Assembly: GCA_024405395.1 (NCBI GenBank)
Contig: JAKSOW010000012.1
Location: 1-44,330, forward strand
Length of the DNA stretch: 44,330 nt
Source of the DNA: Kiritimatiellia bacterium
GTDB taxonomy: Bacteria > Verrucomicrobiota > Kiritimatiellia > RFP12 > UBA1067
Reading direction: 5' to 3'
Part shown: positions 1 through 44,330 of the stretch, in pieces
How positions within the stretch are numbered: position 1 is the stretch's first letter
How the letters are laid out: every line of letters begins with the position of its first letter
Program-made: the position numbers and the translations under genes
Notes under the pieces: generated by a model
The model's input: only the letters and a program-made list of their open reading frames with translations
What the model was told of the DNA's origin: nothing
The model's database searches: none

Positions 1-10
1 ATTATGTTCA

Positions 11-39
11 GACAGGATTAACCGGATTGACAGGATTTC
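11..39. repeat. ACAGGATT-type repeat, left copy
   Basis: Three imperfect copies of the unit RACAGGATT / ACCGGATT at a 9-12 base period lie just outside the stop of the leftmost gene. A reverse-complement version of the same repeat is found at 3894-3930, so the two copies face each other around a 3.9-kb gene block. Similar short AGGATT strings occur as dispersed intergenic repeats in some bacteria, so a role as element ends is an inference. Confidence 0.55.
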
Positions 40-63
40 ATGACCGGATCGTCTCGCTCAATA

Positions 64-1281
64 TCAAACGATATCGCAGATACGATAGCGTTCACCGCCG
101 TTTGATGCCGATGTCGCCATGATCTCGCCCGACTCCACCAGATCCTGAATGTATTCGTCACGCAGGGCACGGCGGATGAACTGCGTACGGCGGGTGAGCT
201 CGCCCTTGAGAATGCCGGCACCACCAGTCTGGGCGATGATCTGCAGAATGCGCTTCTTGTCCTTCTCGGCCGGCGATTCGCTTACGTTCTCCCGCACTAC
301 GCGGATCATCTCATTGATGAGGTAATGCACGAGTTTGGTGGCGTATTGGGCCTCTTCGGTGCCGATGACGGCGTCCGTTCCCCGACGTGACACGGCGAGG
401 ATGAGCGCCATCCGCCCGGCGTTTTCGCGCGCCTTGCCATAGAGGTAGTTCGTCTCGTCGCCGGTCTTGTCCGCAATCATCATCTTCTTGTAGATCTGGT
501 CCGTGAAGTCGTTGAATATGGCATTGGCCTCGGGTGTGATGGGGACGGTGATGACGCCTTCGGGCGCGTTCTTCCAGCGCAGCACCTCCAGGCGCACGTC
601 GTTGGGGATTGGTGTGATCGGCTTCGCCACGGGCTTGGGGCGCGTCTTCGAGATGAAGAAGAGGTTGCGCGGCAGCCAGCCGTCACGCAGGTCATTGCGC
701 GAGAGCGACTCGAAGAGAATCTGCGGCTGCGTGGTGGCGTAGAGGCAGAGATGCGGGTTGCGCACCACGATCGGCGGCTGTTCGCTCTTGCCGTCACGTG
801 GGACGCGTTGCTTGCCTTTCCAGCTGCCGCCGGCCGCGGACCACAGTTCGAGCAGGGCCGGCTTGATGGCGTGCTGTGCGCTTGAGGCGGCAACACTGTC
901 CGAAACGCCGGAGAAATAATGCCCGGCCTCGTCGATGAGGAAGCAGAAGCGGCTCTGCTGCTTGAGGGCCCACTCGATGGCGCTGTCGCTGGTCACCTGG
1001 CCCAGGCGCAGATAGGTGGCGCCGCAGTCGTCCAATACGCGCGAGAGCATGGCGAGGGGATGTCCCTTGCCGCAGCTTGTGTATCCCACCGCCATGCAGA
1101 ACAGGTTGGTGCGCTGTCCGTCGACGGTCTGGAAATGCTGGCCGTAGAGCGTGCCGGCAAGCGCGAGGGCGGAGGCGAGCGCGAAGAGCGGCTGTTCGCA
1201 GACGGCGGTCTCGTTCACGTAGTTCATGTAGGATTCGACAAAGCCGCCGGGATGGGCGAAATCAGAAGGGAGGTTGTTCAT
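64..1281 (-). CDS. DUF3987-like P-loop ATPase of a mobile or phage-type element
   Basis: The 405-aa product carries a Walker-A-like loop GYTSCGKGHP at residues 66-75 and a Walker-B-like FLIDEAG at 114-120. It opens with an 'F..Y...V.....' segment followed by the hydrophobic LFALASALALAGTLYG run. This order resembles the DUF3987 family of helicase/primase-associated ATPases seen in prophages and integrative elements, which are thought to act in element replication. The start lies 8 nt after the stop of the 120-aa gene and has no Shine-Dalgarno, so translation is probably coupled. No primase domain is present upstream, unlike many DUF3987 proteins. The ATPase nature is fairly secure; the replication role is inferred. 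Confidence 0.6.
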   Translation of the reverse strand: MNNLPSDFAHPGGFVESYMNYVNETAVCEQPLFALASALALAGTLYGQHFQTVDGQRTNLFCMAVGYTSCGKGHPLAMLSRVLDDCGATYLRLGQVTSDSAIEWALKQQSRFCFLIDEAGHYFSGVSDSVAASSAQHAIKPALLELWSAAGGSWKGKQRVPRDGKSEQPPIVVRNPHLCLYATTQPQILFESLSRNDLRDGWLPRNLFFISKTRPKPVAKPITPIPNDVRLEVLRWKNAPEGVITVPITPEANAIFNDFTDQIYKKMMIADKTGDETNYLYGKARENAGRMALILAVSRRGTDAVIGTEEAQYATKLVHYLINEMIRVVRENVSESPAEKDKKRILQIIAQTGGAGILKGELTRRTQFIRRALRDEYIQDLVESGEIMATSASNGGERYRICDIV

Positions 1282-1289
1282 GGGTGGAT

Positions 1290-1652
1290 TTAGCGGTTGG
1301 GGGTTGCGGACATGTTGCGGACGGCCTGCCAGATTCGGGCGGGCGTGAGGGGATGGGCCCCGATCAGCTGCTCGAGCCTCTTGCGGCTCTGGGCCAGCGT
1401 CTCATTGTGCGGAAAATACACGAAGAGCACGCCGTTGAGCGCCAGCTCCGTGATGTCAACCAACTCGCCCGCGTGTTCGGCATCGCCCTTAACGCCGGCC
1501 GGATCGTCCTGGCAGGCCCGGAAGAACTCGACTTCGCAGGCGGTGAGGCGGCTGTAGTCGCCGCGCAGGTAGTTGCCGATGGCGGCCATCTCCTCCTCGC
1601 GGGTGTCGTAGCAGGGAATCTCCTCGCCGTATCTGTCTTTTCTGATGTGCAT
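1290..1652 (-). CDS. hypothetical protein, 120 aa, accessory segment
   Basis: I do not recognise this protein. It is 120 aa, acidic in the first half, with a central TELALNGVLFVYFP stretch that could be a buried strand and a basic C-terminal helix around SRKRLEQLIGAHP. The start has a good Shine-Dalgarno, AAAAGGAG, about 8 nt upstream. It sits directly before the P-loop ATPase gene (8-nt gap), so the two probably share a message and may work together, for example as element replication partners. There is no signal peptide or membrane segment. Confidence 0.6.
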   Translation of the reverse strand: MHIRKDRYGEEIPCYDTREEEMAAIGNYLRGDYSRLTACEVEFFRACQDDPAGVKGDAEHAGELVDITELALNGVLFVYFPHNETLAQSRKRLEQLIGAHPLTPARIWQAVRNMSATPNR

Positions 1653-1818
1653 GACGCATTCTCCTTTTCGCTGGTGACCACGATTCCGCCGATCGTCGTG
1701 ACGCGTGAAGTCACCTGCCTCTCGCCGCCCTCGGACCTGGTGGGTCGTTGTCGGCGCCTAGTATGGAGAAGCGCGGAGTGCCCCGCATTTTCGGTGCGGG
1801 AATCTAAACCGCAGACAA

Positions 1819-1846
1819 TGAAAAGGCCCCGTAAACACGGGGCCTT
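1819..1846 (-). terminator. intrinsic terminator of the 529-aa gene
   Basis: On the minus strand, a perfect 10-bp stem (AAGGCCCCGT / ACGGGGCCTT, arms 1846-1837 and 1832-1823) with a GTTT loop is followed by TTTTC. It lies about 58 nt past the stop of the 529-aa gene and separates that gene from the 120-aa/ATPase pair, so these are probably separate transcription units. Confidence 0.75.
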
Positions 1847-1903
1847 GTGCATCTTGGTGGGATGAGGTTTGGTTTAGTTGCGCATTGGGCCGCCGATGCC
1901 CGA

Positions 1904-3493
1904 TCACTTGGCCTGGGCCAGGATCTTGTGGTTGGCGTACCCTTTGGCGTCGCCCTGGGCCTTTGCCGCCCTGTCCCAGGCGTCCTTGTGCTGTAGCCAG
2001 CACTGGTGCGCCCGGACGATGCGCGTGTTCTTGCCGTCAACGGGATGTACGGCCAGATACTTTTCGAAGATCTTCCGCTGCCGCATCATGAAGGTGGACT
2101 TGGGGCCCTTGAGGCCATTGCCCTCGTGCCCGAACTTCCTCTTGCGCTTGGGGGCCTTGGCGGCGATTTCGCGGTCGGCCTCGGCGGTGACGTGCGCCTT
2201 GATCTCGGCCACGTCTTTCCGGGTTTTGGCGGGATTGTAGTTCTTGTGGTCCACCCAAAAGGTTGCCAGCCCCCGCCTCAGGCAGGTGATGAACGTCTTC
2301 AGCTGGGAGGAGACCCCGATTTGGCGCTTTCTGCCGTTGGTGAAGAAGCGGCCATTGTTGATGGAGATGATTTCCTGGCTGCGCACCAGATCTTCGATGG
2401 ACTTGGACTCAATCTCCTTCGCCAGGTCGCACAACGTGCTCAGGTAGAGTTTGAGGTTTCTGATGATTTCACCCTTGTATTGATCCTCTGGTGTGGATTC
2501 ATTCTGTTTGATGGTGTTCCATGTCTCGGGGTTGTCTTCTTCCGCGGGGTCAGTGGCTTCGAATACATTGTACGTCAAGGTCGTGTCCACATTCAGGATG
2601 TGCGCCAATAGTTCATAGTCGTCATTCGAGAATGGTGTGCTGGTGGTGAACTTTTGTTCTTTGGCCGCCTCGACCAGATTGGAGGTGGTCTGAACAAGAT
2701 CCAGCATGGGGTGTCTGGCGGACGGGGCGTTTGCTGGAGGCATAAGGCCCTGCAGGCGGCGGCAATAGTCTTCCTTCGCATATCTGCGGTTTTCGGCGGA
2801 GGCCTCTTCTGCGGACATGAAATCGAAGTCCTCCGCGACGAGCTCGATTGAATCATCACGAATCGGGCGTTGCGGGTAGATATTCAGCATCTCTTCTTCG
2901 TCAAGTAGCTGTACTTCAGTCAGGACCAGTTTCCAGCAGGCGCAGAATTCGTCCACAAGGCGAGTGGCCTCTTCTTGGGTGGGATGCACCACCCAGTGGA
3001 TTACATCATTCATCTCGGCCATCATCGTGATGACACGAGGCAAGAACACAGATTTTATGTTTCGGGCCAACTTGCCGAACATCAGCAGCAGATCCTCACA
3101 TTCATGGTCGCGTGGTATGCAGTCAAATTGGGTGTTGAAATCGCAGACGACAATCTCATAAGAACGCAGATTGTCCTTGTCTGGCGCCTTTTTATCCAGT
3201 TTTTCGGCGAGTTCCCATACCCTTTGGATCGTTCCCTTGCGCAGCATGCAATACTGTATCAGGTCTTCGCGAAGGTCTTCCAGGGAAGGAGGATCGTCAT
3301 GTGGCCAGGGGGCGGGCTTGAGCTGTCTGATGGCGGAGTTGAGGTCAAATGCGAAGCCGCCGTTGTCGGAGAGGTCCTGGATTCTGTTCAGTTGCTTAAA
3401 GAACCGTTTGAATTCCCTATGTGTGCGACTGTTCTCCATGGCGTTCATTCGCCTGCGGAGTCTCCTGAGCCGTTGTATCAAGGAATCGTCCAT
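1904..3493 (-). CDS. hypothetical protein, 529 aa, accessory segment
   Basis: I do not recognise this protein. It is 529 aa, largely helical and charged, with a basic N-terminus (RLRRLRRRM, residues 9-17) and a long helical tract through residue ~250. A lysine-rich C-terminal part (about 425-529) includes KAPKRKRKFG, compatible with nucleic-acid binding. There is no signal peptide and no clear catalytic motif. The start is well supported by a near-perfect Shine-Dalgarno (CAGGAGGTG) 5 nt upstream and an extended -10 promoter at 3555-3560. It is the first gene of the accessory segment and is followed by its own terminator. The neighbouring DUF3987-like ATPase suggests an element maintenance or replication function, but that is inference only. 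Confidence 0.65.
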   Translation of the reverse strand: MDDSLIQRLRRLRRRMNAMENSRTHREFKRFFKQLNRIQDLSDNGGFAFDLNSAIRQLKPAPWPHDDPPSLEDLREDLIQYCMLRKGTIQRVWELAEKLDKKAPDKDNLRSYEIVVCDFNTQFDCIPRDHECEDLLLMFGKLARNIKSVFLPRVITMMAEMNDVIHWVVHPTQEEATRLVDEFCACWKLVLTEVQLLDEEEMLNIYPQRPIRDDSIELVAEDFDFMSAEEASAENRRYAKEDYCRRLQGLMPPANAPSARHPMLDLVQTTSNLVEAAKEQKFTTSTPFSNDDYELLAHILNVDTTLTYNVFEATDPAEEDNPETWNTIKQNESTPEDQYKGEIIRNLKLYLSTLCDLAKEIESKSIEDLVRSQEIISINNGRFFTNGRKRQIGVSSQLKTFITCLRRGLATFWVDHKNYNPAKTRKDVAEIKAHVTAEADREIAAKAPKRKRKFGHEGNGLKGPKSTFMMRQRKIFEKYLAVHPVDGKNTRIVRAHQCWLQHKDAWDRAAKAQGDAKGYANHKILAQAK

Positions 3494-3554
3494 ATTTCAC
3501 CTCCTGGTTCGTTTCGGATCCTGAGCATCCTGCTCCATCGTCGGATTCTGGGTG

Positions 3555-3560
3555 ATTATA
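3555..3560 (-). promoter_or_regulatory. extended -10 promoter of the 529-aa gene
   Basis: On the minus strand the sequence reads TGGTATAATC, an extended -10, about 60 nt before the gene start. The predicted leader is ~55 nt and carries the strong Shine-Dalgarno. No good -35 hexamer is visible. Confidence 0.55.
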
Positions 3561-3609
3561 CCATAAAACCGCGAGGTTGGGAATTGATGGAAGTCCGCAG
3601 AAGGCGTGC

Positions 3610-3644
3610 TATGGCAAAATTTTTGCGGCAAATATTTTGCCATA
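3610..3644. repeat. perfect 11-bp inverted repeat, operator-like
   Basis: The arms TATGGCAAAAT (3610-3620) and ATTTTGCCATA (3634-3644) are perfectly complementary around a 13-nt spacer that itself holds TTGCGGCAA. It lies upstream of the 529-aa gene promoter. It could be an operator for a dimeric regulator or a stem-loop; there is no T-run to make it a clear terminator. Confidence 0.6.
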
Positions 3645-3722
3645 ACATGAAGCGAATGGGTCTTGTCCCCATTTGATGCGTGACAAGTCTCTCGCTGCCG
3701 CGGGCGGATTGCAGGAGGGGAT

Positions 3723-3843
3723 GAGGCAGGAGGCAGGAGTCGATTTGAGAGGCTTCGCAACCTTGATCGGCCTCAATACCTGTGGCACAATGCCCGATAA
3801 GCTGCGCGTAGCGTCTTGAGATCGCCTCCTGTCTCCTGCCTCC
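3723..3843. repeat. imperfect inverted repeat, GAGGCAGGAG arms
   Basis: The arm at 3723-3742 (GAGGCAGGAGGCAGGAGTCG) matches the reverse complement of 3822-3843 with one substitution and a one-base indel. About 80 bases separate the arms. It probably belongs to the same repeat-rich boundary as the neighbouring ACAGGATT-type repeat. Confidence 0.5.
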
Positions 3844-3893
3844 ATTTCTCCTGTTTGAGGCCTGCGGCAGCAAAGAATCATTGCGGGGACTCC

Positions 3894-3930
3894 GGGATTT
3901 TCAATCCTGGAAATCCTGTGAATCCTGTCC
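3894..3930. repeat. ACAGGATT-type repeat, right copy (inverted)
   Basis: Read on the minus strand this begins GGACAGGATTCACAGGATTT and continues with a third degenerate unit, matching the plus-strand repeat at 11-39 in unit and period. The pair is in inverted orientation and encloses the three minus-strand accessory genes. Confidence 0.55.
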
Positions 3931-3986
3931 AAATATCCCCGGCTGTGCGGTGTGTCCCGTCTGGTTGCATAAGAAAGGTGCGAATT

Positions 3987-4017
3987 TTGACAGAGCGGGG
4001 CCAAATTGTGGTATAAT
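3987..4017 (+). promoter_or_regulatory. promoter of the nucleotidyltransferase pair
   Basis: A consensus -35 TTGACA (3987-3992) and an extended -10 TGGTATAAT (TATAAT 4012-4017) are separated by 19 bases, slightly long. The predicted start of transcription is ~4024, leaving a ~22-nt leader that contains GGGAGG. Confidence 0.6.
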
Positions 4018-4045
4018 CTGCTGCCAACGGGAGGATCCCACCCTT

Positions 4046-4633
4046 ATGACTGACAAAGAGTTAGATTCGGCGCGAGCCGACATCGAGTCGACGACGGATT
4101 TGCTCGAACGGGCAATGAAGCTGTCGGGGCTTCTGACCACGTTCTTCCAGGAACGCGGTTTCCCGCTCGTTGTCGTTGGTGGAAGCGCCGTTGAGTTCTA
4201 CACCGAGGGTGGCTACATGAGCGGCGATATCGATTTCTGCCGCAAGACGCTCAAGAGTGTGCCACCGCGTCTAATTCAGGAGATCGCGGAAAGTCTGGGT
4301 GGTCGGGGGCTTGGACGCAACTGGCTGATCTGTGGCCTTTATGTCGATTTTCTCGGTCTGCTGGAGAGTGAGACGCTGCGGCCTGAGAGGATTGTACGTA
4401 CGCCCTATGGAGAAGTCCGTATCCTCCCGCCTGAACTGGCGTTGGTGGAGCGGATCCTTTTCGCCGAACAGGATGGGGAATGTGTCCCGTCTGCCCGACA
4501 GATGATGGCGGCAGCCCTGAAAGATGCGGCCTTTGACTGGAAGGAGGCCGAACGTCTGGCGAATTTGCCGGACTTCAAGGTCCTTCCGGCTTTGCAGGCT
4601 CTTAAAGAGGAGATTGCCAATGCCCTCGCCTGA
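4046..4633 (+). CDS. AbiEii-like nucleotidyltransferase
   Basis: This 195-aa protein has the nucleotidyltransferase signature GGS (residues 45-47) followed 14 residues later by DID (61-63), the metal-binding pair of the MNT/AbiEii superfold. Several AbiEii relatives are toxins that modify tRNA ends; others are plain NTases of unknown substrate. The ATG at 4046 was chosen because GGGAGG lies 11 nt upstream and a promoter ends just before it; the longer open frame from 3881 would run through that promoter. The C-terminal half is helical. Its stop overlaps the next gene by 14 bases, so the two form a compact bicistron at the border of the accessory segment, which fits a toxin-antitoxin or defence pair. 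The pairing function is inferred. Confidence 0.7.
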   Translation: MTDKELDSARADIESTTDLLERAMKLSGLLTTFFQERGFPLVVVGGSAVEFYTEGGYMSGDIDFCRKTLKSVPPRLIQEIAESLGGRGLGRNWLICGLYVDFLGLLESETLRPERIVRTPYGEVRILPPELALVERILFAEQDGECVPSARQMMAAALKDAAFDWKEAERLANLPDFKVLPALQALKEEIANALA

Positions 4634-4808
4634 GCCCATCGTTTTGACCTGGGAGGAGTGGAAGGCTTCTCGTGCTGCGAAGCGGGAGCTTCTTGCGAAA
4701 CTGGGGCTGGCCGTGCCTTCGCGCCGCAAGTCCGCCATCGGCAGTCAGGAGAAGCGTCTGCGCAAGGCCTTCGGTGAGCGACGTGTTCCCGTTTTTACTT
4801 GCCCCTGA
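4620..4808 (+). CDS. small basic protein overlapping the nucleotidyltransferase
   Basis: This 62-aa protein starts at an ATG inside the end of the nucleotidyltransferase gene (14-base overlap, different frame). It begins MPSPEPIVLTWEEWKASRAAKRELL and is strongly basic (KRELL, SRRKS, EKRLRK), with a predicted amphipathic helix at about residues 10-30. I do not recognise the family. Its size, charge and tight coupling fit a partner or antitoxin of the upstream NTase, although antitoxins are more often encoded first. No independent Shine-Dalgarno is obvious; translation is probably coupled. Confidence 0.5.
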   Translation: MPSPEPIVLTWEEWKASRAAKRELLAKLGLAVPSRRKSAIGSQEKRLRKAFGERRVPVFTCP

Positions 4809-4835
4809 ATTGCCTAAATGAACCTCGATGGCCTG

Positions 4836-4864
4836 TTGACTTTGGACTCTTGAATTGCTAAAAT
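4836..4864 (+). promoter_or_regulatory. promoter of the LamG protein gene, leaderless arrangement
   Basis: TTGACT (4836-4841), a 17-base spacer and TGC-TAAAAT (4859-4864) form a good sigma-70-type promoter. The ATG at 4871 begins only 6 bases after the -10, about where transcription should start, and there is no Shine-Dalgarno. This predicts a leaderless mRNA. Confidence 0.65.
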
Positions 4865-4870
4865 CTCGGC

Positions 4871-7800
4871 ATGAAAAAGAACTTTCTTGCCGTAGTGATG
4901 ATTGGGCTCGTTTCAGGGGCGTGGGGTGATGCCGCGTTTGACGCCGACACCCTGGCGTTCTATCCCTTCAACGAGGGCGAGGTGGAGACTACGCCCACGC
5001 TGCGGCAGCCGGTCATTCTCAATGCCGTCGATGCGGCCGCCTATCGCGGTACGCCGTATCAGGCGGCTGCCTATGGCACGGTGACGCCCATGACGTATTC
5101 CGATGACGTCCCAGGTGCCTACATCTACGCGAATGAGACCGCTGCGGAGCCGTTGTATGGCCCGGGTGACTTTCAGGCGATCAAGTTTCCGGACATGGCC
5201 GCGGGTACAGATCCCAAAGGCGTCTATTGGCCGCTTACGACCAATGAGTCGGCGCGCAGCGCCATCGTCACGTATCAGGATGTGAATGGCGCTTTGCGTC
5301 CACAGGGCATGGCGTGCATCGTGCTGGACGGGCTCAACACGGCGTTGGCCAACCTGGATACCTGGACGGTTGAGCTTTTCTTCCGGGTGGAGTCGGCCTG
5401 TACGCAGCCCGGCAGCAGCAATGGCTCGTACCTGCTTTTTACGGCCGAGCAGGCGACTGGTGCGGTCAATGCGCAAACGCAGCTTAAGTTCTTGGTACAA
5501 TATGGTGCCTGGAACAAGTATGCCGTCTTCGGCGGCAGCAAGAGTGCGGCGATCACCATGTCGGAAACGTATCGGGCCCAGAATGCCGGATGGCAGCATC
5601 TGGCGCTGGTGCATGCCGCCGGCAAGACGACGACCTATCTGAACTATGTCTCGGTGAACACGATTGATCACACCTACGAGGCGCCGGCCGAGGGGACGCC
5701 CCTCGCGCCCCTTATCCTGGGCGATTCGCGCAACAGTTTCCCCGCGCAGCCGTTCTACGGCAAGATGGCGGCGGTTCGCGTCACGAAACGTGCGCTGAGC
5801 GTGCCCGATTTCCTCGTGGCAAGCGATACGGCCATTCGGCGCAAGGTGATCACCGGCGACTACGAGGTGGCGGCGGAAGGCGAAGACTACTCGTACGTTT
5901 CGGTGGTTGGCCCCGCCCGCATCACGGGTGGCGCCCTTCGGGTAGAACGGAAGTTCGTCGTTGAGAGCGGGTCCGTGACGCTCGACAACGCGGCCGTGAC
6001 CTTGACGCAGAGCGGCGCCGCGTTGACGGTTCCTGCAGGCGCCGTCCTGACCGCGCATGCGCCGATTGGCGGAGGGGCGATTGCGGTTCAGGCGGACGGC
6101 ACGGTGACCTTTGCCGGGGCGAACACCTTCACGGGCACTTTGACGCTCCAGGGCGCTGGCGCGCTCCATGTGGCGAACGATGCGGCGTTTGGCTCGCCGG
6201 AATCCGGGACGTTCGTCTATTCGCGTGCCGCTGAAGGCAACCTGAAAATGTATTTTGACGGGGTGGACATCTCCGAGCCGTTTGACTGCTGGCTCGAATC
6301 CAACTCGCTTTTCAATTTCTCCGCCAACACCACGAACGTGCTGCGGGGCGTCATCACCGGAAAGACCACGCGCAACAGCTTTACGTTTGGGGGCGGTTCC
6401 TACACGGTCATCTCCAATCGGGTCTCGAACATGGGCTATGTGGTGCATAGCGGCAACAACACGGCGCGTGTCGACATCTGGGGCGCGTTAGACGAATATC
6501 GCGCCAATTTCGGTGCGGGCGTCTATCATCATTTCGTGCGGCATCCGGAGATGTTCGGTGTCCGATATGGTCTTATGCCGAATGCCGGCACGCATGTGAT
6601 GGAGATCCCGAATGTCTTTGCGGAGTCTGCCGAGGCGACGCAGGCCTATCCGAGTTCCCTGCTGAACTTCGGCGCCAACAACGGCACGCTGGATCTGAAT
6701 GGCTTTGACCAGCGTTTCGCCTCCTTGATCGGTACGGCAAGAGGTACGATTCAGTCTGCGCTGCCGGCCACCTTGCATCTCGATGCGCAGGTGGCGCCTG
6801 AGTATACGCCAGACAACTCGAACTGGCTGGCCTATGAGCGGATGACCTTCAACGGGGCGTTCAAGGGCGCGGCGGCCTTCTCGGTGGAGGGGCCCATTCC
6901 CATGGATCTGGGCGGCGTCAGCACGACGACCGGACGTTTGACCGTGGCCAATGGCGGCCAGGTGAAATTCCTGTCGGGAGGTTCCTGGGCTGGTGAGGAC
7001 ATCGTGGTGACGGGCGAGGGCTCGCGGCTGGAGTTCACGGCCGGCGCCAATCTTTCGTCAGCGGCCGCTGTGATTTCCGTGTCGGCGGGTGGCCACCTCT
7101 GCATACCGGGCGGAACGGTTCGTCTGGGGGTGGCGCAGCTGGTGGTGGATGGCGAAACGCTGGACGCGAGCGGCACCTATGGCGCCGTGGGCTCGGGGGC
7201 GGAGCATGAGCTGTCCTGCCTGGAGGGCCCGGGCATGTTCCTGGTGACGGGCCGCGCACCGACTGTCTGCATCTGGTCCGCGAGCGGCCCGGACGCCGCG
7301 GTTTCAGCGGCGACCAGCTGGAAGGATGGCGTGAAGCCCGACTCCACGGTTGGCCAGGACTCGGCCATCTTCTCGGAAAACGGCGACACGGCGAATGTGG
7401 ACGTGCCGCTGTGGCTGCAGGGCCTGACGCTGCGGCGTCCGGCAGGCGGCGCCTTCACGTTTGCGGCTGGCGGCGGCACCCTGCTTCTGGGCAGTGGCGG
7501 CATCACGGCGGATGAGGCGCGTGGGGACGCCGCACGCGCCTACACGAATGACGTGCCCACGACGATCGGCGATACGCAGACTTGGCTGTTGCCCTCGGAG
7601 AGCTCGGTCTTCGTCCAGAATGGCGCGCTGGCGGGCTCTGAAAACGCGACGCTGTTTGTGACGGGTAACGGCGACCTCCACCTGACAGGCGACAATTCGG
7701 CCTTCCTTGGGACTATGGACTTCTCCGTTTCGGGTGATGCCTCCTGTTCGGGCGTCGTGGCCCATGTGTGGCATCCGCGTGCGCTGGGCGGCCCTGACGG

Positions 7801-8902
7801 CGTTACCCGCATTGGCGCCAAGACCGTGAGCTCCACGGGCAAGCGCACGGCCAAGCTGGTTTTCCACGGCACCAACGAGATCGATCGCGCCCTTGACTTC
7901 TACGGCAACGATTCGCCGCGCATTGCCTTGGGTGAGCCCTACAGCAAGGTGACGTTCAATAAGATGTTCGACATTCATGGCGGACTGCTCCGTCCGGAGA
8001 CGCCAACGGGCTGTGAGGTCATCTTCGCGGGTGGCCTGTCGACTGGTTGCTATCGCATTGCTCCGCCAGCTGGCGGCAAATTGGTGTTCACCAACAAGGT
8101 CTGTGCACTGGGGTCCTTTGATTCAACCAGCTATACGGCTGCACAGAGCGTCATTGAGATCCATACGTCCTCCAACAGCTACAACAGCACATACGGCATT
8201 TCGCTCAGCGGCAAGGTTTTGATCGATCTCTATGCCACAGACGCTGTGTGTCGCACGTCCCATGGCAATTCGCCTGGCGGTGTGGCGCCGATGATCCGAT
8301 TGGGCGTCTACCGCGATAGTACGGCCCGCCAGTTCTGGACGGATATGCGCCTCAACGGGCATGATCAACATGCTGGATGCCTGGACGAGAAAGACGACTC
8401 GCGGCGCTATGCCACCGAGGATAGCCATTCGCGTATCCTCTCCGCCACGCCGGCACAGCTGTACGTGATGCAGAATGTCGACAAGCTGGTTTCCTCGCTG
8501 GCCTTTGAGGAGGCTGCCGGCCTGACGCTGGAGGGCACGGGCACGCTGACGCTGTCGAACGTGACGAGCACGACGACGGGACGCCTGGAGGTGGCGGGCG
8601 GCAATCTCGTGCTCCACAGCGCCTGGCCCAATGTCCGCGAAGTGGTTGTGAACGGCTCGCTGGCGCTCAAGGCCCCGCAGCGCTTCGGCAAGCGCGTCAC
8701 GGTGCTGCGTCTGGAGGAGGGCTGCACCCTGGATCTGGGCGGCAACGACCAATACGTGAAGGAGGTCTATGTGGACGGCGTGCGTCTGCGTGCGCCAACC
8801 GCCTACACGGCGGCCTCTCCCGAACTGAAGGGCCGCGTCACGGGCGCCGGGCGTCTGCGCGTCTTTGGGGACGGCCCCGGCACGACCTTCATGCTGCGCT
8901 GA
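4871..8902 (+). CDS. secreted LamG / autotransporter-type beta-repeat protein
   Basis: This is a 1343-aa exported protein. A signal peptide (MKKNFLAVVMIGLVSGAWG) is followed by a LamG-like concanavalin fold at about residues 155-320 (WTVELFFRVES ... GWQHLALVHA ... FYGKMAAVRVTKRAL). The rest is beta-solenoid with autotransporter-associated strand repeats (for example TFAGANTFTGTLTLQGAGALHV, given here only as a landmark near residue 415). Two C-terminal modules each start TTTGRL.VA.G, near residues 682 and 1232, suggesting internal duplication. No PEP-CTERM, beta-barrel or anchor is seen at the C-terminus. Such proteins are usually large cell-surface or secreted carbohydrate-binding or adhesive proteins; the ligand is unknown. 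Its stop almost touches that of the convergent acyltransferase gene (one base between). Confidence 0.8.
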   Translation: MKKNFLAVVMIGLVSGAWGDAAFDADTLAFYPFNEGEVETTPTLRQPVILNAVDAAAYRGTPYQAAAYGTVTPMTYSDDVPGAYIYANETAAEPLYGPGDFQAIKFPDMAAGTDPKGVYWPLTTNESARSAIVTYQDVNGALRPQGMACIVLDGLNTALANLDTWTVELFFRVESACTQPGSSNGSYLLFTAEQATGAVNAQTQLKFLVQYGAWNKYAVFGGSKSAAITMSETYRAQNAGWQHLALVHAAGKTTTYLNYVSVNTIDHTYEAPAEGTPLAPLILGDSRNSFPAQPFYGKMAAVRVTKRALSVPDFLVASDTAIRRKVITGDYEVAAEGEDYSYVSVVGPARITGGALRVERKFVVESGSVTLDNAAVTLTQSGAALTVPAGAVLTAHAPIGGGAIAVQADGTVTFAGANTFTGTLTLQGAGALHVANDAAFGSPESGTFVYSRAAEGNLKMYFDGVDISEPFDCWLESNSLFNFSANTTNVLRGVITGKTTRNSFTFGGGSYTVISNRVSNMGYVVHSGNNTARVDIWGALDEYRANFGAGVYHHFVRHPEMFGVRYGLMPNAGTHVMEIPNVFAESAEATQAYPSSLLNFGANNGTLDLNGFDQRFASLIGTARGTIQSALPATLHLDAQVAPEYTPDNSNWLAYERMTFNGAFKGAAAFSVEGPIPMDLGGVSTTTGRLTVANGGQVKFLSGGSWAGEDIVVTGEGSRLEFTAGANLSSAAAVISVSAGGHLCIPGGTVRLGVAQLVVDGETLDASGTYGAVGSGAEHELSCLEGPGMFLVTGRAPTVCIWSASGPDAAVSAATSWKDGVKPDSTVGQDSAIFSENGDTANVDVPLWLQGLTLRRPAGGAFTFAAGGGTLLLGSGGITADEARGDAARAYTNDVPTTIGDTQTWLLPSESSVFVQNGALAGSENATLFVTGNGDLHLTGDNSAFLGTMDFSVSGDASCSGVVAHVWHPRALGGPDGVTRIGAKTVSSTGKRTAKLVFHGTNEIDRALDFYGNDSPRIALGEPYSKVTFNKMFDIHGGLLRPETPTGCEVIFAGGLSTGCYRIAPPAGGKLVFTNKVCALGSFDSTSYTAAQSVIEIHTSSNSYNSTYGISLSGKVLIDLYATDAVCRTSHGNSPGGVAPMIRLGVYRDSTARQFWTDMRLNGHDQHAGCLDEKDDSRRYATEDSHSRILSATPAQLYVMQNVDKLVSSLAFEEAAGLTLEGTGTLTLSNVTSTTTGRLEVAGGNLVLHSAWPNVREVVVNGSLALKAPQRFGKRVTVLRLEEGCTLDLGGNDQYVKEVYVDGVRLRAPTAYTAASPELKGRVTGAGRLRVFGDGPGTTFMLR

Positions 8903-8903
8903 T

Positions 8904-10025
8904 TCAGCCGCAGATCCACTTGCCGACCACCGGCACGCGACGAATCGTCAACGAGGCGAGCGACGCGAGCGCGAAGGTGGCAATGGCGGTGGCGACTACC
9001 GTAAGCGGCATCGGCAGGTGCGCGCGCAGGCAGGTGACCACAGGCGTGAGGATGAGCATGTGCATCAGATAGGTGCCGTAGCTCGCCTCCGCCAGGGGAC
9101 GCACCACCAGACGGTGAAGGGCGCTCGACTTCATCAGGGGGCGCACCAGCAGGAAGTAGGCGATCACCGTGCAGACCACGCCGAAACCGCAGAATTCCCA
9201 GCTCATCTCCATGTCCACGGCGCAGGCGTAGGGCTTCACCACGGGATAGCCGCCTTCGCAGGGAATGCGGAAGTAGAAGCCGCCTGCTGCGATGCACCAG
9301 CCCACCAGCCACAGAGGCAGGGCCACGGCCAGGGTCTTGCGCCAAGAAAGCGCAGGCAGGAACTTGCGCGCATAGAATCCGAGCAGCAGGTAGCCGAAGA
9401 AGCCGCTCACGTACTGGAACATGCCGAAGCCATTCCAGGGGCATTCGCCATAGAGAAAGGGCACGGCCCCGAAGTCCGGCGCGCCGTAGAGATGCCCCCA
9501 GAGCTTGCGCAGAAAGGGGAAGCTGGTGGTGAAGAACCACACGAGAAGCCAGCCGCGAACCTCTTTCTCCGTCGCCTTCTCGGCCCAGGGCGACAGCAGG
9601 GGCATCAGCAGATAGAGCCCCAGCAGCATCGGCACGAACCAGAGGTGACCGCCTGTGGACATCGGGAAATTGAACAGCATCTGGCCCCATTTGCCGTCAT
9701 TTACGATGTTGTAGACGCAGCACCAGACGGCGAAGGGTGCCAGGACACGCACCAGCCGCCGACGGAAGAATTCGCCAGTAGGCCGCGTGAGCGGGAAGAG
9801 CAGATAGGCGGAGGCCATCACGAAAAGCGGCACGGCGGCACGACAGGCGCCATCCAACGCGGAAACCCAGCGGGCGTCCGCCAGAGATTGGATGGCGAAG
9901 TTGCCGTCATTGTCGAAGTAGAAGGCCTCGCAGGCATGCACCAGCATCACCATCAGGCAGGCCACAAGGCGCAGCCAATCAAGAAAGACGACACGTTCAC
10001 TTTTTGCGGTCACTGAATTTTCCAT
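8904..10025 (-). CDS. membrane acyltransferase, acyltransferase-3 (OafA/YrhL) family
   Basis: This 373-aa polytopic protein has the family's N-terminal hallmark FLDWLRLVACLMVMLVHACEAF, containing the R and H that usually act in acyl transfer, followed by about ten hydrophobic segments. These enzymes O-acetylate or otherwise acylate envelope polysaccharides from the cytoplasmic membrane. The ATG at 10025 is chosen over a TTG six bases upstream. A -10 TATACT preceded by TGC (10037-10032, minus) ends 6 bases before this ATG, which predicts a leaderless transcript. It is divergent from the GH109 gene (90-base gap) and convergent with the LamG gene. Substrate not predictable. Confidence 0.85.
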   Translation of the reverse strand: MENSVTAKSERVVFLDWLRLVACLMVMLVHACEAFYFDNDGNFAIQSLADARWVSALDGACRAAVPLFVMASAYLLFPLTRPTGEFFRRRLVRVLAPFAVWCCVYNIVNDGKWGQMLFNFPMSTGGHLWFVPMLLGLYLLMPLLSPWAEKATEKEVRGWLLVWFFTTSFPFLRKLWGHLYGAPDFGAVPFLYGECPWNGFGMFQYVSGFFGYLLLGFYARKFLPALSWRKTLAVALPLWLVGWCIAAGGFYFRIPCEGGYPVVKPYACAVDMEMSWEFCGFGVVCTVIAYFLLVRPLMKSSALHRLVVRPLAEASYGTYLMHMLILTPVVTCLRAHLPMPLTVVATAIATFALASLASLTIRRVPVVGKWICG

Positions 10026-10031
10026 GGGCAA

Positions 10032-10037
10032 AGTATA
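10032..10037 (-). promoter_or_regulatory. extended -10 of the membrane acyltransferase, leaderless
   Basis: On the minus strand TGCTATACT is followed by six bases and the ATG. No Shine-Dalgarno separates them. It overlaps the back of the divergent GH109 promoter. Confidence 0.55.
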
Positions 10038-10058
10038 GCATAAAAACCAGATTCATGG

Positions 10059-10064
10059 TAAAAT
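10059..10064 (+). promoter_or_regulatory. probable extended -10 of the GH109 gene
   Basis: TGGTAAAAT is placed ~50 bases upstream of the GH109 ATG, giving a leader of ~45 nt with an AAAAAGGA Shine-Dalgarno. No convincing -35 is seen. Confidence 0.4.
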
Positions 10065-10115
10065 GTCATTTAGATTTCCCGCAAAGTGTGAACAAAACCG
10101 AAAAAGGAACGACAC

Positions 10116-11576
10116 ATGACGAACAGACGCGACTTTCTCAAGGGGACGGCATGGATGGGGGCTGTGGCCATGGCTTCGGGCTGCATGTCCAGGGGTGGTC
10201 TTGGTGCCGGCCTGGGCGGTGCCATGAACGGCTATGCCGCGCCTGCGCTCAAGCATGTGCGTGTGGGCGTGGTGGGCCTTGGGCATCGTGGTACGGGCGC
10301 TGTGCATCGTCTGGCGATGATTCCCGGCGTCACGGTGGCGGCGCTCTGTGACATTCGGGCGGACAAGCTGGAAGCCCAGGTCAAGTGGCTGGCGGACAAC
10401 AAGAAGCCGGCGGCACGGCAGTTCACGGGGAACGACGGCTGGAAGCAGATGTGCGACTGGGACGGCATCGACGTGGTCTACAATGTCACCGACTGGTCGC
10501 ACCACGCTTCGGTCGCGCTCTATGCGATGCGTGCGGGCAAGCATGTCTTCATTGAAGTGCCGGCCGCGATGACGATTGACGAGTGCTGGGAACTGGTGGA
10601 GACGAGCGAGAAGACGCGCAGGCACTGCATGCAGCTTGAGAACTGCTGCTACGGCGAAGAGGAGATGCTGGGCCTCAATCTGGTGCGCAAGGGCATGCTC
10701 GGCGAGCTCGTCCATGGCGAAGGTGCGTACATTCACGACCTCCGCATGTCCAACTACAAGAGCGAGGCCGCAGGCGGCTACTGGAAGCGCTGGCGCTATG
10801 AGTGGAATGTCGCGCACAAGGGCAATCAGTATGTGACGCATGGCCTCGGCCCGATTGCCCAGTACATGGACATCAACCGCGGCGACCGTTTCGACTACCT
10901 GGTGTCGCTGGAGTCGAACCAGGCGAACTTCCGCGCCTATGCGGCGGCGGCATTTGGTCCGCAGTCGGCCGATGCGCGTCGTGCGGTGGCGATGGGCGAC
11001 ATGAACACCACGCTCGTGAAGACGGCGCTGGGCCGTTCGATCATGATTCAGCACGACGTGTCGAGTCCGCGTCCCTATTCGCGCCTCAACCTCATCACGG
11101 GCACGAAGGGCGTGTTCCAGGGCATGCCGTGGCGTACCTACGGCAAGAAGCCCTCGATGATGCGTCTGGGCTTCGAGGATCCCGAGAAGCCGGGCTCTGG
11201 CGTGCATGAATTCTACGAAGAGGCGAGGATCGCGGAAATCCGCGAGAAATACAAGCATCCGCTCTGGAAGAAGGTCGGCGAAATCGCCAAGAAGGTGGGC
11301 GGCCACGGCGGCATGGACTTCATCATGGATCTGCGTTGGGCCTACTGCCTGCAGAATGGTCTGCCGCTCGACATGGACGTCTACGATCTCGCCGCCTGGT
11401 GTTCGATCGCCGAACTCTCCGAGAAGAGCGTCCGCTCCGGCTCGATGCCGCAGAAGTTCCCCGACTTCACGCGTGGTGGCTGGAAGACGGCCAAGCCGCT
11501 CGGCATTGTGGATGTGGACCTCTCGAAGCTGGACTTCAAGGGCGTCAAGAAGGATACCTCCGCCCTTAATGTCTAA
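10116..11576 (+). CDS. Gfo/Idh/MocA-fold glycosidase, GH109 type, Tat lipoprotein
   Basis: This 486-aa protein starts with a Tat motif (NRRDFLKG) and a lipobox-like MASGC at about residue 24, so it is probably exported folded and lipid-anchored. A Rossmann NAD site follows (VGVVGLGHRGTGA), then EVPAAMTIDECWELV and HCMQLENCCYG. The stretch THGLGPIAQYMDINRGDRFDYL is the pattern typical of GH109 alpha-N-acetylgalactosaminidases, which use bound NAD in an oxidation-elimination mechanism. The likely substrate is terminal alpha-GalNAc on mucin-type or other glycans, pointing to host-glycan use. Related Gfo/Idh proteins act on other sugars, so specificity is inferred. The Shine-Dalgarno is AAAAAGGA. 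A Crp-type regulator follows 63 bases downstream. Confidence 0.8.
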   Translation: MTNRRDFLKGTAWMGAVAMASGCMSRGGLGAGLGGAMNGYAAPALKHVRVGVVGLGHRGTGAVHRLAMIPGVTVAALCDIRADKLEAQVKWLADNKKPAARQFTGNDGWKQMCDWDGIDVVYNVTDWSHHASVALYAMRAGKHVFIEVPAAMTIDECWELVETSEKTRRHCMQLENCCYGEEEMLGLNLVRKGMLGELVHGEGAYIHDLRMSNYKSEAAGGYWKRWRYEWNVAHKGNQYVTHGLGPIAQYMDINRGDRFDYLVSLESNQANFRAYAAAAFGPQSADARRAVAMGDMNTTLVKTALGRSIMIQHDVSSPRPYSRLNLITGTKGVFQGMPWRTYGKKPSMMRLGFEDPEKPGSGVHEFYEEARIAEIREKYKHPLWKKVGEIAKKVGGHGGMDFIMDLRWAYCLQNGLPLDMDVYDLAAWCSIAELSEKSVRSGSMPQKFPDFTRGGWKTAKPLGIVDVDLSKLDFKGVKKDTSALNV

Positions 11577-11639
11577 GCCCGTCTCCCGACGTGGTGGCGG
11601 TCTTGGGTTGGAGTCGTTGATCTGGAGGAGGTGTAGACA

Positions 11640-12377
11640 ATGGGCAATGCGGGAGAAGACTATTCCGCGATGGCGGATATGATATTGTCCGTCCGGGGCG
11701 ATGCGGGATCCTCTAAAGAGGTGATAATGGCGCTTTTGCCTCGAATGAAGGCGCGTTTGGTGCATCTGAAGAAATACGAGGTCGTCGCGAAGCAAGGGGA
11801 GAAGGCGGAGAGCTTCGGCCTGGTGGTCGCGGGGGCCTTGCAGATGGCGGTCCGCACGCCGGTTGGCGACCGATGCCTGATGCGGGTGGTCCGCCCAGGC
11901 GAATATGCGGGGCATTCGCTTCTGCTCCAGCAGAATCCCGTCGTTCCGTGCGATGTCGTGGCCTATCCGTCATGTGACATTCTCGTCTATGACCTGGCGG
12001 CGACAAAAAGCCTGCGTTCCGAGCCCTTGGCCGCACGTCTCTTCAGCATGATTGAAGACCAGCTAAGCCGTTCGTTGGCCGTTGCCTGGCAACGTGGGTA
12101 CATCATCTCCCAGCGGACCATTGTGGACAGGGTCATGGCCTATCTGAAGATACGCTGTGCCGAGACGGGGTCCGACGACATCTGGCTGCCGGGGACGATC
12201 GACGACTTTGCCGATTATCTGGCCTGCAATCGGGCCGCCCTGAGTCGGGCCCTCTCGAAATTGCGGAATGAGGGGAAGATCAATCTGTGCGGGCGTAGCC
12301 ACATCCGCCTGCTGGATGCAAATGGCGCACCCGTCCCGATGGGCGAGGGTATGATGATGCCCGCCACGAGCCAATAG
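11640..12377 (+). CDS. Crp/Fnr-family transcription regulator
   Basis: This 245-aa protein has an N-terminal cyclic-nucleotide-binding-like beta-barrel (about residues 30-140, VVAKQGEKAESFGLVVAGALQM) and a C-terminal winged helix (about 155-230). The recognition region reads IDDFADYLACNRAALSRALSKLRNEG. The canonical cAMP-binding FGE..L..... R-T/S pattern is not intact, so it probably senses something else. The start follows a strong Shine-Dalgarno (GGAGGAGG). It lies 63 bases after the GH109 gene in the same direction and may be co-transcribed with it. The long non-coding stretch that follows could be one of its targets, but nothing in the sequence proves this. Confidence 0.8.
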   Translation: MGNAGEDYSAMADMILSVRGDAGSSKEVIMALLPRMKARLVHLKKYEVVAKQGEKAESFGLVVAGALQMAVRTPVGDRCLMRVVRPGEYAGHSLLLQQNPVVPCDVVAYPSCDILVYDLAATKSLRSEPLAARLFSMIEDQLSRSLAVAWQRGYIISQRTIVDRVMAYLKIRCAETGSDDIWLPGTIDDFADYLACNRAALSRALSKLRNEGKINLCGRSHIRLLDANGAPVPMGEGMMMPATSQ

Positions 12378-12483
12378 GGTTTCTCGTTCTGGGGATCGTC
12401 CATTTTCTAGCGGCAATATGCTTCTGTCGTGGCCGTTGTTGGGTGCTGTCCGAGACGCGTCGGATTCTGGGGCAACCGTCCGT

Positions 12484-12836
12484 ACTTTCGCGAAGAGGCG
12501 TGCCGCACGCCCGTCGCACCGCGCCGCAGATTGACATCTGGCGGCGGGTGCGCCGAACGCACGGCCCGACTCTTCGCGTTAGTCAGGTCGGCTGCGGCCC
12601 CAGTATCCGCCGCACTTGCACTGGGGCTGCTTCCCGGAAGCGGGGCCCTGCGGCTTACCCAGGAGAGCGGAGGAGCCGCAGGCGCGTGCGGCGCGCCTTC
12701 ACGCACGGGAGACTCGGCGGAATACCGCCTTCGCCTCCCGCACGCGAAATCGCTTGCCCGCCCCTGCGTCTCTCCTGCCTACCTGGGACGCCTTGAGCCC
12801 CGCCCCCGTGAAGGGTTTCGCGTTTGCGGCCCGCAA
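12484..12836. ncRNA. candidate structured RNA or hairpin array
   Basis: Consecutive complementary arms cover most of this GC-rich stretch. An outer stem (12484-12497 with 12570-12583: ACT, a 2x2 mismatch, then nine perfect pairs CGCGAAGAG) encloses a 13-base palindrome (12498-12510) and a 16-bp hairpin with two bulges and a TGAC loop (12515-12552). Next come CCCCAGT/ACTGGGG (12598-12604, 12620-12626), GCTTCC-C-GGAAGC (12629-12641), CCTGCGGCT/AGCCGCAGG (12647-12655, 12674-12682), and a nested pair (12706-12711 with 12735-12740, enclosing 12716-12720 with 12725-12729), itself inside CGCGTG/CACGCG (12683-12688, 12741-12746). Weaker stems are at 12766-12791 and 12824-12836. I cannot match it to RNase P RNA, tmRNA or a riboswitch. 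The strand is unknown, and single-stranded DNA function is also possible. Confidence 0.4.
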
Positions 12837-12904
12837 GGGTGCGTCTTTGGGCACAACTCTGGCCTATGGGCCCGCTCCCCAATCCATCAATGAGACTTCA
12901 TTTT

Positions 12905-12980
12905 TATTACGCAACATAATCTCACTATGTCTGAAAAGAGGTTGAGGGCATGTAAGATTATTACGCATTAAAATCTCATC
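12905..12980. repeat. AT-rich direct repeat pair, 54 bases apart
   Basis: The copies at 12905-12926 and 12959-12980 share TATTACGCA and, a few bases on, AATCTCA (about 17 of 22 bases, with a small shift). They sit between the hairpin region and the murG promoter. They look like operator half-sites or promoter repeats; a regulator is not identified. Confidence 0.5.
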
Positions 12981-13120
12981 GCAACGAAAGGAACCGACAA
13001 ATGCTAGATTTTTGTCTATTCCGCACACAAAGTCGGCCATTTGCGCGAAGCGGTGGGGCGCGGACGGACAGGCACAGCACGTCAGGCCGCTACAACGGTT
13101 CATTCGTAGCCCCCGTTGGA

Positions 13121-13149
13121 TTGCCATGCAGTTCGGATTGTGGTATAAT
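13121..13149 (+). promoter_or_regulatory. murG operon promoter
   Basis: TTGCCA (13121-13126), an exact 17-base spacer and an extended -10 TGGTATAAT (TATAAT 13144-13149). Transcription would start near 13156, giving a ~40-nt leader with GGAGGA before the ATG at 13196. Confidence 0.7.
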
Positions 13150-13195
13150 CTTCCAGTTTTTCGGGATGGGGTGTCCTGAAGCTGGAGGAAGGCCC

Positions 13196-14299
13196 ATGAG
13201 CCTTTCGGAAACTCGGTCTGGGCTGATGATGGAAAAGAAAAAGATTGTTGTGGCATGTGGCGGCACGGGCGGGCATGCCTTTCCGGGTCTGGCAGTCGCA
13301 CGTGAGCTGTTGGACCGCGGGCATGACGTCGTGGTGTGGGATTCCGGCCGCATGGTGGAAAGCGATGTGATGCGGGCGTGGTCGAACAAGACCTTCTCCA
13401 CTGGCGCCAAGCAGCTGTCCCCCAAGAATGTGTTCGCCAATCTGTTCTCTTTCATGCGATGCTGGCGCGAGATCCGGCGTTTCCGTCCGGATGTGCTGCT
13501 GGCCATGGGATCCTATTCGTCCCTGCCGCCTGTGCTTGCCGCCAAGATCTCAGGGGTGCCTGTTGTCCTGCATGAGGCCAACACCATTCCTGGCCGTGCG
13601 GTTGACATGTTGTCGCGTTTCGCGAAGACGGTTGCCATTGCCTTTGCCGTCACCAAGGACCACCTTCATGGCCGCCCCACTGAACTGGTGGGGCTGCCGG
13701 TTCGGGCCGGCATCGAGAAGGGGACTCGTTTCGCCGAGATTCCGGCAGATTCCTTCTGCGTATTCATTACCGGCGGCAGCCAGGGCGCGCATCGGGTCAA
13801 TGAGCTGGTCACGGCGGCGATGCCGCTGGTCAAGACGGCGCTTGACCAGGCCGGCAAGAAGCTGTATGTCATCCACCAGACGGGCCTCAAGGATGAAGGC
13901 CCAGTGATGGGGCGCTACGTCGCCGCCGGCATTCCTTCGCGGGTCAATGCCTTCGAGCATGAGATGCCGCGGGCGTTCGCCTCGGCTGACCTCGTCATTG
14001 CCCGTGCGGGGGCTTCCACCTGCTTTGAGCTGGCGCGTGTGGGCAAGCCCGCCTTCCTGATTCCGCTGCCCTCCGCCCTGCGCAACCATCAGCATTTCAA
14101 TGCCGAGGCCTTTGTGGCCGCCGGCGCTGCGGCCGAAGGGCGTCAGGACGACCTCACGCCGCGGGCTTTGGCGAACTACATCCTGGACAAGGTCGCGCAT
14201 CCCGCCAAGCTTGCGCAGATGGCCGAGCGGATGCGGCTCATGGCCACGCCGGACGCCGCCGGCAAGGTGGCCGACCTCGTTGAACGCTGCGCCAAGTGA
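13196..14299 (+). CDS. murG: UDP-GlcNAc:lipid-PP-MurNAc-pentapeptide GlcNAc transferase MurG
   Basis: This 367-aa GT28 glycosyltransferase makes lipid II from lipid I on the inner face of the cytoplasmic membrane. All the key motifs are visible: the N-terminal GGTGGHAFPGLA loop, GSYSSLPPVLAA, the HEANTIPGRA helix, GGSQGAHRVN, and ARAGASTCFEL with NHQHFNA in the donor domain. The start at 13196 has GGAGGA about 8 nt upstream; ATGs at 13226/13229 are alternatives, and an in-frame extension to 13001 is unlikely because the promoter lies inside it. The gene is outside the usual dcw cluster as far as this window shows. It overlaps the exosortase gene by 4 nt and leads an envelope operon. Confidence 0.92.
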   Translation: MSLSETRSGLMMEKKKIVVACGGTGGHAFPGLAVARELLDRGHDVVVWDSGRMVESDVMRAWSNKTFSTGAKQLSPKNVFANLFSFMRCWREIRRFRPDVLLAMGSYSSLPPVLAAKISGVPVVLHEANTIPGRAVDMLSRFAKTVAIAFAVTKDHLHGRPTELVGLPVRAGIEKGTRFAEIPADSFCVFITGGSQGAHRVNELVTAAMPLVKTALDQAGKKLYVIHQTGLKDEGPVMGRYVAAGIPSRVNAFEHEMPRAFASADLVIARAGASTCFELARVGKPAFLIPLPSALRNHQHFNAEAFVAAGAAAEGRQDDLTPRALANYILDKVAHPAKLAQMAERMRLMATPDAAGKVADLVERCAK

Positions 14300-15951
14300 C
14301 GATGCCCATGCCCAAGAATTTCCAGATAGGCCGTCTTGCGCTCTTTGCCGCCACTTTGGCGACGATGTGCTGGGGCTTTTCGGGGATGTTCCTGCGTGCG
14401 GCTCAGGTGTTCAGCTACGAGCGTGAGGACATGTCGTTCGGCTGGTATGTGCCGCTGTTCTCGCTCTATGTTCTCTGGACCGAACGGGAACAGCTGAAGA
14501 GGGCGTTGGGCGCGCCTTCGATTTGGGGACTGGTGGTCTCCATTCCGTTTCTTGCGCTGGCATTGCTGGGCACGCGCGGGCTTCAGCTGCGCTTCGAGCA
14601 GTTGGGTTTCATTGGCCTGTGCGTGACGGTGCCTTGGGCGTTTTTCGGCAGGCAGGTCGCCAAGCGCTGCCTTTTCCCCGCCGCCTACCTGCTGTTCACG
14701 ATTCCTGTCTCCTCATTCCTGGACTTCTTCACCATCCATCTGCGCCTGCTGGCGAGTGGCACGGCCCTGGGTGTCCTGAAGGGGTTCGGCTTCGAGGTGG
14801 TTCAGAAGGGCACCGCCATCATCTGCGAACAGGGCACGCATCCGTTCTCGATTGACGTGGCCGAACCCTGTTCGGGGCTGCGGAGTTTCTTTGCGCTGAC
14901 GGCACTGACGGCCGCGTATGCCTACTACAGCCAGCCCACCTGGACGCGGCGGGCGCTGCTTTTCCTCTGTGCGGGGCCGCTCGCCGTTCTGGGCAATGTG
15001 ATGCGCGTGCTCACGATCTGCCTGGTGGCGGCGTACGCGGATCCGGATTTCGCGCTCGGCTTCTACCACGACTATTCGGGCTATGTGGTGTTCATCGTGG
15101 CCATCTCGGCGATGGTGGCGGTGGGTGAGGGCATCAGCCGCCTGGCCGCCAGCAAGGCCTTCGGCAAGCTGGCGAGACCCCAGAAGGCCGCCGAGGTGCC
15201 GGCCGACAAGGTTGAGGTGTCGGGCGGTTCCTTGTCGTGGCGCGCGTGGCTCGTGCCTGGCCTGGCGACTTTGGCGCTGTCTGCTCTTTTCGTTTTCCAG
15301 GCTCAGACGCCGATGGGCATGATCATGTCGGCGCCCGAGGTCGAATTGCCGGAGGCCCTGGGCGGGGCGCGCGGAGAGGATGTGCGATATTGCCAGAATG
15401 AGCAGTGCGGGCGCTTCTTTGTGCTCTCGCAGCTGACGCCCCCCGGCACCACCTGCCCCACGTGTGGTGGTGAGCTGGACGGCGTTTCATTGGGCGAGCA
15501 TCGCATTCTGCCGCCGGATACGCAGTTCCGTCGGCGGATGTACCGTTCGACTTCAGGGGCCGAGTTTCTGGTGTCGGCCATCATCGGCGGTGAGACGAAG
15601 AACTCAATCCACCGACCCGAACTCTGCCTGCCGGCACAAGGGTATCTGCTGGGGCATCCGCACGATTTCATGGTGGGGGATCGGCCGTTCCATGCCGTTG
15701 AGATGACGCCGCCCGGCGGTGTGCCGGGCACGCTCGTCTACACGTTCTTCAATCAGGACGGCGTTCGCACGGCTTCGCATCTGGCGCGCATCCTGCGTGA
15801 CGTGTGGGACCGTTCCTTCCACAATCGCGTGGATCGCTGGGTGATGGTCACAGTCCATGCTGGGTCGCCACACGGCTTCTCGCGGCGTAGCCTGGCGGGC
15901 AGGGCCGAGTTGGATGCCTTTCTCCTGAAGCTTTCGGAGGGCCTCAAATGA
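14296..15951 (+). CDS. exosortase fused to zinc ribbon and EpsI-like domain
   Basis: The 551-aa membrane protein has two parts. Residues ~1-290 form an eight-or-so-helix exosortase with the expected catalytic residues: Cys192 in AEPCSGLRSF, Arg237 in GNVMRVL and His258 in YHDYSGYVVF. After another hydrophobic segment (~315-335), a Cys4 zinc-ribbon-like insert (C366, C371, C387, C390) precedes an EpsI-like tail with the SIHRPELCLPAQG signature. Exosortases cut and anchor PEP-CTERM-type proteins, usually together with exopolysaccharide export; EpsI is normally a partner. The start is GTG at 14296 (4-nt overlap with murG) or ATG at 14302. No sorting-signal substrate was found among the proteins here. 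The Cys4 insert is unusual. Confidence 0.85.
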   Translation: MTMPMPKNFQIGRLALFAATLATMCWGFSGMFLRAAQVFSYEREDMSFGWYVPLFSLYVLWTEREQLKRALGAPSIWGLVVSIPFLALALLGTRGLQLRFEQLGFIGLCVTVPWAFFGRQVAKRCLFPAAYLLFTIPVSSFLDFFTIHLRLLASGTALGVLKGFGFEVVQKGTAIICEQGTHPFSIDVAEPCSGLRSFFALTALTAAYAYYSQPTWTRRALLFLCAGPLAVLGNVMRVLTICLVAAYADPDFALGFYHDYSGYVVFIVAISAMVAVGEGISRLAASKAFGKLARPQKAAEVPADKVEVSGGSLSWRAWLVPGLATLALSALFVFQAQTPMGMIMSAPEVELPEALGGARGEDVRYCQNEQCGRFFVLSQLTPPGTTCPTCGGELDGVSLGEHRILPPDTQFRRRMYRSTSGAEFLVSAIIGGETKNSIHRPELCLPAQGYLLGHPHDFMVGDRPFHAVEMTPPGGVPGTLVYTFFNQDGVRTASHLARILRDVWDRSFHNRVDRWVMVTVHAGSPHGFSRRSLAGRAELDAFLLKLSEGLK

Positions 15952-17855
15952 ACAACTATGCGGGGCAGGCGCTGATTCAGTTCATTGTCGTGAGTGCTCC
16001 CTGGTGGGGGACCTTCCTGATGTCGCTTGTCGCGGCGTTGGTGCTGGTGCCGATTGTGCGCGAGATGAACCGCAAGTTCGGCATGGTGGACAAGCCTTCG
16101 GCACGGCGCATCAACAAGACGCCCATTCCGCGGGGCGGGGGACTGGGCGTTTTCCTGGCGTTGGCTTTCTCGCTTTCGCTGTTCCCTCTGATTTTTCATC
16201 GTCCGCTCGTCTCGGGCCTTCAGGGCCTTGCCGGCCTCCTGCATTGGTTGCCGATTGTGATCTTGGTGGCGGTGGGATATGCCGACGACAAGTTCGGCCT
16301 GCCGCCATTGGTGAAATTGGCCGGACAGGTTCTTGCGGCAGGTGTGGCGGTTTTGTTCTGCCATATGGGTTTCTCCGCCGTTTTCCCCGGGTTGCCGCAT
16401 TGGCTGGATGCCGCCTTCACCGTTTTCTGGTTGGTGGGCGCAATCAACGCCTTCAATCTCATCGATGGGCTGGATGGTTTGGCGGCCGGTTTGGCGGCCA
16501 TTGCCGTTGTGGGCATGGCGGGCGCACTCTTCTGCGTGGGGCTTTCGGATTCGACGTTCCTGCACTTTTCCTTTCTTGGCGCCCTCTTGGGTTTTCTGCG
16601 CTACAACTTCAACCCGGCCTCCGTCTTCTTGGGTGATTGCGGCTCGATGTTCATCGGGTATATGGTGGCGGCTTTGCCGCTGATGACGAAGTCCTCCAAC
16701 TCCTTCCTGGTTGGCGTGGGTGTGCCGATGCTGGCGATGGGCGTGCCGATTTTCGATACCAGCCTGGCCATCATGCGGCGAACGGTGCGGGCTGTGCTCC
16801 GTCGCGAGGAACCCGGGCGCGAACAGGGCAATGACCGGGTGATGACGGCCGATACCGATCATCTCCACCATCGGATTCTCCGTCGGTTCGTCTCGCAGCG
16901 CAAGGCGGCCCTGGTTCTGTATGCGTTTGCCGCGTTGCTGGTGGCGATCGGTGTGGGCGGGGTGTTGCTGCGTGGCCGTGCTGCGGCGCTCTTCATCGTG
17001 GGATTCATAGTTGTCGCCTACATCATATTCCGGGATATGCGGCGCATTGAGCTGTGGGATGCGGGCCGCCTGCTGAACGCGGCCGCCCATGCCCATGCCC
17101 TGGCGCGCCGGCGCAGACGCCATGTGATGGCGGTGCCTGTACTGATTGTGATGGACGTTTTCGTGCTTTGCGCGGCGTGGCTCTTGTCGAGCGCCATCCT
17201 GGGCCTGCCCGTGAACGAGGCCTCGATTCATCGGTGGATGGTCCTGCGTGTCGTGCCCATGTTCCTGGCGCTGGTCGTCTTTCGCGCCTACCAGACGATA
17301 TGGGCGCGCGCGCTGCTGTCGAACTATGTGCGGCTGGGGGGCGCTGTGGTGTGCGGGTCTGCGCTGACCTGTGCGATAGCGATTCTGGGCGAGGTCCCGT
17401 CTTCGCACATGACGGCCTTCACGGTCGTGTATGCGGCGTCGGTCTTCTCGGGCCTGCTGGTGGTTCGCTCTCTGCGGCCGGCGATTCGCGATCTGTTCTA
17501 CGCGCTGGATGCCGGGCGTCTGGCGGAAACGCAGGAGGCCTCGCGCGTGGTGGTGTATGGCGCTGGGCTTCGCTACCAGGCCTACCGCCGCGAACTGGTT
17601 CGCGCCTCATCCTCCGGGAATCGGGTGATTGTGGGACTGCTGGACGATGATGTCCTGCTGCGCAACCAGTACATTGGCGGAATAAAGGTCTACGGGACGT
17701 TGGAGCAGGCGCCGACCGTGCTCAAGGAATTGCGGGCCGATGAAGTGGTTGTCGCCGCCAAGCTTACGCCTGAGCGCAGGGCGATTGCCCGTAAGATGTT
17801 TGCGATTTGCGGCGTCAAGGCCACTCAGTTCGCCTTCGTGGAAGAGGATCTGTAG
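15948..17855 (+). CDS. WecA/TagO-type glycosyl-1-phosphate transferase fused to Rossmann domain
   Basis: This 635-aa protein has a typical polyprenyl-phosphate GlcNAc/sugar-1-phosphate transferase core at about residues 20-345: NRKFGMVDKPSARRINKTPIPRGGG, DDKFG, NAFNLIDGLDGLAAG, FLGDCGSMFIGY and the HLHHRI histidines. It loads the first sugar phosphate on the lipid carrier for extracellular polysaccharide. A second multi-helix membrane block (~395-510) and a C-terminal nucleotide-binding-like domain (~525-635, VVVYGAGLR ... GLLDDD ... GIKVYGTLE) follow, resembling the N-terminal half of CapD/PglF/WbpM-type proteins. The fusion is uncommon. It begins inside the exosortase stop (ATGA overlap), so murG, exosortase and this gene are translationally coupled. 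Confidence 0.85.
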   Translation: MNNYAGQALIQFIVVSAPWWGTFLMSLVAALVLVPIVREMNRKFGMVDKPSARRINKTPIPRGGGLGVFLALAFSLSLFPLIFHRPLVSGLQGLAGLLHWLPIVILVAVGYADDKFGLPPLVKLAGQVLAAGVAVLFCHMGFSAVFPGLPHWLDAAFTVFWLVGAINAFNLIDGLDGLAAGLAAIAVVGMAGALFCVGLSDSTFLHFSFLGALLGFLRYNFNPASVFLGDCGSMFIGYMVAALPLMTKSSNSFLVGVGVPMLAMGVPIFDTSLAIMRRTVRAVLRREEPGREQGNDRVMTADTDHLHHRILRRFVSQRKAALVLYAFAALLVAIGVGGVLLRGRAAALFIVGFIVVAYIIFRDMRRIELWDAGRLLNAAAHAHALARRRRRHVMAVPVLIVMDVFVLCAAWLLSSAILGLPVNEASIHRWMVLRVVPMFLALVVFRAYQTIWARALLSNYVRLGGAVVCGSALTCAIAILGEVPSSHMTAFTVVYAASVFSGLLVVRSLRPAIRDLFYALDAGRLAETQEASRVVVYGAGLRYQAYRRELVRASSSGNRVIVGLLDDDVLLRNQYIGGIKVYGTLEQAPTVLKELRADEVVVAAKLTPERRAIARKMFAICGVKATQFAFVEEDL

Positions 17856-17896
17856 CGGCGACATGATTTCATAAGAGACCTGAAAGGAATGAGAAG

Positions 17897-19195
17897 ATGG
17901 CAAAACTTACACGTGAAGAGGTGATGGCGTATCATAAGGGCGGCAAGGTGGCGGTGAAGCTGCCCAAGGACCTCAAGACCAAGGAGGACCTTTGCCTTGC
18001 CTATACGCCCGGTGTGGCCCAGGCCGTGCTGGCGATTGCCGAAGACCCTGAAGCCGTTTACGCCTGCACCGCCAAGCCCAATCTGGTGGCTGTGGTTTCC
18101 GATGGCACGGCGATCCTTGGCCTTGGCGACCGCGGTGCGGCGGCCTCAATCCCCGTGATGGAGGGCAAGGCGGTGCTCTTCAAGAGCTTTGGCGACGTGG
18201 ACGCCTGGCCGGTGCCGCTGGCGCACTGCCGCAAGGACGGGCTCGACACAGGCAAGACGGACCCTGAGCGCGTCATTGCCGCCGTCAAGGCCCTGGCTCC
18301 GCAATACGGCGGCGTGAACCTTGAGGACATCGCCTCGCCCGCCTGCTTCGAGATCGAGGATCGTCTGGACGCCGAACTCGACATCCCCGTCTTCCACGAT
18401 GATCAGTGGGGCACGGCCGTCATTTCGCTTTCGGGCGTGATGAACTACGCCAAACTGGCCGGCAAGGCGTTGTCGGAGCTCAAGATCGTGATGAACGGCG
18501 CCGGTGCGGCCGGCATCCGCATCTGCGAGATGTGCAAGGCCGCCGGCGTGCAGAACATCACGATGTGCGACTCGAAGGGCGTCATCTCCACGGACCGCAC
18601 GGACCTCAACGCCTACAAGGCGAAACATGCCGTCGCGCCTGGACCCAAGACGCTCAAGGAGGCCCTGGTGGGCGCGGATGTCTTCATCGGCGTTTCCGCC
18701 GCCAATGTCCTCACGGGCGAGGATGTGAAGAAGATGGGTGCCTTCCCCGCTATCTTTGCGATGGCGAATCCCGATCCCGAGATCGACCCCGCCATTGTCG
18801 CCGAGGCGCTGAAGGACCGCACGTACATCATGGTGACGGGCCGCAGCGACTATCCGAACCAGATCAACAACGTGCTGGGCTTCCCGTATCTCTTCCGCGG
18901 CGCGTTGGATGTGCGTGCGCGCACCATCAACAAGGAGATGAAGGTGGCGGCGGCCGAGGCGCTGGCGGCGTTGGCTCAGCAGCCGGTCCCCGCCGAAGTG
19001 CAGGCCCTTTATCCGAATGAGACGCTGACGTTCGGCACGGGCTACATCATCCCGAAGCCCTTTGACCGCCGTCTCTTCGTGGAAGTCTCGTATGCGGTGG
19101 CCGAAGCCGCCGTCAAGACGGGTGTCGCGCAGCTGAAGGTCGATCTGAAGGCCTATCGTGCTGATCTCGAACGGCGGAATGCCGTTCGCGGCTGA
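17897..19195 (+). CDS. NAD(P)-dependent malic enzyme, short form
   Basis: This 432-aa enzyme decarboxylates malate to pyruvate, producing NAD(P)H in the cytosol. Motifs include LAYTPGVAQAV, NLVAVVSDGTAILGLGDRG, ASPACFEIE, FHDDQWGTAV, and a Rossmann GAGAAGIRI loop for the cofactor. The length matches the catalytic domain alone; the phosphotransacetylase-like domain of MaeB is absent. The start is preceded by GAAAGGAATGAGAAG. It lies 41 bases after the WecA-type gene and 53 before the large lyase, in the same direction, but there is no clear functional link to either. Confidence 0.92.
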   Translation: MAKLTREEVMAYHKGGKVAVKLPKDLKTKEDLCLAYTPGVAQAVLAIAEDPEAVYACTAKPNLVAVVSDGTAILGLGDRGAAASIPVMEGKAVLFKSFGDVDAWPVPLAHCRKDGLDTGKTDPERVIAAVKALAPQYGGVNLEDIASPACFEIEDRLDAELDIPVFHDDQWGTAVISLSGVMNYAKLAGKALSELKIVMNGAGAAGIRICEMCKAAGVQNITMCDSKGVISTDRTDLNAYKAKHAVAPGPKTLKEALVGADVFIGVSAANVLTGEDVKKMGAFPAIFAMANPDPEIDPAIVAEALKDRTYIMVTGRSDYPNQINNVLGFPYLFRGALDVRARTINKEMKVAAAEALAALAQQPVPAEVQALYPNETLTFGTGYIIPKPFDRRLFVEVSYAVAEAAVKTGVAQLKVDLKAYRADLERRNAVRG

Positions 19196-19248
19196 GAAAC
19201 GAGGCGGCAGTGGCTACCGAAGGCATTCGCAAGGGGAAAGGTGAGACC

Positions 19249-22200
19249 ATGAGGAAAGTCGTATCTGTTTGGGCATGGGCGATGGCCGCTTCGCTGTTCG
19301 CGGGGCCGAACATCATCCTGGACACCGATATGGTGTCGGACTACGATGACGTCGGTGCTGTGGCGGTGCTGCATGCGGCGGCTGATGCGGGACAGTGCAA
19401 CATCCTTGCGATGGGCACCTGCTCGGGCGACAATGCCTCGGTGGGCGTGGTCGAGATCCTCAATGCCTTCTACGGACGGCCCGAGATCCCCGTGGGCGGC
19501 TGCAAGAGTTCGCCTGTTGGACCGTTTGGACCTCGCGGCAATCCGAAGGACCACCAGAAATACATCGACTTGGTGGCGGCCTATCCCGAATGGGTGAAGC
19601 ATGCCAAGGCTGGGGATGCGCCGGACGCCGTCGAGGTCTACCGCAAGGCTCTGGCGGCGGCCTCCGACAATAGCGTCATCCTCTGCTCGGTGGGCTTCCT
19701 CACGAATGTGCGCCGCCTGCTGGAGTCCAAGCCGGATGCGTACTCCAAGCTGGACGGCCGGGCGCTGGTCGCGAAGAAGGTGCACAGCTGGTTCGCGATG
19801 GCCTGCGGGAACCCCAAGGGCAAGGAGTACAACTCGATGGGCGATGCGGAATCCTCCAAAATCGCCATCGAGACGTTCCCCAAGCCGATCGTCTTCTCCG
19901 ATTTCGCCTACGGCTACAATGTCTTCTCCGGACGCATGGCCGCCGAGCGCGAGTATGCGTTCCGCAGTCCCGTGAAGGACATATTCAAGACCTGCCTGCC
20001 GGCACGCGAGAAATGCAAGGGCTCCAAGGTCTGGAACAACGAGGCGGGGCATGCCTCCTGGGACGAGGTGACGGTGTTTGCCGCCGTGCGCGGCGGCTTT
20101 GACCTCGTCAACAAGAAGTCCTGCCGTTTCTTCAACCTGGAGCGCGGCACGTTCAAGATGAATCTTGACGGCACGGACGTGTGGGTGCCAGATGCCAAGA
20201 GCCGCAATTGCCGCCTGGCGGAGGCTGTCGGCAAGGAGCGCGCCAACTATCCGAAGTGGACCATCGGCAACATGCTCGACGAGCTGATTGCGCGCGTGCC
20301 GAAGTGCCGCCGTACGGACGAGGCGATCACGATTGCCCGCCGTTCGCAACTGGAGAAGACCGCCACCGGCGTCAAGATGATGCGTGACGGCAAGACGCTC
20401 TGGAACTTCGAGATCGACACGCCGGAAGGGCGGCCGTTCTTCCATCCGCTCAATCTCCCCTCCGGCAAGACGATCACGGATTGCCGCCCCAAGGACCACA
20501 TCTGGCACCTGGGCTACTGGTTCTCCTGGAAATACATCGATGGAATCAACTATTGGGAGCCTGCCGACGAAAAGCGCCAGGGACATGAGCCTGCCGGCGA
20601 GACGAAGGTGACGAAGAAGACGATCACCACGCAGGGGCTCGACTGCTGCGTTAATCTTGAACTTTCCTATGGGCCTCGCGACGAAAAGAAGCCCACATTG
20701 CTGGAGCGGCGCCAGGTGATCGTCGACCCGCCTGATCCCGAGGGCGGCTACATCATCACCGTGCGGCATACGTTCACGGCCCAGCGTGACTGCATTCTCG
20801 ACCGTACGCCTCCGCATGGCTCCACCGATCTGGCGCGCTGGGGCGGCGGGTATGCCGGCCCTACGCTGCGACTTGACCCCGCACGTGCCGCCGAGTTCTC
20901 GGTGCGCGGCTTCGCCACGGGAGATGGGTCTGCTGCCGTCACCGGACGGGAGGTCAAGTATGTGGATTTCGCGGACGCCAAGACGGGTGAAGGTGTGCGT
21001 TTCACGCAGCTTGTGGCGCCGCCTTCGGGCAAGTTCTACGTGTGGCCCGACAAGCGCTTCGCCAATGCGGCCGCATTGTATGACGGGCCGAAGATCCTCA
21101 AGGCGGGCGAGACGCTGCAGTTGGCGTATCGCCTGGCTGTTCATGCCGACAATCGCGTGAAGGGGGCCCTGGCGCAGCGCCCCGTCGAGAAGATGGATCG
21201 GGGCCTCGTCGTTTCGCTGACCGAGCGCGGCACCTATCTCTCCTGGCGTTTGCTGGACACCGATGCCGCCGATCGCGGATTTGAGGTGTGGCGCAAGGTG
21301 GGCGACAAAGTGGAGAAGATCACCCAGTCGCCGATTCGCCAGACCACCGACCTGGATTTGCCGGGCTACATGGACGCCACGGCGCTGTATTCGCTGGACG
21401 GCACGAACTTCGAGCCTGTGACATCCTTCGCGAAGAAGGACGAGGCACCCTATCGCCGCATTGTGCTGGCCAACACCAACGACGCGCCCTCGCTCATCGG
21501 CGTGGGCGATCTCGATGGTGACGGCAAGTACGATTTCGTCATCAAGACGCCCACCGGCGGCACGGATCCCTGGGATCTCGTCTACACGCCGGCCACCAAC
21601 ACCTGCCGTCTGGAGGCCTACCGCAGCGACGGTAAGTTCCTCTGGCGGCACGAGCATGGCTGGAACATCGAGATGGGCGCGTGGTACTCCCCCTATTTCA
21701 TTGCCGACATGGATGGTGACGGCAAGGCCGAGGTGGTTTCGAAGATTGCGCCGCTTGCGCCCGACTATCGTGATCCGGACGGTCGTGTGCAGCGCGGGCC
21801 TGAGTTCCTGGCCGTGCTGAATGGCCTCACGGGCGAGGTCATCGCGCAGACGCCATGGCCGGAGCGTGCCGCCCCCGATCCTGTGGACGATTACAACCAT
21901 TACGCCTCCCGCAACCAGATCGCGCTTGCGTATCTTGACGGCAAGACGCCGTGCGCCATCGTCGAACGCGGTACCTACGGCAAGATGATTGTGGATGCCT
22001 ATTGCCTCAAGGATGGCAAGCTTGTGCGCCTGTGGCGCTTCAACAACGAGTTCATGCCTTCCCGCTATCGTGGACAAGGCGATCACGCCTGCCTGTGCTG
22101 TGATGTGGATGGCGACGGCTGCGATGAGGTGCTGATCGGTTCGCTGTGCCTCGATCAGGACGGCACTGTGCTGTGGTGCACGGGGCGTGGCCACTCCGAT

Positions 22201-23142
22201 GCGCACTACTATGGCGACATCGATCCCGTGCGTCCCGGCATGGAGCTCTTCTATGTCTACGAAACGGCGCAGCGCGACAGCGGTGGACTCTTCCTGTGCG
22301 ATCCCGTCACCGGCGAGGAGATCTGGAAGCTGCCCGTCGCGACGCGTCATGTGCATGGTTCGGGCATCTGCTCGGACATCTGCCCCAAGTATCCCGGCCT
22401 CGAGCTCTATGGGCAGGAAGTGGATCAGGGCGGCGGAAAATCCACGCGCAAGAACACGCACCCCGCCAGCGACAACCGTTGGTTCTATACGGCTGACGGC
22501 ACACTGCTTTCGGCCTATACGAACTGCAAGTACAATTTCGGCGGCGGGCGCACGACCATCTGGTGGGACGCCGATCTGCAGCGTGAACTCAGCGCCGGCG
22601 GCGTGCGTGATCATGAGGGCGCGTCGGTGACACGCGGGTTTGTGGGCAACGGCCTCATTCTCGATCTCTATGGCGACTGGCGCGAGGAATTCCTGGGCGG
22701 CAGCAAGGGCGAGATCCGCATCTACACCACGGACATCCCGGCGTTCGACCGCCGGGTGGCGTTGATGCGTGACGCTTCCTATCGTCAGCGCATCACGATG
22801 GAGACCTCGGGCTACGGCCAGCGGCCGATTCTCGAGTATGTGCCTTCGGCCGTGTCGCCGAACGTCTCGCTGCGCCTGGATTCGCTGGGCCGCACCATGC
22901 GCCTTGACGTCACGGCGCCCTTGGATGAACCGCTGAAAGGCATGTTGACGCTGGATCAGCTGCCGAAGGACTGGAAGGTGGACTTTGCGCCGACCGCCAT
23001 CGATCTCAAGGCCGGACAGCACTGGGGGAAGACGCTGCAGATTACGCGCCCGCCCAATCCGCGTGGCCGGTATGACTTCAAGATGACGCTCACGCGTCCC
23101 GGCAAGTCGGCACTGGTGCTCCATCAGCCCCAGTTCTTCTGA
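19249..23142 (+). CDS. secreted three-domain protein: nucleoside-hydrolase-like, DUF6807-like, PL11 rhamnogalacturonan lyase
   Basis: The predicted product is 1297 aa, with a signal peptide (MRKVVSVWAWAMAASLFA). Residues ~20-340 resemble inosine-uridine nucleoside hydrolases, with the Ca-binding ILDTDMVSDYDDVGA near residue 24. Residues ~365-640 resemble DUF6807/PmoA-type domains (PFFHPLNLPSGKTITD ... DHIWHLGYWFSW). Residues ~648-1297 match PL11 rhamnogalacturonan endolyases of the YesW type, with calcium loops GDLDGDGKYDF, ADMDGDGKAEV and CDVDGDGCDEV. The lyase part should cleave pectic RG-I backbone outside the cytoplasm. Finding the three together in one chain is unusual. The start at 19249 was chosen for the signal peptide and an AAGGTGAG site; an ATG-like start 13 codons earlier gives a poor leader. 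Confidence 0.85.
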   Translation: MRKVVSVWAWAMAASLFAGPNIILDTDMVSDYDDVGAVAVLHAAADAGQCNILAMGTCSGDNASVGVVEILNAFYGRPEIPVGGCKSSPVGPFGPRGNPKDHQKYIDLVAAYPEWVKHAKAGDAPDAVEVYRKALAAASDNSVILCSVGFLTNVRRLLESKPDAYSKLDGRALVAKKVHSWFAMACGNPKGKEYNSMGDAESSKIAIETFPKPIVFSDFAYGYNVFSGRMAAEREYAFRSPVKDIFKTCLPAREKCKGSKVWNNEAGHASWDEVTVFAAVRGGFDLVNKKSCRFFNLERGTFKMNLDGTDVWVPDAKSRNCRLAEAVGKERANYPKWTIGNMLDELIARVPKCRRTDEAITIARRSQLEKTATGVKMMRDGKTLWNFEIDTPEGRPFFHPLNLPSGKTITDCRPKDHIWHLGYWFSWKYIDGINYWEPADEKRQGHEPAGETKVTKKTITTQGLDCCVNLELSYGPRDEKKPTLLERRQVIVDPPDPEGGYIITVRHTFTAQRDCILDRTPPHGSTDLARWGGGYAGPTLRLDPARAAEFSVRGFATGDGSAAVTGREVKYVDFADAKTGEGVRFTQLVAPPSGKFYVWPDKRFANAAALYDGPKILKAGETLQLAYRLAVHADNRVKGALAQRPVEKMDRGLVVSLTERGTYLSWRLLDTDAADRGFEVWRKVGDKVEKITQSPIRQTTDLDLPGYMDATALYSLDGTNFEPVTSFAKKDEAPYRRIVLANTNDAPSLIGVGDLDGDGKYDFVIKTPTGGTDPWDLVYTPATNTCRLEAYRSDGKFLWRHEHGWNIEMGAWYSPYFIADMDGDGKAEVVSKIAPLAPDYRDPDGRVQRGPEFLAVLNGLTGEVIAQTPWPERAAPDPVDDYNHYASRNQIALAYLDGKTPCAIVERGTYGKMIVDAYCLKDGKLVRLWRFNNEFMPSRYRGQGDHACLCCDVDGDGCDEVLIGSLCLDQDGTVLWCTGRGHSDAHYYGDIDPVRPGMELFYVYETAQRDSGGLFLCDPVTGEEIWKLPVATRHVHGSGICSDICPKYPGLELYGQEVDQGGGKSTRKNTHPASDNRWFYTADGTLLSAYTNCKYNFGGGRTTIWWDADLQRELSAGGVRDHEGASVTRGFVGNGLILDLYGDWREEFLGGSKGEIRIYTTDIPAFDRRVALMRDASYRQRITMETSGYGQRPILEYVPSAVSPNVSLRLDSLGRTMRLDVTAPLDEPLKGMLTLDQLPKDWKVDFAPTAIDLKAGQHWGKTLQITRPPNPRGRYDFKMTLTRPGKSALVLHQPQFF

Positions 23143-23146
23143 GGCG

Positions 23147-24604
23147 CTACTTCATTGAGGGCAGCACGATGCCGCGAAGAATGACCTTCTGACACAGGAG
23201 GAACACGACGGCAGTGGGAATCGAGACGAGCACAAAGCCCGCCATCACGCACCAGGGCTGCCCGCTCATCTGCTGGCTCATCTGGTACATCCATACGGCA
23301 ATGGTCCAGTTGCTTTCCTTCTGGCACACGAGAAACGCCCATTCCCATGAGTTGTAGGCCGCAATGAAGTGATTGAGGGCATTCACCGCCAGAATCGGCG
23401 TGGTCATGGGAAGCGTGATCTTCAGGAATACGGTCCATTCCGAAGCGCCGTCAATGGAGGCCGCCTCATAGAGCTCCCGAGGAAGGGCGTCAAAGAATCC
23501 CTTGAGGATGAAGATCGCCATGCCGCTCGCCACGGTGGGCAGCACCAGGGCCGCCAGGGTGTTCAGCAGGCCGAGGTCGCGGATCAGCAGAAAGCCCGGA
23601 ATCGCCGTCACCGCTGCGGGAAAGGCCATCGTCGCCAGCAGGAACACCAGGATTTGCTCCGTGCATCTCATCCTAAAGCGCGAGAGCGCATACGCGGCGA
23701 GCGGATTGACGGTAAGCCCCGCCAGGACGCTCATCACCACCAGAAGGAACGTATTCAGGAAAGCGCGGCCCCGAACAAAGAGGTACGCTCCCACTAGCCG
23801 ATAATTCGCCACAGCCTCGCGCAGGAAGTCGCGCCAGCCGTGCTCGATGAACTGGATGGCGAGCGCTTCGCGCAGACCCTCCTGATCCCCGGCAGGGTAC
23901 GGCAAGGTGCGGCAGATGTAGTCGCCCTTTGCGCTATCACCATCAGATCCGGCTAACTGCCGCCGATAATGGTCTTTGAAGGCCAGCCAGGCACGATATT
24001 TCGGATTGGCGAGATCGGGCTGCCAGGACTTGTGTCCGAGCGCCTCCTTGGATTCGGCGGTGAAGCTCACGTCGAAGTAGCTGCGGTATTTGACGGGCCA
24101 GGTGCGGTTGATCTCGTCCAAGGTGGCCAGTGACTCGACAAATGGCGCCACATCGCGTGCATCGTAGTTGCAGGTGGTGCGGGTGATGTCACAGTGCTGC
24201 AGGACGTCGCGGAAGTGGGCCGCCTTTTCGGTCCAGGCCGCGCGCAGCGTGCCATCATTGATTGCCGGCTCCAGATATTTGGCGGCAAAGCGCGTCACGC
24301 CCTCGGCGTCACGCGCGACAGATGCCCAAGTTCCCCAGTTCTCCGGCGCGTCCGGAAAGACTTCGCGGGGGAATCTGGGGAAATACGTGGAAATCGACCG
24401 CATGAAGCGGTCGCTGCGGTCGAAGACCGCCTTTACGTAGGGCGTGTGGCGGCTGTAGTCGTAGCCATTCGAAAAGCTGGCGGCCAGCATCACGAGGAAA
24501 GGCAACACCATCGTGATGCCGCCGAGGGTCAACACCGAATAGACCAACGCCAGAAAGATCCGGCCTTTGGCCGTGCCGCGTTCGCTGACGAGAAGGACGG
24601 CCAC
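23147..24604 (-). CDS. MalG-type ABC transporter permease with large periplasmic insert
   Basis: This 485-aa protein has one N-terminal membrane helix (~16-42), a hydrophilic stretch of about 220 residues, then five helices in the C-terminal 210 residues. The EAA loop EAASIDGASEWTVFLKITLPMTTPIL (near residue 375) is the canonical contact site with an ATPase subunit of a carbohydrate importer. MalG-family proteins are normally ~280 aa, so the extra ~200 residues between helices 1 and 2 are notable and recall the MalF P2 loop. No second permease, ATPase or binding protein is encoded nearby. A GTG start overlaps the alr stop by one base, so it depends on alr for expression. Confidence 0.82.
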   Translation of the reverse strand: MAVLLVSERGTAKGRIFLALVYSVLTLGGITMVLPFLVMLAASFSNGYDYSRHTPYVKAVFDRSDRFMRSISTYFPRFPREVFPDAPENWGTWASVARDAEGVTRFAAKYLEPAINDGTLRAAWTEKAAHFRDVLQHCDITRTTCNYDARDVAPFVESLATLDEINRTWPVKYRSYFDVSFTAESKEALGHKSWQPDLANPKYRAWLAFKDHYRRQLAGSDGDSAKGDYICRTLPYPAGDQEGLREALAIQFIEHGWRDFLREAVANYRLVGAYLFVRGRAFLNTFLLVVMSVLAGLTVNPLAAYALSRFRMRCTEQILVFLLATMAFPAAVTAIPGFLLIRDLGLLNTLAALVLPTVASGMAIFILKGFFDALPRELYEAASIDGASEWTVFLKITLPMTTPILAVNALNHFIAAYNSWEWAFLVCQKESNWTIAVWMYQMSQQMSGQPWCVMAGFVLVSIPTAVVFLLCQKVILRGIVLPSMK

Positions 24605-25743
24605 TAGCGGTAGACCCTCTCCACGCGATTGCCGAACGAGCAGATGATTTCGTAGGCGTGCGTGCCCTTGAGGGCTCCCCAGTCATCCGGCGTGATGGCG
24701 TATTTGCCCGTGCCGCCAAGACAGACGACTTCGTCGCCGGGCTTGACGTTTGGGGCATGGGTGACGTCCACCGTGGTGTAGTCCATGGAAATGCGGCCGA
24801 TCACGGGGCAGGGATGCCCCTGAATGAGGACGTGGCCGCGGTTCGTGAGGGCCAGCGGCAGGCCATCCGCATAGCCGGCGGAGATGGTGGCCACGCGCGT
24901 CTTCTTCGCGAGGCACCAGGTACGGCCGTAGCCCAAGGTGGTGCCGGCAGGCAGTTCGCGCACCTGGGCGACACGCGTCTTGAGCGTGAGCACCGATTCC
25001 ACGTTGAGCGCCCGGCGCCCATTGGGATCAAAGCTGCCGTGCAGGTTGATGCCCGTGCGCACCTGGTTGAAGGGGGGCTTGGCCGCTCGCGGGAAGTTGT
25101 TGATCGCGTCCGAGGCGGCGATATGGACGGTCTTGAAAGTGATGCCATCTTCCGCCAAATCCTTGAGGATCGTCCTGAAAAGGTCGATCTGGTCATTGGT
25201 GAATTCGTTGGCGGGATCGTATGCCATGGGGCAATGCGAGAAGATTCCCTCGCAGTCGAGGTGCTTCAGCCTCTTGACCTGACGAATGACCCGAGGGGCC
25301 TCTGCCGCCAGAATACCAAGGCGACCCATGCCCGTGTCGAGCTTGAAGTGGACCTTTGCCACCGTCTTGAGCTGCTTGGCGGCGGCATCTATGAGCTTCG
25401 CCGTGGCCAGATCGATGACGGGAAGAATGACGCCGGCCTTCACCATCGGCGCGATTTCGTCCGGAAGAATGGACGAGAGAATCTGAACGGAAGGGGGACG
25501 GTCAGTCGGCGTCTCGCGCAGGGCCTCCAGCAGCTCGAGCGCCTCAAAGGGTTCCGCCACGCCGAAGGCTGTGCAGCCGGCGCTGGCCAACGCCATCGCA
25601 TAGGGGCGCACCCCCAGCCCGTAGGCATTGGCCTTCATGACGCAGAGCACGTTCGCGGGCTTGACCGCAGCGGCGATCTTCGTGTAATTTGATTTGAGTT
25701 TGCCGAGGTCGACTTCGACCCACACGCGTCTTTTTAGATTCAT
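24604..25743 (-). CDS. alr: alanine racemase
   Basis: This 379-aa fold-type III PLP enzyme makes D-alanine for peptidoglycan. The PLP lysine is Lys37 in CVMKANAYGLG. Further motifs are HFKLDTGMGRLG, the substrate-side LGYGRTW, TISAGYADGLP with the catalytic tyrosine of the second domain, and IGRISMDYTTVDVT. The ATG at 25743 lies 9 bases after an extended -10 (TGC-TATAAT, 25758-25753 minus) with no Shine-Dalgarno, so the mRNA is probably leaderless; a longer frame upstream runs through the promoter and lacks similarity. Its stop overlaps the permease start by one base. Confidence 0.93.
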   Translation of the reverse strand: MNLKRRVWVEVDLGKLKSNYTKIAAAVKPANVLCVMKANAYGLGVRPYAMALASAGCTAFGVAEPFEALELLEALRETPTDRPPSVQILSSILPDEIAPMVKAGVILPVIDLATAKLIDAAAKQLKTVAKVHFKLDTGMGRLGILAAEAPRVIRQVKRLKHLDCEGIFSHCPMAYDPANEFTNDQIDLFRTILKDLAEDGITFKTVHIAASDAINNFPRAAKPPFNQVRTGINLHGSFDPNGRRALNVESVLTLKTRVAQVRELPAGTTLGYGRTWCLAKKTRVATISAGYADGLPLALTNRGHVLIQGHPCPVIGRISMDYTTVDVTHAPNVKPGDEVVCLGGTGKYAITPDDWGALKGTHAYEIICSFGNRVERVYR

Positions 25744-25752
25744 GGTGCGGAT

Positions 25753-25758
25753 ATTATA
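25753..25758 (-). promoter_or_regulatory. extended -10 of alr, leaderless arrangement
   Basis: The minus strand reads TGCTATAATATCCGCACC and then ATG. There is no purine-rich ribosome site. The promoter sits in the 29-base gap behind the PHP-like gene, so alr can be expressed independently of it. No good -35 is seen. Confidence 0.6.
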
Positions 25759-25772
25759 GCACAAATTCGGGG

Positions 25773-26912
25773 TCACTTGAGGCAAGACGGCGTCCAGATG
25801 TCGTTCGGACCAAGATCCAGCCAGGTGATGACCTCGAGCCAACGGGCAAGATCCTTGGGCCCCGGGTCAAAGTTGTTCGTGCCAAACGAGAACTTGGCCC
25901 CCATTTCCTTGGCCAGCTTCAGGAACTTGGGGCGGGGATAGGGCGAGCCTGCCTGGATCTCCAGTGCAATACCGCGCGCGACGGCCTTGGCGATCACCGC
26001 GCGCATCCGTTCGGTCGTCCACAGGCGGTCGTATTCGGCGGCGAGGGGAACGGGAAGGTAGGTGGGGTTGGCGAGAATGGAGATGGGTTCGTCCAGGATC
26101 TGCAGGTTGTGGGCGACGTACTGCTCCATCCAGGCGTCAGGATCGGCGATCTCCTTCACAAGCCACAGGCGATTGGCACGTCCCGAGGGAAGCGTCCCCA
26201 TGATCATTGTGTCCGCGAGAATGTAGTCAAACTTGGCGCGTGTGGTGGCATCGATCTGCTTGAACCAGTCCCGGTCGTTCACCTGGATGCCCACCGGCAT
26301 GGCGGGATCCACTTTGCGGGCGTGTTTGGCGAAGGCCACGAGCTGGGCGTTGTCGAAGATCTCCCACTCGCGGCCATGATTCTCCATGGCAGACGAACGG
26401 ATGCCGGAGGCCTTGGCGCGCTTGGCCGCGAGTTCGGGCGTCATGCCGCCGCGGATGTGCAGATGCCAGTCCGTGATCACGATGCCGCGGCGTTCGCATT
26501 CTCTCTTCAGCAGCGCGTTGACGGGCGTATTCGGGTAGAGGGGGTCTTTGGCTTCGCCCACGGTGTAGACCAGGAGCTTGAGCGCGCGTACGTCCTTGGC
26601 ATCGGGACCGCGATAGCGCAGTTCGACGCGTGCGGGCGTGTGGATCTTGCTGGTGACTGTGAGGCCAGCCAGCCCCGGTTTGCCTGCGCGGTGCTCCAGG
26701 GTGAGGTCGCATTCGCTTGTGTTCCATTCGGCTTGCCAGGACTGCTGTAGTTCGGCGTGCTCCTCCAGTGAAAAACGCACGTTTTCACCCACGCGACGTT
26801 GCACGACGAGTTCCTTGGGCAGGTCTGCAAAGGTGAAGGCGGTGCCGTTCTTGACGTCGGCGGAAACAAGGACCGTCCATGCGGCCAACGAGCAGAGAAG
26901 GGAGATCTTCAT
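25773..26912 (-). CDS. secreted PHP-like / TIM-barrel protein
   Basis: This 379-aa protein has a signal peptide (MKISLLCSLAAWTVLVSA). A beta-rich region (~25-125) is followed by a TIM-barrel-like domain starting ITDWHLHIRGG, whose D-x-H-x-H is the first metal-binding motif of PHP and amidohydrolase-type phosphoesterases. Later landmarks are MENHGREW, FDYILADTMI and FGTNNFDPGPKDLARWLEVI, which also fit a PHP-like barrel. The natural substrate is unknown. It is 13 bases downstream of the vWA gene and probably co-transcribed with it. The ATG at 26912 is selected because it gives the signal peptide. Confidence 0.65.
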   Translation of the reverse strand: MKISLLCSLAAWTVLVSADVKNGTAFTFADLPKELVVQRRVGENVRFSLEEHAELQQSWQAEWNTSECDLTLEHRAGKPGLAGLTVTSKIHTPARVELRYRGPDAKDVRALKLLVYTVGEAKDPLYPNTPVNALLKRECERRGIVITDWHLHIRGGMTPELAAKRAKASGIRSSAMENHGREWEIFDNAQLVAFAKHARKVDPAMPVGIQVNDRDWFKQIDATTRAKFDYILADTMIMGTLPSGRANRLWLVKEIADPDAWMEQYVAHNLQILDEPISILANPTYLPVPLAAEYDRLWTTERMRAVIAKAVARGIALEIQAGSPYPRPKFLKLAKEMGAKFSFGTNNFDPGPKDLARWLEVITWLDLGPNDIWTPSCLK

Positions 26913-26925
26913 GGTTGTTCCTGGA

Positions 26926-29900
26926 TTAGCGCTTGAATTCGACTTCGCCCACGGTGACCTTCTCTTTGGGCTTGTCGAGGCGCAAGGAGAGAATCTGCCG
27001 CTTTTCGTTTGGACGGGCATAGTTGGTGTAGACGGTGACCGTGGCCGTGGCCGGGCCGGTCAGCTTCTGCTGGCTGGAGCCGTAGTAGTGCGTCAGTACC
27101 TTGTAGATGCCCTCCTGGCCCTTGAGCTGCAGGTATTCTTCCGGACCATAGCCCGTGGTGATGTCCCGCGAGACAAAGCCGCCCGAGGCCGTACGGCGAT
27201 TCTCATAGAAGGCTTCTTCGCCATTGGGCTCCAGCACGTGGATGTCGATGTCGGTGTTGTCGGCATCCCAGGAGAGTATGAGGCGCACGTCCATGTCAAG
27301 GACGTACTTGAAGGCGGCGTCCCATTCGGGAATGGCCGGCTTCTTCGCCATACCCCAGTCTTTCTTGGCGCACCAGTAGGCGAGTGCATTCAGTTCTTCC
27401 ACCGCAAAGACGGCGACGGCGCGTGCGTTCTGCCGTTTCCAGGCGGTGAAGGCCGTCTTCTTCAGCAGGGCCATGGCCTCTTCCGCATCGGCGGCGCTGT
27501 TGCGGGACTTGGCGCGTTCGCCGAGCAGAAGGGCGAGGTCGCGGAAGGAATGCGGTTCCTCGGGGCGGAGCTTCGTCACCTTGCGCAGTACGGGGATTGC
27601 GCGGTCATACTCGCCCGCTTCGCGCAGACGCCACGCGAAGGTGCGCAACAAGGCAGGATCTTCGATCTTCATCTCCGCGAGGTTAGAGAGGATGCGTACG
27701 GCATAGGCCTTTTCGTCTTTCGCGAAGAAGAAGCCTGCGCAGTCGAGGAAGAAGGCGGGAGACGAGGCATAGTCGGCGCGTAGCGTCATATAACGACGAT
27801 AGAGCATCGCCCCGGGTGCGTTGGTGGCGGCGGCATTCGCGGCCGCATAGTCCTTCAGCACCTGCAGATAGGGCGTCTTCGGGTCCCAGGCGGCAAGACG
27901 AATGCTGGCGGCGAGACCAGCTTTGGGGGCTGGCATGTCAGGGGCCTCCTTGCACTCGGCGCTAATGCAGGCGTTTACGAGCCTCGGCCTCGATCTCGAC
28001 CTTGTCGCTAGCGCGGGTTCGGGCCGTGCCTCACCCGCGGCGCTGTCTTCCATGGCCACCAGGGCTTCGCTCCGTGCCGACGAACCGCGCGCTTCGACCC
28101 CAAATGCCGACCGGACGCGGTTGGCAGCGCCTTCGAAGAGACCGCTCTTTGGGGTCTTCTTCTTGGGAATGGGGTTCTTGTGCCACGCCACGCGTTCATT
28201 CCAGTCTTTTTGGAGCGCATCATTCCAGCTGGCGGTTTCCTGCGCCTCGCGTTCCTTGATCTGTTGCGGGGTGGGGCGGCCCTTCATCCAGGAGGCGTAC
28301 AGTTCCTTGGCTGTCTGCGGGGGCTCGATGTTGTATTTCTTGTACTGCTCCAGAGTCTCCAGCACCAGCAGGGAGGTCTTGGGGCTGGCGATATTGTATT
28401 CCCGACCCAGGGCCAGCAATTCGTCGCGGAAGGCGTCAGCGCGCGGCGCCAATTGGGTGATTCGCTTGGCGGCGCGTGCGCAGGCGAGTGTACCACCATC
28501 CTTGGCCATGGCCTGGGTCAGCGTAATGGGCTCGGAGAGGATGCCCTCGCCGAAGTCGAAACGAATTTCCGTGGCCTGGGCGGCGAGTCGGCCCACGACG
28601 ACCATGCGGCCATAGGCCAGTTGGCCTATGCCCTGCACGAGATCGACGCCTTCGCCCTTGACGCCCACGAGGAAACGGGAAGGATTCAGGATCTCACGCG
28701 TGATGGCGGCCTTGTCGGCTGTGGCGAGGTCCAGCACATGGCCGCCACAGGCCAGGCGCAGGTTTTCCAGGTCCTTCTCCGTGCCGGAGGCAAGCGCCAG
28801 CACGTCGGGGAGAATGGTGTTGGCGTTTTCGGCCGAGAGCGTGTCCATGCCATCCGTGAAGAGCAGGGTGACGACGTCCGGCTTGCGGGTGAAGGATTTG
28901 GCTGCACGGGCGAGTGCCGCGAAGTCGGTTCCGCCGTCATAGGGCAGATTGGTGAGGGCTCCCAGCAAATCGGCGCGCGAGGAGAAATAGAGCTCTTCTT
29001 CGGGCGTGTCGCGGAATACGACAAGCGAGTAGTAGGTGTCGCGCGGCAGCAGGTCCACCGCCGCCAGAGCTTTTTCGACATCGGCGGGTGCACGGCTGGC
29101 GGAGGCGTCCCAGAGGATGCGGAAGGCGGGAGCCGTCTCCACGGGCTTGGCGCGTTTGGGCGCAGGAGCGGGAGCCGAGGCCGCAAACCAATATTCGCCT
29201 TTGTGGCGTTCGACGGCGGCGAAGGTGGGCGGCAGTGCGGGCAGTGCCACGAGAATGTCTTCCGCCGGGGTCACGTCGCGGTCAATGGCCGAAGTGCGCC
29301 ACACGGCTTCGGCGTGCTTGAAGCGGCGGTCGCCCAATCCCCCGAGGCGCGGCTCGGGCAGATTCTCGCGGATGGGCACGCTGATGGTGACGCAGCGTTC
29401 GTCAAGCTTCTCTTTTGGCATCGGCAGCTGCAGCGCGGCATCGCCATTGGCGTCGAAGACGAGTGGTGCCACATAGTCGACGCGCATCATGCGCGAGCCT
29501 TTCGCGGGGATGGGGTAGAGCCGGGTGCGGAAGACATTGCCCTTGACGTGCTCCACCAGGCCCGGGTCGACGCCGGCCTTCACCTCGGCCTCAAAGGCCA
29601 CGCGTGCCTCGTCTTTGGGCACGACCACGCCGTCGCGAAGACGGCCCTCCACGTCAAGCGCATAGCCGCAGACGCTGGCGTCGTCCGGCAGCGGAAACTG
29701 GAGTTCGCCCTCCAGCACGCGCGGATTGGGATTGGAGAATACGATCATCGTGCGCACGGTGGCGAAGAGTCCATTCACCTGCGCGTCAACGGTGTAGGAG
29801 GTGAGCGAGACGGGCTTCTCGTTTTCCCGCAGGCTGATTCCCAGCATAGGCGGCGTGATCGGCTGCGGCGGCGGAGGCGGCGGCAGCGGTGCGGGAATCA

Positions 29901-29994
29901 CCGCACGGTGCGGATCGGGATGGACGGCAGGTTCATCGGCCGTGGCGGCGCACAGAACAAGGAAGCTGGCGAGAAATGCAAAAGAATGTTTCAT
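26926..29994 (-). CDS. VIT and von Willebrand A domain protein with DUF2135-like C-terminus
   Basis: This 1022-aa exported protein begins with a signal peptide (MKHSFAFLASFLVLCAA) and a proline-rich linker (PAPLPPPPPPQP). A VIT domain follows (~55-185, SLTSYTVDAQVNGLFATVRTMIVF). A vWA domain (~305-480) has a full MIDAS: DASAS, T in DGGTDF, and D in FTDGMD. A helical, TPR-like region spans ~690-860. The C-terminal ~110 residues (VRLILSWDADNTDIDIHVLEPNGE) match the DUF2135/YfaP fold. Such proteins are periplasmic or surface, with metal-dependent protein binding. The start gives the signal peptide; a farther upstream frame does not. It leads the operon with the PHP-like gene. The partner is unknown. 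Confidence 0.85.
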   Translation of the reverse strand: MKHSFAFLASFLVLCAATADEPAVHPDPHRAVIPAPLPPPPPPQPITPPMLGISLRENEKPVSLTSYTVDAQVNGLFATVRTMIVFSNPNPRVLEGELQFPLPDDASVCGYALDVEGRLRDGVVVPKDEARVAFEAEVKAGVDPGLVEHVKGNVFRTRLYPIPAKGSRMMRVDYVAPLVFDANGDAALQLPMPKEKLDERCVTISVPIRENLPEPRLGGLGDRRFKHAEAVWRTSAIDRDVTPAEDILVALPALPPTFAAVERHKGEYWFAASAPAPAPKRAKPVETAPAFRILWDASASRAPADVEKALAAVDLLPRDTYYSLVVFRDTPEEELYFSSRADLLGALTNLPYDGGTDFAALARAAKSFTRKPDVVTLLFTDGMDTLSAENANTILPDVLALASGTEKDLENLRLACGGHVLDLATADKAAITREILNPSRFLVGVKGEGVDLVQGIGQLAYGRMVVVGRLAAQATEIRFDFGEGILSEPITLTQAMAKDGGTLACARAAKRITQLAPRADAFRDELLALGREYNIASPKTSLLVLETLEQYKKYNIEPPQTAKELYASWMKGRPTPQQIKEREAQETASWNDALQKDWNERVAWHKNPIPKKKTPKSGLFEGAANRVRSAFGVEARGSSARSEALVAMEDSAAGEARPEPALATRSRSRPRLVNACISAECKEAPDMPAPKAGLAASIRLAAWDPKTPYLQVLKDYAAANAAATNAPGAMLYRRYMTLRADYASSPAFFLDCAGFFFAKDEKAYAVRILSNLAEMKIEDPALLRTFAWRLREAGEYDRAIPVLRKVTKLRPEEPHSFRDLALLLGERAKSRNSAADAEEAMALLKKTAFTAWKRQNARAVAVFAVEELNALAYWCAKKDWGMAKKPAIPEWDAAFKYVLDMDVRLILSWDADNTDIDIHVLEPNGEEAFYENRRTASGGFVSRDITTGYGPEEYLQLKGQEGIYKVLTHYYGSSQQKLTGPATATVTVYTNYARPNEKRQILSLRLDKPKEKVTVGEVEFKR

Positions 29995-30117
29995 GGTTGA
30001 TTGAGGTGTTGTGCACGTGAATGAATTGAGGACAAGACCAAATCGACAATAGAATAGCATAAATCCAAACCTCGCGGTAGTGGTAATCAACCTACTTGCC
30101 GAGAAATGATTCTTTCC

Positions 30118-30192
30118 TTACCGTCGATTCGTTTTGGAGTACAGTCGAATCGGTTGGGACGTACGGTCAATTGCGCCGGACCTTACGGTCGG
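30118..30192. repeat. four phased repeats, core KTACNGTCRR, 21-22 bases apart
   Basis: The cores TTACCGTCGA (30118), GTACAGTCGA (30139), GTACGGTCAA (30161) and TTACGGTCGG (30183) start 21, 22 and 22 bases apart, i.e. two helical turns. The first two units also share more of the following sequence (..TTCG..TTGG). This is the spacing expected for a regulator bound in a row on one face of DNA. It lies 124-198 bases upstream of the vWA start. Confidence 0.55.
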
Positions 30193-30267
30193 CGGCACAT
30201 GCTCGCCCTTCCATATCTGTTAGTGCCATGAGCCAGGCATTTTTTCCGCACTTTCGTGAAAAATCTT

Positions 30268-30354
30268 CAATGTTCCCAATATTCCCAATTCCCATCTGAA
30301 TGCACACTGTGAAACAGGAATTTGCGCGTTCACGAGGGAATATTGGGAACATTG
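30268..30354. repeat. perfect 19-bp inverted repeat
   Basis: CAATGTTCCCAATATTCCC (30268-30286) is exactly complementary to GGGAATATTGGGAACATTG (30336-30354), with 49 bases between. The same words recur at 30419-30476. Confidence 0.75.
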
Positions 30355-30418
30355 GAAAAGAGAGAGTTATAACGAAGAAAAGAGTATTCATTTTTTACGT
30401 ACATCATCTCTTTTGACT

Positions 30419-30476
30419 ATTCCCAATATTCCCAAACCGTTGGGAACATTGTGGGAACATTGGGAATATTGGGAAT
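30419..30476. repeat. 17-bp inverted repeat enclosing tandem TGGGAAYAT units
   Basis: ATTCCCAATATTCCCAA (30419-30435) pairs exactly with 30460-30476. Starting at 30441, the units TGGGAACAT(TG), TGGGAACAT, TGGGAATAT and TGGGAATGT follow at 9-11-base steps, directly before the kinase promoter. This iteron-like block could be a regulator array or a dispersed palindromic repeat. Confidence 0.7.
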
Positions 30477-30521
30477 GTATCTGTTCAAACAACAAATATT
30501 CCACAACACAGAAGATTTTGG

Positions 30522-30527
30522 TATAAT
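30522..30527 (+). promoter_or_regulatory. extended -10 of the kinase-sigma operon
   Basis: TGGTATAAT ends 11 bases before the ATG at 30539 and no Shine-Dalgarno intervenes, so the operon mRNA should be nearly leaderless. The -35 position reads TTCCAC, a weak match. Confidence 0.6.
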
Positions 30528-30538
30528 ACCCGAAATTG

Positions 30539-31567
30539 ATGACAGTGGAATTCAAAAATGGTGACGTGATTGGCGTCTATCGCGTCGTGAGGCGTCTCGG
30601 CGCGGGCGGCATGGCTGCCGTCTACGAGGTAGAGCATACGCAGCTCGGCGTTCACTATGCGCTCAAGACCTTCACTTTCGACGGTGAGCGCGATGAGCTT
30701 TTGAAGAACAAGTTCCTGGCAGAGGGCAAGGTTCTCGCGCGGCTGAATGATCCGCGCCTCATTCGTGTCTTCGACCTCAATTTCGACGAGATGACGGGTA
30801 CGCCGTATTTCGTGATGGATCTGGTCCTCTACAAGGATGGCGAACCGCATACGCTTGCCGATGTCGAGACGGGCGAACTCGAGGAATCGTTTGTCCTTGA
30901 CTGGTTTTGCGAACTTGCCGCGGCCCTCGACTACATTCATGCGCAGGGCATCGTTCATCGTGACATCAAGCTGAGCAATGTGCTGCTCAAGCCAGACAAA
31001 AAACTTGTCCTTTCGGACTTCGGCGTTTCGCGCTTCTTCTCCGAGAACCTGCGGCGCGAACTCAAGACGGCCAACACGGTGCTTACGGATGTGACGAGCG
31101 CCCGGCTCGTCATGGGCACGCGGGGGTACATGGCGCCTGAGGTCGAGCGTGGCGAGGAGGCAACCCCGGCGGCGGATTCGTATTCGCTGGGCGTTATGTT
31201 TGTCTACTTGCTGACGGGAATCTGGTACGAGCCGGGGTCCAAGGTGTTCAAGGTATTGGAGGCGCTTGAATACCGCTGGATTGATGTCTTGCCGCGTCTT
31301 CTGGACGAGAATCCGGCGAACCGACCGACGAACCTTGTGGAACTTGCCGAATCGTTGCGGAAGGCGGCGCTCGTTGTCGCTTCGGAACCGGAGAAAAGCC
31401 GACATGCGCCACTAGGCAGGATGCGGCGTATGCCTTTCGTGCTCGCCGGAATCGTGGCGCTGGCCGTTGCCGTGGCAGTCGCCTTCATGCTCTCCCGGCG
31501 TCCCGCCCACGATGATTTTGACGAGGCATTTGGTTCAGGAGGCATTTACGAGAAGGGCACGCCATGA
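30539..31567 (+). CDS. membrane-anchored Ser/Thr protein kinase
   Basis: The 342-aa protein is a Hanks-type kinase with all key elements: glycine loop LGAGGMAAVYE, ATP lysine in ALKTF (~residue 42), HRDIKLSNV (~139), DFGVSR (~160) and GTRGYMAPE. A single membrane helix near residues 297-318 is followed by only ~24 acidic residues outside, so there is no large sensor domain. The ATG at 30539 is preferred over a TTG one codon earlier. It overlaps the ECF sigma gene by 4 nt. Kinase-linked ECF factors are known in planctomycete-type bacteria; phosphorylation of the sigma factor is a reasonable inference. Confidence 0.9.
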   Translation: MTVEFKNGDVIGVYRVVRRLGAGGMAAVYEVEHTQLGVHYALKTFTFDGERDELLKNKFLAEGKVLARLNDPRLIRVFDLNFDEMTGTPYFVMDLVLYKDGEPHTLADVETGELEESFVLDWFCELAAALDYIHAQGIVHRDIKLSNVLLKPDKKLVLSDFGVSRFFSENLRRELKTANTVLTDVTSARLVMGTRGYMAPEVERGEEATPAADSYSLGVMFVYLLTGIWYEPGSKVFKVLEALEYRWIDVLPRLLDENPANRPTNLVELAESLRKAALVVASEPEKSRHAPLGRMRRMPFVLAGIVALAVAVAVAFMLSRRPAHDDFDEAFGSGGIYEKGTP

Positions 31568-32169
31568 GCCTTTTCCCACCGACGTCGTTGACCTTGCTGC
31601 AGAAGCTTGCCGTCGAAGTAACTGGCGGCAATGAGGCTTCGTGGGTCAGGTTTTTCGGGCTTTACACGCCGGCCATTCGGCGGTTCGTGGAACTGAATGA
31701 CCATGTGCACGATCCAGATGACGTGGTGCAGGAGGTCTATCTCAAGCTTGTTGGGATTCTCCGGTCGGGAAAGTTTGATTCTGACAAGGCGCGGTTCCGG
31801 ACGTTTCTCGCGCTCCTGATCCGGCATCAGTTGATTGCGCTTTATCGGCAGGATCAGGCGCGGCATGTGGCGGATCGCTGTTCGCTTGATGATTTGACGG
31901 ATGAACTGGCTGTCCCGCCGGAACAACGCGAACAGATTGACCTGACCTGGGCAAAGGCCAAGCACGAGGCAGCGGTTGAACATGTCCTCACAAAAGTGGC
32001 GATGAAGGCTCAGTCTCGAGACATCTATCGAGCATATGTGGTGGAAAATCGGCCGATTGAAGAAGTTTCTGTTGCTTATGGCGTTAGCCCCGATATCATC
32101 TACAAGGTCAAGTACCGTGTGGAAAAGATGATTGAGGCGGTAGAAACGGAATATACCGAAGAAAATTGA
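31564..32169 (+). CDS. ECF-type RNA polymerase sigma factor
   Basis: This 201-aa protein has sigma region 2 (DDVVQEVYLKLVG, followed by RFRTFLALLIRHQLI, about residues 50-95) and region 4 (IYRAYVVENRPIEEVSVAYGVSPDIIYKVKYRVEKM, described here from ~150 to 190), the minimal ECF layout. Its ATG overlaps the kinase stop (ATGA), and no anti-sigma factor is encoded beside it. The kinase therefore probably regulates it. Candidate targets include the downstream LRR gene and the repeat-rich region upstream of the kinase. Confidence 0.88.
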   Translation: MSLFPPTSLTLLQKLAVEVTGGNEASWVRFFGLYTPAIRRFVELNDHVHDPDDVVQEVYLKLVGILRSGKFDSDKARFRTFLALLIRHQLIALYRQDQARHVADRCSLDDLTDELAVPPEQREQIDLTWAKAKHEAAVEHVLTKVAMKAQSRDIYRAYVVENRPIEEVSVAYGVSPDIIYKVKYRVEKMIEAVETEYTEEN

Positions 32170-32245
32170 GATTTCTCGCGGGAGATTTGCCTGCGCCATG
32201 CGTATAGTGCTGGTGTATGCAAATCACATCAAAAGGAGCAAATCA

Positions 32246-34432
32246 ATGAATAAGCTGACCTTACTGGGAGTGGCGGCGTTCTGCGCGTCAGTTGAGCTGG
32301 CGGCGATGCCGACAGAGAAAGAGTTGAATCGTGCAACGACCGCAGTCAAGAAACTGATGTCCGCAGAGGAGTCTGCACGCAAGTCGAACAAGAAGACGTG
32401 GGGTGACGTCGCGGCTGAGGCCATGCGGCTTGCCGATACGCCAAGGACGGAGGCCGAAAAGTTCCTCCTAATGAAAGGCGCGGTTTCCTACTACGCGAAA
32501 GGCGGCGATCTCAAGAAGGCGGCAGAGGCGATGGCTGCGCTTGAGGCAGCGTTCTCGGACATGTCGCAAAAATACGCGGACAACATCATCGCGAAGGCTT
32601 TGAGTGGAAAGCCCAAGCTGGATGTCGCGCGTTTCCGTCAGCTCAAGGATGAAGCCAAGCAGAGTGTGGGTGCCTCGGCAACCTCGGTTAAGGCAAAAGA
32701 TCAGCTCGCCGCCAAGTACCCGAATCTGCAGAAGAAGGTCGTGAATGGCATCAACTGGCTCTATGTAGATGCCGGTAGGAGCGTGAACTTGGTTGGCGCG
32801 GATTCCCCTTTGCCGCGTGATCTCGTCATCCCCGAAGAGATTGATGGGAAAAAGATCCTGATGATAGAGGAACGGGCGTTTGAAGGTTGTGCGGAGATTG
32901 TCTCGCTTAAGACGTCGGACCGGCTCATCAGCATTGGCGAGAGCGCGTTTGCCGGCTGCCCGAATCTCGAATCCGTGCGGCTGCTTTCGGGGTCTGTTCG
33001 CTGGAGCGTGTTCAGGGGGTGCCCGAAGCTGAAGTCCGTGTTCGTTGGCAAGAAGGTCCGTAGTCTGGAATATGGATCTCTTGCCGCATGCGAGAAGCTG
33101 GAGACTGTTGAGTTCGAAGAAGGGGAGCTCGGCCTTAAGCTGCAGGATCCTTTTAAGGGTGATGTTGGCCTGAAGGCCCTGCATCTTCCGGCCAGATATG
33201 ATGGTACGGAGAGCTGGTGCCATGGTGCATTTGGCGGTTGCCGGAATCTCACGACGCTGACGATTGAAAAGGGAAATCGCAAGTGCCGCGCCGAGAACGG
33301 GGTTGTGCTCTCGGCTGACGGGAAGACGCTTCTGGCTGTGGCCTCGGGTCTTACGGAAATCAACATCCCCGCCAGCGTCGAGACGATTCCGTATCGTGCG
33401 ATAAAGGGGTGCGATCAGATTCGCGAGCTCGTCATTCCCGATACGGTCAAGACCATTGATGCGCAGAGCATTGGCGAGTGCGCTCTGCTCGAGACCATAA
33501 CGATTGGTGCGGGCGTTGAGAACGTCCTTGCGCCGAAGATCGGCCATTCTCTGTTTTATCGCTGTCCTCGTCTGACTGCGATCCGGTTCCTCGGAAATGC
33601 ACCTGCTCATGTTGATGACCTGATCTATCAGGCGGTTTCCCCGGCTTTGATTACTTATGTCTCCCAGGGAACAACGGGGTGGAACCGTGCGGGCGGCGAG
33701 AAGCTACCGGCATTGTGGCCGGTTGATGGCATCCATGGGCGGAAAATCGCCTATTGGGGCGACAAGTCGGTTAAGTCGTTCGAACCGGAAGGGCCGTATG
33801 GCATCCACATGGTAGCGGATCCGGGGTGTGAGGACGGTGCGGACTATGTTCTCGGAAAGCTGAAGGTGGTCTATCTGCCGCGTGCCGTACGCTATTACGG
33901 GGATCCCTTCATGGGCAAGAAGCCGTCTCGTGTCTATCCGATCCGGGTCAAGCGCAGCGAGCGTGGCATGTCGTTTTACCCTGAAACGGACCAATGGTCT
34001 TTGAGTCTCGCCAAGGATCGCGACACATACGAATTCTCCCTTGACTACTTGGCTTCGTCGGTTCTGACGGTTTGCGAAGAGCCGAATTGGGCATCGTTTG
34101 TCTTTTACGTGAATAAATTCGTCGAGGCTGATGCCAAAGGCCGGAATCCTACAGCTGAGCTTAAGCAAGACATTGCGAAAGGGTTGTCTAGTAAGGGTGG
34201 TGACGATAACCAATGGCAGCGTGCACATGCGCCGTTGTGGGCTGCGCTCGAGGAATTGCGGGCCAAACGTCCAAGCCTCATTAAGGATTACTGCAACTTG
34301 AAAAACAAGCGTTTTGCCGAGGGTAAGTTGCCGAAAAAGCTGTCGCTTGACGAGATGGCGGCGCTTTTGCGGGAGGTCACGGGCATGGATGCGGCCAAGC
34401 TCTTCGAGAAATACGGAGTCAAGGCTAGATAA
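32246..34432 (+). CDS. secreted leucine-rich repeat protein (LRR_5/BspA type)
   Basis: This 728-aa protein has a signal peptide (MNKLTLLGVAAFCASVELAA) and a helical N-terminal region (~20-150). LRR_5 repeats run from ~185 to ~490, recognisable as IEERAFEGCAEIVSLK, IGESAFAGCPNLESV, IPYRAIKGCDQIREL and VIPDTVKTIDAQSIGECALLETITI. The C-terminal ~230 residues are unlike LRRs and not recognised. BspA-type LRR proteins usually bind proteins or host surfaces. AAAGGAG lies 9 nt before the ATG. The gene starts 76 bases after the ECF sigma gene in the same direction, so it may belong to that regulatory unit or be controlled by it. Confidence 0.82.
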   Translation: MNKLTLLGVAAFCASVELAAMPTEKELNRATTAVKKLMSAEESARKSNKKTWGDVAAEAMRLADTPRTEAEKFLLMKGAVSYYAKGGDLKKAAEAMAALEAAFSDMSQKYADNIIAKALSGKPKLDVARFRQLKDEAKQSVGASATSVKAKDQLAAKYPNLQKKVVNGINWLYVDAGRSVNLVGADSPLPRDLVIPEEIDGKKILMIEERAFEGCAEIVSLKTSDRLISIGESAFAGCPNLESVRLLSGSVRWSVFRGCPKLKSVFVGKKVRSLEYGSLAACEKLETVEFEEGELGLKLQDPFKGDVGLKALHLPARYDGTESWCHGAFGGCRNLTTLTIEKGNRKCRAENGVVLSADGKTLLAVASGLTEINIPASVETIPYRAIKGCDQIRELVIPDTVKTIDAQSIGECALLETITIGAGVENVLAPKIGHSLFYRCPRLTAIRFLGNAPAHVDDLIYQAVSPALITYVSQGTTGWNRAGGEKLPALWPVDGIHGRKIAYWGDKSVKSFEPEGPYGIHMVADPGCEDGADYVLGKLKVVYLPRAVRYYGDPFMGKKPSRVYPIRVKRSERGMSFYPETDQWSLSLAKDRDTYEFSLDYLASSVLTVCEEPNWASFVFYVNKFVEADAKGRNPTAELKQDIAKGLSSKGGDDNQWQRAHAPLWAALEELRAKRPSLIKDYCNLKNKRFAEGKLPKKLSLDEMAALLREVTGMDAAKLFEKYGVKAR

Positions 34433-34444
34433 TGGATCATCTGG

Positions 34445-34478
34445 ACGCCTGATTCTTCGCGGAAGAAGAATCAGGCGT
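34445..34478. terminator. strong hairpin between convergent genes
   Basis: ACGCCTGATTCTTC (34445-34458) and GAAGAATCAGGCGT (34465-34478) form a perfect 14-bp stem with loop GCGGAA. It lies 12 bases after the LRR gene and directly abuts the stop of the convergent XylR-like gene. The plus side is followed by TCATTTGTC, a weak T-tract, so it may end transcription from both sides. Confidence 0.75.
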
Positions 34479-35714
34479 TCATTTGTCTGATGGCGTTGAG
34501 CCGTATGCCGCCCTTTCGGCGGGGGCTTTGCCGTGGAGATCACGCCATTGGCGCATGGACATGCCGAAGCGCTTCCTGAAGAGCGGCTTGAGCGCGGTGG
34601 GATTGGGCCAGCCACACTCTTCGGCGATGGCGCTGATGCGCTTGTCGGACGTCTGGAGCAGTTTCTTCACGGCCGTCAGGCGCAGGTTCAGAATGCATTC
34701 ATAGACGGATTCATGCTGAAGCTCCTGAAACCGGAGGTTCAATAGCGAATAGGATATCTTCAAGTGGCGGGCCACGTCCTGCACGCTGATGCCCTTGAGC
34801 GCGTTCCTCTCGATGAAGGCCAGAGCCTTCTGGACGAGGATCCCGGCGGGTGACTGCGGGTGGGTGGAGTCGCGGAAGACGATCTGGCGGATACCCACCT
34901 TGACGATGCGACCCTGCAGCTGGCTCTGGTATTTGGGGTTCGTGAGCATCTTGTCCATGATTTCCGCCGCCAGGTAGCCTTCCCGGATGAAGTCCGGCTG
35001 GACGGATGATAGGCGTGGCTCGGCGTTTTCGCAGAGGATCGGATCGTTGTTGACGCCGAGGATGCCGACTTCCGAGGGGACGCGTATTCCCGCTTCGCGG
35101 CAGATGTCGAGAAGCTCGAAGGCCCGGTCGTCGCAGGCGGCCAGAATGCCGCAGGGCTTGGGCAGGCTGCGCAACCAGGAAATCAGCGTGGCATGGTCTT
35201 CCAGCTGATCGGGAAAGTGCGTGAGGTCGAACATGCGGCCAATGAAGCCGGCTTTTTCCAGTTCGTCGCGAAAGGCGCGGCCACGCTCTCGGCTCCAGTC
35301 CAGATCCTCTCGGTAGCCCGCGTAGCCGAAACTGCGGTAGATGCCCTGGCGCAGTAGTTCGCGCGCCGCAGCTCGGCCAATGTCCGAGGCGTCACTTTGG
35401 ATGAAGGCAATGTTCCGGGTACGCGATTCGATGTTGCCGCCGGTCGTGTTCATGACGATGGTGGGGATGTCCATTTTCGCCAATTCGGCCAGGGCATCGT
35501 CCGTCCCCGGAATGCCGATGATGAAGCCCGCCGTGCCGTGTTCGATTTCCGTCCGGACGGTCTGGCGCGTGAATTCCTGCGCCATGCGGAATATGGACAG
35601 CTGCCAGCGGTGGCCTTCGCTGAGGTATTCGAAGATGCCGTTGAGCTTGTCCTGCCCGGCGATGCCGGCCATGCGAAGAGCAACGGTGATGCGATGTGTC
35701 CGTGGTGGCTTCAT
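34479..35714 (-). CDS. XylR-type regulator: LacI-like sensor plus AraC HTH
   Basis: The 411-aa protein combines a periplasmic-binding-like sugar-sensor domain (~8-275; TVALRMAGIAGQDKLNGIFEY, CGILAACDDRAFELLDICREAGIRVPSEVGILGVNND) with a C-terminal AraC double helix-turn-helix (~290-400; VQKALAFIERNALKGISVQDVARHL, ISAIAEECGWPNPTALKPLFRKRFGMSMRQWR). This XylR-like layout is common in Verrucomicrobiota/Lentisphaerota/Kiritimatiellota carbohydrate regulators. The ATG at 35714 is chosen; a -10 TGCTATACT (35727-35722 minus) ends 7 bases before it, again leaderless. It is divergent from the HGSNAT-like gene, a likely target. The sensed sugar is unknown. Confidence 0.9.
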   Translation of the reverse strand: MKPPRTHRITVALRMAGIAGQDKLNGIFEYLSEGHRWQLSIFRMAQEFTRQTVRTEIEHGTAGFIIGIPGTDDALAELAKMDIPTIVMNTTGGNIESRTRNIAFIQSDASDIGRAAARELLRQGIYRSFGYAGYREDLDWSRERGRAFRDELEKAGFIGRMFDLTHFPDQLEDHATLISWLRSLPKPCGILAACDDRAFELLDICREAGIRVPSEVGILGVNNDPILCENAEPRLSSVQPDFIREGYLAAEIMDKMLTNPKYQSQLQGRIVKVGIRQIVFRDSTHPQSPAGILVQKALAFIERNALKGISVQDVARHLKISYSLLNLRFQELQHESVYECILNLRLTAVKKLLQTSDKRISAIAEECGWPNPTALKPLFRKRFGMSMRQWRDLHGKAPAERAAYGSTPSDK

Positions 35715-35721
35715 CGCGTAC

Positions 35722-35727
35722 AGTATA
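35722..35727 (-). promoter_or_regulatory. extended -10 of the XylR-like regulator
   Basis: TGCTATACT on the minus strand, 7 bases before the ATG, no Shine-Dalgarno. The architecture matches the alr and acyltransferase promoters. Confidence 0.55.
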
Positions 35728-35826
35728 GCAGAAATGAAAGGACAGAAGGTGTAGAATCGTACGAAGTTGAAGAAAAGTAGATGTTTTCTTGCAGGATTCT
35801 GTCTTCCTGTTCCAGGTGGGAAAGAG

Positions 35827-35832
35827 TATAAT
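35827..35832 (+). promoter_or_regulatory. -10 element ahead of the micro-ORF and acyltransferase
   Basis: TATAAT is followed by nine bases (ATCCGCTGC) and ATG 35842. The stretch TATAATATCCGCNNCATG is shared with the alr promoter. No TG extension or strong -35 is visible. Confidence 0.45.
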
Positions 35833-35841
35833 ATCCGCTGC

Positions 35842-35925
35842 ATGATTAATCGGCCGCATTGTGAAGGTATGGCAAAGCAGCGAGAATCTTCTGTGGGGGA
35901 TTTAGTGCTGCATGTAATAGTCTGA
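35842..35925 (+). CDS. 27-codon micro-ORF, possible leader peptide
   Basis: The frame from ATG 35842 to TGA 35923-35925 encodes 27 residues (MINRPHCEGMAKQRESSVGD, then LVLHVIV). It begins 9 bases after a -10 and ends 7 bases before the ATG of the HGSNAT-like gene, which has no clear Shine-Dalgarno. This could be a leaderless leader peptide that couples translation of the acyltransferase. It is short, so chance is a real alternative. Confidence 0.3.
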   Translation: MINRPHCEGMAKQRESSVGDLVLHVIV

Positions 35926-35932
35926 GCAGAAA

Positions 35933-37057
35933 ATGAAGAGATTGGCATCAATTGACGCACTTCGCGGGTTCGACATGATCTGGATCCTGGGTCTGGAGTG
36001 GACGGTTCGCGGTTTCTGCAAGCTCTTTCCGGGTGGCACGGGATGGTGGTTTGAGAAGCAGTTCCATCATGTCGCCTGGGACGGATTGGCCTTTTTCGAC
36101 ACGATTTTCCCACTGTTTGTGTTCATCGCCGGCGTGAGCTTCCCATTCTCCTATGCCAAACAAGTCGCGCGCGGCGATTCCGCACTGAAGATTCACCTGC
36201 GGCTTTTCCGACGGGCGGCGCTGCTGATTCTGCTGGGGATGGTCTACAACGGTGTCCTGGCGTTCAAATTCGAGACGTTCCGCTATTCGAGCGTGCTGGG
36301 CAAGATCGGTCTGGCGTGGCTTGTGGCGGCTCTTTGGTATGTGCATTTCGGCGTCAAGGTGCGGCTGGGCGTGCTGCTGGCGACTTTGGGCGGCTATTGG
36401 GCGCTGCTGCATCTGGTGGCGCCAGATGCGCCGGCGGGGACGAGTCCCTTTGCGTTGGCGGGGTGTTTCCCCGGATATCTGGATCGATTGGGCTTTACGC
36501 CTGGCGATCTCTACTGTAAGCTGAAGGTCAACGGCGTGCTCAAGCCCATGTTGGAGCCGTCGGGCGTGGTGGTTTCGTCGCTGGGGTCTTCGGCATCGGC
36601 GTTGATGGGCATGCTGGCCGGCGATCTGCTGTGTTCCTCCAGGTTGTCGTTCAATCAGACCCGGAAGACGTTGGCGCTGGCGGGGATTGGCGTTATCGCC
36701 CTGATTGCCGGGTGGCTGGTGAGCTTGGACTGCCCAATCATCAAGAATCTCTGGACGCCCAGCTTTTCGTTGGTCGTGGGCGGGTATTCGTTCCTGATGT
36801 TGGCGCTGTTCTACTGGATTATCGACGTGAAGGGGCACGATCGTTGGTGCTTCTTCCTAAAGGTGGTGGGCGTCAACTCCATCACCATCTACATGCTCAA
36901 GCGCATCGTCGACTACAAGGCGATCTCCCGTTTCCTTTTCGGCGGCGTCGCGTCGTGGTTCTCGGACCCGCTGTTCATCGAATCGCTTGGCATGGTGATG
37001 CTTTGCTGGCTCACCTGCTGGTTCCTGAACCGGCAGAAGATCTACCTGAAGATCTAG
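35933..37057 (+). CDS. HGSNAT/DUF5009-like membrane acyltransferase
   Basis: This 374-aa polytopic protein has the family opening RLASIDALRGFDMIWILGLEW, then FDTIFPLFVFIAGVSFPFSY with the conserved basic loop RLFRRAALLILLGMVYNGVL, and about ten membrane helices ending in FLNRQKIYLKI. Relatives include lysosomal heparan-alpha-glucosaminide N-acetyltransferase and bacterial NagX-type proteins, which acetylate amino sugars across a membrane or import them. That fits the aminosugar-flavoured cluster downstream. It is divergent from the XylR-like regulator. The ATG is preceded by GCAGAAA, a poor ribosome site, so it may depend on the micro-ORF. Confidence 0.85.
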   Translation: MKRLASIDALRGFDMIWILGLEWTVRGFCKLFPGGTGWWFEKQFHHVAWDGLAFFDTIFPLFVFIAGVSFPFSYAKQVARGDSALKIHLRLFRRAALLILLGMVYNGVLAFKFETFRYSSVLGKIGLAWLVAALWYVHFGVKVRLGVLLATLGGYWALLHLVAPDAPAGTSPFALAGCFPGYLDRLGFTPGDLYCKLKVNGVLKPMLEPSGVVVSSLGSSASALMGMLAGDLLCSSRLSFNQTRKTLALAGIGVIALIAGWLVSLDCPIIKNLWTPSFSLVVGGYSFLMLALFYWIIDVKGHDRWCFFLKVVGVNSITIYMLKRIVDYKAISRFLFGGVASWFSDPLFIESLGMVMLCWLTCWFLNRQKIYLKI

Positions 37058-37069
37058 GGAATTTCACCG

Positions 37070-38119
37070 ATGGCGGAAGTGCCCTACTACCATAAGTCTT
37101 TGCGTAACGCGAACATCAACTACCGCTCGGGTTGGTGGTCGGTCACGATTCAGGTCGTGAAAAACAAGTCGATCTTCGGCACGATCGTGGGCGAGAAGGT
37201 GGTTCTGAATGCACTGGGGCAATCCGTGGTTGACTACTGGCGGAAAATGCCGGCGAAATATCCTGAGCTTGAGCTGTTCGATTTCGTGGTGATGCCAAAC
37301 CATTTCCATTCGTTGCTGCGCATTCATTTCGCGCCGACGAGCCGGGAACACCAGTTGGGGTTCCTGATGAGCCGATTCAAGGGTGGAACCTCCTTCATTT
37401 ACGGCCAGATGCGCCACAGAGGAGAAGTCGAGGATATCGGGACGAGGCTTTGGCAGCGCGACTATTGGGATGACTTGGTGACAAGCGAGTCTGAATTCAA
37501 AGGATGGCAGAAGTACATCCGGGAGAATCCCGCGAACTGGTCCAGCGACCGTTATGGCGCCTGTACGGCCTATGCTCTGGGCAATGTAGAGCTTTTGAAT
37601 CGTCCGCGCATCGCATTTGTGGCGAGCCAGGGATTCTATGCGAGCGAACTGAAGCCGCGTCGGATCTGGGCGCGGTCTGGTGAAGCTCCTGAGGAGTCCG
37701 TGCTGATTTCGACATTTACTTCGGCCCAGGAGCGCGAGGCGTTGCGTCGCGCCTTGGCGAAGAAACGGGCGCTGATCGCCGTATTCCCTGCGGGGGTGCC
37801 TGTGGAGGATGAGTTGGATCCGGGGCTCGCGCGGGCGATTCAGGAGGGCTGGGCGTTGGCGGTTTCGCCGCAGGCTCCCGGATCGCGGCTCAACAAGAAG
37901 GTGGCAACGTGGTGCAATGAGTTTTTGCTCAAGAACGCCGCGGAGATCTGGGTAGGGGATCTTTCGGCGAATGGCATGCTGCGGCAGATGCTGATAGGTT
38001 TGGGACGGCTGAAGCCGCCCCCTGCGATACAGACAACGCCGGGGCAAAGCGGGCCGGCGGCTGCGACACAGGCAACGCCGGGAACATTTGAGGCATTTTA
38101 TCGAGGCAAGCGGCTTTAG
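37070..38119 (+). CDS. REP-associated tyrosine transposase (Y1/HUH) with extra C-terminal domain
   Basis: Residues ~1-165 are a Y1_Tnp single-strand DNA transposase-like domain: PNHFHSLL carries the HUH pair (His78, His80) and RDYWDD holds the likely nucleophile Tyr132. Members act on REP palindromes and are usually domesticated single genes. Residues ~180-312 (RIAFVASQGFYASELKPRR ... VLISTFTSAQEREALRRALAKKRALIAVFPAGVPVEDEL ... RLNKKVATWCNEFLL) look like a DprA/Rossmann-type domain, an uncommon partner. The C-terminal tail is encoded by a 39-base direct repeat (38022-38044, 38061-38082). It lies in line with the surrounding genes and has no flanking IS ends. Both-domain activity is inferred. 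Confidence 0.75.
   Translation: MAEVPYYHKSLRNANINYRSGWWSVTIQVVKNKSIFGTIVGEKVVLNALGQSVVDYWRKMPAKYPELELFDFVVMPNHFHSLLRIHFAPTSREHQLGFLMSRFKGGTSFIYGQMRHRGEVEDIGTRLWQRDYWDDLVTSESEFKGWQKYIRENPANWSSDRYGACTAYALGNVELLNRPRIAFVASQGFYASELKPRRIWARSGEAPEESVLISTFTSAQEREALRRALAKKRALIAVFPAGVPVEDELDPGLARAIQEGWALAVSPQAPGSRLNKKVATWCNEFLLKNAAEIWVGDLSANGMLRQMLIGLGRLKPPPAIQTTPGQSGPAAATQATPGTFEAFYRGKRL
38022..38082 (+). repeat. 39-base-spaced direct repeat inside the transposase tail
   Basis: CTGCGATACAGACAACGCCG (38022 onward) recurs as CTGCGACACAGGCAACGCCG (38061 onward) with two mismatches. In frame it encodes an alanine/threonine/proline-rich tail, so it may be a recent duplication. Confidence 0.65.
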
Positions 38120-38137
38120 CCGTGCAAGGAGAATGAC

Positions 38138-38842
38138 ATGAGTGTGTATTTGGATCAGATCACGGCACTTCTCAAGCGGATTGAGGTGGAGCAGGCGGGG
38201 GCGTTGACCGCTGCGGCGGAAGCGGCGGCGAATGTCATCTGCGGGGATGGCATCATCCATGTGTTCGGGTGCGGGCATTCGCATCTGCCGGCTTTGGACG
38301 CCTTCTATCGCGCAGGCGGGCTGGCGTGCGTATCGCCGCTGTTGGACGAGGACCTGATGCTGCACGACGGTGCCGCGAAGTCCAGTCGTCTGGAAAAGCG
38401 AGAGGGCATTGCCGCCGAAGCATTCCGGCGTGCGCGCGTGAATCCGGACAAGGATCTGCTGGTGGTCATTTCCGCCAGCGGCAAGAATGCCGCACCTGTG
38501 GAGATGCTGCGCACGGCCAAGGCGGCTGGCGTGAAGACGGTGGCGATTTCGTCCTCGGCCTACACGACGCACGGCGGGGTGCTGCTCACTGAGGCGGATC
38601 TGCCTATCGACTGCCTGGTGCCCTATGGGGATGCCGTCATCGACGTGGGAGCAGCCAAAATGGGCGGACTCTCAACTTATGCGTCGCTGTTCATCCTCAA
38701 TTCCGTGCTGATTGACGGGGCACAGCGGGCGCTGGCGAAGGGGGTGACGCCGCCCATCTACATCAGCGGCAACATCACGGGCGGCACGGCGCAGAACGTC
38801 GCCCTCGAGGAACGTTACTTTGAACGCGTGAAACGGCTCTGA
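38138..38842 (+). CDS. SIS-domain sugar isomerase-like protein (UPF0309 type)
   Basis: This 234-aa protein has a SIS fold: GIIHVFGCGHSHLPALDAFYRAGG, DLLVVISASGKNAAPVEMLRTAKAAGVKTVAISS and a C-terminal helical cap. SIS domains bind phosphosugars, often as isomerases of aldose/ketose phosphates or as regulators. The start has AAGGAG just upstream. It is followed 20 bases later by a PfkB kinase, so the pair may channel a phosphorylated sugar. A broken N-terminal copy and the start of another copy occur at the window's right end. Substrate unknown. Confidence 0.82.
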   Translation: MSVYLDQITALLKRIEVEQAGALTAAAEAAANVICGDGIIHVFGCGHSHLPALDAFYRAGGLACVSPLLDEDLMLHDGAAKSSRLEKREGIAAEAFRRARVNPDKDLLVVISASGKNAAPVEMLRTAKAAGVKTVAISSSAYTTHGGVLLTEADLPIDCLVPYGDAVIDVGAAKMGGLSTYASLFILNSVLIDGAQRALAKGVTPPIYISGNITGGTAQNVALEERYFERVKRL

Positions 38843-38862
38843 GCCTTGCGGGATATGCAATC

Positions 38863-39690
38863 ATGGCACGACTTTCGGTCATAGGACTGGTAGGCAAATC
38901 GCTTTTCTTCGAGTTGCCGCATTTCCATGCGGGCGGCGAGACGGTCACTGCGACCGGCTATCACGAGGAGTGGGGCGGCAAGGGATTCAATCAGGCTGTG
39001 GCGGCGGCACGCCAAGGGGCGCAGGTCTCGTTTCTGGGGGCGTGTGCGGCGGCTGATGTAGCCGCAATCGCGGAATTCGCCCGTAATGAAGGTGTGGTGG
39101 CGCAATTGGCCCAGAAGACACGGGCGACCGCCTCTGCGGCCATTCTGACGGACGGAACAGGTGAAACCCGTGTGACGGTCTATCCCGGGGCCGCTCTAGA
39201 ACCAGCCGATGTTGAGGCTTTTGTTGCGGCGATTGCCGAAGCGGACTTTCTGCTGTTGAACAACGAGGTGCCGGAGGCCGTCAATTGTGCGGCTGTTCGG
39301 ATAGCGTGTGAACATGACGTGAAGATTATTTTCAATCCTGCGCCTGCGCAGACCTTGCCGCCGACGATTGTGGATGCTGTCGCGCTGTTCACGCCAAATG
39401 AATGCGAGGAATCTGCTTTGGGAACGGTTTCTGGCGAAGTGGTGACGACGCTAGGCGCCAAAGGATGCCGCATCCGCTCAACGGGCGAGATCATTCCCGC
39501 GCCCACGGTGCAGGCAGTTGATTCAACTGGGGCCGGCGACACTTTCAACGCCGTATTGGCGACGCGTTTGGCGGAAGGTGCAGACCTGCGGACGGCATGT
39601 GTGGCCGCCAATGCGGCGGCGGCGGCTTCGGTGTCCGTGCGCTATGTGATGCCGTCGTTGCCGCGACGGGGTGACGCAGGGGGCTCCTGA
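38863..39690 (+). CDS. PfkB-family sugar kinase (ribokinase type)
   Basis: This 275-aa carbohydrate kinase has the two family marks: WGGKGFNQAVAAARQGAQVSFLG at residues ~31-53 and DSTGAGDTFNA with catalytic Asp226. It phosphorylates a sugar, probably at an OH of ribose or another monosaccharide; specificity cannot be read. The N-terminus is short (MARLSVIGLVGKS). It lies between the SIS gene and the TIM-barrel gene in the same direction and probably supplies the phosphosugar for the SIS protein. Confidence 0.88.
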   Translation: MARLSVIGLVGKSLFFELPHFHAGGETVTATGYHEEWGGKGFNQAVAAARQGAQVSFLGACAAADVAAIAEFARNEGVVAQLAQKTRATASAAILTDGTGETRVTVYPGAALEPADVEAFVAAIAEADFLLLNNEVPEAVNCAAVRIACEHDVKIIFNPAPAQTLPPTIVDAVALFTPNECEESALGTVSGEVVTTLGAKGCRIRSTGEIIPAPTVQAVDSTGAGDTFNAVLATRLAEGADLRTACVAANAAAAASVSVRYVMPSLPRRGDAGGS

Positions 39691-39731
39691 TTTGGCCGTA
39701 AGTTTCGGTTTCGTGATTTGACGCAAAAGTG

Positions 39732-39737
39732 TATAAT
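39732..39737 (+). promoter_or_regulatory. promoter -10 before the TIM-barrel gene
   Basis: GTGTATAATACAAG gives a -10 TATAAT. The ATG is 43 bases further on with a GTGAGG ribosome site, so this unit is not leaderless. The -35 is weak. Confidence 0.5.
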
Positions 39738-39780
39738 ACAAGACAATCACATTGTTGAACAAAAGTGAGGACATCATAGA

Positions 39781-40818
39781 ATGATTACGCAGACTTCCAT
39801 CAGCTACTACGGGCTGAACTATGTTGAGCATGCCGAGGCGGACTTCAAGGAGATGAAGGCGCATGGCGTCACGCAGGTGATCCTGGCGGTGACTGAATTC
39901 GATTTCGACTTCTGGCGGCCGAACATCCCCAAGATCGTCGACAAGGCGCATGAGCTGGGGCTGCGCGTACTGATTGACCCCTGGGGCAACGGCAAGTACT
40001 TCGGCGGCGAACAGGTCTCGAAGTTCCTCCAGGACAACGTGGAGAACCGCCAGGTGAGTGCGCTCACGGGCGAGAAGCTGCCGTATGCCTGCTTCAACAC
40101 GAACAGCTACCGTGACTACTTCAAGAACTTCTGCACCACGCTGGCGCGCGAGGCGAAGCCGGACGGCTTCTTCTGGGATGAGCCGCACTACGCCTTCCCC
40201 AAGGGCATTGCCTCCATCACTGGCGGCGTGGCCGACGACTGGACGTGCTACTGCCCCGTGTGCCGCAAGCGCTTTGAGGACTACTATGGCTATCCGATGC
40301 CGCGTTACATGACGAACGACGTGAAGCAGTTCCGCTGGCGAGAGGCGCTGGTCGTGCTCTCGGATACGTCCAAGGCACTCAAGGAGATCGACCCCAAGCT
40401 CGAGATCACGTGCTGCGTGCACGCCACGCAGAACGGCTACTATGTGAGCGAGTACCGCGGCTACGACAACTGGGATATGGTCGGCGCCTGTCCCTATTTC
40501 GACGTGTTCTCCACAACCATCATCAACTGGGCGCTGCCGGAGGACTTCTACCGCGACATCACGGCCCGCACGGTCGCGATCGCGAAGAAGTACGGCAAGA
40601 AGTCCGAGCGCTGGCTGATGGGCTACTACAAGCAGCCCAAAGACTGGAAGCAGATCGACAAGTGGGTCGATATTGCCGAGGAGGCGGGTGTTGACCGCCT
40701 CGCCGCCTGGACCTACCGGGGCGGCTACGGCACGGTGGTCGGTGCGCCCGACGCGCTTGAGCTTTGGGATAACATCGGCCGCAACTACCGGCGCGTCTGC
40801 AAGAAGGGCCGCAAGTAA
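39781..40818 (+). CDS. cytoplasmic TIM-barrel protein, glycoside-hydrolase-like
   Basis: This 345-aa protein has no signal peptide. The pattern of alternating strands and helices, with ITQTSISYYGLNYVEHAEADFKEM at the start and GLRVLIDPWGNGKYFGG, FFWDEPHYAFP, TCYCPVCRKRFEDYYGYPM, LEITCCVH and LAAWTYRGGYGTVVG further on, fits a (beta/alpha)8 barrel. The acidic FFWDEPH at a strand end is a possible catalytic site. A CXC..C cysteine cluster near residues 157-162 could bind metal. Neighbouring genes (SIS, PfkB, AGE epimerase) indicate carbohydrate metabolism. The exact family was not recognised. Confidence 0.65.
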   Translation: MITQTSISYYGLNYVEHAEADFKEMKAHGVTQVILAVTEFDFDFWRPNIPKIVDKAHELGLRVLIDPWGNGKYFGGEQVSKFLQDNVENRQVSALTGEKLPYACFNTNSYRDYFKNFCTTLAREAKPDGFFWDEPHYAFPKGIASITGGVADDWTCYCPVCRKRFEDYYGYPMPRYMTNDVKQFRWREALVVLSDTSKALKEIDPKLEITCCVHATQNGYYVSEYRGYDNWDMVGACPYFDVFSTTIINWALPEDFYRDITARTVAIAKKYGKKSERWLMGYYKQPKDWKQIDKWVDIAEEAGVDRLAAWTYRGGYGTVVGAPDALELWDNIGRNYRRVCKKGRK

Positions 40819-40833
40819 GTTAGGCGAAGAGAC

Positions 40834-42081
40834 ATGGTGGAGAGACGGGAGTTCCTGATGGGACTGGGCGCAGCGGCGTTTTCGCCGCTGCTGCCCGGTT
40901 GCCTCGCCCTCGGCGGTGACCGGGCGTATCTCACAGACGTGCGTCGCCGTTACGAGCGTGAACTGCTGGAGCGGGTCGTCCCGTTCTGGGAAACTCATTC
41001 CGTCGATCGCGAATACGGCGGCTTCATCACCTGCCTGGATCGAAACGGCGCGGCGTACGACACGTTCAAGCATCTCTGGATGCAGTGGCGCGAGGTCTAC
41101 ATGTTCGCCGCGCTCTGGAATGCCGGGTACCGCGAGCGCCGGTTCCTCGACCTGGCACGGCACGGATTCGACTTCCTCTGGCGTCACGGACGGATGCCGG
41201 ACGGTTCCTACCACTATATGCTCGACCGACAGGGTGGGGTGCTGACGGACAAGGACGGCGGACAGGAGGTGTTCACCGAGAGTTTCGCCGCCATCGGATG
41301 CGCCGAGCTCTATCGGGCTACAGGCGATGAGCGCTTCCGCGCCGAGTCGTTGAGTGCCTACCGCGTCTATCGGCGCAAGACGGCCGGGGGTAGCGGCAAA
41401 TACGAACTTCTTGCCTATCCGATGATCGAGCTCAACGTGGTACAGACCCTCCGTGCGGCATTTGGCGGATACGAGGATGAGATCGTGTCCTGCATCCGGC
41501 GCATCCGCCGTTTCGCCCATCCGGAGACGGGTGTCATGTTCGAACGGGCGCCAAAGGGCGGCGGATTCGAGCTGGACACGCAGTTCGGGCGGTTCGTGAA
41601 TCCCGGTCACGCATTGGAGGGACTGTCGTTCATCATGCATCGTCTCGCCGAACAGCCGGATGCGGAGCTGGCGGACTTCGTCCGTCGCGAAGTGCGGATC
41701 ATGGGCGAGTTCGGATGGGATCCAGTCGAGGGGGGCATCTGGTATTTTCGGGATGCGCTCGGCAGGCCTATGTCTCGTCACGAGTATTTCCTCAAGGCCT
41801 GGTGGCCGCAGAACGAGGCTGCGAGCGCGATGCTTCAGGCCTATGCGCTGACGGGCGACGCGTGGTATCTCGACTTCTTCCGCAAGATTGACGACTTCAC
41901 CTGGACGAACCTGCGCGATGCCGAAGGCGGCGAGTGGTTCGCCTATGCACCTGTCGCCGGTCGTGCGTTTCACGATTACAAGGGCAGTCGGTTCAAGGGC
42001 TTCTTTCACTTGCCGCGATTCCTGCTTAACAGCATTCAAACGATCGACCTCATGGAACGGAACGGTTTCGGGAAGGCATGA
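40834..42081 (+). CDS. AGE-family epimerase-like protein, Tat lipoprotein
   Basis: This 415-aa (alpha/alpha)6-barrel protein belongs to the N-acylglucosamine 2-epimerase/cellobiose epimerase family. Landmarks are EYGGFITCLDRNGAAYDTFKHLWMQWREVYMFAAL, the FTESFAAIG region, NPGHALEGLSFIMHR with a barrel histidine, WWPQNEAASAMLQAY and FFHLPRFLLNSI with the second histidine. It starts with a twin-arginine signal (RREFLMG) and a lipobox-like LLPGC, so it is probably exported folded and anchored, unusual for this family, which is mostly cytosolic. It likely isomerises an amino sugar or disaccharide outside the membrane. It overlaps the next gene by 4 nt. Confidence 0.8.
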   Translation: MVERREFLMGLGAAAFSPLLPGCLALGGDRAYLTDVRRRYERELLERVVPFWETHSVDREYGGFITCLDRNGAAYDTFKHLWMQWREVYMFAALWNAGYRERRFLDLARHGFDFLWRHGRMPDGSYHYMLDRQGGVLTDKDGGQEVFTESFAAIGCAELYRATGDERFRAESLSAYRVYRRKTAGGSGKYELLAYPMIELNVVQTLRAAFGGYEDEIVSCIRRIRRFAHPETGVMFERAPKGGGFELDTQFGRFVNPGHALEGLSFIMHRLAEQPDAELADFVRREVRIMGEFGWDPVEGGIWYFRDALGRPMSRHEYFLKAWWPQNEAASAMLQAYALTGDAWYLDFFRKIDDFTWTNLRDAEGGEWFAYAPVAGRAFHDYKGSRFKGFFHLPRFLLNSIQTIDLMERNGFGKA

Positions 42082-44018
42082 ACATGATGAAACAGAAACA
42101 GGCGGTGGTGTTCGCGCTGGTGCTGGCGGCTTCGGCCGTCGGAGCAGCGCAGACATGGTATGTGCGCGGCGGGACGGAGAAATTCCGGGCCTTTTTGAAG
42201 GCGGCGGGCGGGCCGGACGTCACCATCGAGACGTTCGCCGACATGGCCTACATGCCGTTCGACACGGCGACGAATGCCGTCTTCTTCGTGTTGCCGGACT
42301 ACGAAAAGGGCAAGTGCTTCTTGCCGGACCTCGGCCAGAACAGCGTCCGTGCCGAGAAGGCACTCGAACGCGGCAACCGCCTGTACGTCGAGAACTCGAT
42401 CTCGTCCGGCGCCGACACGATCCGTTTGCTGGGCGCCGAGGTCTATGGAACGAAGCCTGTGCGCATCAGCCAGGAGTACATCGAGTTCAACGACGACGTT
42501 CTGCAGGCACGGTTGTCGTCCTACCTGCCGGCGGGGACGCGCTCGCCCAACTTGCGCAAGCCGGCGAAGGCAGTCGCGAGTGTCTCGGACTGTTTGGGTG
42601 TCCACGGTGTCCGCAAGCCCGGTACGCATCGTCTGCCGGTGCTGGTCGCGTCGCATGACGCGAAGGTGCATGCGGCGTTTATCGATTTCTCGCGGTTCGA
42701 TCCGCACTCCATGCGTCCGTACGTCGGCTGGAAGGCGTTCTATCCCGACTTTCTCAAGCGCGTCGCCGGTGCGGATCCGCAGCGCGTCGTGGCGGCGTTG
42801 GCGGTGACGTATCCCGACTTCATGGGCGATTCCAATGGGACGGACGTTAAGGCACTCGTCCAGCGGGCAATGGCCTGGCATCAGAAGAGCGGTGTGCTGA
42901 TTGCGCCGGACGGGACGAAGGGAATGTACGAGGCGATCGTGTCCGACACGCTCGGCTACCGCAAGGGATTACGCGGCGATTGCCACTTTCTGACGGCCGC
43001 GCTCTTCGCCTGCGCCGGCAAGCGCTATGGCAACGCGGACTGGACGCGGATCGGCACCAACCTTGCCGATTTCGCGTTGTCGCGAGGCTTCCAGACGAAG
43101 GAGGGCTTCATCCGCTGGTTCGATCGCGAGTATCCCGGCTATGCCGGTCACACTGTCTACTCGTCCGACATGGGACGCTCTTCGCTCGGACTCATCAACC
43201 TCTACAAAGCGACGGGCGAGGAGCGTTATCTGTCCGCAGCCCGGAAGGCCGCAGAGGCGTTTCTCCTCTGGATGGATGGACGCGGACTCAACAGCGGGCA
43301 CTTCGATCACGTCGACGACGGAGGCTGGAAGGGGCGCGGCACGAGCGACAATCCCGTCTTCTACGCGGAGATGATCTCTTTCCTGCTGCAGCTCGGCGAG
43401 AAGAAGTACACGGACGTTGCGCTCCTCACGCTTGAAAAGATCAACGAGAAGTTCCCGGATGTCGCGCCGTTCGGTTTCTCCGACAATTTCACCTACAGCC
43501 GCTACCTGATGATGCTCGCGTGCGCCCAGCGGGCGTCCGACCGCGACTACTCGGACCGCATCAACCGGACGCTCGCGTTCTTCACGAAACACCTCCATCC
43601 GGCGGGTGGCATCGAGGAGACGCCGATTCGCCTCATTGACGACGGCGAGGCAGGCATCGGCATGGGCGACGGCAGCGACCACATCACGGACATCCTCTAC
43701 TGCGACTATCTGGTGCTGAACGCGCTTTCGGTCATGATGAAGCTGCCGGAGAACCGGCGTGGAACGGTCGACCTGGCGGCCGTCAGGAATCTGTACGCGG
43801 CATTGCGGGCATTTCTCCTGAAGGTCCAGATTGCATCCGATGATCCGCGCTTCGACGGCGCCTGGATGCGGGCGTACGATATGGACATCGGTGAATACTA
43901 CGGACTCGACAAGGACACGGGGTGGGGGGCGTACTGCATTGAAACCGGCTGGGTGACCGGGTTCATTCCGCTCGTCTTCATGTATGAGGATTCGGGCGAA
44001 TCGTTTTTCTTCAGGTGA
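42078..44018 (+). CDS. secreted six-hairpin glycosidase-like protein with N-terminal domain
   Basis: This 646-aa protein has a signal peptide (MNMMKQKQAVVFALVLAASAVGAA). Residues ~25-250 form an alpha/beta region (WYVRGGTEKFRAFLKAAGGPDVTIETF ... NRLYVENSISSGADTIRLLG) that resembles glutamine-amidotransferase/ThuA-like folds. Residues ~265-640 look like an (alpha/alpha)6 six-hairpin glycosidase barrel (GLRGDCHFLTAALFACAGKRYG, SSDMGRSSLGLINLYKATGEERYLSAARKAAEAFLLW, ETGWVTGFIPLVF). Such barrels include unsaturated glucuronyl and rhamnogalacturonyl hydrolases. It overlaps the AGE gene (ATGA) and is probably co-expressed with it. The family is not certain. Confidence 0.7.
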   Translation: MNMMKQKQAVVFALVLAASAVGAAQTWYVRGGTEKFRAFLKAAGGPDVTIETFADMAYMPFDTATNAVFFVLPDYEKGKCFLPDLGQNSVRAEKALERGNRLYVENSISSGADTIRLLGAEVYGTKPVRISQEYIEFNDDVLQARLSSYLPAGTRSPNLRKPAKAVASVSDCLGVHGVRKPGTHRLPVLVASHDAKVHAAFIDFSRFDPHSMRPYVGWKAFYPDFLKRVAGADPQRVVAALAVTYPDFMGDSNGTDVKALVQRAMAWHQKSGVLIAPDGTKGMYEAIVSDTLGYRKGLRGDCHFLTAALFACAGKRYGNADWTRIGTNLADFALSRGFQTKEGFIRWFDREYPGYAGHTVYSSDMGRSSLGLINLYKATGEERYLSAARKAAEAFLLWMDGRGLNSGHFDHVDDGGWKGRGTSDNPVFYAEMISFLLQLGEKKYTDVALLTLEKINEKFPDVAPFGFSDNFTYSRYLMMLACAQRASDRDYSDRINRTLAFFTKHLHPAGGIEETPIRLIDDGEAGIGMGDGSDHITDILYCDYLVLNALSVMMKLPENRRGTVDLAAVRNLYAALRAFLLKVQIASDDPRFDGAWMRAYDMDIGEYYGLDKDTGWGAYCIETGWVTGFIPLVFMYEDSGESFFFR

Positions 44019-44026
44019 CAGAAGAC

Positions 44027-44134
44027 ATGGGCGAATACCTTGCGGAAATCAGAGCGGTTCTTGGGCGAATCGAGCCCGAAGCGACGGAGATGCTCATCGC
44101 CACACCGGGGAGGGCGCCGTCGTCTGCCATGTAA
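44027..44134 (+). pseudogene. truncated 5' end of a SIS-domain gene
   Basis: The 35-codon frame (MGEYLAEIRAVLGRIEPEAT, then EMLIATPGRAPSSAM) matches the first ~23 residues of the SIS protein at 38138 (MSVYLDQITALLKRIEVEQA): Y-L, I, A, L, R-I-E, E and A are identical. After that it departs into unrelated sequence and stops. This looks like the remnant of a SIS gene whose body was lost, sitting just ahead of another SIS gene start. Confidence 0.6.
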
Positions 44135-44161
44135 TCCCGTCATTGCCATTTCGAACCAACA

Positions 44162-44182
44162 ACTAACCACTAACGACTAACA
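44162..44182 (+). repeat. three tandem ACTAACN heptamers
   Basis: ACTAACC, ACTAACG and ACTAACA follow each other without gaps in the short gap before the last gene. A one-base-variable tail on a perfect six-base core suggests slippage or a small dispersed motif. Confidence 0.7.
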
Positions 44183-44203
44183 GACAACAACTCAATAAAC
44201 TCC

Positions 44204-44330
44204 ATGATTAACGATTACGGCTATATCGAAAAGGCCATCGCCAACATCAAGGCGGTGGCGGAGAAGCAAGAGGCCAACATCAAGGCGGCGGCGACGCTGA
44301 TGGCGGACGCCATTGCGGCCGACAAGCTCA
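44204..44330 (+). CDS. SIS-domain protein, partial (runs off the window)
   Basis: The frame opens MINDYGYIEKAIANIKAVAE and reads through the window end as KQEANIKAAATLMADAIAADKL. The helix pattern parallels the N-terminus of the SIS protein at 38138 (YLDQITALLKRIEVEQAGAL then TAAAEAAANVI), so it is probably a second UPF0309-type SIS protein. No Shine-Dalgarno is obvious. Only 42 residues are visible, so the call is tentative. Confidence 0.55.
   Translation, partial: MINDYGYIEKAIANIKAVAEKQEANIKAAATLMADAIAADKL

What the first reader, a model, noticed from the sequence alone, without database searches (positions are those of the whole stretch)
12484..12836. Chain of nested hairpins: possible undescribed structured RNA or DNA element
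In ~350 bases there are at least nine complementary arm pairs, several perfect at 7-9 bp and one 16-bp hairpin with two single bulges inside a closing stem. The flanking genes (Crp-type regulator, murG) do not explain it and no reading frame looks coding. It does not match RNase P, tmRNA or known riboswitches as far as I can judge by eye.
Basis: partly seen in the sequence, partly recalled or inferred. Interest (0 to 1): 0.65.

Follow-up and report, generated by a model that had tools for sequence, protein, structure and literature searches.

The report
Mobile element with outward hairpin RNAs
The hairpin chain is one arm of an uncatalogued, apparently non-coding repeat that has spread through genomes of one family of uncultured bacteria, and its two arms keep the same elaborate fold, read outward from the middle, while the letters change, which points to a mobile element carrying selected structured RNAs.

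Summary
The hairpins are real and far beyond chance (folding z -9.3 on the minus strand, -5.1 on plus). Relatives occur in six more genomes of the same family (three genera in all), and were not found elsewhere in the class or in a phylum sample.

Complete copies have two homologous arms in inverted orientation around a centre. Each arm holds a ~95-nt hairpin (A) and a ~185-nt rod (B) with an invariant GGTATTCCG tip. Compensatory change conserves the fold: in B, 27 of 31 pairs change on both sides; covariation score 0.672 against 0.188 +/- 0.015 shuffled. In all 14 arms tested the better-folding strand reads outward.

No relative is in Rfam, plasmid, phage or viral collections. Best reading: a non-autonomous, inverted-repeat-bounded mobile element moved in trans, whose arms are templates for two divergent structured RNAs. 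Dispersal and conserved structure are shown; transcription, the mobilising enzyme and the RNA's job are inferred.

The parts
12443..13081 (.). whole element copy: complete left arm, centre, truncated right arm (limits approximate to about 10 bases)
   Evidence: similarity to the other copies covers 12424-13098 in pieces; ends set at the shared GTGCTGT...ACAGCAC inverted termini
12443..12462 (+). left terminal sequence GTGCTGTCCGAGACGCGTCG, shared with many copies
12488..12581 (-). hairpin A, about 95 nt, 14 of 36 consensus pairs with changes on both sides
12594..12630 (-). small hairpin / linker with conserved GGTGCAAGTGCGGC-like core
12631..12813 (-). rod-like hairpin B, about 185 nt
12671..12774 (-). 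apical part of hairpin B modelled as R2 (92.4 bits)
12716..12729 (-). tip of B, GGCGGTATTCCGCC on the minus strand; GGTATTCCG invariant in the 13-sequence alignment A3
12870..13010 (.). A+T-richer centre with two copies of TTATTACGCA...AATCTCA (12904-12924, 12958-12978); weak promoter-like match on the minus strand 12984-12957
13011..13081 (+). remnant of the right arm and right terminal sequence (GGACAGGCACAGCAC); hairpins A and B of this arm are deleted here
   Evidence: matches the right arms of C71 and C248
11640..12377 (+). flanking gene, Crp-type regulator (context, not part)
13229..14299 (+). flanking gene murG (context, not part); promoter-like site 13121-13149 lies just outside the element

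Best explanation
A lineage-restricted, apparently non-coding mobile element, bounded by terminal inverted repeats and most likely moved in trans by an enzyme encoded elsewhere. A complete copy consists of two homologous but diverged arms in inverted orientation around a centre. Each arm is a template for a roughly 350-400 nt structured RNA (hairpin A plus rod B) read from the centre outward through the element's end. The window copy has a whole left arm and a deleted right arm. SHOWN: dispersal, inverted two-arm anatomy, structure conserved by compensatory change, strand polarity of the fold. INFERRED: that the outward strand is transcribed, that the RNA rather than single-stranded DNA is the selected molecule, that the invariant tip is a docking site for a protein or nucleic-acid partner, and that the RNA serves the element's own spread.
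For: Dispersal: 12 clear matches in the own genome, three at 99% over 353 bases beside unrelated genes; further end pieces bring it to about 21 contig sites, 14 at contig ends. The G042 right arm is 94% identical to one in G049 that lies beside a different gene. Anatomy: six two-armed loci in three genomes all have B on - then +. Structure: A3 covariation 0.588 vs 0.197 +/- 0.022; A1 0.320 vs 0.120 +/- 0.022; A4 0.672 vs 0.188 +/- 0.015 with 28 distinct rows, slid controls 0.05-0.15. Polarity: outward strand has the lower z in 14 of 14 arms; R2 matches only the outward strand in 29 of 29. Non-coding: no Pfam match; arms about 270-400 bases apart in resolved copies.
Against: No transcript data. 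No exact empty site or target-site duplication was found. No mobilising enzyme was identified. A strand-neutral count of G.U against A.C cells is inconclusive (20:12 cells, p 0.22; hairpin A shows no preference), so polarity rests mainly on B and on whole-arm folding. Only some copies are complete, because the repeats break the assemblies.
Confidence: 0.6

Rival explanations
1. The fold is selected as DNA: the arms are long foldback ends of a DNA transposon or a replicating single-stranded form, recognised as hairpins by a nuclease or transposase.
For: Terminal inverted repeats, two inverted arms, internally deleted copies such as C260. In each arm the favoured strand is the one whose 3' end is the element terminus, which a 3'-end foldback mechanism would also give. 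G.T pairs are tolerated in DNA too.
Against: Internal loops and an invariant tip are conserved inside very long stems, more than simple palindromes need. An element moved as one strand should favour the same DNA strand at both ends, but the favoured strand switches between arms.
Confidence: 0.27
2. A cis-acting RNA: the element is dispersed and the hairpins act on neighbouring transcripts, for instance as RNA-processing, stability or insulator signals, as proposed for NEMIS and ERIC repeats.
For: Copies lie between genes; Neisserial and Yersinia repeats are reported to work this way (PMC2229807).
Against: Neighbouring genes are unrelated; the better fold is on the strand initiated inside the element, not on the strand read through from neighbours; no T-tract terminator was found.
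Confidence: 0.1
3. A single-locus riboswitch or housekeeping ncRNA between the Crp gene and murG.
For: None beyond the structure itself.
Against: Many copies beside unrelated genes; no structured element upstream of murG in the same-genus genome G001, where R1 and R2 find nothing; no Rfam match.
Confidence: 0.01
4. Chance structure of G+C-rich DNA.
For: The region is about 70% G+C.
Against: z -9.26, none of 100 shuffles; covariation far above shuffled and slid controls.
Confidence: 0.01

Closest known systems
Bacterial MITEs with structured transcripts (Correia/NEMIS, ERIC, YPAL, RUP; reviewed in PMC2229807)
   Same: Dispersed, intergenic, apparently non-coding, terminal inverted repeats, strongly base-paired transcripts predicted.
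   Different: Those are about 100-200 bp and essentially one stem-loop; this is about 0.6-1.2 kb, with two inverted arms, each carrying a multi-hairpin fold kept by compensatory change and polarised outward.
CIR elements of Caulobacter and Brucella (PMC2229807)
   Same: Dispersed repeats whose predicted RNA has two long arms joined by a linker.
   Different: CIR units are about 110 bp and carry GANTC sites; here each of two inverted halves holds its own multi-hairpin set.
Transposon-encoded guide-like RNAs: omega/re RNAs of IscB and TnpB (HEARO), bridge RNAs of IS110 (PMC11208160)
   Same: A structured RNA belonging to a mobile element and reaching its end.
   Different: No nuclease or recombinase gene in any resolved copy, two RNAs rather than one, no match to HEARO or another Rfam model. 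The likeness is recalled, not tested at the level of mechanism.
Large ornate RNAs ROOL, GOLLD, OLE (PMC12286853)
   Same: Large structured RNAs; ROOL is named for its rumen origin.
   Different: No Rfam match; here the RNA units are rods in an inverted-repeat dispersed element.

Membership tests
MITE (non-autonomous DNA transposon) | many near-identical copies beside unrelated genes | tested here: met
MITE (non-autonomous DNA transposon) | terminal inverted repeats | tested here: met
   GTGCTGT... termini and, in one subfamily, GATAATGTGGCAAAGTCTGGGATG at copies facing both ways; imperfect in the window copy
MITE (non-autonomous DNA transposon) | target-site duplication | tested here: inconclusive
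   no exact empty site; a 34-base direct repeat at 94% flanks the G056 copy but its meaning is unclear
MITE (non-autonomous DNA transposon) | no transposase gene inside | tested here: met
   no Pfam match in the window copy; short centres in resolved copies; unresolved copies could hide one
MITE (non-autonomous DNA transposon) | related autonomous element with the same ends | tested here: inconclusive
   copies with the outer repeat mostly end at contig ends
Known Rfam ncRNA families, including HEARO, group II intron, RNase P, tmRNA, ROOL, GOLLD | score at or above the family's gathering threshold | tested here: not met
   weak-threshold searches give only two sub-threshold plant-type miRNA hairpins in the window and nothing in two relatives
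RNA-guided transposon RNA (omega RNA, bridge RNA) | RNA made and bound by an element-encoded nuclease or recombinase | not testable with these tools
   no such gene in resolved copies; no RNA data

The most novel reading that the evidence does not exclude
A new class of mobile element in which a central region drives two divergent, homologous structured RNAs that run out through both termini and form an RNA-protein complex needed for the element's own mobilisation.
Probability: 0.15. Interest if true: 0.88.

Novelty: new variant of a known kind. Interest (0 to 1): 0.62.

Why it matters
Bacterial MITEs are usually seen as passive remnants of transposons. Here a dispersed element keeps an elaborate, polarised RNA-like fold across three genera while most letters change, so the fold is doing something for the element or its hosts. 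If outward RNAs are made, this is a large uncatalogued RNA family tied to mobility, with an invariant tip that makes the binding partner findable by pull-down. It also matters practically: these repeats break assemblies of the host genomes.

Tried and rejected
Rfam at gathering and at weak thresholds: no family. Plasmids, phages: none. Viral contigs: 17-base tip matches only, with no further similarity around them, taken as chance. Genome contigs pattern scan: true relatives in RUG12478, UBA1731 and S32M_St_metabat_107; L121 (Abditibacteriaceae) and L126 (Isosphaeraceae) match the tip only and were set aside; L116 (a Verrucomicrobia MAG) is a doubtful tip-only match. Coding explanation: four frames across the element without Pfam match. 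Empty-site search at murG in G001 and others, and at epmA in genus g14: gene order differs, no clean empty site. Strand-neutral G.U versus A.C count: inconclusive. Papers: no description found with the terms tried.

Full report
CHECK OF THE OBSERVATION. Window 12484-12836 folds at -195.9 kcal/mol on the plus strand (z -5.13) and -233.1 on the minus strand (z -9.26); none of 100 dinucleotide shuffles does as well on either strand. The minus strand forms hairpin A (12488-12581), a small hairpin (about 12594-12630) and a long rod B (about 12631-12813). No Rfam family matches at its gathering score. Four open frames across the region match no Pfam family, while the neighbours are a Crp-type regulator and MurG.

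IT IS A DISPERSED REPEAT. A search of the own genome gives the window copy, two others at 99% over 353 bases (C248, C79) and nine more at 73-84%. The similarity runs from about 12424 to 13098. With the end pieces found later I count about 21 contig sites, 14 of which run into a contig end, as expected of a repeat that breaks the assembly. Flanking genes differ from copy to copy.

ANATOMY. The copy on C71 and those in relatives show that a full element has two arms in inverted orientation. The arms within one element are homologous but diverged. In G027 the left arm of one copy matches the right arm of another at 77% and the reverse pair at 95%. Six loci in three genomes contain both B hairpins, and in all six the left one lies on the minus strand and the right one on the plus strand. 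The centre is short; no gene was seen in it. The window copy keeps the left arm and centre, while its right arm is reduced to about 70 bases (13011-13081).

ENDS. Most copies start with GTGCTGTCCGAG or a near relative. One subfamily in the own genome has a further outer repeat, GATAATGTGGCAAAGTCTGGGATG, found at copies facing both ways. C260 is an internally deleted copy holding little more than two ends. Exact target duplications could not be shown. A 34-base direct repeat (94%) flanks the G056 copy; I do not interpret it.

MOBILITY. The G042:C334 right arm is 94% identical to that of G049:C411, yet the first lies upstream of a phosphatidylserine decarboxylase-like gene and the second beside an unrelated gene, read by eye as a GH28-like glycosidase. 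This, and near-identical copies at unrelated places in the own genome, is the evidence for movement. Gene order around murG and epmA differs among relatives, so no clean empty site was obtained.

CONSERVED STRUCTURE. Hairpin A, seven sequences: 14 of 36 pairs with changes on both sides, covariation score 0.320 against 0.120 +/- 0.022 shuffled. Apical B, 13 sequences: 25 of 31 pairs, 0.588 against 0.197 +/- 0.022. Apical B, 28 distinct sequences aligned to the model and including seven hits in G042, G049 and G013 that were not used to build it: 27 of 31 pairs, 0.672 against 0.188 +/- 0.015, with slid controls at 0.05-0.15. A4 was fitted to the model, so it leans towards the structure; A3 was aligned without it. 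The tip GGTATTCCG and a GCG segment are invariant in A3.

POLARITY. In 14 of 14 arms from six genomes the strand reading outward from the centre has the lower folding z after composition control. The B model matched only the outward strand in 29 of 29 cases. Because relatives are not independent, the nominal sign-test value (1e-4) overstates the case. A strand-neutral count of G.U against A.C cells is inconclusive and shows no preference in hairpin A. I take polarity as real but the step from polarity to transcription as inference.

DISTRIBUTION. R2 finds the element in 7 of 346 genomes of the class, all in one family and three genera, and in 388 genomes drawn from the phylum only in the own genome and G013, which is of the same family. 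The same-genus genome G001 has none. Named relatives include RUG12478 and Verrucomicrobia bacterium UBA1731, so the host is placed in Verrucomicrobiota sensu lato; a finer placement was not tested. Patchy presence fits a mobile element. Plasmid, phage and viral collections gave nothing.

HOW IT MOST LIKELY WORKS. An enzyme acting in trans on the terminal repeats moves the element. Transcription starting near the centre would produce two divergent RNAs, each folding into A and B and ending near the terminus. The invariant tip of B and the conserved internal loops are the likely contacts for a protein or a nucleic-acid partner. Only dispersal, anatomy, covariation and strand polarity are demonstrated.

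COMPARISON. Bacterial MITEs share dispersal, terminal repeats and stable predicted transcripts, but are described as about 100-200 bp (PMC2229807). CIR elements have two RNA arms joined by a linker in about 110 bp (same source). I found no described element with two long inverted arms of this kind, but subscription journals are mostly absent from the library and only a few term sets were tried.

Noticed in passing
L022 2435-2766 (G056) and L017 about 160-188: A different long palindromic dispersed repeat containing GAACGCAGATGC...GCATACGCAGAT lies near the G056 copy, and a piece of it lies next to the C256 copy in the own genome.
   Followed up: no
L022 1422-1455 and 1982-2015: A 34-base direct repeat (94%) flanks the G056 element; the first copy is the 3' end of a gene. 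Possibly an unusually long target duplication.
   Followed up: no
window 13121-13149, and L009/L010/L018 beyond the right end: In four copies a TATAAT-like promoter of the next gene lies roughly 50-90 bases outside the right end; in three of them an AAAATGGGNAAACTCCAGG-like stretch lies between, also seen beside a G042 copy (L177 near 1010).
   Followed up: partly
window 14296-15951: The protein downstream of murG carries a stretch (AEPCSGLRSF) that recalls exosortases; recalled by eye, not tested.
   Followed up: no
L057 1030-1105 and L022 about 1920-1950: The centres of the G027 and G056 elements contain GGACAGACCCC / GGGGACAGTCCCC palindromes that look like a separate small repeat inserted there.
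   Followed up: no
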